Part shown: positions 1 to 48,224 of the stretch, in pieces
How positions within the stretch are numbered: position 1 is the stretch's first letter
Layout of the letters: the number at the start of each line of letters is the position of its first letter
NCBI GenBank assembly: GCA_001817425.1
Contig: MHII01000024.1
Span: 1-48,224 of the forward strand
Source of the DNA: Candidatus Buchananbacteria bacterium RIFCSPHIGHO2_02_FULL_39_17
Lineage (GTDB): Bacteria > Patescibacteriota > Patescibacteriia > Buchananbacterales > UBA6539
DNA: 48,224 bases
Reading direction: 5' to 3'
Position numbers and translations under genes: made by a program
The notes under the pieces: model-generated
Databases searched by the model: none
Told to the model about the DNA's origin: nothing
The model's input: the letters and a program-made list of their open reading frames with translations, nothing else

Positions 1-76
1 CCGCGGCACTTCGGCGGGCTGGACTTTAAATTTAACCGCCGCGGCACTTCGGCGGGCTGGACTTTAAATTTAACCG
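1..76. repeat. Perfect 38-bp tandem duplication at the contig edge
   Basis: ccgcggcacttcggcgggctggactttaaatttaaccg occurs at 1-38 and 39-76; 38 is not a multiple of 3. Confidence 0.9.
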
Positions 77-390
77 GCAGCGACTGGCGGGCCAGCACCG
101 AACAGATTCAGTTTAATTATAATGGCAAAGGTTCAGATAATGGCAAAGGCAAGCTTTGCGCTTTTCCCAATGGCGGCAGTCTTTATGCGGAAAGCGGGAG
201 TTTGACGGGGGTAAGCAAAGGTGGTATAGATTGTTTTAGCAGTACTTTATCCACGATTGATTTAGTCACCGCGACTAATGGCAACGGCAACGGGACTTAT
301 TGGCTGACGGATATGAAACTGGAGCAGTATGTGCCGGCTAACGCGACTGCGACCGTTTATACCACTTCCATTATTTTTACGCTCCAGTAA
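1..390 (+). CDS. C-terminal part of a secreted/surface protein, 5' truncated by the window edge
   Basis: Frame 1 is open from base 1 to the TAA at 388-390; low-charge Gly/Ser/Thr/Asn-rich sequence typical of a surface protein. The first 38 bp are a duplicate of the next 38 bp. Confidence 0.55.
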   Translation, partial: PRHFGGLDFKFNRRGTSAGWTLNLTGSDWRASTEQIQFNYNGKGSDNGKGKLCAFPNGGSLYAESGSLTGVSKGGIDCFSSTLSTIDLVTATNGNGNGTYWLTDMKLEQYVPANATATVYTTSIIFTLQ

Positions 391-551
391 ACCGTTAAAA
401 TTATAATTTTTAAATTAGAATTTTGATTCAATTTTTAATGACTGAATTTTGAAATATTAAAAAATTGGAATATTGAATCAAAATTAAAAATTAGAAATTA
501 AAAATTATTTTTAGACTTGCTTTCAAGCATAAATTATCCCATTCTATATAA

Positions 552-1820
552 ATGTCTAAAACGAAATTTAACCAAAAACAATTTTTAATCTATCAGCAAT
601 ATCAGCGGATTCATTTTTTTCTTTTTATCGTTTCTCTGGTGGTGTTTTTAATCGTTTTTTTGGTGATGAGCACGATTTTTCTGGAAACCACCAAGGCAAC
701 CAGTATTTTGCTTTCCCTTGCCATTTCTAATCCCAGTGAAACCTCGGTGACGACGCAAGAGAGCACAACCATTACTAGCGGTGGCGGTTTAGCGCTGCTT
801 CGGGCGCCAAGTTTAGCGAAAGAGCTAGCTCTTCAGCCAATGCCGCCTTCGCCAGCCGAATCAACCGGGGCAATCGCGCCCGTGAAAGTCTCAATTAACC
901 TTTTAAACCAAAGCGGTAATATTATTGAGGGCGGCAGTGCCTCTAATTATTCACTCCAGTCAATTGTGCCGCAGATCAGCAATAGCCGGCCGGTTTTCAG
1001 CGGGCAAGTTGATTTGCCCTATGCTTTTATTTTTTTAGAAATTCATTCAGGGCCAGTTAACGCGATTACTACCAGTTTCAATGCAGATGCTAACGGTTTC
1101 TGGTCTTATCAGCCGTCCCAGCCGCTTGCCGCTGGTTCTCACTTGATGTATTTGACGGTTTTTGACCCAACGGGCGAGGCAAAATTAGCGGCGGTTGATT
1201 ATCAATTTGAAGTTTTGTCAACTGAAGAAACAACCAAAGTTGCCACGGAAATCAAGCCAGGGCAAAGCAAAAAAATTACCGCTAAGCCATCGTTAGTTGA
1301 TTCGGGTCAAGCCCTTTTTGACGTGCGGGTTAAGCTAACAGGTTCGATACCTCACGAAATTCAGCCCGGCGATGACTTTTACGCCCAAATCTATCTGACG
1401 AATGTTGGCGAAACCGGGAAGTTAGTTGATGTAATCGTTAAATATCAAATTGTTGATGAAAAACAAAAGATAATTTTTGAGCAAGGTGAGACTTTGGCGG
1501 TTAGCACCCAAGCCTCATTTCTAAAAACCTTTTCCACCAAACCAAATCTTTCCCCGGGTAATTATTCTTTGGCGGTCAGCGTTGATTATGATCACGTTCA
1601 AGCGGTTTCCGTTGAGAAATTTGCGGTTAAGGGCGAGCCGGTCTTAATTATGCCGGGCCGGACCAAAGTTAATATTTCCGCTGTTGTCCAAATCCTTGCC
1701 TTAATTTTAATTATCAGCTCCTTAATCGCTTATTTTGAATATAAACAAGTGGAATCTTTAAGGCGAGTCATTCATCAAGTGACGGAAAAAGATTTGAAAA
1801 AAGAAGGTTTAATTTCTTAA
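552..1820 (+). CDS. Membrane-anchored protein with extracellular Ig-like region and two terminal TM segments
   Basis: 422-aa ORF, N-terminal hydrophobic segment, bacterial Ig-like stretch (VFSGQVDLPYAFIFLEI...GFWSYQPSQPLAAGSHLMYLTVFDPTG), C-terminal TM then a basic tail. Confidence 0.75.
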   Translation: MSKTKFNQKQFLIYQQYQRIHFFLFIVSLVVFLIVFLVMSTIFLETTKATSILLSLAISNPSETSVTTQESTTITSGGGLALLRAPSLAKELALQPMPPSPAESTGAIAPVKVSINLLNQSGNIIEGGSASNYSLQSIVPQISNSRPVFSGQVDLPYAFIFLEIHSGPVNAITTSFNADANGFWSYQPSQPLAAGSHLMYLTVFDPTGEAKLAAVDYQFEVLSTEETTKVATEIKPGQSKKITAKPSLVDSGQALFDVRVKLTGSIPHEIQPGDDFYAQIYLTNVGETGKLVDVIVKYQIVDEKQKIIFEQGETLAVSTQASFLKTFSTKPNLSPGNYSLAVSVDYDHVQAVSVEKFAVKGEPVLIMPGRTKVNISAVVQILALILIISSLIAYFEYKQVESLRRVIHQVTEKDLKKEGLIS

Positions 1821-1875
1821 ACGCGAATTTGAAAAGTTTTTTAAACCATTAAATAATCCAAAATTGGTTAAGCCT

Positions 1876-2037
1876 GTCATTGCGAGCGATCCCAAGCGAA
1901 GTCGAGGGAGAGCGAAGCAATCTCCAGAGATTGCCGCATCGTCCCGTCGCTCGCGAGCGACGGGACTCCTCACAATGACAATGTATTAGTGTCATTGCGA
2001 TCCCGATTTTACATCGGGAGAAGCAATCTCGTTTGAG
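1876..2037. repeat. Dispersed palindromic repeats (tcattgcgag...gaagcaatctc type), two adjacent copies
   Basis: gtcattgcgagcgatccc...gcgaagcaatctcc followed by gtcattgcgatcccg...gggagaagcaatctcg; internal hairpin cccgtcgctcgcgagcgacggg. Confidence 0.75.
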
Positions 2038-2068
2038 ATATTTCTTTACTAAAAATTAATTAAAAAAT

Positions 2069-2392
2069 ATGCCTGAAAGTATTATTTACGTCAATACTCT
2101 AATCACTACCCTAATCTTTGATCTGATTAGGTTAATTTTAGCCATTATCATTGTTATTTTGGGGCTGCGGATTGTCTGGCGGGTAGAAAAAAAATTGGAT
2201 TTATTTTTTAAGTTGATAACCTTTGCTTTTATTTTGATAGTTGGGCGCCAATTAATTAGGCTTTTTATCAATTTAGAAATATTTTCATTTGCCGGCTGGA
2301 TGAACTGGTTAGACATTATCCCGAGCTTTATTATCCTCATTGCTTTTTTGGTGATGGATGGGGTAATTACAAAATTGGATCGGGAAAAATGA
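2069..2392 (+). CDS. Small multi-TM hypothetical membrane protein
   Basis: 107-aa ORF with three hydrophobic stretches, followed by a terminator. Confidence 0.65.
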   Translation: MPESIIYVNTLITTLIFDLIRLILAIIIVILGLRIVWRVEKKLDLFFKLITFAFILIVGRQLIRLFINLEIFSFAGWMNWLDIIPSFIILIAFLVMDGVITKLDREK

Positions 2393-2420
2393 ATTTGATT
2401 TTTTAATTGATACAGTGATA

Positions 2421-2450
2421 AAAAAACCGAGATGGCAATCTCGGTTTTTT
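2421..2450. terminator. Bidirectional intrinsic terminator
   Basis: aaaaaaccgagatggcaatctcggtttttt: ccgagat/atctcgg stem with A- and T-tracts. Confidence 0.85.
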
Positions 2451-2452
2451 AC

Positions 2453-2704
2453 TTCCTTACCGGAAACCCCGTGCGAGGTTTCCCGAGTACGGGGATGAAT
2501 GGGCAAAATCCGATCCAAGGATTTTGTAAGTTAGCGCGAGCTCAATTTAGACTGTCATCCTGAATTTATTTCAGGATCCTTCATTGGGATGCCGAAACAA
2601 GTTCGGCATGACAATAGCGAGCGAGTAGCGAAAGCGTCAGGAAACCCCGCATAAAAAAAGCCACCCCGAAGGATGGCTTTTTGAGTGCGGGGAGGACGTC
2701 ATTA
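2453..2704. repeat. Composite dispersed repeat, copy 1
   Basis: ttccttaccggaaaccccgtgcgaggtttcccgag...gagtgcggggaggacgtcatta; second copy in the same orientation at 5247-5477. Contains a tgtcatcctgaa...catgaca hairpin and an extra terminator-like hairpin. Confidence 0.9.
2654..2682. terminator. Terminator-like hairpin within repeat copy 1
   Basis: aaaaagcca...tggcttttt. Confidence 0.65.
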
Positions 2705-2813
2705 AATAGAATTAATAAGTAATTTATTTAAAGCTAAACTTAGGCTTTAAATCACTATTATCGTTCCGTGAGACGAGGAGGTTTGGGGGCAATATTGAGA
2801 CCATCTTCTTTTT

Positions 2814-2936
2814 GTCGTCCCGAGCGACCCAGCCGTTCGCCCAGTCGTTCGCGAACGGCTGGGGAGTCGAGGGATCTCAACAAGCTTATTAATTATTATG
2901 AGATTTCTCCACTCGCTACGCTCAGTCGAAACGACA
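2814..2936. repeat. Palindromic dispersed repeat (gtcgtcccgagcga...gtcgagggatctc / gagatttctccactcgctacgctcagtcgaaacgac)
   Basis: Ends are inverted; internal hairpin ccagccgttcg...cgaacggctgg. A related, shorter copy lies at 28183-28275. Confidence 0.75.
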
Positions 2937-2982
2937 AATAAAAAAGAAAAATTAGATTGACCAAGGTGACGTAAAGAGATAA

Positions 2983-5151
2983 TTATTTATTTTCAATCGC
3001 TTTTTGGTAAAGCTGGTTTAATTCGTCTAACATGTTTTGGTAATCGGCATTATTCGGAGAACGTTTGACGATAGAGGCTAAAAAATCAATCGTGGCTTTT
3101 AAATCTTTAGAGTCGCGATAAGCCGATAAAAGTTTAGCGACATTTTCCGGCTGGTAAACCGGAAAACCAAGGGCTAAAGTTTTTTCCAAAGACTGGTAAG
3201 CCAGATCCGCCTGACGGCTTAAAATATAGGCAATGGCTAAATTCCAATGAGCCTCGGCGAATTTCGGATTTAAGTCAATCGCTTTTTGGAAATAAGCAAT
3301 GCCTTCATCAAACTTGGCTTGCGACATTTTAATCCGGCCAAGCAGAGTCAAAGTTTGATAGCGCTTAGGCGAAATGGCTAGGGCCTTTTGGCTGATTTCT
3401 TCGGCGGCGATTAAATAATTGGGATTTAATTGGTTGGTCGCTAAATAAAGCTCGCCTAACAAAAGATAATTTTGAATTTCATAGGGCGTGGTGCTGATAT
3501 TTTTTTTCATTTCATTAATGGCAAAATTAATTAAGGGAAGAGTCTCTTGGTTAATCCCGCTTAAATTGACCCGATCTCGGGTGGCCTGAACTAAAATAAA
3601 CCGCAATTCCGATTGGGCTGGGTTGGAATAATTAAACGCTTTGACAAAGTCATTTTTTATTAAGATTGGGTTAGTTTTATCTTTAGTCACGGCGGTAACG
3701 GTGTAATGATTGGCCAAGGCCGGCCTGACATTAAACCAATAACCCAGACTGCCAAAGATGATCAGCGCTACCATCAATAAAATGATATGCCAAGAACGCA
3801 ACTGATTTTTCCCTAAGGTTTCTAATTTTTCATTTTTTTCAAAATTTGGCCGGGTTTGGATAAAAGCTAAGGTCAGAAAAAATAATAAGTAAGAATTAAG
3901 CGTGTCAAAAACAAAAATATTTTGAGCTAAATAAGTCAAAATTAAAGTGGTCAAAATCAGGTTTGTCTTAAATTCTAATTTTTTTTCCCAGATTTTTTTG
4001 ACGGCAAAAATAATTATTAAAAGGTAGGTAATTAGGCCAACTAAGCCGGTGGTCACGCCAACCTCAACAATGACATTATGGGCGCGATCGTACCAGGGCT
4101 GGGAGCCGATGTCGCGCGCGAGGGCGGGATTAAAATGCTGGTTAAAGGCGGCGTTAAAATTTTCCCAACCCCAGCCGAAAATTGGCCGAGCTAAAAAGGC
4201 TTGGCCGCCGACTTGCCAAACCAACAAGCGGTTTTGGGTGGTGACGTCAGTTGGCGAAATATTAATGAGCCGGTTGACGGTTGTTAGATTTTGCGCCCAG
4301 GGCTGGGACCGATTAAGGTAGAGATAAAAAAAAGTCATTGCCATGAAAATTAGCAAAACGGCAGCACTAATTTTTAGGGCAATTTTTTTTGTTTTCAAAA
4401 AAGCGCTGAAGAGGATAAATAAGCCGCCAAAAATTAAGGCAATCACGGCGCCGCGGGTTTGGGTTTGCCAGATAATCAATAAATCAATAATCATCAGGCC
4501 AGCGTAAAGAATTTTTTGACCTTTAATTTGAGTTTGGAAAAAAAGATAAGCGGCAAGGAAAATGATAAAAATCAGGTAAGCGGCTAAAAAACTGGGATTG
4601 CCAATCGCGCCGCCCAGCCGTTCACCGGCGGTTTTTAGGGCGGGGGATAAATTAAATAATTGGGCCAGAGCATAGAGGGTTTGGAAAAAACTGGAAATTA
4701 AAACGACGTTTAAAAGCTGTTGCCACTCGGCTTTGGTTTTAAAGATGCCAATTAAGATAATAAAAAAGGCAAGATAATGAAGCCAAGTCAGGATGCCTTC
4801 AGTTCTTTCAATTGAACTCCAGAAGCTGCGATAAAAATTAACCCCAAACACGGAAGAGATAATCATCATTAAGACAAAAGTCGAGAGCAGCCAAGTGAGA
4901 ATGGCGCGCTTGGGCCTAAATTTTGGGTTGAGGGCTAACCGAAGAATATACCCAATGAGGCAAAATTCAATTATTAATCGAAAAATCGCGGTTCGCGGGA
5001 AAACCAAGGGGAATAAAAAATTCGGGTTAACGTATAGCGGCAAAAATAAAATAATAAAAACTCCAGTTTTAATAAACTGGATTAATAGATTTTCTAAATT
5101 AAATTTTTGGTTTTTAGTTCGCCCGTTGGCGAATTGAGATAGGGCAGTCAT
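2983..5151 (-). CDS. O-antigen ligase/polymerase family (Wzy/WaaL-like) membrane protein with C-terminal TPR repeats
   Basis: 722-aa ORF; many TM helices, GNPSFLAAYL and QTQTRGAVIAL motifs, periplasmic WGWENFNAAFNQHF segment, then TPR-like NPKFAEAHWNLAIAYILSRQADLAYQSLEKTLALG. Confidence 0.9.
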   Translation of the reverse strand: MTALSQFANGRTKNQKFNLENLLIQFIKTGVFIILFLPLYVNPNFLFPLVFPRTAIFRLIIEFCLIGYILRLALNPKFRPKRAILTWLLSTFVLMMIISSVFGVNFYRSFWSSIERTEGILTWLHYLAFFIILIGIFKTKAEWQQLLNVVLISSFFQTLYALAQLFNLSPALKTAGERLGGAIGNPSFLAAYLIFIIFLAAYLFFQTQIKGQKILYAGLMIIDLLIIWQTQTRGAVIALIFGGLFILFSAFLKTKKIALKISAAVLLIFMAMTFFYLYLNRSQPWAQNLTTVNRLINISPTDVTTQNRLLVWQVGGQAFLARPIFGWGWENFNAAFNQHFNPALARDIGSQPWYDRAHNVIVEVGVTTGLVGLITYLLIIIFAVKKIWEKKLEFKTNLILTTLILTYLAQNIFVFDTLNSYLLFFLTLAFIQTRPNFEKNEKLETLGKNQLRSWHIILLMVALIIFGSLGYWFNVRPALANHYTVTAVTKDKTNPILIKNDFVKAFNYSNPAQSELRFILVQATRDRVNLSGINQETLPLINFAINEMKKNISTTPYEIQNYLLLGELYLATNQLNPNYLIAAEEISQKALAISPKRYQTLTLLGRIKMSQAKFDEGIAYFQKAIDLNPKFAEAHWNLAIAYILSRQADLAYQSLEKTLALGFPVYQPENVAKLLSAYRDSKDLKATIDFLASIVKRSPNNADYQNMLDELNQLYQKAIENK

Positions 5152-5246
5152 ACCCCTAATTATAGCGTCAAATGTAATAAAATGGAATAACTAAATTTTG
5201 GTCGGGTTGGCCCGCCTAAATTTCGGGGTAGCCCGCCTAAATTTAT

Positions 5247-5477
5247 TTCCTTACCGGAAACCCCGTGCGAGGTTTCCCGAGCACGGGGATAAATAGGCAA
5301 AATCCGATCCAAGGATTTTGTAAGTTAGCGCGAAACTTTGCTTATGTGTCATCCCGAATTTATTTCAGGATCCTTCATTGGGATGCCAAAACAAGTTCAG
5401 CATGACAATGGCGAGCGAGTAGCGGAGCAAAGGAAATTCCGCACGAACCGAAGGTGAGTGCGGGGAGGACGTCATTA
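5247..5477. repeat. Composite dispersed repeat, copy 2
   Basis: Direct-orientation near-copy of 2453-2704, lacking the extra terminator hairpin. Confidence 0.9.
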
Positions 5478-5563
5478 TTAGAAATAATCCTTAAAACCCC
5501 AGTAATGATTTACTTTTTTGAATCAGTAGATAAGACTTATAATAGATTGGAAAATTTTGGCGG

Positions 5564-5727
5564 GCGACCTCATCGTTCCGAACGATGCGCGCTAGCCCCG
5601 CCCGACTGCCTTGACTATCGGGGATCCGGGACTCGAACCCGGAATCTCACGCACCCGAAGCGTGCGCGATAGCCAATTACGCTAATCCCCGGCAGTCAAG
5701 GCGGGCGGGCAGCTGCGCTATACCCCG
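5564..5727 (-). pseudogene. Interrupted/truncated canonical tRNA-Pro(CGG)-like sequence surrounding the tRNA
   Basis: Minus strand 5727-5711 CGGGGTATAGCGCAGCT and 5595-5564 CTAGCGCGCATCGTTCGGAACGATGAGGTCGC match the 5' part, D-arm and anticodon arm of a typical bacterial tRNA-Pro; no T-arm follows directly. Confidence 0.5.
5619..5690 (-). tRNA. tRNA-Pro (anticodon CGG)
   Basis: Reverse complement ggggattagcgtaattggctatcgcgcacgcttcgggtgcgtgagattccgggttcgagtcccggatccccg: 7-bp acceptor (one G-T pair), D-arm with GG, cacgc-TTCGGGT-gcgtg anticodon arm, ccggg-TTCGAGT-cccgg T-arm; CCA not encoded. Confidence 0.85.
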
Positions 5728-5909
5728 AAATTTAGGCGGGCAAGCCGAAGTGTGCTCCGCCAGCTGGTGGACAATTATCCCGACGCTTCGGTCGGGATCC
5801 CGACTTCCTTATTTTTTATTAAAATCAGTACGTCGGGACGCTACACCTCGATCATAACCATTAACCTTTAACCAATAACAATTAACCCACTTACTTATTG
5901 TTAACTGTT

Positions 5910-6064
5910 TGCCCCGCTTCAATTTTACCTTAGAATAAAAAATAAAACCAGATATTATTTAATTTAACTATTAAAATTTCGCAACCCGCGCGTGCCGAAT
6001 AAGCACACTCTGTTTAGGGCGCAGCGGGTTGTCTCTAAATTATTTTGTAAAATTGAAGCGGGGT
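5910..6064. repeat. Long-armed inverted-repeat element
   Basis: gccccgcttcaattttac (left) / gtaaaattgaagcggggt (right) with inner caacccgc / gcgggttg arms. Confidence 0.75.
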
Positions 6065-6091
6065 TAATATTTATTTGCAAGCGTAGCGAGT

Positions 6092-6218
6092 GAAATGAAA
6101 GCTTGCTTTCATTTCCGAGCGGAGCGCCGCAAACAAAGAATACCCCGCCAGCTTGCTGCGGGGTGCAAAGGGCGAGCGCAGCGAGCATCTTTGCGAGTCC
6201 AGAGCTTGCTCTGGAGTC
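6092..6218. repeat. Cluster of three hairpins with a common AGCTTGCT apex
   Basis: gaaatgaaagcttgctttcatttc (6092-6115), accccgccagcttgctgcggggt (6142-6164), gtccagagcttgctctggagt (6196-6218). Confidence 0.7.
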
Positions 6219-6406
6219 AATACTCTTTATTTCTGCTCGGTCGGCGTTCCGCCTTTGGCGGAATTTGGCCTCGCAGACAAATATTAAAAAGAAGAGGCCG
6301 CTTGCCATTGACCTCTTTTTCGATTTTCGTCGGAAGGAGAAGGTTATTTTAGCAAGCGGCCGAATAGGCGAGGCGCCAGCGGAAGGGCACTTCGCCTTTG
6401 GGAGAA

Positions 6407-6859
6407 CTATTCTTCTCGCCGTCTAAGATTGGCGAGAGAAATTTTGTTTGGCGGCGGTACACTCCACCAGTAACGTTTGATGGCGCTGGTAATGATAGAT
6501 GCGCCACTGCCAATACTGACAATCAAGATAAACCAGCATTGAAGGGGTGCTTCTTGCCAATAGCCAGTTTGGCCGGTGCTAGCCAGAACCGGAAAGACTA
6601 TGGTCCACAAGACCATGACTACTCCGACCAAAGCCGCCAGCGGCGCCAATGTATGGGCAATCAGCCTAATTTTTTTATTGGCGGCCACTTCAAATACTAT
6701 GGCCCCGAAAATCAGGCAGAAAGCAGTGCCGAGGGCGACCCAGCAAACATACTGGCGCGTATGATAGGCGGCTGATTCTGGATCAAGACTCGCCGTTGAT
6801 ACGCCAGATATGATTGCTATTCCCAACAGTGCCAGACACAAAAACTTAAAGAGCTTCAT
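6407..6859 (-). CDS. Small multi-TM hypothetical membrane protein
   Basis: 150-aa ORF with several TM segments, SD-like aaggagaaa upstream and a good promoter further upstream. Confidence 0.75.
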   Translation of the reverse strand: MKLFKFLCLALLGIAIISGVSTASLDPESAAYHTRQYVCWVALGTAFCLIFGAIVFEVAANKKIRLIAHTLAPLAALVGVVMVLWTIVFPVLASTGQTGYWQEAPLQCWFILIVSIGSGASIITSAIKRYWWSVPPPNKISLANLRRREE

Positions 6860-6923
6860 TTTTTTATTTCTCCTTTTCCGCTTCCGCGATTTTAGTTTTT
6901 CACCATTTTCAGTAATAATTTAT

Positions 6924-6952
6924 AATATAGCATATTTAAATAATCCTGTCAA
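6924..6952 (-). promoter_or_regulatory. Sigma70-like promoter for the 6407-6859 gene
   Basis: Minus strand TTGACA-N17-TATATT. Confidence 0.7.
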
Positions 6953-6974
6953 GTTTTGGCAGAATTATCCTGTT

Positions 6975-7003
6975 TTGACCAAGAGTTATTAAAAGGGTAG
7001 AAT
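6975..7003 (+). promoter_or_regulatory. Sigma70-like promoter for uppS
   Basis: TTGACC-N17-TAGAAT, 35 nt before the ATG at 7038. Confidence 0.6.
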
Positions 7004-7037
7004 AACATAGTCTTATTTATTAAAATATTGCTGAATT

Positions 7038-7730
7038 ATGAACCAAAATCAGCCATTAAGACATTTAGGGATTATTATGGACGGCAATCGTCGCTGGGCG
7101 AAAATTCACGGCTTGCCGAGTTTAGAAGGCCACCGGCGTGGTTATAATAAAATGAAAGATTTAGTGAAATGGTGCATTAAAAAAGAAATTAAGATTTTGA
7201 CGGTTTATGCTTTTTCCACCGAGAACTGGACTCGGTCAAGAAAAGAGGTTAGTTATTTAATGAATCTATTCCGCCAAGCCTTAACCAAAGATATTTCAGA
7301 AATTGAAAAACAAAATGTCAAAGTTAAGGTCATTGGTCAAAAGCATAGATTAGCGCCGGATTTGCAAAAGATGATTAAAAAGGTAGAGCAGAGGACAGGG
7401 AAGAATAAAAAATTGATTTTTAATATTGCTATTTCTTATGGCGGCCGGCCGGAAATTACCCAAGCCGTCAGAAATATCATCAAGCAAAAGATTCCGGCGG
7501 AAAAAGTAAGTGAAAAATTAATTTCGCAAAATCTTTGGACTACTGGCGAGCCTGATTCAGATTTAATTGTCCGCACCTCCGGTGAACAACGTTTGTCTAA
7601 TTTTTTAACTTGGCAATCAGCTTATTCAGAACTAATGTTTATTAAAAAGCATTGGCCGGATTTCACGGAAAAAGACTTAGACAAGATTGTGACTGAATAT
7701 AAACGGCGGCAGCGGCGATTTGGCAAATAG
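7038..7730 (+). CDS. uppS: Isoprenyl transferase (undecaprenyl diphosphate synthase family)
   Basis: LGIIMDGNRRWAKIHG, EGHRRGYNKM, TVYAFSTENWTRS, DLIVRTSGEQRLSNFLTWQSAYSELMF signatures. Confidence 0.97.
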   Translation: MNQNQPLRHLGIIMDGNRRWAKIHGLPSLEGHRRGYNKMKDLVKWCIKKEIKILTVYAFSTENWTRSRKEVSYLMNLFRQALTKDISEIEKQNVKVKVIGQKHRLAPDLQKMIKKVEQRTGKNKKLIFNIAISYGGRPEITQAVRNIIKQKIPAEKVSEKLISQNLWTTGEPDSDLIVRTSGEQRLSNFLTWQSAYSELMFIKKHWPDFTEKDLDKIVTEYKRRQRRFGK

Positions 7731-7854
7731 ATAATTAAAAATTAAAAAATCAAAGTGTAAAATTACAATGTAAAAATTCAAAATGTCTGAAATTAAAAAA
7801 TTTTAACATTTTGATTTGTCATTTTAAATTTTGATTTTTACATTTTTCATTTTT

Positions 7855-9138
7855 ATGATTGATTTATTCTCCCAGCAATTAGAACAAGACATTAAAGCTA
7901 ATGCGCCTTTAGCTGATCGCCTGCGTCCCCAGACTCTGGCTGATTTTGTTGGTCAAAAAAATTTAATCGGTGAAAATAAATTGTTGCGCCAAGCTATAGA
8001 AAAAGACGAAATTCCCTCTATGATTTTTTGGGGACCGCCGGGTTCAGGCAAAAGCACGCTGGCGCGGATTATCGCCAAAATGACAAAATCGGTTTTTGTT
8101 CAGTTGTCCGCGGTTGATTCCGGGTTGAAAGATTTAAGAGAAATTTTAAAAACCGCCCAGGACCGGCGAAAATTTAATCAGCAGCGGACAATTTTGTTTA
8201 TTGACGAAATTCACCGTTGGAATAAGGCCCAACAAGACGCTTTATTGCCGGATGTGGAGAAAGGGATTGTCACTTTAATCGGGGCGACAACAGAAAATCC
8301 CAGTTTTGAAGTAGTCTCGGCTTTGCTTTCGCGGTGCCGGGTTTTTGTTTTAGAACAACTGGCCGAATCTGATTTAGAAATTATTTTAGAGCGAGCGGTT
8401 AAAACTGGCTTTGAGAGTTTAAAAATTGATTTAACCAATGACCTGATCCGTTATTTGGCGAGTTTAGCCAATGGCGATGCCCGGGTGGCTTTAAATGCTT
8501 TAGAATTTGCGGTCAAATCAACCAAGTCAAACACCCAAGGGAAAATCGTTTTAAATCAAGAGATTATTAAAGAATCTTTGCAAAAATCTCATTATTTATA
8601 TGATAAAACCGGTGAACAGCATTATAATATTATTTCCGCCTTACATAAATCGGTCCGGGGTAATAATGCCGATGCGGCCTTATACTGGTTGGGCCGGATG
8701 ATTGAAGCGGGCGAAGATCCGCTTTATATTGCTCGGCGCTTAATTCGCATGGCCGTTGAAGATATCAGTTTAGCTGATCCAAAAGCTTTAGAACAAGCCG
8801 TGGCTTGTTATCAGGGTTGTCATTTTCTAGGTTATCCGGAATGTGATATTATTTTAGCCCAATGCGTCGTTTATCTGGCTCGGGCAAAAAAATCAGTTGA
8901 AGTTTATCAAGCATATGGTAAGGTTAAGGAAGATGTTAAAAACACAATGGACGAGCCGGTGCCGCTCCATTTGCGCAACCTGCCTCGCCTGCCGGGAGGC
9001 AAGGCGGGCGCGCCGACCAAATTAATGAAAGATTTGGCCTATGGCAAGGATTATAAATATTCGCCGGATTATGATTGGCAAGAAAAGCAGGAATACTTGC
9101 CGGAAAAATTGAAAGGCCGGAAGTATCTTAATAAATAA
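7855..9138 (+). CDS. rarA: Replication-associated recombination protein A (RarA/MgsA AAA+ ATPase)
   Basis: PLADRLRPQTLADFVGQ, GPPGSGKSTLARIIA, FIDEIHRWNKAQQDALLP, IGATTENPSFEV, VPLHLRN...APTKLMK. The ATG at 7855 is preferred over the upstream TTG at 7831. Confidence 0.96.
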   Translation: MIDLFSQQLEQDIKANAPLADRLRPQTLADFVGQKNLIGENKLLRQAIEKDEIPSMIFWGPPGSGKSTLARIIAKMTKSVFVQLSAVDSGLKDLREILKTAQDRRKFNQQRTILFIDEIHRWNKAQQDALLPDVEKGIVTLIGATTENPSFEVVSALLSRCRVFVLEQLAESDLEIILERAVKTGFESLKIDLTNDLIRYLASLANGDARVALNALEFAVKSTKSNTQGKIVLNQEIIKESLQKSHYLYDKTGEQHYNIISALHKSVRGNNADAALYWLGRMIEAGEDPLYIARRLIRMAVEDISLADPKALEQAVACYQGCHFLGYPECDIILAQCVVYLARAKKSVEVYQAYGKVKEDVKNTMDEPVPLHLRNLPRLPGGKAGAPTKLMKDLAYGKDYKYSPDYDWQEKQEYLPEKLKGRKYLNK

Positions 9139-9273
9139 ATTCTAAGCACTAAATCCTAAATTCTAAACAATATCAAAATCCAAATTTTTAAATTCAAAAT
9201 GTTTTTGTCATTTGAATTTCAGTAATTTGAATTTGTTTAGAATTTAGATATTAGAATTTAGAATTTAAACTTT

Positions 9274-9720
9274 ATGGTTCGCAAAAAATCAGTCGGGGTG
9301 ATCATTTTCAAACGCGAAGGCAAAGCCATTCGCTATCTTTTGTTGCATCACGGCGGGGAATATTGGAATTTTCCCAAAGGGACGCAGGAGAAAAGGGAAA
9401 CTGATTTACAAACCGCTTTAAGGGAGTTGGCAGAAGAAACAGGAATTACCGAAGTTAAAATCATTGATGGTTTTTGCGAGCAATATGATTATGATTTTGA
9501 CACGGAAATTAGAGATAGGGTTAAGGAAAAAATTTATAAGACCGCAATTTTTTATCTTGGTGAAGCCAATGAGACAAAAGTCAAAATTTCTAATGAGCAT
9601 TTAGATTTTGGTTGGTTTGACTATGACACGGCTTTAAAAAGATTATTTTATCAACGGGGTCAAAATTTATTAAAAAAAGCGTCTCAATTCCTTTTGAAAC
9701 AGCAGGATTTTGTGCTATAA
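9274..9720 (+). CDS. Nudix hydrolase
   Basis: Nudix box GTQEKRETDLQTALRELAEETGI. Confidence 0.93.
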   Translation: MVRKKSVGVIIFKREGKAIRYLLLHHGGEYWNFPKGTQEKRETDLQTALRELAEETGITEVKIIDGFCEQYDYDFDTEIRDRVKEKIYKTAIFYLGEANETKVKISNEHLDFGWFDYDTALKRLFYQRGQNLLKKASQFLLKQQDFVL

Positions 9721-9827
9721 TATCAAGCAAGATAAGTTTTAAGCAAGATAGGCAAGATAAGAGTAGAGAATACTTTATCTTAATCTTATCTTGTTTACAA
9801 GTTTATCTTGCTTATCTTACTTAATCT

Positions 9828-10871
9828 ATGGAGATAAAAAAATATTTTGAATTGGCTTTAGCCAAAAATGCTTCTGATTTGCACTTGGTTTCCGGCAACC
9901 GGCCGGCCTTAAGGATTTTAGGTGAATTAGAATTAATCAGCCCAGATAATTTGGAACCTAAAGATTTAACTGAAGCGATTTTTTCCCTGATGAGCAAAGA
10001 GGATATTGATTATTTCAAAAAAGAAAAAGAGCTTGATTTTGCTTTAGATATTGCCGGTGGTCACTTTCGGGTTAATTTGCATCAACAGGAAGGTCAAATC
10101 GGGCTTGCCGCTCGCATTGTCCCCAATAAAATTCCGTCGCCAAAAGAAATTGGTTTTGATGAAATTTTGTATCAATTAAGCCATTTGAATCAGGGTTTGA
10201 TTTTAGTCACTGGTCCTTCCGGCAGCGGCAAATCAACGACATTGGCGGCGTTGATTAATTTGATTAATCAGGAAAGACGGGCTCATATCATTACCATTGA
10301 AGATCCAATTGAATTTATTTTTCAGGAAAATCAAAGTATTATTGAGCAGCGCGAGCTTGGTCGGGATACGCATTCTTTTCATGAGGCGTTAAAACGGGCA
10401 TTGCGCCAAGACCCCAATGTGATTATGGTTGGTGAAATGCGCGATTTGGAAACGATTTCCGCCACTTTGACCGCCGCGGAAACTGGTCATTTCGTCGTCT
10501 CCACGCTTCACACGGGAACCGCGGCAGAAACGATTCAGCGCATTGTTGATATGTTTCCCGCTCATCGCCAGCAGCAAATTTTACTTCAACTTTCATCGGT
10601 TTTAAGAGCAATTATTTGCCAACAGCTCTTGCCTAAAAAAAACGGCGGGATTATTGTCGCTCGGGAAATTTTAATTAATACGCCAGCCGTGGCCAATTTA
10701 ATTCGTGAAGCAAAAATTGCCCACCTGCCGCAAGTCATTCAAACCAGCCGCCAAGAGGGAATGATGACCATGGCAGCTTGCTTAAAACAGCTTTATGAAA
10801 AAGGGTTAATAGAAAAACAAGTTTATGAGAACCGTTTGGGTAACAGTGAAACTTTAGGCACGTACTATTAG
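9828..10871 (+). CDS. pilT: Type IV pilus retraction ATPase PilT
   Basis: ASDLHLVSGNRPALRI, Walker A GPSGSGKSTTLAAL, EDPIEFIFQENQSIIEQRELGRDTHSFHEALKRALRQDPNVIMVGEMRD, HTGTAAETIQRIVDMFP. Confidence 0.97.
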   Translation: MEIKKYFELALAKNASDLHLVSGNRPALRILGELELISPDNLEPKDLTEAIFSLMSKEDIDYFKKEKELDFALDIAGGHFRVNLHQQEGQIGLAARIVPNKIPSPKEIGFDEILYQLSHLNQGLILVTGPSGSGKSTTLAALINLINQERRAHIITIEDPIEFIFQENQSIIEQRELGRDTHSFHEALKRALRQDPNVIMVGEMRDLETISATLTAAETGHFVVSTLHTGTAAETIQRIVDMFPAHRQQQILLQLSSVLRAIICQQLLPKKNGGIIVAREILINTPAVANLIREAKIAHLPQVIQTSRQEGMMTMAACLKQLYEKGLIEKQVYENRLGNSETLGTYY

Positions 10872-10958
10872 CTTGTAGGAATTAGCTTCTTAGCTTTTTA
10901 GGTATCTAAAAAGCTATCTCCTAACTTCCTAAATTCCTAATTCCTAACATCCTGACTT

Positions 10959-11297
10959 ATGACTGACGAACGTTGGCAGGAAATTATTGGTCAAATTAAA
11001 GATAAATTTCAGATTTCTGATCAGAGAACAGAAGATCTGCCTGAAGAGAGGGGGCGGGGGAGTGTTGAAATTGTTGAGTTCATTGGGCCATTGGGCCGGA
11101 TGAAATTAGAGCGCACGACCCAGCCCTTGGTTTTAGGGAAAAAAACGATTGGTTCTCGGCGCATTGGCAGCCAGACAACAGTTAAGTATCTTTATTCAGA
11201 GAGTGAAAAAATCCATAAGTTCAAAGCTTATCGTTTTGATGAAAATAACAATGAATGGCTGGAAATAAAAATGGAACGCAAAGAGATGATTTTTTGA
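10959..11297 (+). CDS. Conserved hypothetical protein
   Basis: 112-aa soluble ORF in a tightly spaced co-directional run. Confidence 0.65.
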   Translation: MTDERWQEIIGQIKDKFQISDQRTEDLPEERGRGSVEIVEFIGPLGRMKLERTTQPLVLGKKTIGSRRIGSQTTVKYLYSESEKIHKFKAYRFDENNNEWLEIKMERKEMIF

Positions 11298-11316
11298 TAT
11301 CTAATATCTAAAATCT

Positions 11317-11649
11317 ATGCTCAAAAAACAAAAATTTAATGACTCGGTGGTGATTAATTTTGGTTTTTTAGGAGGTATGGCAGAGGCAATTTACTGTTTT
11401 GCTTTTGCTTTTACTGTGACCATTGTTGGGAGAATGAATTTGCCACCACCACCAGAAATTGCTGCCGCCCTTTTATTTTTGATTGTTTTTGTTTTTAGCG
11501 TTGCGGTTTCCGGAATTTTTGTTTTTGGTTATCCCGCTTATTTGGCGGTCCAAAATCGTTTTGCGGAAGCGATTATGACTCTAGCCACCACTTTAGTGAC
11601 GCTTGCTATAATTGGTATTTTAGTTTTTCTCCTCATTACCATTATTTAG
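11317..11649 (+). CDS. Small membrane protein
   Basis: 110-aa ORF, three TM segments. Confidence 0.65.
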   Translation: MLKKQKFNDSVVINFGFLGGMAEAIYCFAFAFTVTIVGRMNLPPPPEIAAALLFLIVFVFSVAVSGIFVFGYPAYLAVQNRFAEAIMTLATTLVTLAIIGILVFLLITII

Positions 11650-11663
11650 AAATTTGTTTTTTT

Positions 11664-12059
11664 ATGCTGATTAAAAAAGTATTTTTCATTTTATTAACTT
11701 TATTTTTTTTGAGTGGCTGCTTGGCGACGAGGAATAATAACAATAATAGTTTAGTTAATCAAAATCAATCGATTAATGTTGCCAATCAAGAGGAAATAGA
11801 AAGCCAGTATCAGGCCAAAGTCCGCGAAGTTTTAAATACCTACTGGTTAAACGGTGAAATATCAAGCCTTAAAGGAAAAATTTTAGATTTAAGGGCGCCG
11901 GCTAAGTATCTTGATTTTCATTTTAATTTAGTGGTTGCCTTAGAATTCTTGGAGCAGGGGAAAACTCAAGCTGACAATCAAAAAATCAAACAGGGCGAGG
12001 AAAAAATCAATCGCTTAAAAAATGATTATCCTTGGATTTATGGCCCGAATCAGCCTTGA
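11664..12059 (+). CDS. Putative lipoprotein
   Basis: 131-aa ORF with signal peptide and lipobox LSGC. Confidence 0.7.
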   Translation: MLIKKVFFILLTLFFLSGCLATRNNNNNSLVNQNQSINVANQEEIESQYQAKVREVLNTYWLNGEISSLKGKILDLRAPAKYLDFHFNLVVALEFLEQGKTQADNQKIKQGEEKINRLKNDYPWIYGPNQP

Positions 12060-12768
12060 GGAAAATTTTAATCCCGATGAATTTGAACTGCCCCGAGGAT
12101 TTACTAAAAAAAGGCGTCGTTCTAAAAAAATTGGTTTTAAAAAAGGCTGTTGTTTGCTCTTTTTTCTAATTTTTCTTTTCATTTTAATTGTCGCCGCCGC
12201 CGCAGTGATTAAAACTGGTATTTGGGAAATTCCCGTTTTAACAAAGATTTTTTACCAAATACCTAAACCCCCAAGGATTGTCCAAGCTAATGATGATTTT
12301 TTCCAAAAGCCGCTTAATTTTGAATTAAATCAGGAGGAAAACTATCTTTCTTTCAATTTAACGGAACAAGATTTGACTTCTATTTTAAGGCGGCATTTAA
12401 CCGGTGAAAATAATTTAATTTTTGCGTCCAATCTTCAGGCGGCCATTAGTGATAATCAAATTGAAATTTTTGGTTTGCTTTTAAAGCCAATCTCGGCTAA
12501 CATAACCATTGTTTTTAAACCAGAAATTTTTGATCAAAAATTTGATCTTAATTTAATTGAATTAAAGATTGGTAATTTATCTTTGCCGCCGGTCATCGGC
12601 GAGAAATTAATTAATTATTTTTTTGGTGGAATGTTAAATCAGGTGGGGGATCTTAAAATAGCCAACATTAATTTAAAGGAAAGACAGATAAAAATTTTCA
12701 TCTCCGGCGGCAAAATTCCTGAATTAGTGAATAATTTAATTAAACCAAAGCCAGAAAAAAATTATTGA
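12040..12768 (+). CDS. Single-pass membrane hypothetical protein
   Basis: Start at MARISLEENFN (12040) preferred over 12022; basic region, one TM helix, extracytoplasmic domain. Confidence 0.7.
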   Translation: MARISLEENFNPDEFELPRGFTKKRRRSKKIGFKKGCCLLFFLIFLFILIVAAAAVIKTGIWEIPVLTKIFYQIPKPPRIVQANDDFFQKPLNFELNQEENYLSFNLTEQDLTSILRRHLTGENNLIFASNLQAAISDNQIEIFGLLLKPISANITIVFKPEIFDQKFDLNLIELKIGNLSLPPVIGEKLINYFFGGMLNQVGDLKIANINLKERQIKIFISGGKIPELVNNLIKPKPEKNY

Positions 12769-12775
12769 GATATCT

Positions 12776-13540
12776 ATGACTTTACTTAACCATTTTATTC
12801 CAGTTTTTACCCCAATTCTCATTTTAATTTTAATTGAAATTTTGTTGCAAAAACCGAGGCAAATTTACTGGTTGGTGCCTTTCGCCTGCTTTTTAATTAT
12901 TTTGAGTCTTTTTCAATTAACGGGAAAAAAGATTAAAAATGAAAAATTTTGGCGTTATTTGATTACTCCGATTTTATTTTTTTTAAGTGGAACAACTTTT
13001 TTTGTTTTTTTGGATGGCATTTATTTTCGGCAAGGGGTGGCGATTGCTTTAGTGATTGCTTTAGCGGTTTATTTGGAAGTGATTTTTCTCTGGTTTTGCG
13101 AACGCCTTAAGTATCAGGCGCATTCATTAGAAAATATTTCCGTTCACCTTAATTTAGTCACAATTTTTTTAACGGCCAGTAGTTTAGTCGGTTTAGTAAT
13201 TTTTATCGGCTTGCCGCTTTGGCTGATGATAATTATTTTTGTTTTTTTTGTCACTTTATTAAATTATGAATTAATCTGGAGCAGCGGCGTGGCGCCAAAA
13301 TTAGGTTGGCTTTATTCTTTAGTGATTACTTTAGCCATGACAGAAATTTTTTGGGCCGTTAATTTTTTGCCCACCAGTGTTTATGTTGATGGTTTGATTA
13401 TTAGCTTAAGCTACTATTTAATTACTGGTTTAGCTCGGAATTGGCTGATCGGCGTCAAGGAAAAAAAAGTAATTAAACGTTATTTATTTGTCAGTTTAAT
13501 TTGTTTATTGATTGTTTTTTTGACGGCTAAGTGGTTTTAG
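12776..13540 (+). CDS. Polytopic hypothetical membrane protein
   Basis: 254-aa ORF, about eight TM segments. Confidence 0.7.
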   Translation: MTLLNHFIPVFTPILILILIEILLQKPRQIYWLVPFACFLIILSLFQLTGKKIKNEKFWRYLITPILFFLSGTTFFVFLDGIYFRQGVAIALVIALAVYLEVIFLWFCERLKYQAHSLENISVHLNLVTIFLTASSLVGLVIFIGLPLWLMIIIFVFFVTLLNYELIWSSGVAPKLGWLYSLVITLAMTEIFWAVNFLPTSVYVDGLIISLSYYLITGLARNWLIGVKEKKVIKRYLFVSLICLLIVFLTAKWF

Positions 13541-13604
13541 CGTATGCGAACCCGCCTAAGTTTTTGCGAAACAAAAATTTGGGCGGGCAAATAATTTAAC
13601 TTGA

Positions 13605-14750
13605 ATGATGAAATTTTTTGAACAAAAAAGACAACAACTGATTTCGGAAATCGTTATTTTATCCGCCATTTTTGGCTTTGCCGGCGGAATCGTCGGAGAA
13701 TTAGTGGCTGATGTTTATCTTGACCCTTGGCATAATAGCTATCTAACTAATTCTGCCGTTAATTCAGATCCGACGGTAAGCGAACTTAAGCCGGTAAAAA
13801 GAATTATTGCCAGCGATCAGGATTTTGCCATTTATCAAGCGGTTCAAAAAATCAGTCCCGCTATTTTAGGCATTTATCAAAAGAAGCCAACTACGACCAA
13901 TGTTTTAAATCAGATCTATTTACCCGGCAGTTTATTAGGTAACGGCATAATTTTAACTAATGATGGCTGGTTAGCGACAGTCAATGCGGCAATTGCCGGC
14001 AAGAGGGCTGATCAACTTACCCTTGTTCATGGCCAAAAAATTTTTCCCGTGACAAAAATTGTCAGCGATAAAATTTCCCAAGTCATTTTTTTAAAGATTG
14101 ATGCGAATAATCTGCCGGTGGCGACACTGGGCGATTCCGACGAAATTTTGGCCGGTCAAGTGGTGGTGAACTTAAATAGCGTTAATGAGGTTAAAGTTAA
14201 CAGCATCAAAAATCCTGATTACTATTTCATTAGCTCGGCTAGTAGTTTAGTTTTAACCTCAGAAGAGTACGGTAAATCAATTTTATTGGAAAATTTGGCG
14301 ACGGATGGTTTTATGGGTTCACCTTTGTTTAATTTAGACGGCGAGGTCATTGGCTTGGTCAATCAGATTAATCAACAAGCACTGATTAGTCCAGTTAATC
14401 ATTTTCGCTTTCTTTTGAAGGAGGTTTTGAAAAATCAGTTGGTCAAGCGGCCATATTTAGGGGTAACTTATCTTGACTTAACTCAAACGCTTGGTTTAGA
14501 TCAGGCTTTAAGGCAAAACCGCGAGGCCGGCGCTTTAATCTATCAATTGGTTAATAATAGTCCTGCCCAACAATTTGGTTTAGAAAAAAATGATATTATT
14601 TTAAGCGTGGAAAACCAGACGATTGACCAGGAAAACAATTTGGCGGAATTAATCCAGCAGTATCAAATTGGCGATGAAATTAACTTGGAAATTTTAAGAG
14701 CCGGCAAGGTTATCAATAAAAAAGTAATTTTGGGGCAAGTAAAAGATTAA
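13605..14750 (+). CDS. HtrA/DegP-like (S1C fold + PDZ) membrane protein, apparently non-catalytic
   Basis: N-terminal TM, trypsin-like core (NGIILTNDGWLATVNAAIAG, SQVIFLKID, GFMGSPLFNLDGEVIGLV), C-terminal PDZ (GALIYQLVNNSPAQQFGLEKNDIILSVENQTI). Confidence 0.85.
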   Translation: MMKFFEQKRQQLISEIVILSAIFGFAGGIVGELVADVYLDPWHNSYLTNSAVNSDPTVSELKPVKRIIASDQDFAIYQAVQKISPAILGIYQKKPTTTNVLNQIYLPGSLLGNGIILTNDGWLATVNAAIAGKRADQLTLVHGQKIFPVTKIVSDKISQVIFLKIDANNLPVATLGDSDEILAGQVVVNLNSVNEVKVNSIKNPDYYFISSASSLVLTSEEYGKSILLENLATDGFMGSPLFNLDGEVIGLVNQINQQALISPVNHFRFLLKEVLKNQLVKRPYLGVTYLDLTQTLGLDQALRQNREAGALIYQLVNNSPAQQFGLEKNDIILSVENQTIDQENNLAELIQQYQIGDEINLEILRAGKVINKKVILGQVKD

Positions 14751-14768
14751 CTATTTAAATTAAAAAAT

Positions 14769-14800
14769 AACGCAGAGGATAAGAGTTTTCTTCTGCGTTT
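14769..14800. terminator. Bidirectional terminator between convergent genes
   Basis: aacgcaga...tctgcgttt stem with A-rich upstream and T-rich downstream flanks. Confidence 0.7.
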
Positions 14801-14814
14801 TGGCTTTGTAATAT

Positions 14815-16116
14815 TTAGAGAACGATAATTTGTTTACGATCCGGCCCCGTGCCGACCATAGAAATCGGACAGTCAAACGGTTTAGCCACCATCGTTAAAT
14901 AGGCTTGGGTATTTAGTGGTAATTCATTCCAGCTAGTAACGCCGGTGATGTCTTTCGTCCAGCCATTAAGTTCTTCAAGAACGGGTTGGCAGTGATTTAA
15001 TTCATCAACGGTGGTCGGGAAAATTTCGATTAGCCTACCATTCAAGAGGTAGTCGGTACAGATTCTCAGAGGTTCAATGCCAGTTAGGACATCAACTTTA
15101 GTGATTGCTAATTCTGTACCAGGACCAACCATGGCGCAAAAGCGTCCGACGACTTGATCGTTCCAACCGATCCGCCGCGGCCGACCGGTGCTGGTGCCGT
15201 ATTCTTGACCTTTTTGACGAATCAGATCAGCGGTTTCGTTGTGAATTTCCGCTACTAAATGTCCATCCCCGACGCGGCTGGTAAAGGCTTTGACCACGAT
15301 AACATCGCGAGTAATCCATCGCGGATTAAGACCACAACCGCTTTGAATCGCTCCCGGCCAAGTGTTGGAAGCAGTTGTATTGGGGTAAATCCCTAAGTCT
15401 GGGTCAAGCATCCCTGATTGCGCCCCTTCGCAAATAATTACCTTTTCTTGTTTAAGGAGACGATTTAAGACGATAATCTCGTTGCCTAAAAAAGGTAGCA
15501 GTTGCTCACGATAGGCTAAAATTTCCGCCATCACTTCATCTTTCGTTACGGCGGTTAAGCCGTAAACTTTTTCGAGAATGGCATTAACGTAAGCAAGCGG
15601 CAAATCAATCAGTTCAGACATACGGTCGAGATTGCGGAGGTCACCAGCGCGGACGCCTTGGTAAAGCCGGGCAAGAGCATAAGTTTGGCTGATGGCTCGA
15701 CTGGTGGTATTTTTTCTGCTGTTGCTGGTTTCTCGGGCTTTTTCCAAAGCCATGTGATACGTTAAAGTCAGATGTGTCCCCTCAGAAATTAAAAGATTTT
15801 CAGGGATGACACTAATGCCGCGTTCTCTCAAAGATGTCATTTCCGCGAAAAGGCGCGTTAAATTAATCACCATACCCCGACCAATAACACTTAAAACCGG
15901 GTGTTCCAGATTGCGAATAACACCACAGGGAATGGCGTGAACCGCAATTTTTGTGCCATTAACCACAATAGTGTGGCCGGCATTATCACCACCATTGAAA
16001 CGTACAATCGCTGCCACGCGTGGATCAGCTGATAAATGATCAACAATTTTTGCTTTGCCACAATCACCAAAAGATGGATCGCGGACAAGCCAAACTTCAC
16101 CATTATTTCTTGTCAT
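14815..16116 (-). CDS. purA: Adenylosuccinate synthetase family protein (divergent)
   Basis: FGDCGKAKIVD, RFNGGDNAGHTIVVNG, EGAQSGMLDPDLGIYPNTTASNT, TSTGRPRRIGWND, TKVDVLTG, STGPDR-like VGTGPDRKQIIVL. Confidence 0.88.
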   Translation of the reverse strand: MTRNNGEVWLVRDPSFGDCGKAKIVDHLSADPRVAAIVRFNGGDNAGHTIVVNGTKIAVHAIPCGVIRNLEHPVLSVIGRGMVINLTRLFAEMTSLRERGISVIPENLLISEGTHLTLTYHMALEKARETSNSRKNTTSRAISQTYALARLYQGVRAGDLRNLDRMSELIDLPLAYVNAILEKVYGLTAVTKDEVMAEILAYREQLLPFLGNEIIVLNRLLKQEKVIICEGAQSGMLDPDLGIYPNTTASNTWPGAIQSGCGLNPRWITRDVIVVKAFTSRVGDGHLVAEIHNETADLIRQKGQEYGTSTGRPRRIGWNDQVVGRFCAMVGPGTELAITKVDVLTGIEPLRICTDYLLNGRLIEIFPTTVDELNHCQPVLEELNGWTKDITGVTSWNELPLNTQAYLTMVAKPFDCPISMVGTGPDRKQIIVL

Positions 16117-16161
16117 CAGTCTTTCTCCTTTCCTGAATTTTAAAGGGCAGTATCTCCTCCA

Positions 16162-16195
16162 CCATTATCATAGATAATGGCATAATAAAAGTCAA
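16162..16195 (-). promoter_or_regulatory. purA promoter with overlapping perfect dyad operator
   Basis: Minus strand TTGACT (16195-16190), N17, TATGAT (16172-16167); dyad CCATTATC-N3-GATAATGG at 16162-16180 overlaps the -10. Confidence 0.7.
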
Positions 16196-16215
16196 ATTTA
16201 GTTACTAGGATTATT

Positions 16216-16518
16216 TTATGCCTTATCGGTTTTTTGATTATCATCAGATTTTTGAAAAATTTTTGGATCCGGAGAATAAAGTCGGTTTTTGATTTTCCAC
16301 TTATCTACATATTGGCCAATACCGCGATTAGATAGTTTATTTTTTGTCGTTATTTTTCCTTGTGACCATTCCAGCAGACTGCTAAAATTAATCTTATATC
16401 GGCCTTGGACAACGATATATCTTAATTGTTGGATTTTAATGGCTCGACGAATGGTTTTTTGGTCTATTCCGAAAAGCCGCGCGGCCTCCGAAACAGTCAC
16501 GCGAATAACATTAGGCAT
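16216..16518 (-). CDS. Helix-turn-helix (MerR/excisionase-like) DNA-binding protein
   Basis: VTVSEAARLFGIDQKTIRRAIKIQQLRYIVVQGRYKINFSSLLEW; start at MPNVIRV preferred over 16569. Confidence 0.7.
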   Translation of the reverse strand: MPNVIRVTVSEAARLFGIDQKTIRRAIKIQQLRYIVVQGRYKINFSSLLEWSQGKITTKNKLSNRGIGQYVDKWKIKNRLYSPDPKIFQKSDDNQKTDKA

Positions 16519-16559
16519 AAGAGATGAGTAAATCAAGTTATTAAGTGAATTAAGCTTGT

Positions 16560-16678
16560 CCCGCACCAAGTCAATTGTTTAAAATTTTGATTTTGGGAGA
16601 AGTAAGAGTCGTTAGGCGACTTCGTGTGTAAAATACTTATTAAATCTTATAAAAAATTGTCGCGGACTTTGGTGCGGG
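16560..16678. repeat. Inverted-repeat element upstream of the HTH gene
   Basis: cccgcaccaagtc (16560-16572) / gactttggtgcggg (16665-16678), with inner hairpin agtcgttaggcgact. Confidence 0.6.
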
Positions 16679-16779
16679 GGTTAATCAAATAATGTATTTT
16701 GTCTAGAATAGTCTGGACAAATAGTCTAAATTAATTTTACAAATTCATTAAAAATAAGTCAAGAGATGATTAAAAAAAA

Positions 16780-16808
16780 TTGACTAAAATTAAAAAAATC
16801 GTTATAGT
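16780..16808 (+). promoter_or_regulatory. Sigma70-like promoter for the ECF sigma gene
   Basis: TTGACT-N17-TATAGT. Confidence 0.65.
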
Positions 16809-16854
16809 ACAAGTCTTAAAGTGTAACGTTTATTAAGCTTTTGCGTCATATATA

Positions 16855-17430
16855 ATGAAACCTTTAAATTTTGAGGAAAATTTGCTATTATTAAGGTTGA
16901 AAAGAAAAGATCCTGAAGCTTTTGCCAAATTATATGATCTGTATGTAACCCCTATCTACAGATTTATTTATTTTAAAGTACCGACGCGCCAGGATGCCGA
17001 GGATTTAACTTCTGAAGTTTTTTTGAAAATTTGGCAATATGTTTCGGAAACAGAAGACATTATTGAAAACTTGCGCGCTTTGCTTTATCGCTCGGCGAGA
17101 AATTTAGTCATTGATTTTTATCGCCGTAATGCGAATAAAGAAATAATCTCGGCGGACCAAGTTTCGTTTATCCTTGAAGATGACCGGCAGCAAAGTCTGC
17201 TCTCCCAAGTTGAAACCAAGTTGGAGATGAAAAACATTGAGTTAATTTTGCGGCAGATGAAAGATGAATATCGCGAGGTCATTATCTTGAGATTTATTGA
17301 AGAGTTGCCTATTAGCGAGATGGCAAAGATTTTGGACAAATCCAAAGGTTCAGTCCGCGTTTTGCTTCATCGGGCTTTAAAGGTGGCTAAGTCGTTATTA
17401 GCTAAAGATGGAAAACAACAAAGTGATTAA
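16855..17430 (+). CDS. RNA polymerase sigma factor, sigma-70/ECF family
   Basis: DPEAFAKLYDLYVTPIYRFIYFKVPTRQDAEDLTSEVFLKIWQ (region 2) and EVIILRFIEELPISEMAKILDKSKGSVRVLLHRALK (region 4). Confidence 0.95.
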   Translation: MKPLNFEENLLLLRLKRKDPEAFAKLYDLYVTPIYRFIYFKVPTRQDAEDLTSEVFLKIWQYVSETEDIIENLRALLYRSARNLVIDFYRRNANKEIISADQVSFILEDDRQQSLLSQVETKLEMKNIELILRQMKDEYREVIILRFIEELPISEMAKILDKSKGSVRVLLHRALKVAKSLLAKDGKQQSD

Positions 17431-18283
17431 GGAATTCAAAAATTTAAAAAACCAGATTTATCCCCGGCCAGAGTGGGTAGCTTTGAGTCGGGATATTTTA
17501 TTACAGCAAATCAGCCATGCCGCTAAAACTCCGGAAAATTTTCACCAACCAAAAGCGATGGACTATGTGGTGGCCGCGGCGCAGATTTTCCGCCAGAGTT
17601 TTTTCCAGCCAGTAGTGGTGATGCTTTTGGTTTTTGTTTCAATTCTTTCCAGCAGCTTAATGATTAACGCCGCTTTTTATAGTTTGCCCGGTGAGCCGCT
17701 TTATCGGGTGAAGTTAGCCTTAGAAGAAACTCATTTGGCTTTAACGCCCGGTGAAGAACAAAAAGTTGAATTAAAAATTGAGTTTGCTCAAAAACGGATG
17801 GCCGAATTGGACAAAGTTGTCGCTCAAGCTGATATTACTCCCGAAGAAAAAAAGAAAAAAATTGAAGTTTTAGTCCGTGAATTTAAAAATAATGTTAGTT
17901 CGGTCAGTGATCGTTTGGCAAAAATTAATGAATCAAACAAACAGTCAGTTAATGCCGCTCAAAAAGAATTAACTTTGAAGATGGCCGTGACCGTTGAACA
18001 AAAAGCCCAAGATCTGGCCAAATCAATTGATGAGAAGACTTCCGGCTTAGAGCAGGAAAATATTGAGGTTAAACAAATCGTGGCCGAGGCGGTGGAAACG
18101 GCTCAAGCCACCAGTGTTTCCGCCCAAGAAATAATTGATGAGGCTAAGGCGGAAACTGAAATAAAAATTGAAGGCCAAATTCAAGGTGTTTCCACTCCAG
18201 ATTCAGAGGCCGGGGATAGCGCCGGTGACGTTGCCACTAGTTCAGATAACGGGACGGAAACCACGCAAGAGTTTGTCAATTAA
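17408..18283 (+). CDS. DUF5667-type membrane protein, candidate anti-sigma factor
   Basis: Overlaps the sigma gene by 23 bp; cytosolic N-terminus, one TM, then LPGEPLYRVKLALEETHLALTPGEEQKVELKIEFAQKRMAELDKV. Confidence 0.8.
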   Translation: MENNKVIKEFKNLKNQIYPRPEWVALSRDILLQQISHAAKTPENFHQPKAMDYVVAAAQIFRQSFFQPVVVMLLVFVSILSSSLMINAAFYSLPGEPLYRVKLALEETHLALTPGEEQKVELKIEFAQKRMAELDKVVAQADITPEEKKKKIEVLVREFKNNVSSVSDRLAKINESNKQSVNAAQKELTLKMAVTVEQKAQDLAKSIDEKTSGLEQENIEVKQIVAEAVETAQATSVSAQEIIDEAKAETEIKIEGQIQGVSTPDSEAGDSAGDVATSSDNGTETTQEFVN

Positions 18284-18390
18284 AATTAAATTAATTAAAA
18301 AATTGCCCAAAAAGTTTAGGATTTATCGGGCATAAAAGTTCATTCAAATTTTTTTGGACCAATTAGGATCTAAATTCCCTTTGAAAGTTT

Positions 18391-18511
18391 TAGGCAAAGG
18401 TCGATTCCAGTGACTGGAAGCCAAAGCCGGTAATAAGGATAATGAATTTAGAAAAACCATGTTGTTAAGTTCGCCTAGGCGTAACAACATTGTCGCCTAA
18501 CCAAAAAGGTT
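18391..18511 (+). promoter_or_regulatory. Structured 5' leader of the S-layer-like gene
   Basis: Hairpin ttccagtgactggaa, perfect stem atgttgtta (18459-18467)/taacaacat (18482-18490) with a palindromic cgcctaggcg in the loop, then aacc-aaaaa-ggtt. Confidence 0.5.
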
Positions 18512-18539
18512 TGAAGGACTAAAGAAAGGAAAAATTAAA

Positions 18540-21500
18540 ATGATAAAACGACTATTAACCTACGCTGTTGCCATTACGACGGTCGCTTGGTCAGTTGGGT
18601 TACTAGCCATGCCATTAGCGGTGGGTGCCGCGGTGTCCGGTGATTTGATTAAGCTCCAGTGTGTAGCTGGCGCTGGCGTCAATGATCCGTGCCGCGCGGT
18701 CTATTACCTTGGCGCTGACGGTAAGAGATATGTTTTCCCGAACGAAAAGACTTATAAGACCTGGTATTCAAATTTCTCCGGTGTGACGACGGTCTCTTCA
18801 ACGGAAATGAGCTCTTACTCAATCGGCGGCAATGCGACCTATCGCCCGGGCGTGAAGCTAGTGAAAATCACGACTGATCCAAAAGTTTATGCCGTTGCTT
18901 CCAATGGCAGTTTACGTTGGGTAACCACGGCGGCGATTGCGGAAAGCCTATACGGCTCAAGCTGGGCCTCAATGGTTGAAGATGTACCAGATGCGTTCTT
19001 CGTCAACTACACCGTTGGTTCAGACGTTAATGCGGCGGCTGATTACAATAAGACCACGGAAACGAGCAATGCCACTACCATTAATGATGACAAAAATCTC
19101 GGTGGTGGCGGCGCTTCAACTGGTACCGGTTTGACCGTGGCCTTAGCTTCCGATACGCCAGCAACCAATTATGTCGTTGGTAACTCAATTCACAATAAAT
19201 TCACTAAGATTAACTTTACGGCTTCCGCTGACGGCGATATCGTGATTGACCAAATCGTGGCTCGCCGGGGCGGCACCGTTGCTTCTGATGCGGCTTTTTC
19301 CGGAATCGTTTTGCTTGATGGCACGAGCCTTCAGCAAACAGAAGATGCTAAGACTTTGAATTCTGATCATCAGGCGATCTTCAATAAAGATTTGACCATT
19401 CCCGCCGGGACGACCAAATCATATTACCTTGGTGCTAACATGGCTTCTTCCTTAAGCAGTTATGCCGGTCAGATTCCAAGTTTAGATCTGTTTTCAGTTA
19501 AACTTTCCGGTAGCGCGGCGGTGATTGGCACTTTGCCAATTGTCGGCAATTACATGCAACTAGATGGCACCATTACCATTGGCACTTTGACTTTGGCTAA
19601 TGGCGGTAATAATCCGTCAGCTTCAACCCAGCGGGTTGGCGTGACTGATTATATTGTTTCTGGTGTTAAATTAACCGCGAACGGCACGGAAGACTTCAAA
19701 GTCTCCCGGATTCGCTTCAATCAAGGCGGCACCGCTGGTGACAGCGATGTTTCCAATCTTGATTTGTTAATTGATGACGCGGTGGTGGCAACGATCAGCG
19801 CTTCGTCAGGCAAATATGCCACCTTTGATTTATCCGCTAATCCCATTACGATTATCAAAGGCAAGTCAAAGACTTTTGATTTGCGCTTAGACGTTTCCGG
19901 TGGTTCTTCCCGAACTGTCCGATTTGACATCAAAGACGAAACTGATATCAAGGCGGTTGGCCAGCTTTACGGCGCCAACGTTAAAGTCGCGGCCGGTTCT
20001 GGCGCGACGGCTGACGCGGATCCGTTCTGGACTGCCGTCGTGACCACCGTCAGTGAAGGCTCATTGCGCATTGGCCCAGCGACCTTAGTTGCGGCTAATA
20101 TTGCTGATGATTCTAGTCAGGTGGTTTTAGGTAAGTTTGAATTTGAAGCTAAAGGTGAACCAGCAGTAATTACTCGATTGCCGATTAGCTTTGATTTGGC
20201 GACTTCTTCCGCTTCAACAGCTGGTAATGTCACTCATGCTGACTTAACCAATATTACGGTTTATGACCCTAATGGTAAAATTGTCGCTGGTCCGATTGAC
20301 ACGGCCCACAATAACTGGGTTGCGGCTGGTGACCGAAAAGAGCAGGTGTCCGCTACTTCCACGGATACGATTACCATTCCGGTCGGAATCAATATTTACA
20401 CCATTAAAGGTGATGTTAAAGCTGACTTTGAGACTGATGACACGATTACGGCTCACATTAAGCCGAATCAAATGACGGTTAAAGGAGATAACACGGGGAT
20501 TACCATTACCCCAACGCCTTCCTCTGAACAGAGTTCAGCGATTATGACCGTGAAAGCCGCCAATTTGGCAGTTTCTATGTCATCTTCGCCTGTCGCTCAA
20601 TCAGTGGTCGGTGGAACCCAGAATTGGACATTTGCTAATGTGATTTTGGATGCGGCAAACAGCGGCGAGGACATTAAAGTCACGACTGTGAAAGTCGCCA
20701 TTCATACCACCACGGCAAATCCAAGCCAGACTTCGGGCTGGACGCTCTATGATGGTCAAACTGCCTTGGCCGTGACTAATGATCCAAGTAGCGATACGTC
20801 AACTAAAACCACGGCTGGTAATTCGGCGACCGCGACCTTTACCTTTGCCACGCCGTTAATTATGACTAAGGGAACAACCAAGACTTTAACCGTGAAAGGC
20901 AATATTACCACTTCCGCGACCAGCGGCACGGTGAGCGCTGGTATTCCTGATAAAGTAGGCGCTGATCATATCACCGCTAAGGGCAATGCCAGCGGCGCGG
21001 ATGCCGGAATTACGATGAGTGTTTCTGATGGTCAGAATCAAACCTTGACTGATGCGGGAACCTTAACCCTGACCAAAGACAGCACCTCGCCAGATGCCTC
21101 GTTGATTCCCGCTAATAGTGTCACTGGCGTGACTGTTACCGTGCTTAATGCTTCAGCTCGTTACGAGAACGTCAATTTAGAAAAGTTCTATCTGACGGCC
21201 GGAGCACCGGGTATTAACGGTATTGTTGGCGCAGTTGTTGGCGCTAATGATGCTGGTTGGAAAACGGTTAAACAGGTTCATATCTACAAAGGAAATGAAC
21301 TGGTTAAATCAGTGACGCCAACCTCATCAGCGACTTCAAGCCCGACAGTTTTAGTTGATCTGACCAACAGTCCAATTGTGGTGCCAAAAGACAGCTCAGT
21401 CTTAATTACCGTTAAAGTTGACACTCAAGACGCTAACTATGAATTAGGTTCAGTGGCGACTTCCGGTATAGGCTCAAAGATTAAGATCAATGCGGCTGGT

Positions 21501-22259
21501 GATGTTATTGCCAAAGGATCTCAATCTGGCGCTACTTTAGCGGCTGGTTCCAAAACCATTAACAATGCGAGCGGCAACGCCATGATTTTGTTCCGCAGCG
21601 CACCAGTGATTACGCCCAATGACCAATTACCAACTGGTGAGAAAGTAGTGGGCGGCACCTTACAGAATAATACTGAAACTGCCCTTTATCGCTTTAAGGT
21701 GACAGCCGGTAGTACCGGTGATATTGGTCTTGCCAGCGTGGCTTTCTTGGTTAACACCACCACGGCGACTATTACCGGTATGAAGATCTACGAAAGTGGA
21801 GTTCAAGTCGCAGTTGATTTATTTGGTGCTCATCAGACTGACAATGCGAACAACGATGCCCATGTCACCATCTTCCTTTTTGATGATGGAGACGATACCT
21901 TGATTCAAAATGGGGTAGTAAGTATGGGTACCTCTAAACTCTATGAGTTAAGAGGTCAGCTCTATTGTACTGGTGCTGCGTGTACCGAAGTTAAAGTTGG
22001 TGGTACTGCTGGTTTCCAGTTGTTAGGTGATCCATTCCAAATGACTACTTTGCCCAATTCTGTTTCCAGAACAGCGGCAACCATTGCTTTTGATCGAAGT
22101 ATCCAATGGACCGACTTCTGGCGCACGCCGGTTTTGAAGAACTCTTCAACTACGGCAACCCAGACCGAACAGTGGTCAAATGGTTATCTGATTAAAGACT
22201 CAACTGGTAAAGACTTAGCGGCAACTTCAACTGGTGTCACTTGGTCATTTAGTCGATAA
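18540..22259 (+). CDS. S-layer-like secreted surface protein
   Basis: 1239 aa, signal peptide, N-terminal module CRAVYYLGADGKRYVFPNEKTYKTWY...ATYRPGVKLVKITTDPKVYAVASNGSLRWV, many beta-rich TxTVKGNI-type repeats. Confidence 0.85.
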   Translation: MIKRLLTYAVAITTVAWSVGLLAMPLAVGAAVSGDLIKLQCVAGAGVNDPCRAVYYLGADGKRYVFPNEKTYKTWYSNFSGVTTVSSTEMSSYSIGGNATYRPGVKLVKITTDPKVYAVASNGSLRWVTTAAIAESLYGSSWASMVEDVPDAFFVNYTVGSDVNAAADYNKTTETSNATTINDDKNLGGGGASTGTGLTVALASDTPATNYVVGNSIHNKFTKINFTASADGDIVIDQIVARRGGTVASDAAFSGIVLLDGTSLQQTEDAKTLNSDHQAIFNKDLTIPAGTTKSYYLGANMASSLSSYAGQIPSLDLFSVKLSGSAAVIGTLPIVGNYMQLDGTITIGTLTLANGGNNPSASTQRVGVTDYIVSGVKLTANGTEDFKVSRIRFNQGGTAGDSDVSNLDLLIDDAVVATISASSGKYATFDLSANPITIIKGKSKTFDLRLDVSGGSSRTVRFDIKDETDIKAVGQLYGANVKVAAGSGATADADPFWTAVVTTVSEGSLRIGPATLVAANIADDSSQVVLGKFEFEAKGEPAVITRLPISFDLATSSASTAGNVTHADLTNITVYDPNGKIVAGPIDTAHNNWVAAGDRKEQVSATSTDTITIPVGINIYTIKGDVKADFETDDTITAHIKPNQMTVKGDNTGITITPTPSSEQSSAIMTVKAANLAVSMSSSPVAQSVVGGTQNWTFANVILDAANSGEDIKVTTVKVAIHTTTANPSQTSGWTLYDGQTALAVTNDPSSDTSTKTTAGNSATATFTFATPLIMTKGTTKTLTVKGNITTSATSGTVSAGIPDKVGADHITAKGNASGADAGITMSVSDGQNQTLTDAGTLTLTKDSTSPDASLIPANSVTGVTVTVLNASARYENVNLEKFYLTAGAPGINGIVGAVVGANDAGWKTVKQVHIYKGNELVKSVTPTSSATSSPTVLVDLTNSPIVVPKDSSVLITVKVDTQDANYELGSVATSGIGSKIKINAAGDVIAKGSQSGATLAAGSKTINNASGNAMILFRSAPVITPNDQLPTGEKVVGGTLQNNTETALYRFKVTAGSTGDIGLASVAFLVNTTTATITGMKIYESGVQVAVDLFGAHQTDNANNDAHVTIFLFDDGDDTLIQNGVVSMGTSKLYELRGQLYCTGAACTEVKVGGTAGFQLLGDPFQMTTLPNSVSRTAATIAFDRSIQWTDFWRTPVLKNSSTTATQTEQWSNGYLIKDSTGKDLAATSTGVTWSFSR

Positions 22260-22272
22260 CTCTAGAATCTCT

Positions 22273-22316
22273 AAAAACCAAAAAGTCCCTGCCGAAAGCG
22301 GGGACTTTTGGTTTTG
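22273..22316 (+). terminator. Intrinsic terminator after the S-layer-like gene
   Basis: aaaaaccaaaaagtccctgccgaaagcggggacttttggtttt, long stem. Confidence 0.85.
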
Positions 22317-22502
22317 GTAATTTATTGATTTTATTAGTTAGAAGTGTTAGAATAATTATTAGTAAAATCAAATTGAAAATTATTTATAATTCAAAAGTCA
22401 AAAATCAAAATTACAATTCAAAATTTAAAATTAATAAAATCCCGCGAAAGCGGGATACCAGACTTTTGACTTTTGAAATTTGACTTTTGACTTTTTAAAA
22501 AT

Positions 22503-24206
22503 ATGTCTTCTTTCATTGCTAAAAATCGTTATTATATTTTAGCGGCTATAGGGTTACTCGCGGCTTTTCTGATTTTTTTCCGCTTAGGCCGTTTTGATTT
22601 GCGCACCGATGATGTTTTATATTCCCTTCGCTCTATTGGTTACATTGATTTTTTGGATTCCAATTTGCAGACTTCGCCTTTCACTTGGTTTGAAAAAAAT
22701 CCCTGGTGGTCGCGCTTGTCTTTTCATGATGCGCCGCCTTTAGTTTTTTTAATTCAATTTATTTTTTTCAAAATTTTAGGCGTTTCTCTAATTTCCGCCC
22801 GTTTGCCGTTTGCCTTCGCTGGTCTTGGTTCAATTATCTTAGTCTATTTTATCGGCCGCCGGCTTTATCACGAAAAAATCGGTTTACTCGCCGCTTTTTT
22901 ATTAACGATTTTTACCTATCAGACTTGGGCCAGCCGGGTCGGTTATTTAGAGCCCATGGCCTTATTTTTTGCCTTATTTACCTTTCTTTTTTTTCTTAAA
23001 GGCTTAGAAAATGATAAATTTTTTCTCTGGTTTGGCGTTTTTGCCGGATTAGCGCTTTTGTCAAAATATACGGCAATTTTTGTTTTGATTGCCGCTTTGG
23101 CTTATCTTTTTTTTGAAAACAAAAAACTTTTATTCAATAAAAATTTAATTATTGGTTTAATTTTAACCATTTTTATTTTTTCACCGGTGATTATTTATAA
23201 TTTAATGATGTTTTCCGCTCGCGGTCATTTTGATTTGCAGTTTTCCATTTTATTTGGCCAAGATATCAGTCAGGATTGGCCGATTATCAGCCGCGAAGTC
23301 AAGGGTTTTAGTTTTAATAATATTGTTAATTTAGGCCAGTCATTCTTAGGCCTTTATTCGCTGCCAGTTTTATTTTTAATTGTCATTTCAATAATAGCTG
23401 CCAGTTTTAGAATTTTACCCGGATTAAAAACCGAAAAAAGTTATTTATTGCCATTAGTAATCGCTGTTTTATTAATTGAATTTAGCGTTTTGGGCGCGTC
23501 CGAGAGATTGCTTTCTTTATTAAATCCGTTTTTTGCCTTAGTTTTAGCCGCGAGTCTTTATGCTTTTGGCCATTATTTATGGCAGAAAAATTATCAAATG
23601 ATTTTTTCTTGCTTAGTTGGCATTTTTGTGCTAATATTTATTTTTGAGATTTTTTATAATCTTAATACCAATCATTTTTATCAAGCCATTGGCCAAGGGG
23701 GCAAACATTACGCCAATAATTTGCGTTTTGACAACGGTGTTTTTAAAGAGTTGGGAAATTATTTAATCAGAGAAACTGATATTTTACAAAAGCCGAATTT
23801 AAAGATTAAAAATATTGAAGATTTAAGACTCAATTTGTCAGAAGATGCGGCCGGAAGCGATGTAATTATTTATGACCGAAATTTGCATTGGTTTTCCAGT
23901 CTTTGGTCGCTTCGGCGTTATGGCATTTATTACCGAAGTATTGTCATTGGCGATACTGATTTAGCGATTTTAATGCCTAAGATAGATTTTCGGGATTTTT
24001 TTCAGCAAGCTGGGGCAAAGCATTTATATTACATTTATGGCACTTCTGATTTTGAAGTGGATAAAGTCGCGGCCCAGCCCAATCGGCAGTTTTCCGCCCG
24101 GATTGCCGATTTGTTTGCCAGCAGCAGCGGTTCGGAGGTTAAAGCAATTAAAGATCAGCAAGGTAAAGTTGCTTTTAAAATTTATAAATTAACCTTAAAT
24201 AATTAA
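22503..24206 (+). CDS. GT39/PMT-like (GT-C) membrane glycosyltransferase
   Basis: RTDDVLYSLRSIGYIDF, LSFHDAPPLVFLIQFIFFKILGVSLISARLP, polytopic. Confidence 0.88.
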   Translation: MSSFIAKNRYYILAAIGLLAAFLIFFRLGRFDLRTDDVLYSLRSIGYIDFLDSNLQTSPFTWFEKNPWWSRLSFHDAPPLVFLIQFIFFKILGVSLISARLPFAFAGLGSIILVYFIGRRLYHEKIGLLAAFLLTIFTYQTWASRVGYLEPMALFFALFTFLFFLKGLENDKFFLWFGVFAGLALLSKYTAIFVLIAALAYLFFENKKLLFNKNLIIGLILTIFIFSPVIIYNLMMFSARGHFDLQFSILFGQDISQDWPIISREVKGFSFNNIVNLGQSFLGLYSLPVLFLIVISIIAASFRILPGLKTEKSYLLPLVIAVLLIEFSVLGASERLLSLLNPFFALVLAASLYAFGHYLWQKNYQMIFSCLVGIFVLIFIFEIFYNLNTNHFYQAIGQGGKHYANNLRFDNGVFKELGNYLIRETDILQKPNLKIKNIEDLRLNLSEDAAGSDVIIYDRNLHWFSSLWSLRRYGIYYRSIVIGDTDLAILMPKIDFRDFFQQAGAKHLYYIYGTSDFEVDKVAAQPNRQFSARIADLFASSSGSEVKAIKDQQGKVAFKIYKLTLNN

Positions 24207-24209
24207 ACT

Positions 24210-24890
24210 ATGAAGAACAAAAAAATTTCAACAATTATTTCAATTATCGTTTTATTGGTTGTTGTTGGATTACTGGGTTATTATTTCTGGCCAAAAACAC
24301 AACCTCAAGACCAGCTTGAGAAATTTTTTGAATTTAAAATTGTCAAAACCGATTTAACTGACTGGGAAAAAGACAAATTTACCAAAGAATTTATGGCGAC
24401 AAAAGATGCTTTACGATTAGACCCCGAAGGGTTTCAAATTTGGTTGAATTTAGGCTGGGTAAAAAAAGCCGTTGGCGATTATCGTGGCGCCGAAGAAATT
24501 TGGCTTTATGTTAATAAAACTTGGCCTTTAAATAGTGTCTCCTTTAATAATTTAGGTGATTTATATGCTAATTTTATGAATGAATATGATAAAGCCGAAG
24601 CGATGTTTAAAGTGGCGATTCAAAATTCCAAAGGTGAGGCCATTAACTGGATTTATGTCAGAAGTCTTTTTGATCTTTATGTTAAGACTAATCAGTTGGA
24701 TAAGGCCGAGAATATGCTGATAGAGAGTTTAACGAGTCAGCCCGATAATTATGATTTTAATATTTTATTAGCTGGTTTTTATCGGGATTTTGGTCAAAAA
24801 GAAAAAGCGCTGCAGTATTACCAAAAGGCGTTAGTGATTAAACCAGATAATGAAGTGGTGAGAAAAGAGATTGAAGCGCTTAGAAAATAA
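24210..24890 (+). CDS. Membrane-anchored TPR protein
   Basis: N-terminal TM then TPR motifs (LGDLYANFMNEYDKAEAMFKVAIQNSK; LLAGFYRDFGQKEKALQYYQKALVIKPDN). Confidence 0.85.
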   Translation: MKNKKISTIISIIVLLVVVGLLGYYFWPKTQPQDQLEKFFEFKIVKTDLTDWEKDKFTKEFMATKDALRLDPEGFQIWLNLGWVKKAVGDYRGAEEIWLYVNKTWPLNSVSFNNLGDLYANFMNEYDKAEAMFKVAIQNSKGEAINWIYVRSLFDLYVKTNQLDKAENMLIESLTSQPDNYDFNILLAGFYRDFGQKEKALQYYQKALVIKPDNEVVRKEIEALRK

Positions 24891-25009
24891 TTTGATTTAA
24901 CTGTAAGTCAAAATTCAAAAGGCAAAAGTCAAAATTACAAGTTAAAAGTAAAAAGTTAATTGTTGCCAAAGGCAACTACTAAACTTTTGACTTTTAACTT
25001 TTCATTTCT

Positions 25010-26710
25010 ATGCTTTCAAAAAAGCAAACTTGGTCTTTATTAATCTCAATTTTAATTCTAGCGGCTTTTTTACGTTTATATAATTTAACTTCAGCCGACG
25101 TTATTACTGATGAAGCTCTAATTGCTTTTCGCGCCATCGGCTATATTGATTTTTTTGTTTCGCCTTATCAAACCACTCCTTATGAGTGGTTTTCTGATAC
25201 TCCGGCTTGGGTGAAACTTTCTTTTCATGACCATCCGCCTTTAATTTTTTTAATTGAAAATTTATTTTTTAAAGTTTTTGGCGTCAATGTTTTTAGTCTG
25301 CGCCTGCCTTTTGTTTTAGCCGGCATGGCATCGGTCATTTTAATTTATTTGATTGGTTCTCAACTATTTAATCAAAAAAGCGGTTTATTAGCCGCTTTAT
25401 TTTTAGCGATTTCTCCCTACCACCTCTGGATTAGCCGAGTTGGTCTTCAGGAATCAATGGTTATGGCTTTAATGCTTTTGGCTTTTTATTTTTTTATTTT
25501 ATCTTTAGGAAATCAAAAGCATTGGCGTTGGGGGATTTTTTTAGGTTTAGCCATGTTATCAAAATATACGGCAATAATTTTGTTGCCGATTTTTTTAGTT
25601 TATCTTCTAATTTCTAATCGTAAGATATTATTTGATAAAAAATTTTGGCTGGCGATAATTTTAGTTATCCTTATTTTTAGTCCGGTTTTAATTTATAATT
25701 TTAAACTTTATCAGGCGCGCGGTCATTTTGATTTGCAATTATCTTTTTTATTCGGTCAAAAAGTAAATGAATGGCAATTTTTGCCGGGTAAAATTCAGGC
25801 CGGCAGTTTATTTGATCGAATTATAAATTTAATTCCAGCCATGTTTCGCGGTCTATTGGCGCCGATGTTTTTACTTTTTGCCATTAGTCTATTAAGCGTT
25901 GTCTACCAATTAATTAAAGAGACTCTTCAACTCGCGCCGTCTTGGCAATCCGGTGGCGCTCGCTCAGAGCCACTAATTGCTCCGCCATTAGTGGTTTTAG
26001 CCATTATTTTTCATATCCTACTCTTTATGTTAATTGGTCCGCTGAGTCGGTTTGTGGTGATGATTATTCCTTTTTCTCTGCTTTTGATTGTTTGGTTTTT
26101 ACCGCAACTGCCAAAGAAAATAATGATGACTTTGGTAATTTTAATTACTTTTAGCGAGATTTTTTTCAGTTATAATACTTTGTATGCTTTTACGCCGATT
26201 GGTCAAAAAGACTTTACTTATGCTTATTTTAGAAACGACAGCGTTAATTGGGGTTATAATCAATTAGACGACTATTTAACCGAAATTTTTAAAAATAAAA
26301 GACCGGCTGTTAGTTTTACCGGCCGTTATCCTTTTTTAGAAAAAATAAAACAGCAAGCTACAGCCACGGCAAAAAAGGAAAATAAACAGCCAGCGACCAT
26401 TTTATTGATTTATGATGAGAATATGTATGATTTAGCTACACTCTGGCTTTTTCATCGGCGTTTAATCTATGAAGGCTGGCCGATTATTACCGCTGATGCT
26501 TACCTGGGCCAAAGCCAAGATTATTGGCGCCGTCAAGGCATCACTGAATTTTATTTTGTCAAAATTATTGATCCAGCAATTCTTCAGCGGCCAGAGGCGG
26601 AAAGAAGCCAAGCGGCTCAAAATTTAAGTGAACAATTAAATAGTTCACCGAAGTCTATCATAAAACGGCTGGATAGCCGGTCGGTTTTCGCCGTTTATTA
26701 TTGGCAGTAA
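25010..26710 (+). CDS. GT39/PMT-like (GT-C) membrane glycosyltransferase, paralogue of 22503-24206
   Basis: ITDEALIAFRAIGYIDFF, LSFHDHPPLIFLIENLFFKVFGVNVFSLRLP; co-linear similarity to the upstream paralogue. Confidence 0.88.
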   Translation: MLSKKQTWSLLISILILAAFLRLYNLTSADVITDEALIAFRAIGYIDFFVSPYQTTPYEWFSDTPAWVKLSFHDHPPLIFLIENLFFKVFGVNVFSLRLPFVLAGMASVILIYLIGSQLFNQKSGLLAALFLAISPYHLWISRVGLQESMVMALMLLAFYFFILSLGNQKHWRWGIFLGLAMLSKYTAIILLPIFLVYLLISNRKILFDKKFWLAIILVILIFSPVLIYNFKLYQARGHFDLQLSFLFGQKVNEWQFLPGKIQAGSLFDRIINLIPAMFRGLLAPMFLLFAISLLSVVYQLIKETLQLAPSWQSGGARSEPLIAPPLVVLAIIFHILLFMLIGPLSRFVVMIIPFSLLLIVWFLPQLPKKIMMTLVILITFSEIFFSYNTLYAFTPIGQKDFTYAYFRNDSVNWGYNQLDDYLTEIFKNKRPAVSFTGRYPFLEKIKQQATATAKKENKQPATILLIYDENMYDLATLWLFHRRLIYEGWPIITADAYLGQSQDYWRRQGITEFYFVKIIDPAILQRPEAERSQAAQNLSEQLNSSPKSIIKRLDSRSVFAVYYWQ

Positions 26711-26770
26711 AAAAATTAAAAATTAAAAACTAAAAATGAAAAATTATGATAGTTGCTTTCAGCAACTTTT

Positions 26771-27886
26771 TTAATTTTTATAAACTCTCTTAGTTTCAAT
26801 AAGCATTTTTTCCAAACTGAAATTTTTAACAACGTCAATTTTAGCTTGTTTAGCTAAGCGATCAGCAGCCCCTTGGTTTTTCATTAAATAATCAATTGCA
26901 TTAGTAATTGATTTGGGATCGGCTGGATTGACTAATAAACCATTTTGTCCGTCTTTAATTATTTCTGGAATGCCGCCGACATTGGTGGCAATAATTGGCA
27001 AACCGGTTTGCATTGCTTCCAAAATCGCATAAGGAAACCCTTCCTTGACTGATGGCAGAACATAATAATCGAATGCCAAAAGATATCGATTGCCCGCCAA
27101 TAATTTTCCGATAAAAAAATTATTTTCTAAATTTAATTTTTTGATTTGCTGTCTTAATTCGTTTTCTAGCTGCCCAAAACCAATCAGGCGAAATAAAATA
27201 TTAGGGTAGTTTTTTATTACTTCGTTTGCCGCAGAAATAAGATAATTTAAGCCTTTGGTTGGATAAAAATTAGCGATGGTGCCAATAACTATTTTATCTG
27301 GTGGCAAATTTAACAGTTGCCGCGCTTGATTTTTATCTAATAATTCGATTTGGCCAACGCCGTTATGGATAGTAATTAATTTTTTTTGATCGCCGATTTT
27401 ATTTTTTATCCCGGTTTGTCGGTCAAATTCAGAAACACAAATAATTTTGTCTTTATATTTGGCGGAAAGCTTTTCCGCCAAAAGATATAAATATTTTTTC
27501 CATTTCGCCATCGGTTCATTAAAAGAAAAACCGTGAACAGTATAAATTATTTTTTTAACTCCGGCGTGTTTACCGGCAAAAGCGCCTAAGACCCCAGCTT
27601 TGCTGCTGTTTAAATGTAAAATATCCGGCTTGATTAATTTAGCCAATTTTTTTATTTCAAAATAAGCCAAAATATCTTTTGCTGGGCTGATTTCGCGAAC
27701 TAAGTTTTTAAGTGGAAAAGTTCTAACCCCTATTTCATTTATCTCTTTAAGCAGTTCGTCTTCTCCACCCGCAGCAACAGTGATTTCGTAATCATTTTTT
27801 AAATTATTGGCCAAATCAAAAATATAGCGCTGAGCGCCGCCCCATTCAGACTGAGTGATTAAATATAGAATTTTTGGTTTTGTCAT
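26771..27886 (-). CDS. GT4-family glycosyltransferase
   Basis: ITQSEWGGAQRYIFDLA, LHLNSSKAGVLGAFAGK, PSVKEGFPYAILEAMQTGLPIIATNVGGIPEII. Confidence 0.93.
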   Translation of the reverse strand: MTKPKILYLITQSEWGGAQRYIFDLANNLKNDYEITVAAGGEDELLKEINEIGVRTFPLKNLVREISPAKDILAYFEIKKLAKLIKPDILHLNSSKAGVLGAFAGKHAGVKKIIYTVHGFSFNEPMAKWKKYLYLLAEKLSAKYKDKIICVSEFDRQTGIKNKIGDQKKLITIHNGVGQIELLDKNQARQLLNLPPDKIVIGTIANFYPTKGLNYLISAANEVIKNYPNILFRLIGFGQLENELRQQIKKLNLENNFFIGKLLAGNRYLLAFDYYVLPSVKEGFPYAILEAMQTGLPIIATNVGGIPEIIKDGQNGLLVNPADPKSITNAIDYLMKNQGAADRLAKQAKIDVVKNFSLEKMLIETKRVYKN

Positions 27887-28182
27887 AAATTATTCGGCTA
27901 TTACGTTGGGCTTGACCCGCCAAAATTTTCAAATGTGTACTATTGCCAAAGGAGTTTGAGGATAAAACTAGAGAACATTTTTAAAACAGATTTGGCTAAA
28001 AATTATCAAAATAAAATTGGTAAATATCTTATTAATTTGAAAATTTAGCCAGGCTTGACCAGAAATAGTTTTTATATAATAATATTAGAGTATTATTAAT
28101 TAATAATCAAGTTTACTTTTGGCTAAAATTTGGCGTTTTTTTATTTTTTAAACAATTACTAAGTAGTACTAAATTTATTCTT

Positions 28183-28275
28183 TGAGCGACCCAGCCGTTC
28201 GTGAACGGCTGGAGAGTCGAGAAGTTATCTTATAGATTATAGTTCTCGACCAGCCTGCCGGCGCAGGCAGGCTCG
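28183..28275. repeat. Palindromic dispersed repeat plus agcctgccggcgcaggcaggct hairpin
   Basis: gagcgacccagccgttcgtgaacggctggagagtcgag resembles 2820-2872. Confidence 0.75.
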
Positions 28276-28345
28276 AACAATAATTATCTTTAAAAGATTA
28301 ATTTAAGAATTTTAATTAGTACTATCGGTAAACAATTAATTTACT

Positions 28346-29596
28346 ATGGAAACAAAAATTTGTGTTGTTGGTTTAGGCTATGTTGGTTTGCCCTTGGCCT
28401 GTTTATTGTCTAAAAAATTTGAAGTTATCGGTTTTGATATCAATGAGCAAAAAATAAATGAATTAATAAAAGGCATTGATCAAACTGGTGAAATCAAGGA
28501 TTTAAAACAATATAAGATTAATTATTCTAGTGACCCAAAAGTAATTAGTCAAGCTAATTTTATTATTGCCTGTATCCCCACGCCGGTTGATGAGAATAAA
28601 AAGCCGGATTTAAGTTTATTGAACAATGCTTCAGAAATCATTGGCAAAAATTTAAAATCAGGATCAATTATTGTTTATGAAAGCACAGTTTATCCTGGTT
28701 GCACCGAAGAAATTTGTTTGCCGATCTTGAAAAAATATTCTGGCTTAAAATTTGGCGCTGACTTTAGGTTAGGTTATTCGCCGGAACGGGTCAATCCGGG
28801 TGATAAAGTCCACACCATTGATAAAATTGTTAAAATTATTGCCGGCAGTGACGAGGAAGCGTTAAGTCGATTAAAGGAAGTTTATGGCGCTATTACTCAA
28901 GTTTACCCGGTGTCTTCAATTAAAGTTGCGGAGGCGGCTAAAGTCATTGAAAACGTTCAGCGCGATTTAAATATCGCCTTGGCCAATGAGCTGGGTTTGA
29001 TTTTTGACCGTTTAGGCATTAAAACCAAAGAAGTCATTGATGCCGCCGGTACCAAATGGAATTTTCATAAATATTATCCCGGGTTAGTTGGTGGCCATTG
29101 TATCGGCGTTGATCCTTATTATTTAACCCATAAAGCTCAAGCCTTGGGCTATGAGCCAAAAATAATTTTAGCCGGCCGCGGCGTGAATGAAGCCATGGCT
29201 GATTTTGTCGCCAGCAAATTGAAAGGCCGCAAAAAGATTTTGATTATGGGTCTGACTTTTAAAGAAAATGTGCCGGACATCAGAAACAGCAAAGCCAAAG
29301 ATTTAGCTTTAATTCTTAAAGAGCAGAGCAGTGAAATTTATGGCTATGACCCTTTATTAAAAATTAAAGAAATTTCCGTTGACCATTTTAAAATTCAGGT
29401 GATTACTAATTGGCCACCAAAAGAGAAATTTGACGCCATTATTGTTTTCAGCCCGCATAAAATTTTTGAAGATAACAAGTATAATCTTTTAAATTTAAAA
29501 AATATTTGTCAGACAAGTTCTGTCTTATTTGACCTGAAAGGTTTTTATGACAAAGCCCAAGCGGAAAATTTGGGTTTTAAATATTTGACACTTTAA
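28346..29596 (+). CDS. UDP-N-acetyl-hexosamine 6-dehydrogenase family (WbpO/TviB/WecC-like nucleotide-sugar dehydrogenase)
   Basis: ICVVGLGYVGLPLACLLS, GYSPERVNPGDK, GLVGGHCIGVDPYYLTHKAQ, MGLTFKENVPDIRNSKA. Confidence 0.95.
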   Translation: METKICVVGLGYVGLPLACLLSKKFEVIGFDINEQKINELIKGIDQTGEIKDLKQYKINYSSDPKVISQANFIIACIPTPVDENKKPDLSLLNNASEIIGKNLKSGSIIVYESTVYPGCTEEICLPILKKYSGLKFGADFRLGYSPERVNPGDKVHTIDKIVKIIAGSDEEALSRLKEVYGAITQVYPVSSIKVAEAAKVIENVQRDLNIALANELGLIFDRLGIKTKEVIDAAGTKWNFHKYYPGLVGGHCIGVDPYYLTHKAQALGYEPKIILAGRGVNEAMADFVASKLKGRKKILIMGLTFKENVPDIRNSKAKDLALILKEQSSEIYGYDPLLKIKEISVDHFKIQVITNWPPKEKFDAIIVFSPHKIFEDNKYNLLNLKNICQTSSVLFDLKGFYDKAQAENLGFKYLTL

Positions 29597-29649
29597 TGCA
29601 TGCGAAAAACGCGCTACCAATGCGTCCATGCGAATAATTTAACATTTTA

Positions 29650-30825
29650 ATGCGCATTTTAATTTTTTCTTTAGCTTATTTGCCATTTATCGGCGGCGCG
29701 GAACTAGCCGTCAAAGAAATTACCGACCGGATTTCTGGAATTTCCGCCAAAGGCGGACCTCAGCCAAAGGCTGATGCGCCTTTGGCACAAGCCTCTGACT
29801 GGGAATTTGATTTAATCACCGTTAATTTAGACGGCAAGCAAAAATCAGTAGAAAAAGTCGGCAATGTTATGGTTTATCGTTTAGGCAGAGGCAGAATGGC
29901 TAAATATTTTTTTTCTTGGCAGGCGGTTAAAAAAGCTCAAGAGTTAAATCGGCAAAAAAATTATCAGTCAATTTGGGCGATTATGGCTAACCAGGCGGGG
30001 TTAGCGGCCTTGTTTTTTAAAAAAGAATTTCCGCAAGTTAAATACGTTTTGACTTTGCAAGAAGGGGATTCATTGAAAAGAATTTGGAGCCGGACATTAT
30101 TAATTCGGTCGCTTTACAAAAAAATTTACCAAAAGGCTGATGCGATTACCGCGATTAGCAATTTTTTAGCTAAGCGAGCGAAAAAATATGGCTACCAAGG
30201 TCAATTATCTATTGTGCCCAATGGCGTTGATTTGAGTAATTTTAAAAAGGAATTTGAGTTAGAAGAGATAAATGGTTTGAAAAAACAATTGGGTCTTGAA
30301 TCGTCTGACAAAGTGATTACTACTATTTCCCGGCTGGTTTATAAAAATGGTATTGATATCTTAATTAAGGCAGTTAAAGATTTGCCAGTTAAAGTTTTAA
30401 TTATTGGCAGCGGTAAATTAGAAACTAGATTAAATTCATTGGCTCAAGAATTAGGCGTGAGAAATAAGATTTTATTTTTAGGTTACATTGGCCAGAATAA
30501 TTTGTCTCAATATCTTCAACTCACTGATGTTTTTGTCCGAACTTCTCGGTCAGAGGGACTTGGTTCCGCCTTTTTAGAAGCCATGGCGGCTGGCGTACCC
30601 GTTATCGGCACTTGTGTCGGCGGTATCCCAGATTTTTTAAAAGACGGCCAAACTGGTTTATTTGTCGAAGTTGGCAACCCAATTGATCTGGCGGCCAAAA
30701 TCAAAATTCTTTTAACTGACGAGGCTTTAAGGCAAAGGTTAATTAATAATGCCCGGTCATTAGTTTTTCAAAGTTATGATTGGCAACAAATTGCCCAAAA
30801 AATGGCAGGGATTTTTGAAAGTTGA
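29650..30825 (+). CDS. GT4-family glycosyltransferase with an internal palindromic insertion
   Basis: FIGGAELAVKEI, ISRLVYKNGIDILIKAV, RTSRSEGLGSAFLEAMAAGVPVIGTCVGGIPDFL. Confidence 0.93.
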   Translation: MRILIFSLAYLPFIGGAELAVKEITDRISGISAKGGPQPKADAPLAQASDWEFDLITVNLDGKQKSVEKVGNVMVYRLGRGRMAKYFFSWQAVKKAQELNRQKNYQSIWAIMANQAGLAALFFKKEFPQVKYVLTLQEGDSLKRIWSRTLLIRSLYKKIYQKADAITAISNFLAKRAKKYGYQGQLSIVPNGVDLSNFKKEFELEEINGLKKQLGLESSDKVITTISRLVYKNGIDILIKAVKDLPVKVLIIGSGKLETRLNSLAQELGVRNKILFLGYIGQNNLSQYLQLTDVFVRTSRSEGLGSAFLEAMAAGVPVIGTCVGGIPDFLKDGQTGLFVEVGNPIDLAAKIKILLTDEALRQRLINNARSLVFQSYDWQQIAQKMAGIFES

Positions 30826-30926
30826 TAGTCACTTTCAACAATTTAAGAAAATCTAAAAGTGACCGTCATCCTGAGCCTAGTTTACCCTGAGTGGCATCGA
30901 AGGGAGGGATCTCAGTTATAAATTTT

Positions 30927-32084
30927 ATGAAAATTGTTATTGCCGCAGAAATTTTTCCGCCGGAGATTGGCGGTCCAGCGACTTACAGTCAAAAATTGGC
31001 AACGGAATTAACCAAACGCGGCTTTGCTGTTAAATTAATTTGTTATAGCCAAAAACAGGAGCCGGCAATTGACCAAAATTTAAATTTTTTCATTACTCGA
31101 ATTTTACGAGGCAAAGGCACTTTTAAAAACCATTATCTAAGGTATTTTTTTAAACTTTTATTGCTGGCAAAAGATTGTGATTTGATTTATGCCCAAGGCC
31201 CGGTTAGTTCTGGCTGGCCATCAGTTTTTGTCAAAAAAATTTTAAGGAAAAAATTAATGGTCAAAGTCGTTGGCGATTATGCCTGGGAACAGGCCAGAAA
31301 TTTGGGCTTGACCGATATCGGCATTGATGAATTTCAAAATCAAGAACTAGATGGAAAAATTGGTAAATTAAAAAATATTGAAAAATGGGTTTGCCAAAAA
31401 TCGGATAAAGTAATCATACCAAGTCAGTATTTAAAAAATATTGTTCAAGGCTGGGGAGTGAGCGGAAATAAAATTGAACTTGTTTATAATTCATTTAATA
31501 AAGACGTTCCGTCTGGGTCGATAATTCAGCCAGTCGGAAAATTTAAGTTTATTGTTTCAGTTGGTCGCTTAGTTAGCTGGAAAGGATTTTCGCTCTTGAT
31601 TGAACTTATGCCCGAGTTAAAAAAAATTGATCCTTCATTTAAATTGATAATTTTAGGTTCCGGGCCAGAAGAAGAAAAATTATTAAAAGAGGCAAGAGAT
31701 CTTAACTTACTGAATACCGAAGATGTAGTCATAATGCAATCCGATCAACTCGGCGTTATTAGCTATTTGCGGCAGGCATATACATTTGTCTTAAATACCG
31801 GCTACGAGGGTTTGTCGCACACGATTTTAGAAGCGATGACTGCTGGTGCGCCGGTAATTACTACTAATGTCGGCGGTAATCCAGAATTGATTCAAGATGG
31901 TTATAATGGTTTATTAATTGAATACAATAATAAAGCACAACTCAAAGAGGCGATTTTAAAATTATACCGAAGCGAAGAGCTAAGAAATAAATTTATAGAA
32001 AATTCAAAAAAAGTTTTAGAAAAATTTAGTTTTGCCAATATGATTAACCAAACCATTAATCTTTTTAATCAATTAACCAAATAG
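30927..32084 (+). CDS. GT4-family glycosyltransferase
   Basis: MKIVIAAEIFPPEIGGPATYSQKLA, VGRLVSWKGFSLLIEL, GYEGLSHTILEAMTAGAPVITTNVGGNPELI; start moved from 30891, which lies in a repeat. Confidence 0.93.
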   Translation: MKIVIAAEIFPPEIGGPATYSQKLATELTKRGFAVKLICYSQKQEPAIDQNLNFFITRILRGKGTFKNHYLRYFFKLLLLAKDCDLIYAQGPVSSGWPSVFVKKILRKKLMVKVVGDYAWEQARNLGLTDIGIDEFQNQELDGKIGKLKNIEKWVCQKSDKVIIPSQYLKNIVQGWGVSGNKIELVYNSFNKDVPSGSIIQPVGKFKFIVSVGRLVSWKGFSLLIELMPELKKIDPSFKLIILGSGPEEEKLLKEARDLNLLNTEDVVIMQSDQLGVISYLRQAYTFVLNTGYEGLSHTILEAMTAGAPVITTNVGGNPELIQDGYNGLLIEYNNKAQLKEAILKLYRSEELRNKFIENSKKVLEKFSFANMINQTINLFNQLTK

Positions 32085-32087
32085 ATT

Positions 32088-33065
32088 ATGAAAATTCTTA
32101 TAACTGGCATCACCGGATTTGCTGGCAGTCACTTGGCCGATTATTTGCTTGCAAATCATCCTGAAGTTGAAATTTACGGCATTAAGCGCTGGCGGAGCAA
32201 AACGGAAAATATTGAGCATATTAAAGACAAAGTTAAATATTCTGACTGTGACATTAAAGACGCTCATAATGTCTATGAAGTCATTGACAACATTCGGCCG
32301 GATAAAATTTTTCATTTGGCGGCTCAAAGTTATGTGCCGGCGTCTTGGGAAGCGCCGGTGGAAACTTTGATTTTAAACATTGCCGGCCAGACTAATATTT
32401 TCGAAGCGGTTAAAAAAATCAGAGTCAAAGAAAAAAAATATGACCCAATAATTTTAATTGCCGGCTCATCCGAAGAATACGGTTTAGTCCACCCTAACGA
32501 GGTGCCGATTAAAGAGTCTAACCCGTTGCGGCCGCTTTCACCTTACGGGGTGAGCAAAGTCTGCCAGGATCTTTTAGGTTTTCAATACTGGCATTCATAT
32601 AAAATTAGGTCAATTCGCAGCCGGGCATTTAATCACAGCGGACCGCGGCGCGGTGAAGTTTTTGTGGATAGTAATTTTGCTTTGCAAATCGCCAAAATTG
32701 AAAAAGGCAAGCAAGAGCCAAAAATTATGGTCGGCAATTTGGAAGCTAAGCGTGACTTTACTGATGTGCGTGATATTGTCCGGGCTTATTGGCTGGCAAC
32801 AGAAAAATGCCAGCCCGGCGAGGCTTATAATATTTCTTCTGGAAAAAGTTATAGTATTAAAGAAGTTTTGGAAAAATTGTTATCATTGTCAACTGCTAAA
32901 AATATTAAAGTTGAATCAGACTCCGGCCGCCTGCGACCGTCTGATGTGCCGATTTTAACTGGTGACAGCACAAAATTTAGACAAACCACGGGTTGGCAGC
33001 CAGAAATTGATTATTTAAACCAAACTTTAAAAGACATGCTTGATTATTGGCGGGGGATTGTTTAA
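32088..33065 (+). CDS. GDP-mannose 4,6-dehydratase-like SDR
   Basis: ILITGITGFAGSHLADYLL, HLAAQSYVPASWE, SSEEYG...PLSPYGVSK, KRDFTDVRDIVRAYWL. Confidence 0.88.
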   Translation: MKILITGITGFAGSHLADYLLANHPEVEIYGIKRWRSKTENIEHIKDKVKYSDCDIKDAHNVYEVIDNIRPDKIFHLAAQSYVPASWEAPVETLILNIAGQTNIFEAVKKIRVKEKKYDPIILIAGSSEEYGLVHPNEVPIKESNPLRPLSPYGVSKVCQDLLGFQYWHSYKIRSIRSRAFNHSGPRRGEVFVDSNFALQIAKIEKGKQEPKIMVGNLEAKRDFTDVRDIVRAYWLATEKCQPGEAYNISSGKSYSIKEVLEKLLSLSTAKNIKVESDSGRLRPSDVPILTGDSTKFRQTTGWQPEIDYLNQTLKDMLDYWRGIV

Positions 33066-33100
33066 TTTTTTATGAAAAAAATTAAAAGTTTTAATGATTT

Positions 33101-33213
33101 CCTCGCCCCAAGCCCGAATTGATTTATTTAATTTTTAAAACACTTTCCTCGGAAACGCCTGCGGCTTATAAATTTTAATAATCAGGTTTTAGCTAAAAGC
33201 TTGGGGCGGGGTG
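33101..33213. repeat. Inverted-repeat element
   Basis: cctcgccccaagc / gcttggggcgggg. Confidence 0.6.
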
Positions 33214-33269
33214 AGACTCAGAATTTTAATATTTTGCGGGGGTTACTAAAATTTTAAAAAATTTAAAGT

Positions 33270-34502
33270 ATGAAGATATTAATGATTTCAATTGACAGAG
33301 GGTTGCTCGGTAAGGGCCAGCTTGGCGATGTTATTGAGAGACATATAAAGTATGGGCAATATGTTGATCAGCTTGATATTATAGTTTTTTCCAATAAAAA
33401 TTATGACAATTACGATTTATCTAATGATGTAAAATCTTTTCCGACGAAATCTAAATCAAAATTATGGTATTGCCGCGATGCGGTCAGAATCGGGAAAGAA
33501 TTATTTAGTAAAACGACATATGACCTGATTATTACTCAAGATCCGTTTTTAACCGGTTTGGCCGGCTATTTTTTGAAAAAAAAGTTTAAAGCTAGACTAT
33601 TGATTCATTTTCACGGCGATTTTTGGAGTAATTGGCGTTGGCTAGTTGAGCATCCATTAAATTTTATTTATTGGATTATTTCTAAGCTAGTGGTAGTCAA
33701 AAATGCTGATGCCATTAGAGTAATGAGTCAAGGTCAAAAAGAAAAATTGATTAAAGCCAAGATATCCGAGAAAAAGATAAGAGTTATTTCTACGCAAATT
33801 AACTTGAATATATTTGATAAAAAAGATTTTTTTCCAGAAGATAAAGTAAAAATAGTACTTCATGTTGGCAGACCTGACCCAACTAAGGATTATAGGACCT
33901 TAATGAAAGCATTTAGATTAACGAAAAAAAAATTCAAAGATGTAGCTTTCATTCAGTGTGGTGGTCTTGATGCATTAGCAGGGTTAGTTGGTACTAATAG
34001 TCAAAAATTACACCGCTGGTTATTAAAATTAGTTCACAAGAGCAGTCAAAATCCTAATAAAGGTGAAAAGTTAAAAAGCGTATTAAATCATTATAAAGAT
34101 GTGGATCTGGGAATAATTGATAAAAAATTAAACCTTGAATCTTATGATAAAGTTACCCAGGATGTGTTAGTTACAGCTTATAATTTGGCCAACGTTGTGA
34201 TATTATCTTCCAAATCCGAAAGTTTTGGCAAAGTTTTAGTGGAAGCCAATGCCTGCAGTAAGCCGGTGGTTTCCACGGCGACAACGGGGGCGAAAGAAAT
34301 TGTTCAAGATGGTTATAATGGATTTTTAGTGCCAATTGGCGATGCTAAGGCCTTGGCCGAAAAAGTTTTGGAATTATTAAATAATCCAGAATTAGCCAAA
34401 CAAATGGGAGAGAATGGCAGGAAATTAGTTCAAGAAAAATTCAGCGATAACACGGAAAAAATTATTAATCTTTGGCAAGCGATTTGCGAAAATAAAATAT
34501 GA
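33270..34502 (+). CDS. GT4-family glycosyltransferase
   Basis: LHVGRPDPTKDYRTLMKAF, SSKSESFGKVLVEANACSKPVVSTATTGAKEIVQDGYNGFLV. Confidence 0.92.
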   Translation: MKILMISIDRGLLGKGQLGDVIERHIKYGQYVDQLDIIVFSNKNYDNYDLSNDVKSFPTKSKSKLWYCRDAVRIGKELFSKTTYDLIITQDPFLTGLAGYFLKKKFKARLLIHFHGDFWSNWRWLVEHPLNFIYWIISKLVVVKNADAIRVMSQGQKEKLIKAKISEKKIRVISTQINLNIFDKKDFFPEDKVKIVLHVGRPDPTKDYRTLMKAFRLTKKKFKDVAFIQCGGLDALAGLVGTNSQKLHRWLLKLVHKSSQNPNKGEKLKSVLNHYKDVDLGIIDKKLNLESYDKVTQDVLVTAYNLANVVILSSKSESFGKVLVEANACSKPVVSTATTGAKEIVQDGYNGFLVPIGDAKALAEKVLELLNNPELAKQMGENGRKLVQEKFSDNTEKIINLWQAICENKI

Positions 34503-36805
34503 GTAAAGTTTTTGTCAACATTGCCACTTACAACGAAAAAGAAAACATTGAGCGGTTAATTACTGAAATTTTTGCTTTGAAAATTGATAATTTATCAGTT
34601 TTAATTATTGATGATAATTCGCCGGACGGTACGGCCCAAATCGTTGAACAATTAAAAAATCGTTATGATTATTTGCGATTAATTAAACGGTCAGGCAAAC
34701 TTGGTTATGGCAGCGCTCAGATTGCTGGCTTTAAAGAGGCCTTGGCTAATGGAGCGGAGATTATTATTACCATGGACGCTGATTTTTCTCATGATCCTAA
34801 AGTGATTCCCAATTTGATTTCCGCGATTGAAAACGGCTCGGAAGTGGTCATTGGTTCGCGAAAAATTCCCGGCGGTAGAATTGTGGGCTGGAACTGGTGG
34901 CGGCATTTTGCCAGCACTGGGGCGATGCTGACTTCGCAAATATTTTTAGGCATTACCACTAATGATCTAACCAGCGGCTTTCGCGCTTACCGCAGAACCA
35001 TTTTAGAAAATATTTCCCTAGATAAAATTAAAAGCAACGGCTACTCATTTTTAGAAGAATTAATTTATTTAATTGAAAAAAAGAATTATAAAATCAAAGA
35101 AGTGCCGATTACTTTTACTGATCGGCGTTTTGGTAAATCAAAATTGTCTAAAAAAGAAATTTTAAATTTTTTCTTAACTATCTTTAAAATTAATGCAAGC
35201 GAATTGAAAAAAATAAAATTTAATCTGGAAAATTTGGTTTATGGGCTGTTGATTTTGTCTTTTTTTATCGGTCTTTGGCACGCTTTTCCGATGCTGAAAG
35301 TAATCAGCGATGAAATGTATTTTGTCGGGGGTGTTTTACGGGCAATGGAAAATTTCACGATTTTTCCTGGGGCCGGCGACGTGCCCTACGGCCTTTTAAC
35401 TTATTATTTAAATTACATCTTAATTGCTAAATTTTTAATTTTAGCTTTGCCGTTTTTTCAATTCAATTTCAATTCATTAAAAGAATTTTTAATCCAGTCG
35501 TCGGAAATTATTTATTTAATTCCAAGAATTCTAAGCGCTGTTTTAGCGATTTTTTATTTAGTCATTTTTGCTAAAATTTTGAAAAAAGAATTTACCGACT
35601 GGAAAATCAAGCTATATCTTTTAATTATTCTTTTTACCAACATGCTGACGGTCTTGGTTTTGCATACCGGTAAAATGTGGGTTTTAAGCCTACTTTTGAC
35701 TTTAGCTTCCTTCTATTATCTTTATCGCGCCTTAAATTATCGCTATCGGCTTGAATCGTCAGTCTTGTCCCGAAGCATTATTCTAAGCATTATTTTTTCT
35801 TTTCTTACCCTGACTAATTTTATTTTTAATGGCATTTTTTTAATTAATATTCCTTTACTTTTAATCTTTTTTTGGTCTAATCAGCGATTAAGGAAAAAAA
35901 TAATTTTATCAACAATTTTTGGCGCAATGATTTTTGTTTTAATTACTCTAACTAATTTGGCTGGAATTAAAGAGCTTTTAGTTAATCAATTTACTTATTA
36001 TCGGCCGCTGGTGGATAATGAAATCGCCGTTCACAATTTGTCGGTTCTTCAGTCTTTTATGATGTATTTGAAACGTTCGGTCGTATTTTTTCCAATTATT
36101 TTACTAACTTTACTTTTGGCACTGACTCAAAAGATAAAAAATAAACCACTTTTTATCATCGCTTCAACTTATTTCTTGGTTTATTTATTAATGATTAGTT
36201 TTATCGGCACTTGGTCAAAAGAAATTTATTCTTATATCCATTACTCCTTTCCTTTTGCCTTTTTTTTGGTGCTGATTGTTGCCAGCTTTGATTTAAAATT
36301 TAGTAAAAATTTTTATCTATTAGGATTAATTTCATTAGTTTATTTTGTTTTTACCTTATACTATCTTTCTATTCCGACCACTTATAATGAAACCGCGAAT
36401 TGGATTTTAAAAAATTTAAATCAGAATGATAATTTGATTATTAATGGAATCAGAAATCTTGATTTGCCAAAAAATAAAGAATCATATTTATTAACCGCTG
36501 AAAATTATTGTTCCAGTAAATGTACAAATGTCATTAATTCAGATTTAAATAAAGAATTTTTACCTTTAATAATTGATAAGTATACCAAAGCTGATTGGGC
36601 TCAAAATGTAGATACAAAAAACAAAGAAAATTTTATCATTAGCGAAAAATCGTTAATGGGTGACGATTTTGAATTAGAAGCTGCCTTTACCAATCCGGTT
36701 TTCGTTAGCTTTGGCGCTGACGGCAAAATGGCTAATTATTTTGACTTTGATTTTTTTAAAATTAAAAATTTCGGCCCTAATATTTATATTTATCGTAGAT
36801 TTTAG
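34499..36805 (+). CDS. Polyprenol-phosphate mannosyltransferase-like GT2 fused to a GT-C-type polytopic domain
   Basis: N-terminus VNIATYNEKENIERLI...IIDDNSPDGTAQIV...ITMDADFSHDPKVIP...DLTSGFRAYRR; C-terminus about 11 TM helices. Confidence 0.88.
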   Translation: MSKVFVNIATYNEKENIERLITEIFALKIDNLSVLIIDDNSPDGTAQIVEQLKNRYDYLRLIKRSGKLGYGSAQIAGFKEALANGAEIIITMDADFSHDPKVIPNLISAIENGSEVVIGSRKIPGGRIVGWNWWRHFASTGAMLTSQIFLGITTNDLTSGFRAYRRTILENISLDKIKSNGYSFLEELIYLIEKKNYKIKEVPITFTDRRFGKSKLSKKEILNFFLTIFKINASELKKIKFNLENLVYGLLILSFFIGLWHAFPMLKVISDEMYFVGGVLRAMENFTIFPGAGDVPYGLLTYYLNYILIAKFLILALPFFQFNFNSLKEFLIQSSEIIYLIPRILSAVLAIFYLVIFAKILKKEFTDWKIKLYLLIILFTNMLTVLVLHTGKMWVLSLLLTLASFYYLYRALNYRYRLESSVLSRSIILSIIFSFLTLTNFIFNGIFLINIPLLLIFFWSNQRLRKKIILSTIFGAMIFVLITLTNLAGIKELLVNQFTYYRPLVDNEIAVHNLSVLQSFMMYLKRSVVFFPIILLTLLLALTQKIKNKPLFIIASTYFLVYLLMISFIGTWSKEIYSYIHYSFPFAFFLVLIVASFDLKFSKNFYLLGLISLVYFVFTLYYLSIPTTYNETANWILKNLNQNDNLIINGIRNLDLPKNKESYLLTAENYCSSKCTNVINSDLNKEFLPLIIDKYTKADWAQNVDTKNKENFIISEKSLMGDDFELEAAFTNPVFVSFGADGKMANYFDFDFFKIKNFGPNIYIYRRF

Positions 36806-36808
36806 ACT

Positions 36809-37846
36809 ATGCATTTATTGGTAATCACCAGAAAAATTGATCATGATGATCCGCGAGTTGGTTTTGTTTCGGCTTGGGCTAATGAATTAAAAAAATCGCT
36901 AAAATTTTTAACGATTATTGCTTGGCAGGAAAGTCGGCCGGAAGCTGATTGGGAAAATATCAGATTAATTAGCTTACCAAAAAATAAAATTTTAAAAATT
37001 TTTTGGTTTCAGTATTATTTAATAAAAATTTTGCCGAAAGTTGACGGCGTTTTTTGCCATATGAATCCGGAATATACGATTTTAGCCGCACCTTCGGCAA
37101 AAATTTTTAGAAAAAAAATCGTTTCTTGGTATACTCACGGCACGGTGAGCTGGCGCTTAAAAATTATGGAAAAATTGACTAATCAAATTTTAACGGCTTC
37201 AAAGGCAAGTTTTCGCTTGCGGTCAAGAAAATTGGTTGTCACTGGTCATGGTATTGACCTTAAAACTTTTTATCCCATTGATTCGTCAAAATCACTAAAA
37301 GAAAAAATTCAATTAATTTCTGTTGGCCGGATTTCGCCGACTAAAGATTATGAAACCATAATCAAAGCCGTTAATTTATTAAATGATCAGGGTTTTAATT
37401 ACCTTAATTTGAAAATTATCGGCGAAATCGGCTTAGCCGAACAGCAAGTTTATTTTAATAGTTTAAAAACAATGACAGAAAAAATGAATTTAGGTGGCAA
37501 AGTTGAATTTTTAGGAGCAATCAAGCACGTTGAAATTCCCGATTATTTAAGGAAAAGCGACATTTTCATTAATCTAAGCGGCACCGGCGGTCTAGATAAA
37601 GCGGTTTTAGAAGCCATGGCCTGCGGCTGTTTAGTTTTGACCAGCAATGAGGCCTTCAGAGAAATTTTGCCGACAGAATTAATAGTTGGAAAAAATAATC
37701 CGAAGATGTTGAGTGAAAAAATTAAATGGCTGGTTGGCTTATCCTCAGACCAATTGTTAAAATTGCGTCAGCAGCTGCAAGAGGAAATCATTAAAAATCA
37801 CAATCTCACTAATTTATCACTAAAAATTATCAGTCAGTTTTCTTGA
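36809..37846 (+). CDS. GT4-family glycosyltransferase
   Basis: VGRISPTKDYETIIKAVNLL, SGTGGLDKAVLEAMACGCLVLTSNEAFREIL. Confidence 0.88.
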   Translation: MHLLVITRKIDHDDPRVGFVSAWANELKKSLKFLTIIAWQESRPEADWENIRLISLPKNKILKIFWFQYYLIKILPKVDGVFCHMNPEYTILAAPSAKIFRKKIVSWYTHGTVSWRLKIMEKLTNQILTASKASFRLRSRKLVVTGHGIDLKTFYPIDSSKSLKEKIQLISVGRISPTKDYETIIKAVNLLNDQGFNYLNLKIIGEIGLAEQQVYFNSLKTMTEKMNLGGKVEFLGAIKHVEIPDYLRKSDIFINLSGTGGLDKAVLEAMACGCLVLTSNEAFREILPTELIVGKNNPKMLSEKIKWLVGLSSDQLLKLRQQLQEEIIKNHNLTNLSLKIISQFS

Positions 37847-37847
37847 G

Positions 37848-38756
37848 ATGATTAATTTTAAAAAATTAAAATTAGAAATTTTTTATCTTCAGGCCGCTTT
37901 CCGCCAATATCGGCAAGGGCCGGATTATTTGCGTCACCGTTATTTTTTCGCCAGAAAAATTTTAAATTTAAGAAAAATATTTCAAAATCCGATTAATTAT
38001 AATAATTTGTCAATTCATTTTTTATTATGCCACCGCGATTTAATTCCATTTATCTGGTCATTGGCCAGCTTTTATTTGGCATCTGATTTTTTTGGTCATC
38101 TGATTATTCATAATGATGGCTCATTAACCAAAAAAGATAAAAATTTAATCAAAAAATTTTTTCTCCAAACCCAAATTATTGAGGAGATGGGAAAATTAGA
38201 TAATTTACCGTCAAATTATCGGCTATTAATTGATCAAATAAGAAATTTTTACCCGAAAATTCCATTATTAAAAAAATTACTTGAGCCATATTTATTTAAT
38301 CAAACGCCAATTCATTTAATTATTGACAGTGACTTGCTTTGGTTTAAAAATCCAACTGAGCTTGAAAAAGAAATAAAAGACGGCAGTCAAAAAAGTTTGA
38401 TGATGTGCGGAGAAGGGGGTGGTTGTCCGGTGATTTTTAAAGACGGCACAAAATTAGAAAAACCGTTGTCGTTTTTTAACTCTGGCATTGTTTTATATCA
38501 CCGAAATAATTTTAATCTGGAAAAATTAGCCGAATATTGCCAAAAGGTTGATTGGCAAAATTCGGCAAATATTCATTTTTTAGAACAAGCGGCCTTTGCT
38601 TTTAGTTTAAATAATTTAACGCCCTTGCCATCTGATCAGTATTTAATCAAAGGCGGGGTTGACAGTCAAACAATTGTTCGTCATTATACCAGCCCGCGCC
38701 GACCGCTTTTTTATAGTGAGGGCCTGAAAATATTAAAAGATAAAATTTTTGAATAA
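37848..38756 (+). CDS. Putative GT-A-type glycosyltransferase (GT8-like motifs), otherwise uncharacterised
   Basis: DxD-containing LIIDSDLLWFKNP and SFFNSGIVLYHRNNF; 4-bp spacing/overlap with neighbours. Confidence 0.6.
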   Translation: MINFKKLKLEIFYLQAAFRQYRQGPDYLRHRYFFARKILNLRKIFQNPINYNNLSIHFLLCHRDLIPFIWSLASFYLASDFFGHLIIHNDGSLTKKDKNLIKKFFLQTQIIEEMGKLDNLPSNYRLLIDQIRNFYPKIPLLKKLLEPYLFNQTPIHLIIDSDLLWFKNPTELEKEIKDGSQKSLMMCGEGGGCPVIFKDGTKLEKPLSFFNSGIVLYHRNNFNLEKLAEYCQKVDWQNSANIHFLEQAAFAFSLNNLTPLPSDQYLIKGGVDSQTIVRHYTSPRRPLFYSEGLKILKDKIFE

Positions 38757-39811
38757 TGAAAGTTTGCTATTTCGGTTTTTACAATCAAAATTATAGCCGC
38801 AATAAAATTTTAATCAGCGGTTTAAAACAAAATCAGGTTGAAGTGACTGAATGCCAGAGCAGTCTGTCCGGTATCTTAAAATATTTTGAATTAGTAAAAA
38901 AATACTGGCAGATTAAAAATCAATATGAGGTGATGGTTATTGGTTTCCCGGGGCAACAGGCGATGTTTTTAGCCAAGTTATTGTGCCGAAAACCCATTAT
39001 TTTAGACGCTTTTTTGTCATTTTATGACTCAATGGTTTTTGATCGGAAAGTTTGTTCGCCGAAAAGTCTCAAGGCAAAATACTATTGGTGGCTTGACTAT
39101 TTGTCTTGCCGGCTGGCGGATAAAATTTTACTGGACACTAATGAACATATTAATTACTTTGTTGAGACGTTTAAAATTAAAAAGGAAAAATTTAGCCGGA
39201 TTTTTATCGGCGCGGATGATGCAATTTTTAAACCGAGAAATTTAACCAAAAAAACCGACCAATTTTTAACACATTGGCACGGCACTTATATTCCTTTACA
39301 GGGGGTGGAATATATTATTGGCGCGGCTGATATTTTGCGAAAAGAAAATATTAAATTTAGATTAATTGGCAGCGGCCAGCTTTTTAAGCAAACTCAAAAA
39401 CAGGTGATTGACTTGGGCTTAACTGCTATGGTAGAATTAATTGAATTTTTGCCAGCGGAAGAAATTCCTCAATTAATTGAGTCGGCGGATATTTGTTTAG
39501 GAATTTTCGGCGCCACGCCCAAAGCCAAGCGCGTAATTCCTAATAAAGTTTATGAATGTTTAGCCATGGCCAAGCCGGTTATCACCGCCGAGAGTCCAGC
39601 TAGCTGTGAAATTTTAATTGATTATCAGCACGTTTTATTTTGCCGGTTGGCTGACGCGAAAAGTTTGGCAGAAAAAATTTTAGAAATAAAAAATAATTCT
39701 GATTTAAGAAAAAAACTTGGGCAAAATGGTTATAAATTTTATCGGCAGAATTTTTGCCCGGCAGTTTTAGGCCAAGAATTAAAAACAATAATTTCTCAAT
39801 TTAATAATTAA
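38756..39811 (+). CDS. GT4-family glycosyltransferase
   Basis: HWHGTYIPLQGVEYIIGAADIL, RVIPNKVYECLAMAKPVITAESPASCEIL. Confidence 0.88.
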   Translation: MKVCYFGFYNQNYSRNKILISGLKQNQVEVTECQSSLSGILKYFELVKKYWQIKNQYEVMVIGFPGQQAMFLAKLLCRKPIILDAFLSFYDSMVFDRKVCSPKSLKAKYYWWLDYLSCRLADKILLDTNEHINYFVETFKIKKEKFSRIFIGADDAIFKPRNLTKKTDQFLTHWHGTYIPLQGVEYIIGAADILRKENIKFRLIGSGQLFKQTQKQVIDLGLTAMVELIEFLPAEEIPQLIESADICLGIFGATPKAKRVIPNKVYECLAMAKPVITAESPASCEILIDYQHVLFCRLADAKSLAEKILEIKNNSDLRKKLGQNGYKFYRQNFCPAVLGQELKTIISQFNN

Positions 39812-39815
39812 TTTT

Positions 39816-40811
39816 ATGGATAAAATATTAGTCACTGGCGGTGTGGGGTTTATCGGTTCGCATATCACTGATGAATTAATCAAACTAGGCGCTGAAGTCG
39901 TGATTTTGGATGATTTAAGCGGCGGCTTTAGAGAAAACATAAATCCTAAAGCAAAATTCGTTGAAGGCAGCATTAATGATCAGAGTTTAATTGACAAAAT
40001 ATTTAAGGAAGAAAAATTTGATTATATTTTTCATTTGGCCGCTTATGCCGCCGAGGGCTTAAGCCAATTTATCAAACATTTTAATTATGAAAATAATTTG
40101 ATTGGCACGGTTAATTTGATTAACGCTTCAGTAAATAATAATGTGAAATGTTTTGTTTTTACTTCTTCCATTGCGGTATATGGCGCCGGGCAATTGCCGA
40201 TGACTGAGGAGATGAAGCCGGAGCCCGAAGATTCATACGGCATTGCCAAATACGCGGTTGAGCTTGATTTAAAAGCCAGCCATGAATTATTTGGCCTCAA
40301 TTATATAATTTTTCGGCCTCATAATGTTTTTGGCGAAAAGCAAAATATCGGCGATAAATATCGAAATGTTGTTGGAATTTTTATGAATCAAATTATGCAA
40401 AATCAGCCGATTACGATTTTCGGCGACGGCGAACAAAAGCGCGCTTTTAGTTATATCGGCGATATCGCGCCAGTGATTGCCAAATCAATTTATAATCCCA
40501 AGTCGTACAATCAAATTTTTAACATCGGCGGGGATGAAATCATTACGGTTAATCAATTGGCTCAATTAGTTTTTACTGCTATGGGTCAAAAAACATCAAT
40601 TAATTATCTGCCAGCTAGGCAAGAGGTGAAATTAGCTTATTCCGATCACGCTAAAGTCAGAGAAGTTTTAGGTTATGAAAATAAGATTAAAATTGCCGAT
40701 GGTTTAAAAATAATGGCTGAGTGGGCAAAGAAAGTTGGTGCTAAAAAAAGCCAAAATTTTGATAAAATTGAAATTACCAAAAATTTGCCGTCAAGCTGGC
40801 TAGTTAAATAA
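39816..40811 (+). CDS. NAD-dependent nucleotide-sugar epimerase (UDP-glucose 4-epimerase-like)
   Basis: ILVTGGVGFIGSHITDELIKLG, HLAAYAAEG, SSIAVYG...DSYGIAKYAVE, RPHNVFGEKQN. Confidence 0.9.
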   Translation: MDKILVTGGVGFIGSHITDELIKLGAEVVILDDLSGGFRENINPKAKFVEGSINDQSLIDKIFKEEKFDYIFHLAAYAAEGLSQFIKHFNYENNLIGTVNLINASVNNNVKCFVFTSSIAVYGAGQLPMTEEMKPEPEDSYGIAKYAVELDLKASHELFGLNYIIFRPHNVFGEKQNIGDKYRNVVGIFMNQIMQNQPITIFGDGEQKRAFSYIGDIAPVIAKSIYNPKSYNQIFNIGGDEIITVNQLAQLVFTAMGQKTSINYLPARQEVKLAYSDHAKVREVLGYENKIKIADGLKIMAEWAKKVGAKKSQNFDKIEITKNLPSSWLVK

Positions 40812-41978
40812 ATGAAAATTTTTTATATTGCTAACGTCAGATTGCCAACTGAAAAGGCCCATGGCCGGCAAATTATGAAAATGAGCGAAAGTTTAGCTAA
40901 GGCGGGAGAGGATTTGGAATTAATTATTCCCAGTCGGCGGAATCCTAATTTTAAAAATATCAACCCCTTTGATTATTATCAGATTAATCAAACTTTTAAA
41001 ATTAAAAGATTGAAAAGTTTTGACCCGGTTTTTATTTTAGGCTGGCCAGCTGGTTTATATATAAAATTTCAAACAATTTTTTTTGTCTTAAGCTTGACGA
41101 TTTACTTAATTTTTAAAAAGGACACGAGAAAATCTGTTTTTTATACTCGCGATGAAATTTTATTGCCCTTGCTTTCAATATTTAACAAAAAAATTGTTTG
41201 GGAAGTTCATGCCCTGCCAAAAAAGATGAAATTTTTAAAGCCATTCTTGAGTCGAGTAGAAAAATTAGTTGTTTTGACCCAGAGTATTAAAGATCGTTTA
41301 ATCGTTTTAGGTTTGGCAGAAAATAAGATTTTGGTTTCACCTGACGCGGTTGATTTGGAAATTTTTGGTATTAATCTAGACAAATCTCAAGCCAGAGAGC
41401 AATGGCAATTACCCAAAGATAAAATTATTTTAGGTTATACTGGCACTTATCAGACTAAGGGGATGGATAAAGGTTTAAGTGATATTTTTAAAGCGTTAAA
41501 GATTCTTAAAACAAAAAGAAGCGATTTATTTTTTGTCGCCTTGGGCGGCCTACCAAATGAAATTATTAAATACCAAAAGCTAGCCGAGGGTTTCGGTGTT
41601 TCGGATATCATCAGTTTACTTTCCCCAGTTGATCAAAAAAAATTAGCGGTTTTTCAGCAAGCTTGCGACATTTTACTGATGCCTTTTCCCGAGACAACCC
41701 ATTTTTCTTTTTATATGTCGCCGCTTAAAATGTTTGAATATTTGGCCGCCGCCAGGCCGATTATTGCCTCTGACTTGCCAAGTATCCGTGAAATATTGGA
41801 TAATAAAGTTGCTTTATTGGTTAAGCCAGGCGATGCCAATGACTTGGCGGAAAAAATCGAATCATTGGCTAATCAGCCAAAATTAGCCGCTGATATAGCC
41901 GTTAGCGCTAAAGCGATTTCAGTTCATTATAGCTGGGAAGAGCGGGCGAAAAAAATTTATAATTTCTTATGTGGTTAG
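40812..41978 (+). CDS. GT4-family glycosyltransferase
   Basis: IANVRLPTEKAHGRQIMKMSESLA, GYTGTYQTKGMDKGLSDIFKAL, SPLKMFEYLAAARPIIASDLPSIREIL. Confidence 0.9.
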   Translation: MKIFYIANVRLPTEKAHGRQIMKMSESLAKAGEDLELIIPSRRNPNFKNINPFDYYQINQTFKIKRLKSFDPVFILGWPAGLYIKFQTIFFVLSLTIYLIFKKDTRKSVFYTRDEILLPLLSIFNKKIVWEVHALPKKMKFLKPFLSRVEKLVVLTQSIKDRLIVLGLAENKILVSPDAVDLEIFGINLDKSQAREQWQLPKDKIILGYTGTYQTKGMDKGLSDIFKALKILKTKRSDLFFVALGGLPNEIIKYQKLAEGFGVSDIISLLSPVDQKKLAVFQQACDILLMPFPETTHFSFYMSPLKMFEYLAAARPIIASDLPSIREILDNKVALLVKPGDANDLAEKIESLANQPKLAADIAVSAKAISVHYSWEERAKKIYNFLCG

Positions 41979-44842
41979 AAAAAATATTTTTAAAAATTAA
42001 GTTTCGGTTATTTAAACGTCACCGTTTATTTTCAATTACCTTTTTATTATTAGTTTTAATTTTTTTTACCGCAGTGCCGTTATTTTCGTCAAAACTAGGC
42101 AGCGCGGAAAAACGCGCCCAATTGCTTCGGTCTTATCCGGTTTTGACTAAGGTTCTTCCTTTGTATTGGAAAATAAGAAAAACCACTGACATTGTATATT
42201 TCCCTTATTTCTTTCGGAAAAATCAACTGCCCACTTATGAGTTAATTATTTCAGAAAAAGATCAGAAAGAACTTGACGATAGCTTGCCTAAAGATTTTAT
42301 GAATGTAGTTTACAGCAATAAAGTCTGGGTGCCGGCGAAATTTATCTATGACGGCAAAACTTACGACGTTAAGGTCAGATATCGGGGGGACAATGCCGTG
42401 CACTGGAATGCACCGAAAAAATCATATTTAGTGAACTTTAAAAGTGATGACTTATTTAAAGGCATTGAAAGATTAAGTTTTATTATTATTGATGATCGTC
42501 ATTTTGTTTTGGAGCAATTGAATAATAAGCGGGCAAAAAAATTAAGTCTATTCGTGCCCGACAGCTGGTTTGGTAATCTAAAAATTAACGGTAAAAAGCA
42601 TGGGCTTTATTTTATCATTGAAAGCTGGAGTCAAGAGATGCTGGCCAAAGCAGAACTGCCGGATGAAACAAATTTTTACAGTGATTTTGGCGAAGAAGAT
42701 TTAATTCCTGAAGTTTTGGCTTTACGCAACTATGGCATTTGGGATAATTTAGATCGTTGGACCAAATTAGTTAATGACGGCAAATTAAATTTTCAGCATT
42801 ATACTGAAGTCAAACAACTTTTAACCCTTTTAAATCAAACCAGCGATCAAGATTTTTACCAACAAATTTTTAATTTAATTGACCAAAATAATTTTTATGC
42901 TTGGCAAATCCATCAGGAACTGATTCATTCCAACCATCAGACCGATGATGTCAGGCTTTATTTTAGCAATACCTCGGGAAAATTTTATTTTATTCCTTGG
43001 GATTTAGGCAATACTGACCCAAGTTTTGAAATTGAACTTTATGGCCGGTTGGCAAAAAGGATATTTTCTAACCCGGTTTATCTTTCTGAAAAAAATAAAA
43101 GACTCTATCAATACCTGTCAGATGAAAAGAATTTAGAAGATGATTTAGTTTTCTATGATCAAGCCGTTAAAGAAATCAAAGTCGCTTTATACCAGGATCG
43201 GTTAAAAATTTATACTAATCATTGGGCTAATAATTATATCGCCAATAAAAGAAAAGAAGTAATTGGAGCGATTGATAAACTGAAAGAAAAATTTAACCAA
43301 AGTTTAGTTTTTGTTGAAATTGGGGTAGCTAATGATAATGCCCGGCAGTTTTTAGGTAAAAATTTATTAGCAACTTTTGATATTTACTTAAAAAGCTATT
43401 CAGATTTGTATTTTAAAAAACCGATTTTTGAGTTTAACCGCGGCTTTAATTTAACCGATTATCAATTATATTTTGAGAATAGTGCTAATGAGATTTTAGA
43501 TAATGGCGATAAATTAGTTAATAACTATCAAGATATCATTTTATCTACCAAAAGAGATTTTAATGAATTAGCGGAAGGCGGAAAATTAATTTTGACGAAA
43601 TATCGTTTTTATTTGGTGAGCCAAAAGACGGCCAGCACTGATTTTGCCAATAATCTCAAAACCGCTAATACTGAAATTGAAAATGCGATGAGTGGTAAAT
43701 TAATTCCTCAAGAGGAAATCAGCGCTAAATTATATAATGAAAAATCATTTAAAGATTTTTCGGCGATTAATAACATTAATGCTTTTGAGAGAAATAATCC
43801 TTTTTTCCAAATTGGTCGGACAAATAAACAGATTATTTTAGCTTCAGGCAATTACCAATTTAATAAGACGGTTATTGTTCCCGCCGGATTTATTCTAAAG
43901 ATAATGGCGCCAGCCACTTTGCAAATGGCTCCGGGCGTTTCTCTGATTAGCTATAGTCCGGTGCAGCTTTTAGGCACCGCCAGCCAACCGATTAATTTCG
44001 TCGGGCAGAATTATAATCAGCCCTGGGGAGTTTTTGCGGTCATTAATGCCGCCAATAAAAGTTTGATTCAATTCAGTAATTTTTCCGGCGGTAAAGATGA
44101 TTATATTAATGGAATTTATTTTTCCGGGATGGTGTCAATTTATCACTCTGATGTTAGGATTGAGAATTCTTTTTTCAGTCGCGCTTTTGCTGACGATTCA
44201 ATAAACGTTAAAAATGCCGTTAGCGAAATTGTTAGCAGTGACTTCAGGAATAATTCGGCTGATGCTATTGATTATGACTTTATTAAAGAGGGGATGGTCG
44301 CCGACAGCCGATTTTTTAATAATGGCAACGATAGCATTGATTTAAGCGGTTCAACGGTTTTAATCAGCGGTAATTTTATTGAAAAGTCAGGGGATAAGTG
44401 TGTCAGTATTGGCGAAAAAAGCCTTAAGCCAATAATTTATAATAACGTTTTGAATGGGTGTGATATTGGCGTGGCAATTAAAGATTTATCGGAAGCTTTA
44501 ATTGTTAATAATGTCATTATTAATAACCGTAGTGCGCTTGAGGCAAATCAAAAAAAACCGGTTTTTGGCGGCGGTTTCGCCAAAGTTTATAACAGCATCA
44601 TTTGGAATAACCAAAATGATATCGTGACTGATCCTTTGTCCAAGATTGAAATTTTTAATAGCAATGTCAAAAAGCAATCAACTGAAAATAAAAATTTTGA
44701 TCATGATCCAGCTTTTAATCCAGACTTTACAATTAATCAAAAAAATGCTAATCTGTTATTTACTAATGGCGGCAATGCTGAAATTTTAAATCAAATTTTA
44801 GGCTTTGACCAAAAAACGGCGCCAGTTGGCTTAAATCGTTAA
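41969..44842 (+). CDS. CotH-kinase-family protein fused to a C-terminal right-handed parallel beta-helix
   Basis: VKVRYRGDNAVHWNAPKKSYLVNFK, HGLYFIIESWSQEML, GKFYFIPWDLGNTDPSF; C-terminal Pbl-type repeats (SRFFNNGNDSIDLSGSTVLISGNFIEKSGDKCVSI...). Confidence 0.87.
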   Translation: MWLEKIFLKIKFRLFKRHRLFSITFLLLVLIFFTAVPLFSSKLGSAEKRAQLLRSYPVLTKVLPLYWKIRKTTDIVYFPYFFRKNQLPTYELIISEKDQKELDDSLPKDFMNVVYSNKVWVPAKFIYDGKTYDVKVRYRGDNAVHWNAPKKSYLVNFKSDDLFKGIERLSFIIIDDRHFVLEQLNNKRAKKLSLFVPDSWFGNLKINGKKHGLYFIIESWSQEMLAKAELPDETNFYSDFGEEDLIPEVLALRNYGIWDNLDRWTKLVNDGKLNFQHYTEVKQLLTLLNQTSDQDFYQQIFNLIDQNNFYAWQIHQELIHSNHQTDDVRLYFSNTSGKFYFIPWDLGNTDPSFEIELYGRLAKRIFSNPVYLSEKNKRLYQYLSDEKNLEDDLVFYDQAVKEIKVALYQDRLKIYTNHWANNYIANKRKEVIGAIDKLKEKFNQSLVFVEIGVANDNARQFLGKNLLATFDIYLKSYSDLYFKKPIFEFNRGFNLTDYQLYFENSANEILDNGDKLVNNYQDIILSTKRDFNELAEGGKLILTKYRFYLVSQKTASTDFANNLKTANTEIENAMSGKLIPQEEISAKLYNEKSFKDFSAINNINAFERNNPFFQIGRTNKQIILASGNYQFNKTVIVPAGFILKIMAPATLQMAPGVSLISYSPVQLLGTASQPINFVGQNYNQPWGVFAVINAANKSLIQFSNFSGGKDDYINGIYFSGMVSIYHSDVRIENSFFSRAFADDSINVKNAVSEIVSSDFRNNSADAIDYDFIKEGMVADSRFFNNGNDSIDLSGSTVLISGNFIEKSGDKCVSIGEKSLKPIIYNNVLNGCDIGVAIKDLSEALIVNNVIINNRSALEANQKKPVFGGGFAKVYNSIIWNNQNDIVTDPLSKIEIFNSNVKKQSTENKNFDHDPAFNPDFTINQKNANLLFTNGGNAEILNQILGFDQKTAPVGLNR

Positions 44843-44851
44843 GAATTAATA

Positions 44852-45604
44852 ATGCCAAAATTAAAGCTTCATTTTCAAAGGTTTGAATTTAAATACTATT
44901 TGCCAAAAAGTAAAGCGGATAAATTAATTCCCGCTCTCTTGAATTATTTGGATTGGGATCCTTATATTAAAGAATTAAATACTGATTTCTATCAAGTCAA
45001 TAGTTTATATTTCGATAATCAAACTTTTGGTTGTTATTGGGACAAGGAAAGCGGACTTTCTGACCGAAAAAAACTGCGCTTAAGATATTACAATCAATTG
45101 TCAAATTTGAATTCCCCAGTTTTTTTGGAAATTAAAAGAAAAAAAGACGCTTTAGTTATTAAAGACCGGATTTACCTGCAGGCGGCAAATTGCCTAAGCC
45201 ATAATTTAGACGAGTCGCTTTTTAAACTCCATCGCGCCCAGCCGGACAATGATTTTCTTAAAGAAATTATTTGGTTTAAGAAAAAAAATCTTCTGAAGCC
45301 TAAACTTTTTATTTCCTATAAACGTAAAGCTTTTGTCGGTAAGCTGGATAAAGGATTCAGGGTGACTTTTGATTATGACATTAAAACTCAATCACAAGAT
45401 GACTTTGCCAGTAAACAGAATAATCTGAAAGAGATTTATCCTGAAGGGGTCGTCTTGGAGTTAAAATATAATAATGTTTTACCCTTTTGGTTTCAGGAAA
45501 TTATTCAGAAGTATCAACTCCAGCGCTTGGCTTATTCAAAATATTGTAATTCACTTCGCCAAGTCCGGCCGTGGCTTGACGATAATAATTATTCACTAAC
45601 CTAA
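44852..45604 (+). CDS. VTC-domain (polyphosphate polymerase-like) protein
   Basis: RFEFKYYLPKSKADKL, YQVNSLYFDNQTFGCYWDKESGLSDRKKLRLRYY, FLEIKRKKDALVIKDRI, VVLELKYNNVLPFWFQEII. Confidence 0.88.
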   Translation: MPKLKLHFQRFEFKYYLPKSKADKLIPALLNYLDWDPYIKELNTDFYQVNSLYFDNQTFGCYWDKESGLSDRKKLRLRYYNQLSNLNSPVFLEIKRKKDALVIKDRIYLQAANCLSHNLDESLFKLHRAQPDNDFLKEIIWFKKKNLLKPKLFISYKRKAFVGKLDKGFRVTFDYDIKTQSQDDFASKQNNLKEIYPEGVVLELKYNNVLPFWFQEIIQKYQLQRLAYSKYCNSLRQVRPWLDDNNYSLT

Positions 45605-45610
45605 TAATTT

Positions 45611-46297
45611 ATGTTTGATAGTTTATTTAATTTGACGCCAAGCGCGGTGTCTTTGAATTTTTTAACCATTGCCATCGTGCTGATTTTATCCTTTGTTTTA
45701 TCGTTAGTCATCGCTTGGGTTTACAAGAGTACTCATAAAGGCATTTCTTATTCCCAGTCATTTGTTTTTACTTTAATCTTAATTGGTGTTTTAATTGCTG
45801 TTATTATGATGGTCGTGGGTAATAGTTTAGCCATTGCTTTCGGCGCTTTTGGGGCATTTTCTTTGATTAGATTTAGAACGGCCATTAAAGACACTCGGGA
45901 TTTAGCCTTTGTTTTATTGGTCGTAACTATTGGGTTAGCGGTGGGGACACGAAATTATTTGATTGCGATTTTGACCACCATTTTTGCCGGAGCAATTATT
46001 TTTGGCTTAACGAAAATCAATTTTGGTTCAATTCGAAAATACGATTATCTCTTAAATTTTTCGGCATTTTCCGATAAATTTTCGGCGGAAAATTTACGTT
46101 CAGTTTTCGCTGAATTTTTGAAATACGACAATTTATTAAATGTGACCGCCAAGGAAGGCGGCAAGGTCCTGACTTATACTTTTAATATTAAATTTATCAA
46201 AGCCGCTGAAATTGAAAAACTGATTACCAAAATCAGCCAGCTGGAAGGCATTTTTGATATTGATGTGATTAGCGCGAAAAATGATATTGAATATTAA
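45611..46297 (+). CDS. DUF4956-family membrane protein
   Basis: GNSLAIAFGAFGAFSLIRFRTAIKDTRDLAFVLLVVTIGLAVGTRNYLIAIL. Confidence 0.88.
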   Translation: MFDSLFNLTPSAVSLNFLTIAIVLILSFVLSLVIAWVYKSTHKGISYSQSFVFTLILIGVLIAVIMMVVGNSLAIAFGAFGAFSLIRFRTAIKDTRDLAFVLLVVTIGLAVGTRNYLIAILTTIFAGAIIFGLTKINFGSIRKYDYLLNFSAFSDKFSAENLRSVFAEFLKYDNLLNVTAKEGGKVLTYTFNIKFIKAAEIEKLITKISQLEGIFDIDVISAKNDIEY

Positions 46298-46303
46298 AAT
46301 CAA

Positions 46304-47089
46304 ATGAAATTTCTAAAGATTTTATATTTTTATTTTGTTATTTTTTTAGACAGGATTTGGTCAAAACCGGCCATTCCTGTTTTGTTATATCATTCCATTA
46401 GTGAGGATCAAAGCCGCTTGGCGGTTAGCCCAAAAAATTTTAAAAGGCAAATTGCTTATTTGGCGAGTAAAGGATATGAGTGCATCGATCCACTGAGGCT
46501 TAAATTAGCTTTAGAAAAAAAAGTCTTACCCAAAAAAAAGATTTTAATTACTTTTGATGATGGTTTTAGAGATAATTATTTAGTGGTTTATCCAATTTTA
46601 AAAAAATATAATTTTTTTGCCACCATTTTTCTAGCCACGAATTTTATCGGCAAAAAGGCGAGTTTTGCCAAAAATTTAATTGATCAAAAACGGCCAATGT
46701 TAAATCGGGAGGAAATAGAGAAAATGTCTCAAGCCGGATTTTTTTTCGCCAATCATTTCGGTTCCCATCTGCCCCTGACGGAATTAAATAAAGATCAAAT
46801 CACCACTGAATATCATCAGGCTAAAGATTTTATCCAGTCTTTTCCCGGTCGCAATTTTTTATTTAATGTCATTGCCTATCCAAAAAATAGAAATAACTCC
46901 TCAATCATCAATCAACTTGATCATCTTGGCGTTCAACTGGCTTTTGCTGGCAGGGGAGAGGTGATTAGTAAAAATAGCCAAATTTTGGATTTACCTAGAA
47001 TTGAAATTTTTAACACTGACTCACTGCTTAAACTGAGGGCAAAACTAACTCCTTATTATCGCAATTTTAAAAAAAATTATGATTTTTAA
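46304..47089 (+). CDS. Polysaccharide deacetylase (NodB-like)
   Basis: PVLLYHSISED, ILITFDDGFRDNYLVVYPILKKYNFFATIFLATNFIG, HFGSH metal-ligand motif. Confidence 0.92.
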   Translation: MKFLKILYFYFVIFLDRIWSKPAIPVLLYHSISEDQSRLAVSPKNFKRQIAYLASKGYECIDPLRLKLALEKKVLPKKKILITFDDGFRDNYLVVYPILKKYNFFATIFLATNFIGKKASFAKNLIDQKRPMLNREEIEKMSQAGFFFANHFGSHLPLTELNKDQITTEYHQAKDFIQSFPGRNFLFNVIAYPKNRNNSSIINQLDHLGVQLAFAGRGEVISKNSQILDLPRIEIFNTDSLLKLRAKLTPYYRNFKKNYDF

Positions 47090-47822
47090 AAAAAATGTTT
47101 TATGGTTTAAAACCATCAGATACGTCCTTGAACCTTGGCCGGATTGGGAAAAATTTAAAAAAAATTACGCGGCAATTTATCTGGTCAGCTATGAAAAAAA
47201 AGACTTACCTGGTTTTTCTGTTAAAATCAAGGAAACGCCGATTATTTATTTAAATAAAAAAATCGAAGAAGTTTTTAGTAGTTTTAATGAGACAACGAGA
47301 AATGAAATCAGGCGAACTTTTGACGATAAAATTCCCGGCTTAAAAATTGTTGTTAATGATCAGAATTTATCGGCGAATTACCAGTTAAGTAAAATTTTTG
47401 AATATCAGCAGGGGAGAGTGCCAGAAAAAATCGCGATGTATCGCGGCTGCCGCTTATTTGCCGCTTATTTAAACGGCGAAATAATTTCCAGTGTCATTTG
47501 TTATGATAATAATCAAATTTTGCGCGCTAAAGCGATTTGTTCCAAACGATTGCTAATTAAAGACAAAGAAACTTATAAAATTATTTCCTATGCCACGCGC
47601 CGCTTGATTTATGAAGCTTGTCAGTGGGGGATTAAAAATAATTATCAGTGGATTGATCTAGGCTCAATTAATTTTGCCAAGGAAAATTTAGCCCAGTTTA
47701 AATTAAGTTTTACCAAGGATTTAATCCAAGAATACACTTATACTTATAAAAGCCAATGGTTTGAGCTTTTGGCCAGTGGCGTCTTTCTTAAAAAAGCCAT
47801 AAAAAAATTACTAAAATTTTAG
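47079..47822 (+). CDS. FemAB/GNAT-like acyltransferase
   Basis: ETTRNEIRRTF, SVICYDNNQILRAKAICS...WIDLGSINFAKENLAQFKLSFTKDLIQEYTYTY. Confidence 0.65.
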   Translation: MIFKKNVLWFKTIRYVLEPWPDWEKFKKNYAAIYLVSYEKKDLPGFSVKIKETPIIYLNKKIEEVFSSFNETTRNEIRRTFDDKIPGLKIVVNDQNLSANYQLSKIFEYQQGRVPEKIAMYRGCRLFAAYLNGEIISSVICYDNNQILRAKAICSKRLLIKDKETYKIISYATRRLIYEACQWGIKNNYQWIDLGSINFAKENLAQFKLSFTKDLIQEYTYTYKSQWFELLASGVFLKKAIKKLLKF

Positions 47823-47826
47823 TTAT

Positions 47827-48052
47827 AAAAAAAGAGGCAGAAGCTTATTTCCCAAACGTCCCTGCGTTTCCGAACAGTATCTTTGAGAACCTTTTTTAGT
47901 AAAAGGGTTTTGCCGTTAATTCCATCAGTTTTCCCGATTATGCACTGCGTGGCAACGGGACGGGGATCTTGGTTTTTTACGCAGTTCTCCCGGTAATAAA
48001 ATCACAACTGACACGGCGATTTTTGCTTCTGCCTAAAAAGTTTTTCCCTCCT
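47827..48052 (-). ncRNA. Candidate stand-alone structured ncRNA of unknown family
   Basis: Terminal stem AGGCAGAAGC (47835-47844)/GCTTCTGCCT (48025-48034) with T-tract on the minus strand; nested stems gccgt/acggc, tcagtt/aactga, actgcgt/acgcagt; own promoter. Confidence 0.7.
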
Positions 48053-48058
48053 TAATTA

Positions 48059-48087
48059 ATTATAGATGATAATTTAAATTAAGGCAA
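48059..48087 (-). promoter_or_regulatory. Sigma70-like promoter for the ncRNA
   Basis: Minus strand TTGCCT-N17-TATAAT. Confidence 0.7.
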
Positions 48088-48123
48088 ATAAAGTAAGTCG
48101 TTATAAGGTTGGATTTCTAACAA

Positions 48124-48159
48124 AATAAAAAAGCCCTTGAGCAATACTGCCAAGGGCTT
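48124..48159 (-). terminator. Intrinsic terminator of an upstream minus-strand gene
   Basis: aagcccttg...caagggctt with T-run on the minus strand. Confidence 0.75.
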
Positions 48160-48186
48160 AATCTGCATTAAAGAACTTTTTGTTCA

Positions 48187-48224
48187 TTATTTGGCGGTTG
48201 CTTGTTTGACTGCCAAAATCTCTG
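48187..48224 (-). CDS. C-terminus of a minus-strand CDS running off the window (…EILAVKQATAK*)
   Basis: Open frame ending in TAA just before the terminator at 48124-48159; too short to name. Confidence 0.35.
   Translation of the reverse strand, partial: EILAVKQATAK

Follow-up and report, generated by a model that had tools for sequence, protein, structure and literature searches.

The window (the whole stretch of DNA analyzed here, 48,224 nucleotides from the genome of Candidatus Buchananbacteria bacterium RIFCSPHIGHO2_02_FULL_39_17) contains only one tRNA recognized by ARAGORN and Rfam, an intact and presumably functional tRNA-Pro(CGG) located on the minus strand at positions 5618–5691 (RF00005, 60.4 bits, E 1.5e-12). 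Among the tRNAs found in the genome, Pro(CGG) is represented by this gene only. It forms the tip of an inverted repeat of approximately 20 nt, which lies inside the D-loop of a broken and different tRNA-Pro(CGG). The left arm of this repeat (GCCCGCCCGCCTTGACTGC) was identified at 5692–5710 and the right arm (TAGTCAAGGCAGTCGGGCGGG) at 5597–5617, both on the minus strand; the right arm is complementary to 5710–5692 and is paired with it in the minimum-energy fold. The sequences quoted in the original prediction were all located at their coordinates, and the inverted repeat it described around the inner tRNA is genuine: a folding energy of -88.5 kcal/mol was obtained for the 164-nt stretch, as compared with -68.6 +/- 4.2 kcal/mol in the case of shuffled sequences (z -4.7). 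A 17-mer from the left arm recurs at 6 exact sites in the genome and at 12 sites when up to 2 mismatches are allowed, and its reversed control at none.

The broken tRNA-Pro(CGG) enclosing this hairpin (level 1, the inner gene being level 2) is present on the minus strand in several pieces. Its 5' piece (CGGGGTATAGCGCAGCT, 5711–5727) includes 15 nt identical to the intact tRNA-Pro of a relative belonging to a different genus of the same family (G005), and the piece CGGGGTATAGCGCAG is found unchanged in the tRNA-Pro(CGG) at the syntenic locus in this relative. The second piece (5565–5596), which consists of the 3' side of the D-arm, the anticodon arm (CGG) and the variable region, shares 29/30 positions with the same gene in TAGCGCGCATCGTTCGG.ACGATGAGGTCG. 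Since the two pieces gave local alignment scores of 17 (5') and 29 (3') with the relative's tRNA-Pro and the maximum obtained with shuffled sequences was 17 (n=200), the match of the 3' piece clearly exceeds chance, while the 5' piece taken alone is at the shuffle maximum. The outer tRNA had been described as lacking a T-arm in the expected place, but the 3' end of the gene is present at 5230–5223. A palindromic element of about 333 nt devoid of any tRNA (CCCGCCAAAATTTTCC ... GGAAATAAATTTAGGCGGGC, 5231–5564, minus strand), as judged from the sequence, occupies the T-arm; its pair of ends recurs in solo elements at three other loci (L012, L015, and L020). Beyond this second palindromic element, the acceptor 3' strand and the discriminator (TACCCCGA, 5223–5230, minus strand) are complementary to the 5' CGGGGTA and complete the acceptor stem CGGGGTA/TACCCCG.

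A pair of arms, both on the minus strand, in turn encloses level 1. The right arm (AATTTAGGCGGGCCAA, 5207–5222), which directly adjoins the acceptor strand, is complementary to 5743–5728, and the left arm (TTGCCCGCCTAAATTT, 5728–5743) is the complement of 5222–5207 apart from one extra base. In a self-comparison, positions 13–40 of the query matched 5202–5230 of the plus strand with 93% identity, and the end of this arm is also found in solo palindromes elsewhere (L009 and L013). Outside these arms, short decayed pieces of what looks like a third tRNA-Pro (level 0) were identified, again on the minus strand. The 5' piece (CGAGGTGTAGC, 5840–5850) aligns with the 5' piece of a broken outer tRNA-Pro in G005 (ATCGAGCTGTAGC), with a score of 13 which was equalled by shuffles and is weak alone; a piece running from the D-loop to the anticodon (AGCTGGCGGAGCACACTTCGG, 5745–5765) seems to correspond to AGTTGGTAGCGCGCACGCTTCGG of tRNA-Pro(CGG); and the 3' end (CCCGACCA, 5199–5206) is followed by AAATT as in G005, CCCGACCAAAATT at this end being common to both genomes. 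The sequence is therefore likely, but not certain, to comprise three nested levels, of which level 0 is the oldest. The original prediction correctly recognized a tRNA-Pro split in its D-loop around a second tRNA-Pro(CGG), the outer pieces matching an intact tRNA in a relative and the inner one being an intact gene, but overlooked the third level and the displacement of the 3' end, as well as the fact that this arrangement recurs at many tRNAs and in many genera.

The genes on one side of the locus, including uppS, rarA, and a NUDIX gene, are collinear in the window and in G005 (eight pairs of ORFs, with 35–76% protein identity). Adjoining uppS, the relative carries an intact, divergent tRNA-Pro(CGG) of the outer type, against which the joined outer pieces of the window score 43 of 51, versus only 48 of 74 in the case of the inner tRNA. 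The intact outer-type copy for which relatives had been suggested as the place to look is thus present at this very site. The G005 gene is likewise flanked by fragments of a more ancient, broken tRNA-Pro. An Uhrbacteria genome (L111) also has a tRNA-Pro(CGG) beside uppS in the same orientation, which is intact, with an encoded CCA and no nesting. Since the tRNAs adjoining uppS are intact in both these relatives, the native tRNA appears to have been interrupted within its D-loop, a divergent tRNA with the same anticodon taking its place; of the readings put forward originally, this comparison of sequences favors the first, in which a tRNA-carrying insertion replaces a tRNA.

Similar nests were recognized, partly by eye, around many other tRNAs in the same genome: Thr(TGT), Thr(CGT), Val(CAC), Val(TAC), Leu(CAA), Leu(CAG), Arg(TCT), Gly(GCC), Ala(TGC), Ala(GGC), Ser(TGA), and Pro(GGG), the last of which, as read by eye, is a second three-level nest. 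The thresholds for flanking fragments and for arms were passed together in 11/39 of the contexts in this genome. Nests or clear remnants were also found in nine other genera (G005, G008, G011, G016, G020, G022, G023, G028, and G032), and the nested genera, including the present one, belong to nine families. Fragments of the tRNA itself scoring at least 14 were detected in 17.3% (5') and 15.7% (3') of the flanks of 248 contexts, as compared with 1.9 and 2.0% with non-cognate flanks and 0.1% with shuffles. The strong fragments (scores of at least 18) best matched the cognate amino acid in 71/93 cases, and many of the 21 others adjoin a neighboring nested tRNA. Inverted arms scoring at least 10 were present around 33% of the tRNAs of this genome versus 5% with swapped flanks, and 16.5% versus 1.2% in the relatives; they occurred in 42% of the contexts with fragments and 9% of those without. 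None of 28 contexts in Escherichia coli combined a flanking fragment with arms of at least 10, the fragments there being confined to the argQZYV array, where the repeats have no arms. The association between the absence of an encoded CCA and the nests is weak (Fisher p 0.03–0.2), and no claim is made about it.

The cleanest case (L207, in G032) consists of positions 1–36 of a tRNA-Ile, a 196-nt insert containing a complete identical tRNA-Ile, and then positions 37–77. The outer halves are identical to the inner tRNA (36/36 and 41/41), both tRNAs are intact, and the split (GA|T) lies between the second and third anticodon bases. A tRNA-Arg (L292) is broken at the same point (TC|G), the inserts at these two loci measuring 106–196 nt, which is too short for a tyrosine recombinase gene. 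At neither locus was any target-site duplication found: the outer halves are contiguous, with zero duplicated bases. In six of eight well-matched cases, the halves meet at most 2 bases from the point separating the second and third anticodon bases, and in three of them exactly there. More generally, the breaks fall within the anticodon loop in 11/43 of the 5' ends and 14/39 of the 3' starts, with others in the D- and T-loops. When the outer flanks were joined, ARAGORN recovered a tRNA-Ile(GAT), a tRNA-Arg(TCG), and, in the present genome, a tRNA-Ser(TGA); no tRNA was recovered from 11/16 of the joined outer sequences, as is to be expected if the outer copies are decaying. A single instance resembling a target duplication was noticed, in the present genome (L035, positions 1380–1520, contig C25), where a palindromic element precedes a tRNA-Met and the first 11 nt of this tRNA (GCCGAGGTAGC) are repeated on the far side. 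In G032, one small hairpin (CCCGCTCCGCGGGA) occupies the point where the T-loop is broken in remnants adjoining two different tRNAs (L195 and L265).

The ends of the arms are common to units carrying different tRNAs and to palindromes with no tRNA, across genera. L207 and L292, which belong to different families, have the same ends (CCCGCCTGCC / CCTGCCCGCC), and these also occur on tRNA-less elements of the present genome. In this genome, GCCCGCCCGCCTTGACT is found at 12 sites with at most 2 mismatches and CCTGCCCGCCNNNGCC in 14 copies, the controls giving 0 in both cases. The genome G030 contains almost as many exact copies of CCTGCCCGCCNNNGCC (13, control 0). As read by eye, the ends of the elements carry CTTG or TTCA/TTTA tags rather than GTAG/CGTC. 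The arms closest to the tRNA vary between units, and the cargo-bearing form is therefore not one uniform family. As regards a possible mobilizing enzyme, the single Y1_Tnp of the present genome has 21-bp terminal repeats which differ from the tRNA arms, and Y1_Tnp (Pfam PF01797) was absent from G020, G032, and G002, the first two of which hold clear nests; a Y1 transposase was therefore ruled out as the sole agent. The Y1 gene (L104, positions 1380–2190, contig C23) lies between perfect inverted repeats (AAAGGTGTCAGGAACCTTTTT), as in TIRtrons (PMC3733652). No match to the element was obtained in phages or viral contigs, and the only match in plasmids covered query positions 81–135, that is, the tRNA itself.

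The best explanation for these data, which we regard as probable, is that palindromic REP/MITE-like elements carry replacement tRNAs into the loops of tRNA genes and persist there if their cargo is cognate. Small mobile palindromes, GC-rich at their ends (for example, CCTGCCCGCC...GGCAGGCGGG and CCCCGCACC...GGTGCGGGG), would enter these loops, in the cleanest cases without duplicating the target, and in some of them an entire tRNA would take the place of the hairpin tip. Since the loss of a single-copy tRNA would be lethal unless the insert supplied a substitute, only cognate insertions would survive; the cargo would then take over as the functional copy, and its predecessor would decay around it. 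Repeated rounds would give nested structures resembling Russian dolls. In the window, a native tRNA-Pro(CGG), intact in the related genus, would have been interrupted within its D-loop, and a divergent tRNA-Pro(CGG) borne by an element would have taken its place and would now be the only functional one; this native tRNA was itself probably an earlier replacement.

The strongest rival explanation, given the identity of certain inner and outer copies, is local copying, whereby fold-back or template switching at palindromes would duplicate a tRNA with its flank into itself without any mobile element. Local duplication could also account for the identical copies in the recent cases L207 and L287, and the arms nearest to the tRNA are unit-specific inverted copies, the arm of the tRNA-Pro(GGG) even including acceptor-stem sequence. 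We nevertheless consider it unlikely, as the inner tRNA of the window is far from the outer one in sequence and the same ends recur around different tRNAs and on tRNA-less palindromes in several genera. Still less probable is an intron-like behavior in which the hairpin and its tRNA would be excised from the transcript and the outer halves ligated, leaving two working tRNAs. The preference of the breaks for loops, above all the anticodon loop, the arms which would hold the exons together, and the two intact tRNAs at L207 are consistent with such a process; the numerous joined outer sequences in which ARAGORN found no tRNA (11/16), the additional element of about 333 nt in the T-arm of level 1, and the fact that no ribozyme was detected by Rfam in 5200–5900 of the window (E up to 10) all argue against it. 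To our knowledge, no protein-spliced tRNA intron is known at such a position in bacteria.

Two kinds of artefact can be given even less credence. All the genomes are draft metagenome assemblies with many contigs, and palindromes and tRNA repeats may mislead assemblers; but the outer copies decay in grades, from 100% identity to barely recognizable with extra hairpins added, and outer remnants are common to two genera, which makes misassembly a very improbable source. The idea that GC-rich intergenic repeats simply resemble pieces of tRNAs draws on the fact that the flanks belong in part to dispersed repeats containing CCCGCC-like strings. Chance resemblance of this kind was ruled out by the shuffle and non-cognate-flank controls, and the perfect halves of L207, the syntenic intact counterpart and the E. 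coli contexts (0/28 combining a fragment with arms of at least 10) leave it with the lowest probability of all.

The proposed replacement of tRNAs by palindromic elements has affinities with several known systems. REPs, or tagged palindromic repeats, belong to RAYT or TIRYT systems involving Y1 HUH transposases (PMC3733652). The present elements resemble REP/RAYT systems in being short, GC-rich, dispersed palindromes with asymmetric end tags, a hairpin geometry and, in the clean cases, no target duplication, but they have no evident GTAG or CGTC tags and some genomes with nests lack Y1_Tnp. We know of no description of REPs carrying tRNAs or nesting in tRNA loops. The elements are non-autonomous like MITEs, with terminal inverted repeats and no coding capacity, and differ from them in their tRNA cargo, their cognate tRNA target and the lack of target-site duplication (L207 and L292). 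Tycheposons measure 4–200 kb, include a tyrosine recombinase and have a tRNA at their border. The insertions described here are similarly directed at tRNA genes and preserve the function of the tRNA, but they are gene-free, measure approximately 100–200 nt and contain a whole tRNA in the middle. Tycheposons are one type of tRNA-targeting integrative element (PMC10872708). Introns also interrupt tRNA loops, sometimes at the anticodon, those in bacteria being of group I and those in archaea and eukaryotes being protein-spliced (PMC4090602); by contrast, the present inserts hold a complete cognate tRNA, most of the outer tRNAs have decayed and no ribozyme was found in the stretch. Literature searches covering REPs, MITEs, tycheposons, and the nesting, interruption or splitting of tRNAs in CPR bacteria yielded no previous description, although a subscription paper may have been missed. 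The components, namely palindromic repeats and tRNA-targeting elements, are known in kind, and their combination is apparently new.

These findings suggest that, in this ultra-small bacterium and in nine or more related genera, small mobile hairpins have repeatedly broken a tRNA gene while supplying its replacement. If this is true, the smallest bacteria host a mobile element which breaks an essential gene and yet provides a spare. It is conceivable, although we put this forward tentatively, that these hairpins are a new class of minimal selfish elements, 100–200 nt of DNA with a tRNA as their only cargo, which target cognate tRNA loops, make the host dependent on them and drive successive replacements within the tRNA set across Patescibacteria. 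Transfer RNA genes are regarded as stable markers with vertical inheritance; in the present case, they seem to have been replaced repeatedly in place, and since every round leaves a fossil, the order of the replacements can be read from the DNA. Many tRNAs would also come from precursors with their ends locked in a long hairpin. The original suggestion that a tRNA might be released from the tip of such a hairpin holds as far as the geometry is concerned, the release itself being putative. tRNA scanners should be used with caution at these loci, as they report the innermost gene only. In the present genome as a whole, tRNA-Phe, Ile(GAT), Lys(TTT), Gly(TCC), Pro(TGG), and Thr(GGT) were not found; as several of them cluster in relatives (L073, L079, and L084), an assembly gap is likely. 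Another contig of this genome (C34, positions 1753–1814) carries a tRNA-like sequence with an enlarged D-arm, which scored 27.6 bits, just under the Rfam cut-off.

Follow-up and report, generated by a model that had tools for sequence, protein, structure and literature searches.

A candidate orphan gene for a structured RNA, tail-to-tail with a FemX-like gene in a 1.14-Mb bacterial genome

Genomic context of the locus

The window, by which we mean the whole analyzed stretch of 48,224 bases, corresponds to bases 1-48224 of a contig of 85,331 bases (C24) in a genome of 1.14 Mb that is 96% complete. Toward its end it carries a run of genes (41969-47822) coding, in order, for CotH, a VTC domain, DUF4956, a polysaccharide deacetylase and a FemX-like protein; CotH, VTC and DUF4956 are also found together in G003, a genome of the same family. 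The last of these genes is termed FemX-like on the basis of a weak match to the FemX profile (E 0.015, far below its cut-off), and a protein search of our collection of genome contigs recovered no relatives of it. Its end is separated by 5 nt from the T tract of the candidate RNA, which lies tail-to-tail with it on the minus strand, and no terminator-like site was found downstream of it on the plus strand. Just upstream of the RNA locus there is an assembly gap of 47 N (contig positions 48225-48271). Beyond this gap the plus strand carries a short ORF with no Pfam match, followed by genes for an HTH_17 protein and an ABC transporter, the nearest gene thus being on the strand opposite to that of the candidate RNA. 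The features of the locus are as follows:

47079-47822, plus strand: convergent FemX-like gene (open reading frame)
47827-48052, minus strand: predicted transcript of about 225 nt, its start placed 7 nt after the -10 box
47827-47833, minus strand: T7 tract, one base (C) after stem P1
47835-47844, minus strand: 3' arm of P1, GCTTCTGCCT
47849-47889, minus strand: predicted hairpin P4, with an 8-bp stem, an inner CTG/CAG stem and a GNRA-type loop
47890-47906, minus strand: predicted hairpin P3, CCTTTTACTAAAAAAGG
47912-48017, minus strand: predicted arm P2, a 12-pair stem (gccgt/acggc and gtcagtt/aactgat) opening into a three-way junction
47926-47936, minus strand: second copy of a direct repeat, CGGGAAAACTG
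47982-47992, minus strand: first copy of the direct repeat, CGGGAGAACTG
48025-48034, minus strand: 5' arm of P1, AGGCAGAAGC
48059-48087, minus strand: sigma-70-type promoter, TTGCCT-N17-TATAAT
48127-48158, minus strand: terminator-like hairpin with T6 of an upstream transcript, whose gene would be hidden by the assembly gap

A promoter, a closing stem and a T tract arranged as a unit

A preliminary description of this DNA, made from its letters, had proposed an orphan gene for a structured RNA, equipped with a promoter of its own and a terminal stem followed by a T tract. We recovered the promoter on the minus strand (48087-48059), where 10 of the 12 consensus positions match and the spacer is 17 nt. 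The terminal stem, P1, is likewise real at the level of sequence: its two arms are perfectly complementary over 10 bp, with pair probabilities of about 1.0 for 9 of the 10 pairs, and they are separated by 180 nt, after which come a single C and seven T residues. The T-tailed hairpin said to close the preceding minus-strand transcript is also present at 48158-48127. Further small hairpins precede it within 48127-48224 (z -2.6), and this segment may hold a second small RNA, hidden by the N gap.

In agreement with the preliminary description, the candidate has no convincing coding potential, the longest frame spanning 37 codons with no Pfam match. A stop-free frame at 47819-48001 (IIGKTDGINGKT...) bears a vague likeness to the P-loop of Mur ligases, but was set aside as it too has no Pfam match. 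We also rejected the 5' AAGGAGG as a Shine-Dalgarno site, because a start codon at a suitable distance is absent; GGAGG alone pairs with the probable 16S tail ACCTCCAAG. By sequence, the locus thus has the generic make-up of a structured bacterial sRNA gene, namely its own promoter, its own terminator and no ORF, its terminator being unusual in having a long loop. A short-loop terminator of the ordinary kind was not detected for the candidate RNA, and P1 probably also works as the terminator, the 180-nt loop of such an element being far from that of a classical intrinsic terminator.

To gauge how often this arrangement arises by chance, we scanned for perfect 10-bp stems that have 120-260 nt between their arms and T6 after the second arm. 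This pattern occurred in 381 of 6000 dinucleotide-shuffled windows (6%), and in only 2 of the 6000 when a promoter with at least 10 of 12 matches was additionally required 5-50 nt upstream of the 5' arm. Among genomic sequences, the stem and T-run arrangement was seen once in the approximately 1.0 Mb scanned of the 1.14-Mb source genome, and was absent from 1.0 Mb of G002 and 0.48 Mb of G003, both of the same family.

Folding energy separates the candidate less clearly from its surroundings. The transcript has a z of -2.5, and a value at least as extreme was obtained for 56 of 480 stretches of the window (225 nt every 200 nt, both strands). A trimmed core reaches z -3.3, its limits having been chosen on the stem. 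Hence, folding energy by itself is weak evidence, being only mildly unusual, and the organization of promoter, stem and T-run is stronger evidence than the thermodynamics. The window's strongest folds by comparison with shuffles lie elsewhere, at 1801-3025, 22201-22425 and 24801-25025 (z -4.5 to -6.7, several on both strands), and may represent inverted repeats or strong terminators.

The opposite strand of the candidate folds equally well (z -2.7), and this raises the question of which strand is functional. The region could be a structured 3' UTR of the femX-like mRNA, serving its stability or end formation, with a fortuitous promoter on the minus strand. The slightly lower z on the plus strand, the failure to find a separate femX terminator and the closeness of the femX end all agree with such a 3' UTR. 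Nevertheless, it is on the minus strand that promoter and T tract are both rightly placed, and on the plus strand the second arm is followed by AAAAAG and by no T run; we accordingly regard a plus-strand element as improbable.

Composition and GGGA pattern

The candidate RNA stands out from its flanks in composition, with 43% GC (45% in the core) versus 31% in both flanks; the tmRNA of the same genome, at 44%, is similar to it. We also noted, after the fact, that it is rich in GGGA, with 5 copies in 225 nt against a shuffle mean of 1.3 (P 0.001), a number reached by just 1 of the 1280 real stretches taken from the window. These 5 are among 8 occurrences of GGA, and the direct repeat listed above is part of the GGGA-rich pattern. 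The densest other GGGA stretches in the genome scan were confined to one contig (C33, L191).

Predicted fold

The preferred predicted fold is a closed, multi-branched domain, in which P1 seals the ends and the interior is made up of P2 with its three-way junction, P3 and P4. This differs from the rod-like shape that had been suggested, since the predicted minimum is a multi-branched junction. Among the nested stems that had been listed, gccgt/acggc and tcagtt/aactga are retained with pair probabilities above 0.85, whereas the minimum-energy fold lacks actgcgt/acgcagt. Imposing this stem costs 1.8 kcal/mol and yields a nearly equal, rod-like alternative for P2, which still keeps P3 and P4. The two side hairpins fared similarly: the one formed by CCTTTTACTAAAAAAGG, which is single-copy in the genome, is predicted with a probability of 0.86-0.96, whereas aaacg-caggga-cgttt is not favored, that stretch falling in the 8-bp helix TTCTCAAA/GTTTGGGAA predicted under the GNRA-type loop of P4.

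Comparison with known RNA families

None of 4227 Rfam families reached its threshold at the locus, and none was significant at permissive settings either. A resemblance to 6S RNA had been suggested, and there are indeed points in common: like 6S RNA (RF00013), the candidate is about 200 nt long, has its own promoter and joins its ends through a stem. However, 6S RNA is defined by a single-stranded central bubble between the closing stem and the terminal stem-loop (PMC4064990), and the predicted fold, with two side hairpins and a three-way junction in place of one rod, has no such bubble. The RF00013 model gave no match at the locus even at E<=10, and the candidate is not conserved. The same model found nothing in this genome and 34 relatives (35 genomes of the class), while controls matched. 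The slot for a 6S-like RNA that would bind RNA polymerase by mimicking an open promoter is therefore seemingly empty in this class, and the candidate could be imagined to fill it, given its length of 200-225 nt, its closing stem and the rod-like P2 alternative just above the minimum. Against this stand the missing model match, the side hairpins P3 and P4, which break the rod, and the expectation that an RNA with such a role would occur in relatives of the family, where none was found. Taken together, these points make a 6S-like role very unlikely.

The housekeeping RNAs can be assessed in the same manner. RNase P RNA and tmRNA gave no match at the locus, and each was found on another contig of the genome. 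The SRP RNA models (RF00169 and RF01854) matched neither the locus nor anything elsewhere in this genome or its relatives (10 genomes searched with RF00169 and 35 with RF01854), which in principle leaves room for a diverged SRP RNA. The candidate, however, has no SRP apical motif (a GNAR loop followed by AAGCAG). Furthermore, Ffh gave no match in about 1.0 Mb of the source genome, and neither an Ffh/FtsY motif nor a significant Ffh tblastn match was detected in the nearly whole G002, while GrpE, S16 and other controls were found. As both the SRP protein and the 4.5S RNA have been reported as absent from Parcubacteria (PMC4508563), the SRP pathway seems to have been lost in this lineage, and a hidden SRP RNA at this locus is unlikely; that the candidate is a diverged housekeeping RNA of any of these three kinds is exceedingly improbable. 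The small genome and the missing SRP, as in the published Parcubacteria, fit a CPR-type bacterium.

The GGA-rich protein sponges of the CsrB/RsmZ type offer another comparison. The candidate shares with them an abundance of GGA, with eight copies, and a stable closed structure, but several of its GGA are predicted to be paired and not in hairpin loops, and there is no Rfam match. Their partner CsrA was not found by tblastn in about 1.0 Mb of the 1.14-Mb genome, so that the pair of features typical of such sponges, repeated GGA in loops and a CsrA partner, was not recovered despite the GGA enrichment. Finally, like convergent or antisense bacterial sRNAs, the candidate lies tail-to-tail with femX, and read-through would be complementary; it differs from them in being highly structured, with clamped ends and little free seed, and the overlap is only presumed.

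Homologue searches and synteny

The proposed orphan status was borne out by blastn against 143 relatives and against 383 class genomes, which returned short chance matches alone, with no extended match among those inspected; these and the other homologue searches covered one genome per species, with other species of the same genus not among them. A single-sequence covariance model gave weak matches and no homologue in the 143 relatives (35 of them searched again with laxer filters), and no homologue in 1.5 Mb of G002 (nearly whole) and G003 (about half). Neither blastn nor the covariance model detected a paralogue in the source genome, where the three best weak model matches fall inside open frames, for example a pilN-like one at C20:4149. 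The phage and plasmid collections had no match to the candidate, and an exact search with one 29-mer gave none in the collection of genome contigs. By comparison, plain blastn aligns the tmRNAs of this genome and of G003 at 71%. The lack of a detectable homologue implies that the candidate RNA is either lineage-specific or evolving fast.

As for synteny, the HTH-ABC gene pair is kept in both G002 and G003, but neither has the candidate RNA next to it, and in G003 CotH is the immediate neighbor of the ABC gene. Compared with G003, the source genome thus carries additional DNA here, comprising femX, the RNA and the short ORF. This bears on the explanation that there is no RNA gene at all, the locus being the diverged intergenic remains of a gene or mobile element, set in a variable island, where stem, promoter and T tract came together by chance. 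Such a relic would account for the extra DNA, for the lack of conservation in everything searched and for the unexceptional fold energy, and a stem with a T run alone is met in 6% of shuffles. Yet it sits poorly with the joint signal including the promoter in 2 of 6000 shuffles, with the GC island, with an arrangement unique in 2.5 Mb of real DNA and with the absence of any protein family in the frames tested. We consider it unlikely, though it deserves serious weight.

An orphan small RNA gene and its potential roles

The claim of an orphan structured RNA gene thus holds up: the locus has no Rfam match and no homologue in the genomes searched, and the joint occurrence of promoter, stem and T-run is far above chance. 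The statistics establish promoter, stem and T tract as a unit that is non-coding and belongs to no known family. We infer transcription, termination at P1 and a mode of action as set out below. The explanation that we favor, with some reserve, is an independently transcribed, lineage-restricted gene for a structured small regulatory RNA, convergent with the FemX-like gene.

Transcription would start near 48052 on the minus strand, and the body of the RNA would fold into a compact domain comprising P3, P4 and P2 with its three-way junction. During emergence of the 3' end, P1 would close this domain directly before the U tract and end transcription, and the same pairing would clamp both ends against nucleases. 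Regulatory action might then take one of two routes, in which the RNA either offers its GGGA-rich domain to a protein or pairs in antisense with read-through of the convergent femX-like transcript, which has no visible terminator; both routes are conjectural. That the ends are sealed and few bases stay single-stranded in the predicted fold speaks against a seed-pairing sRNA of the classic kind and in favor of binding of a protein or ligand. Since Hfq, like CsrA, was not found in about 1.0 Mb of the source genome, the partner would be another protein.

A bolder and rather unlikely extension is that this RNA is the founding member of a new class of CPR structured RNAs, i.e. a GGGA-repeat junction RNA with two nearly equal folds that binds a protein or ligand and evolves too fast for present searches. 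For the present, we regard the candidate as a credible orphan RNA gene, predicted at one locus in one species. Our literature search turned up no work on the small regulatory RNAs of such bacteria. If verified, the locus would provide a stand-alone structured RNA in a genome of about 1.1 Mb in which no 6S RNA, SRP RNA, CsrA or Hfq was detected, and would indicate that regulatory RNAs persist without their usual partners.

Among the neighbors, the promoter upstream of the small HTH_17 gene is surrounded in all three genomes by repeated TTGATACYT/TTGACACYT-like units (L003:2695-2740, L083:11230-11275 and L137:18670-18715), a pattern that would fit binding of the HTH protein to the promoter of its own gene.
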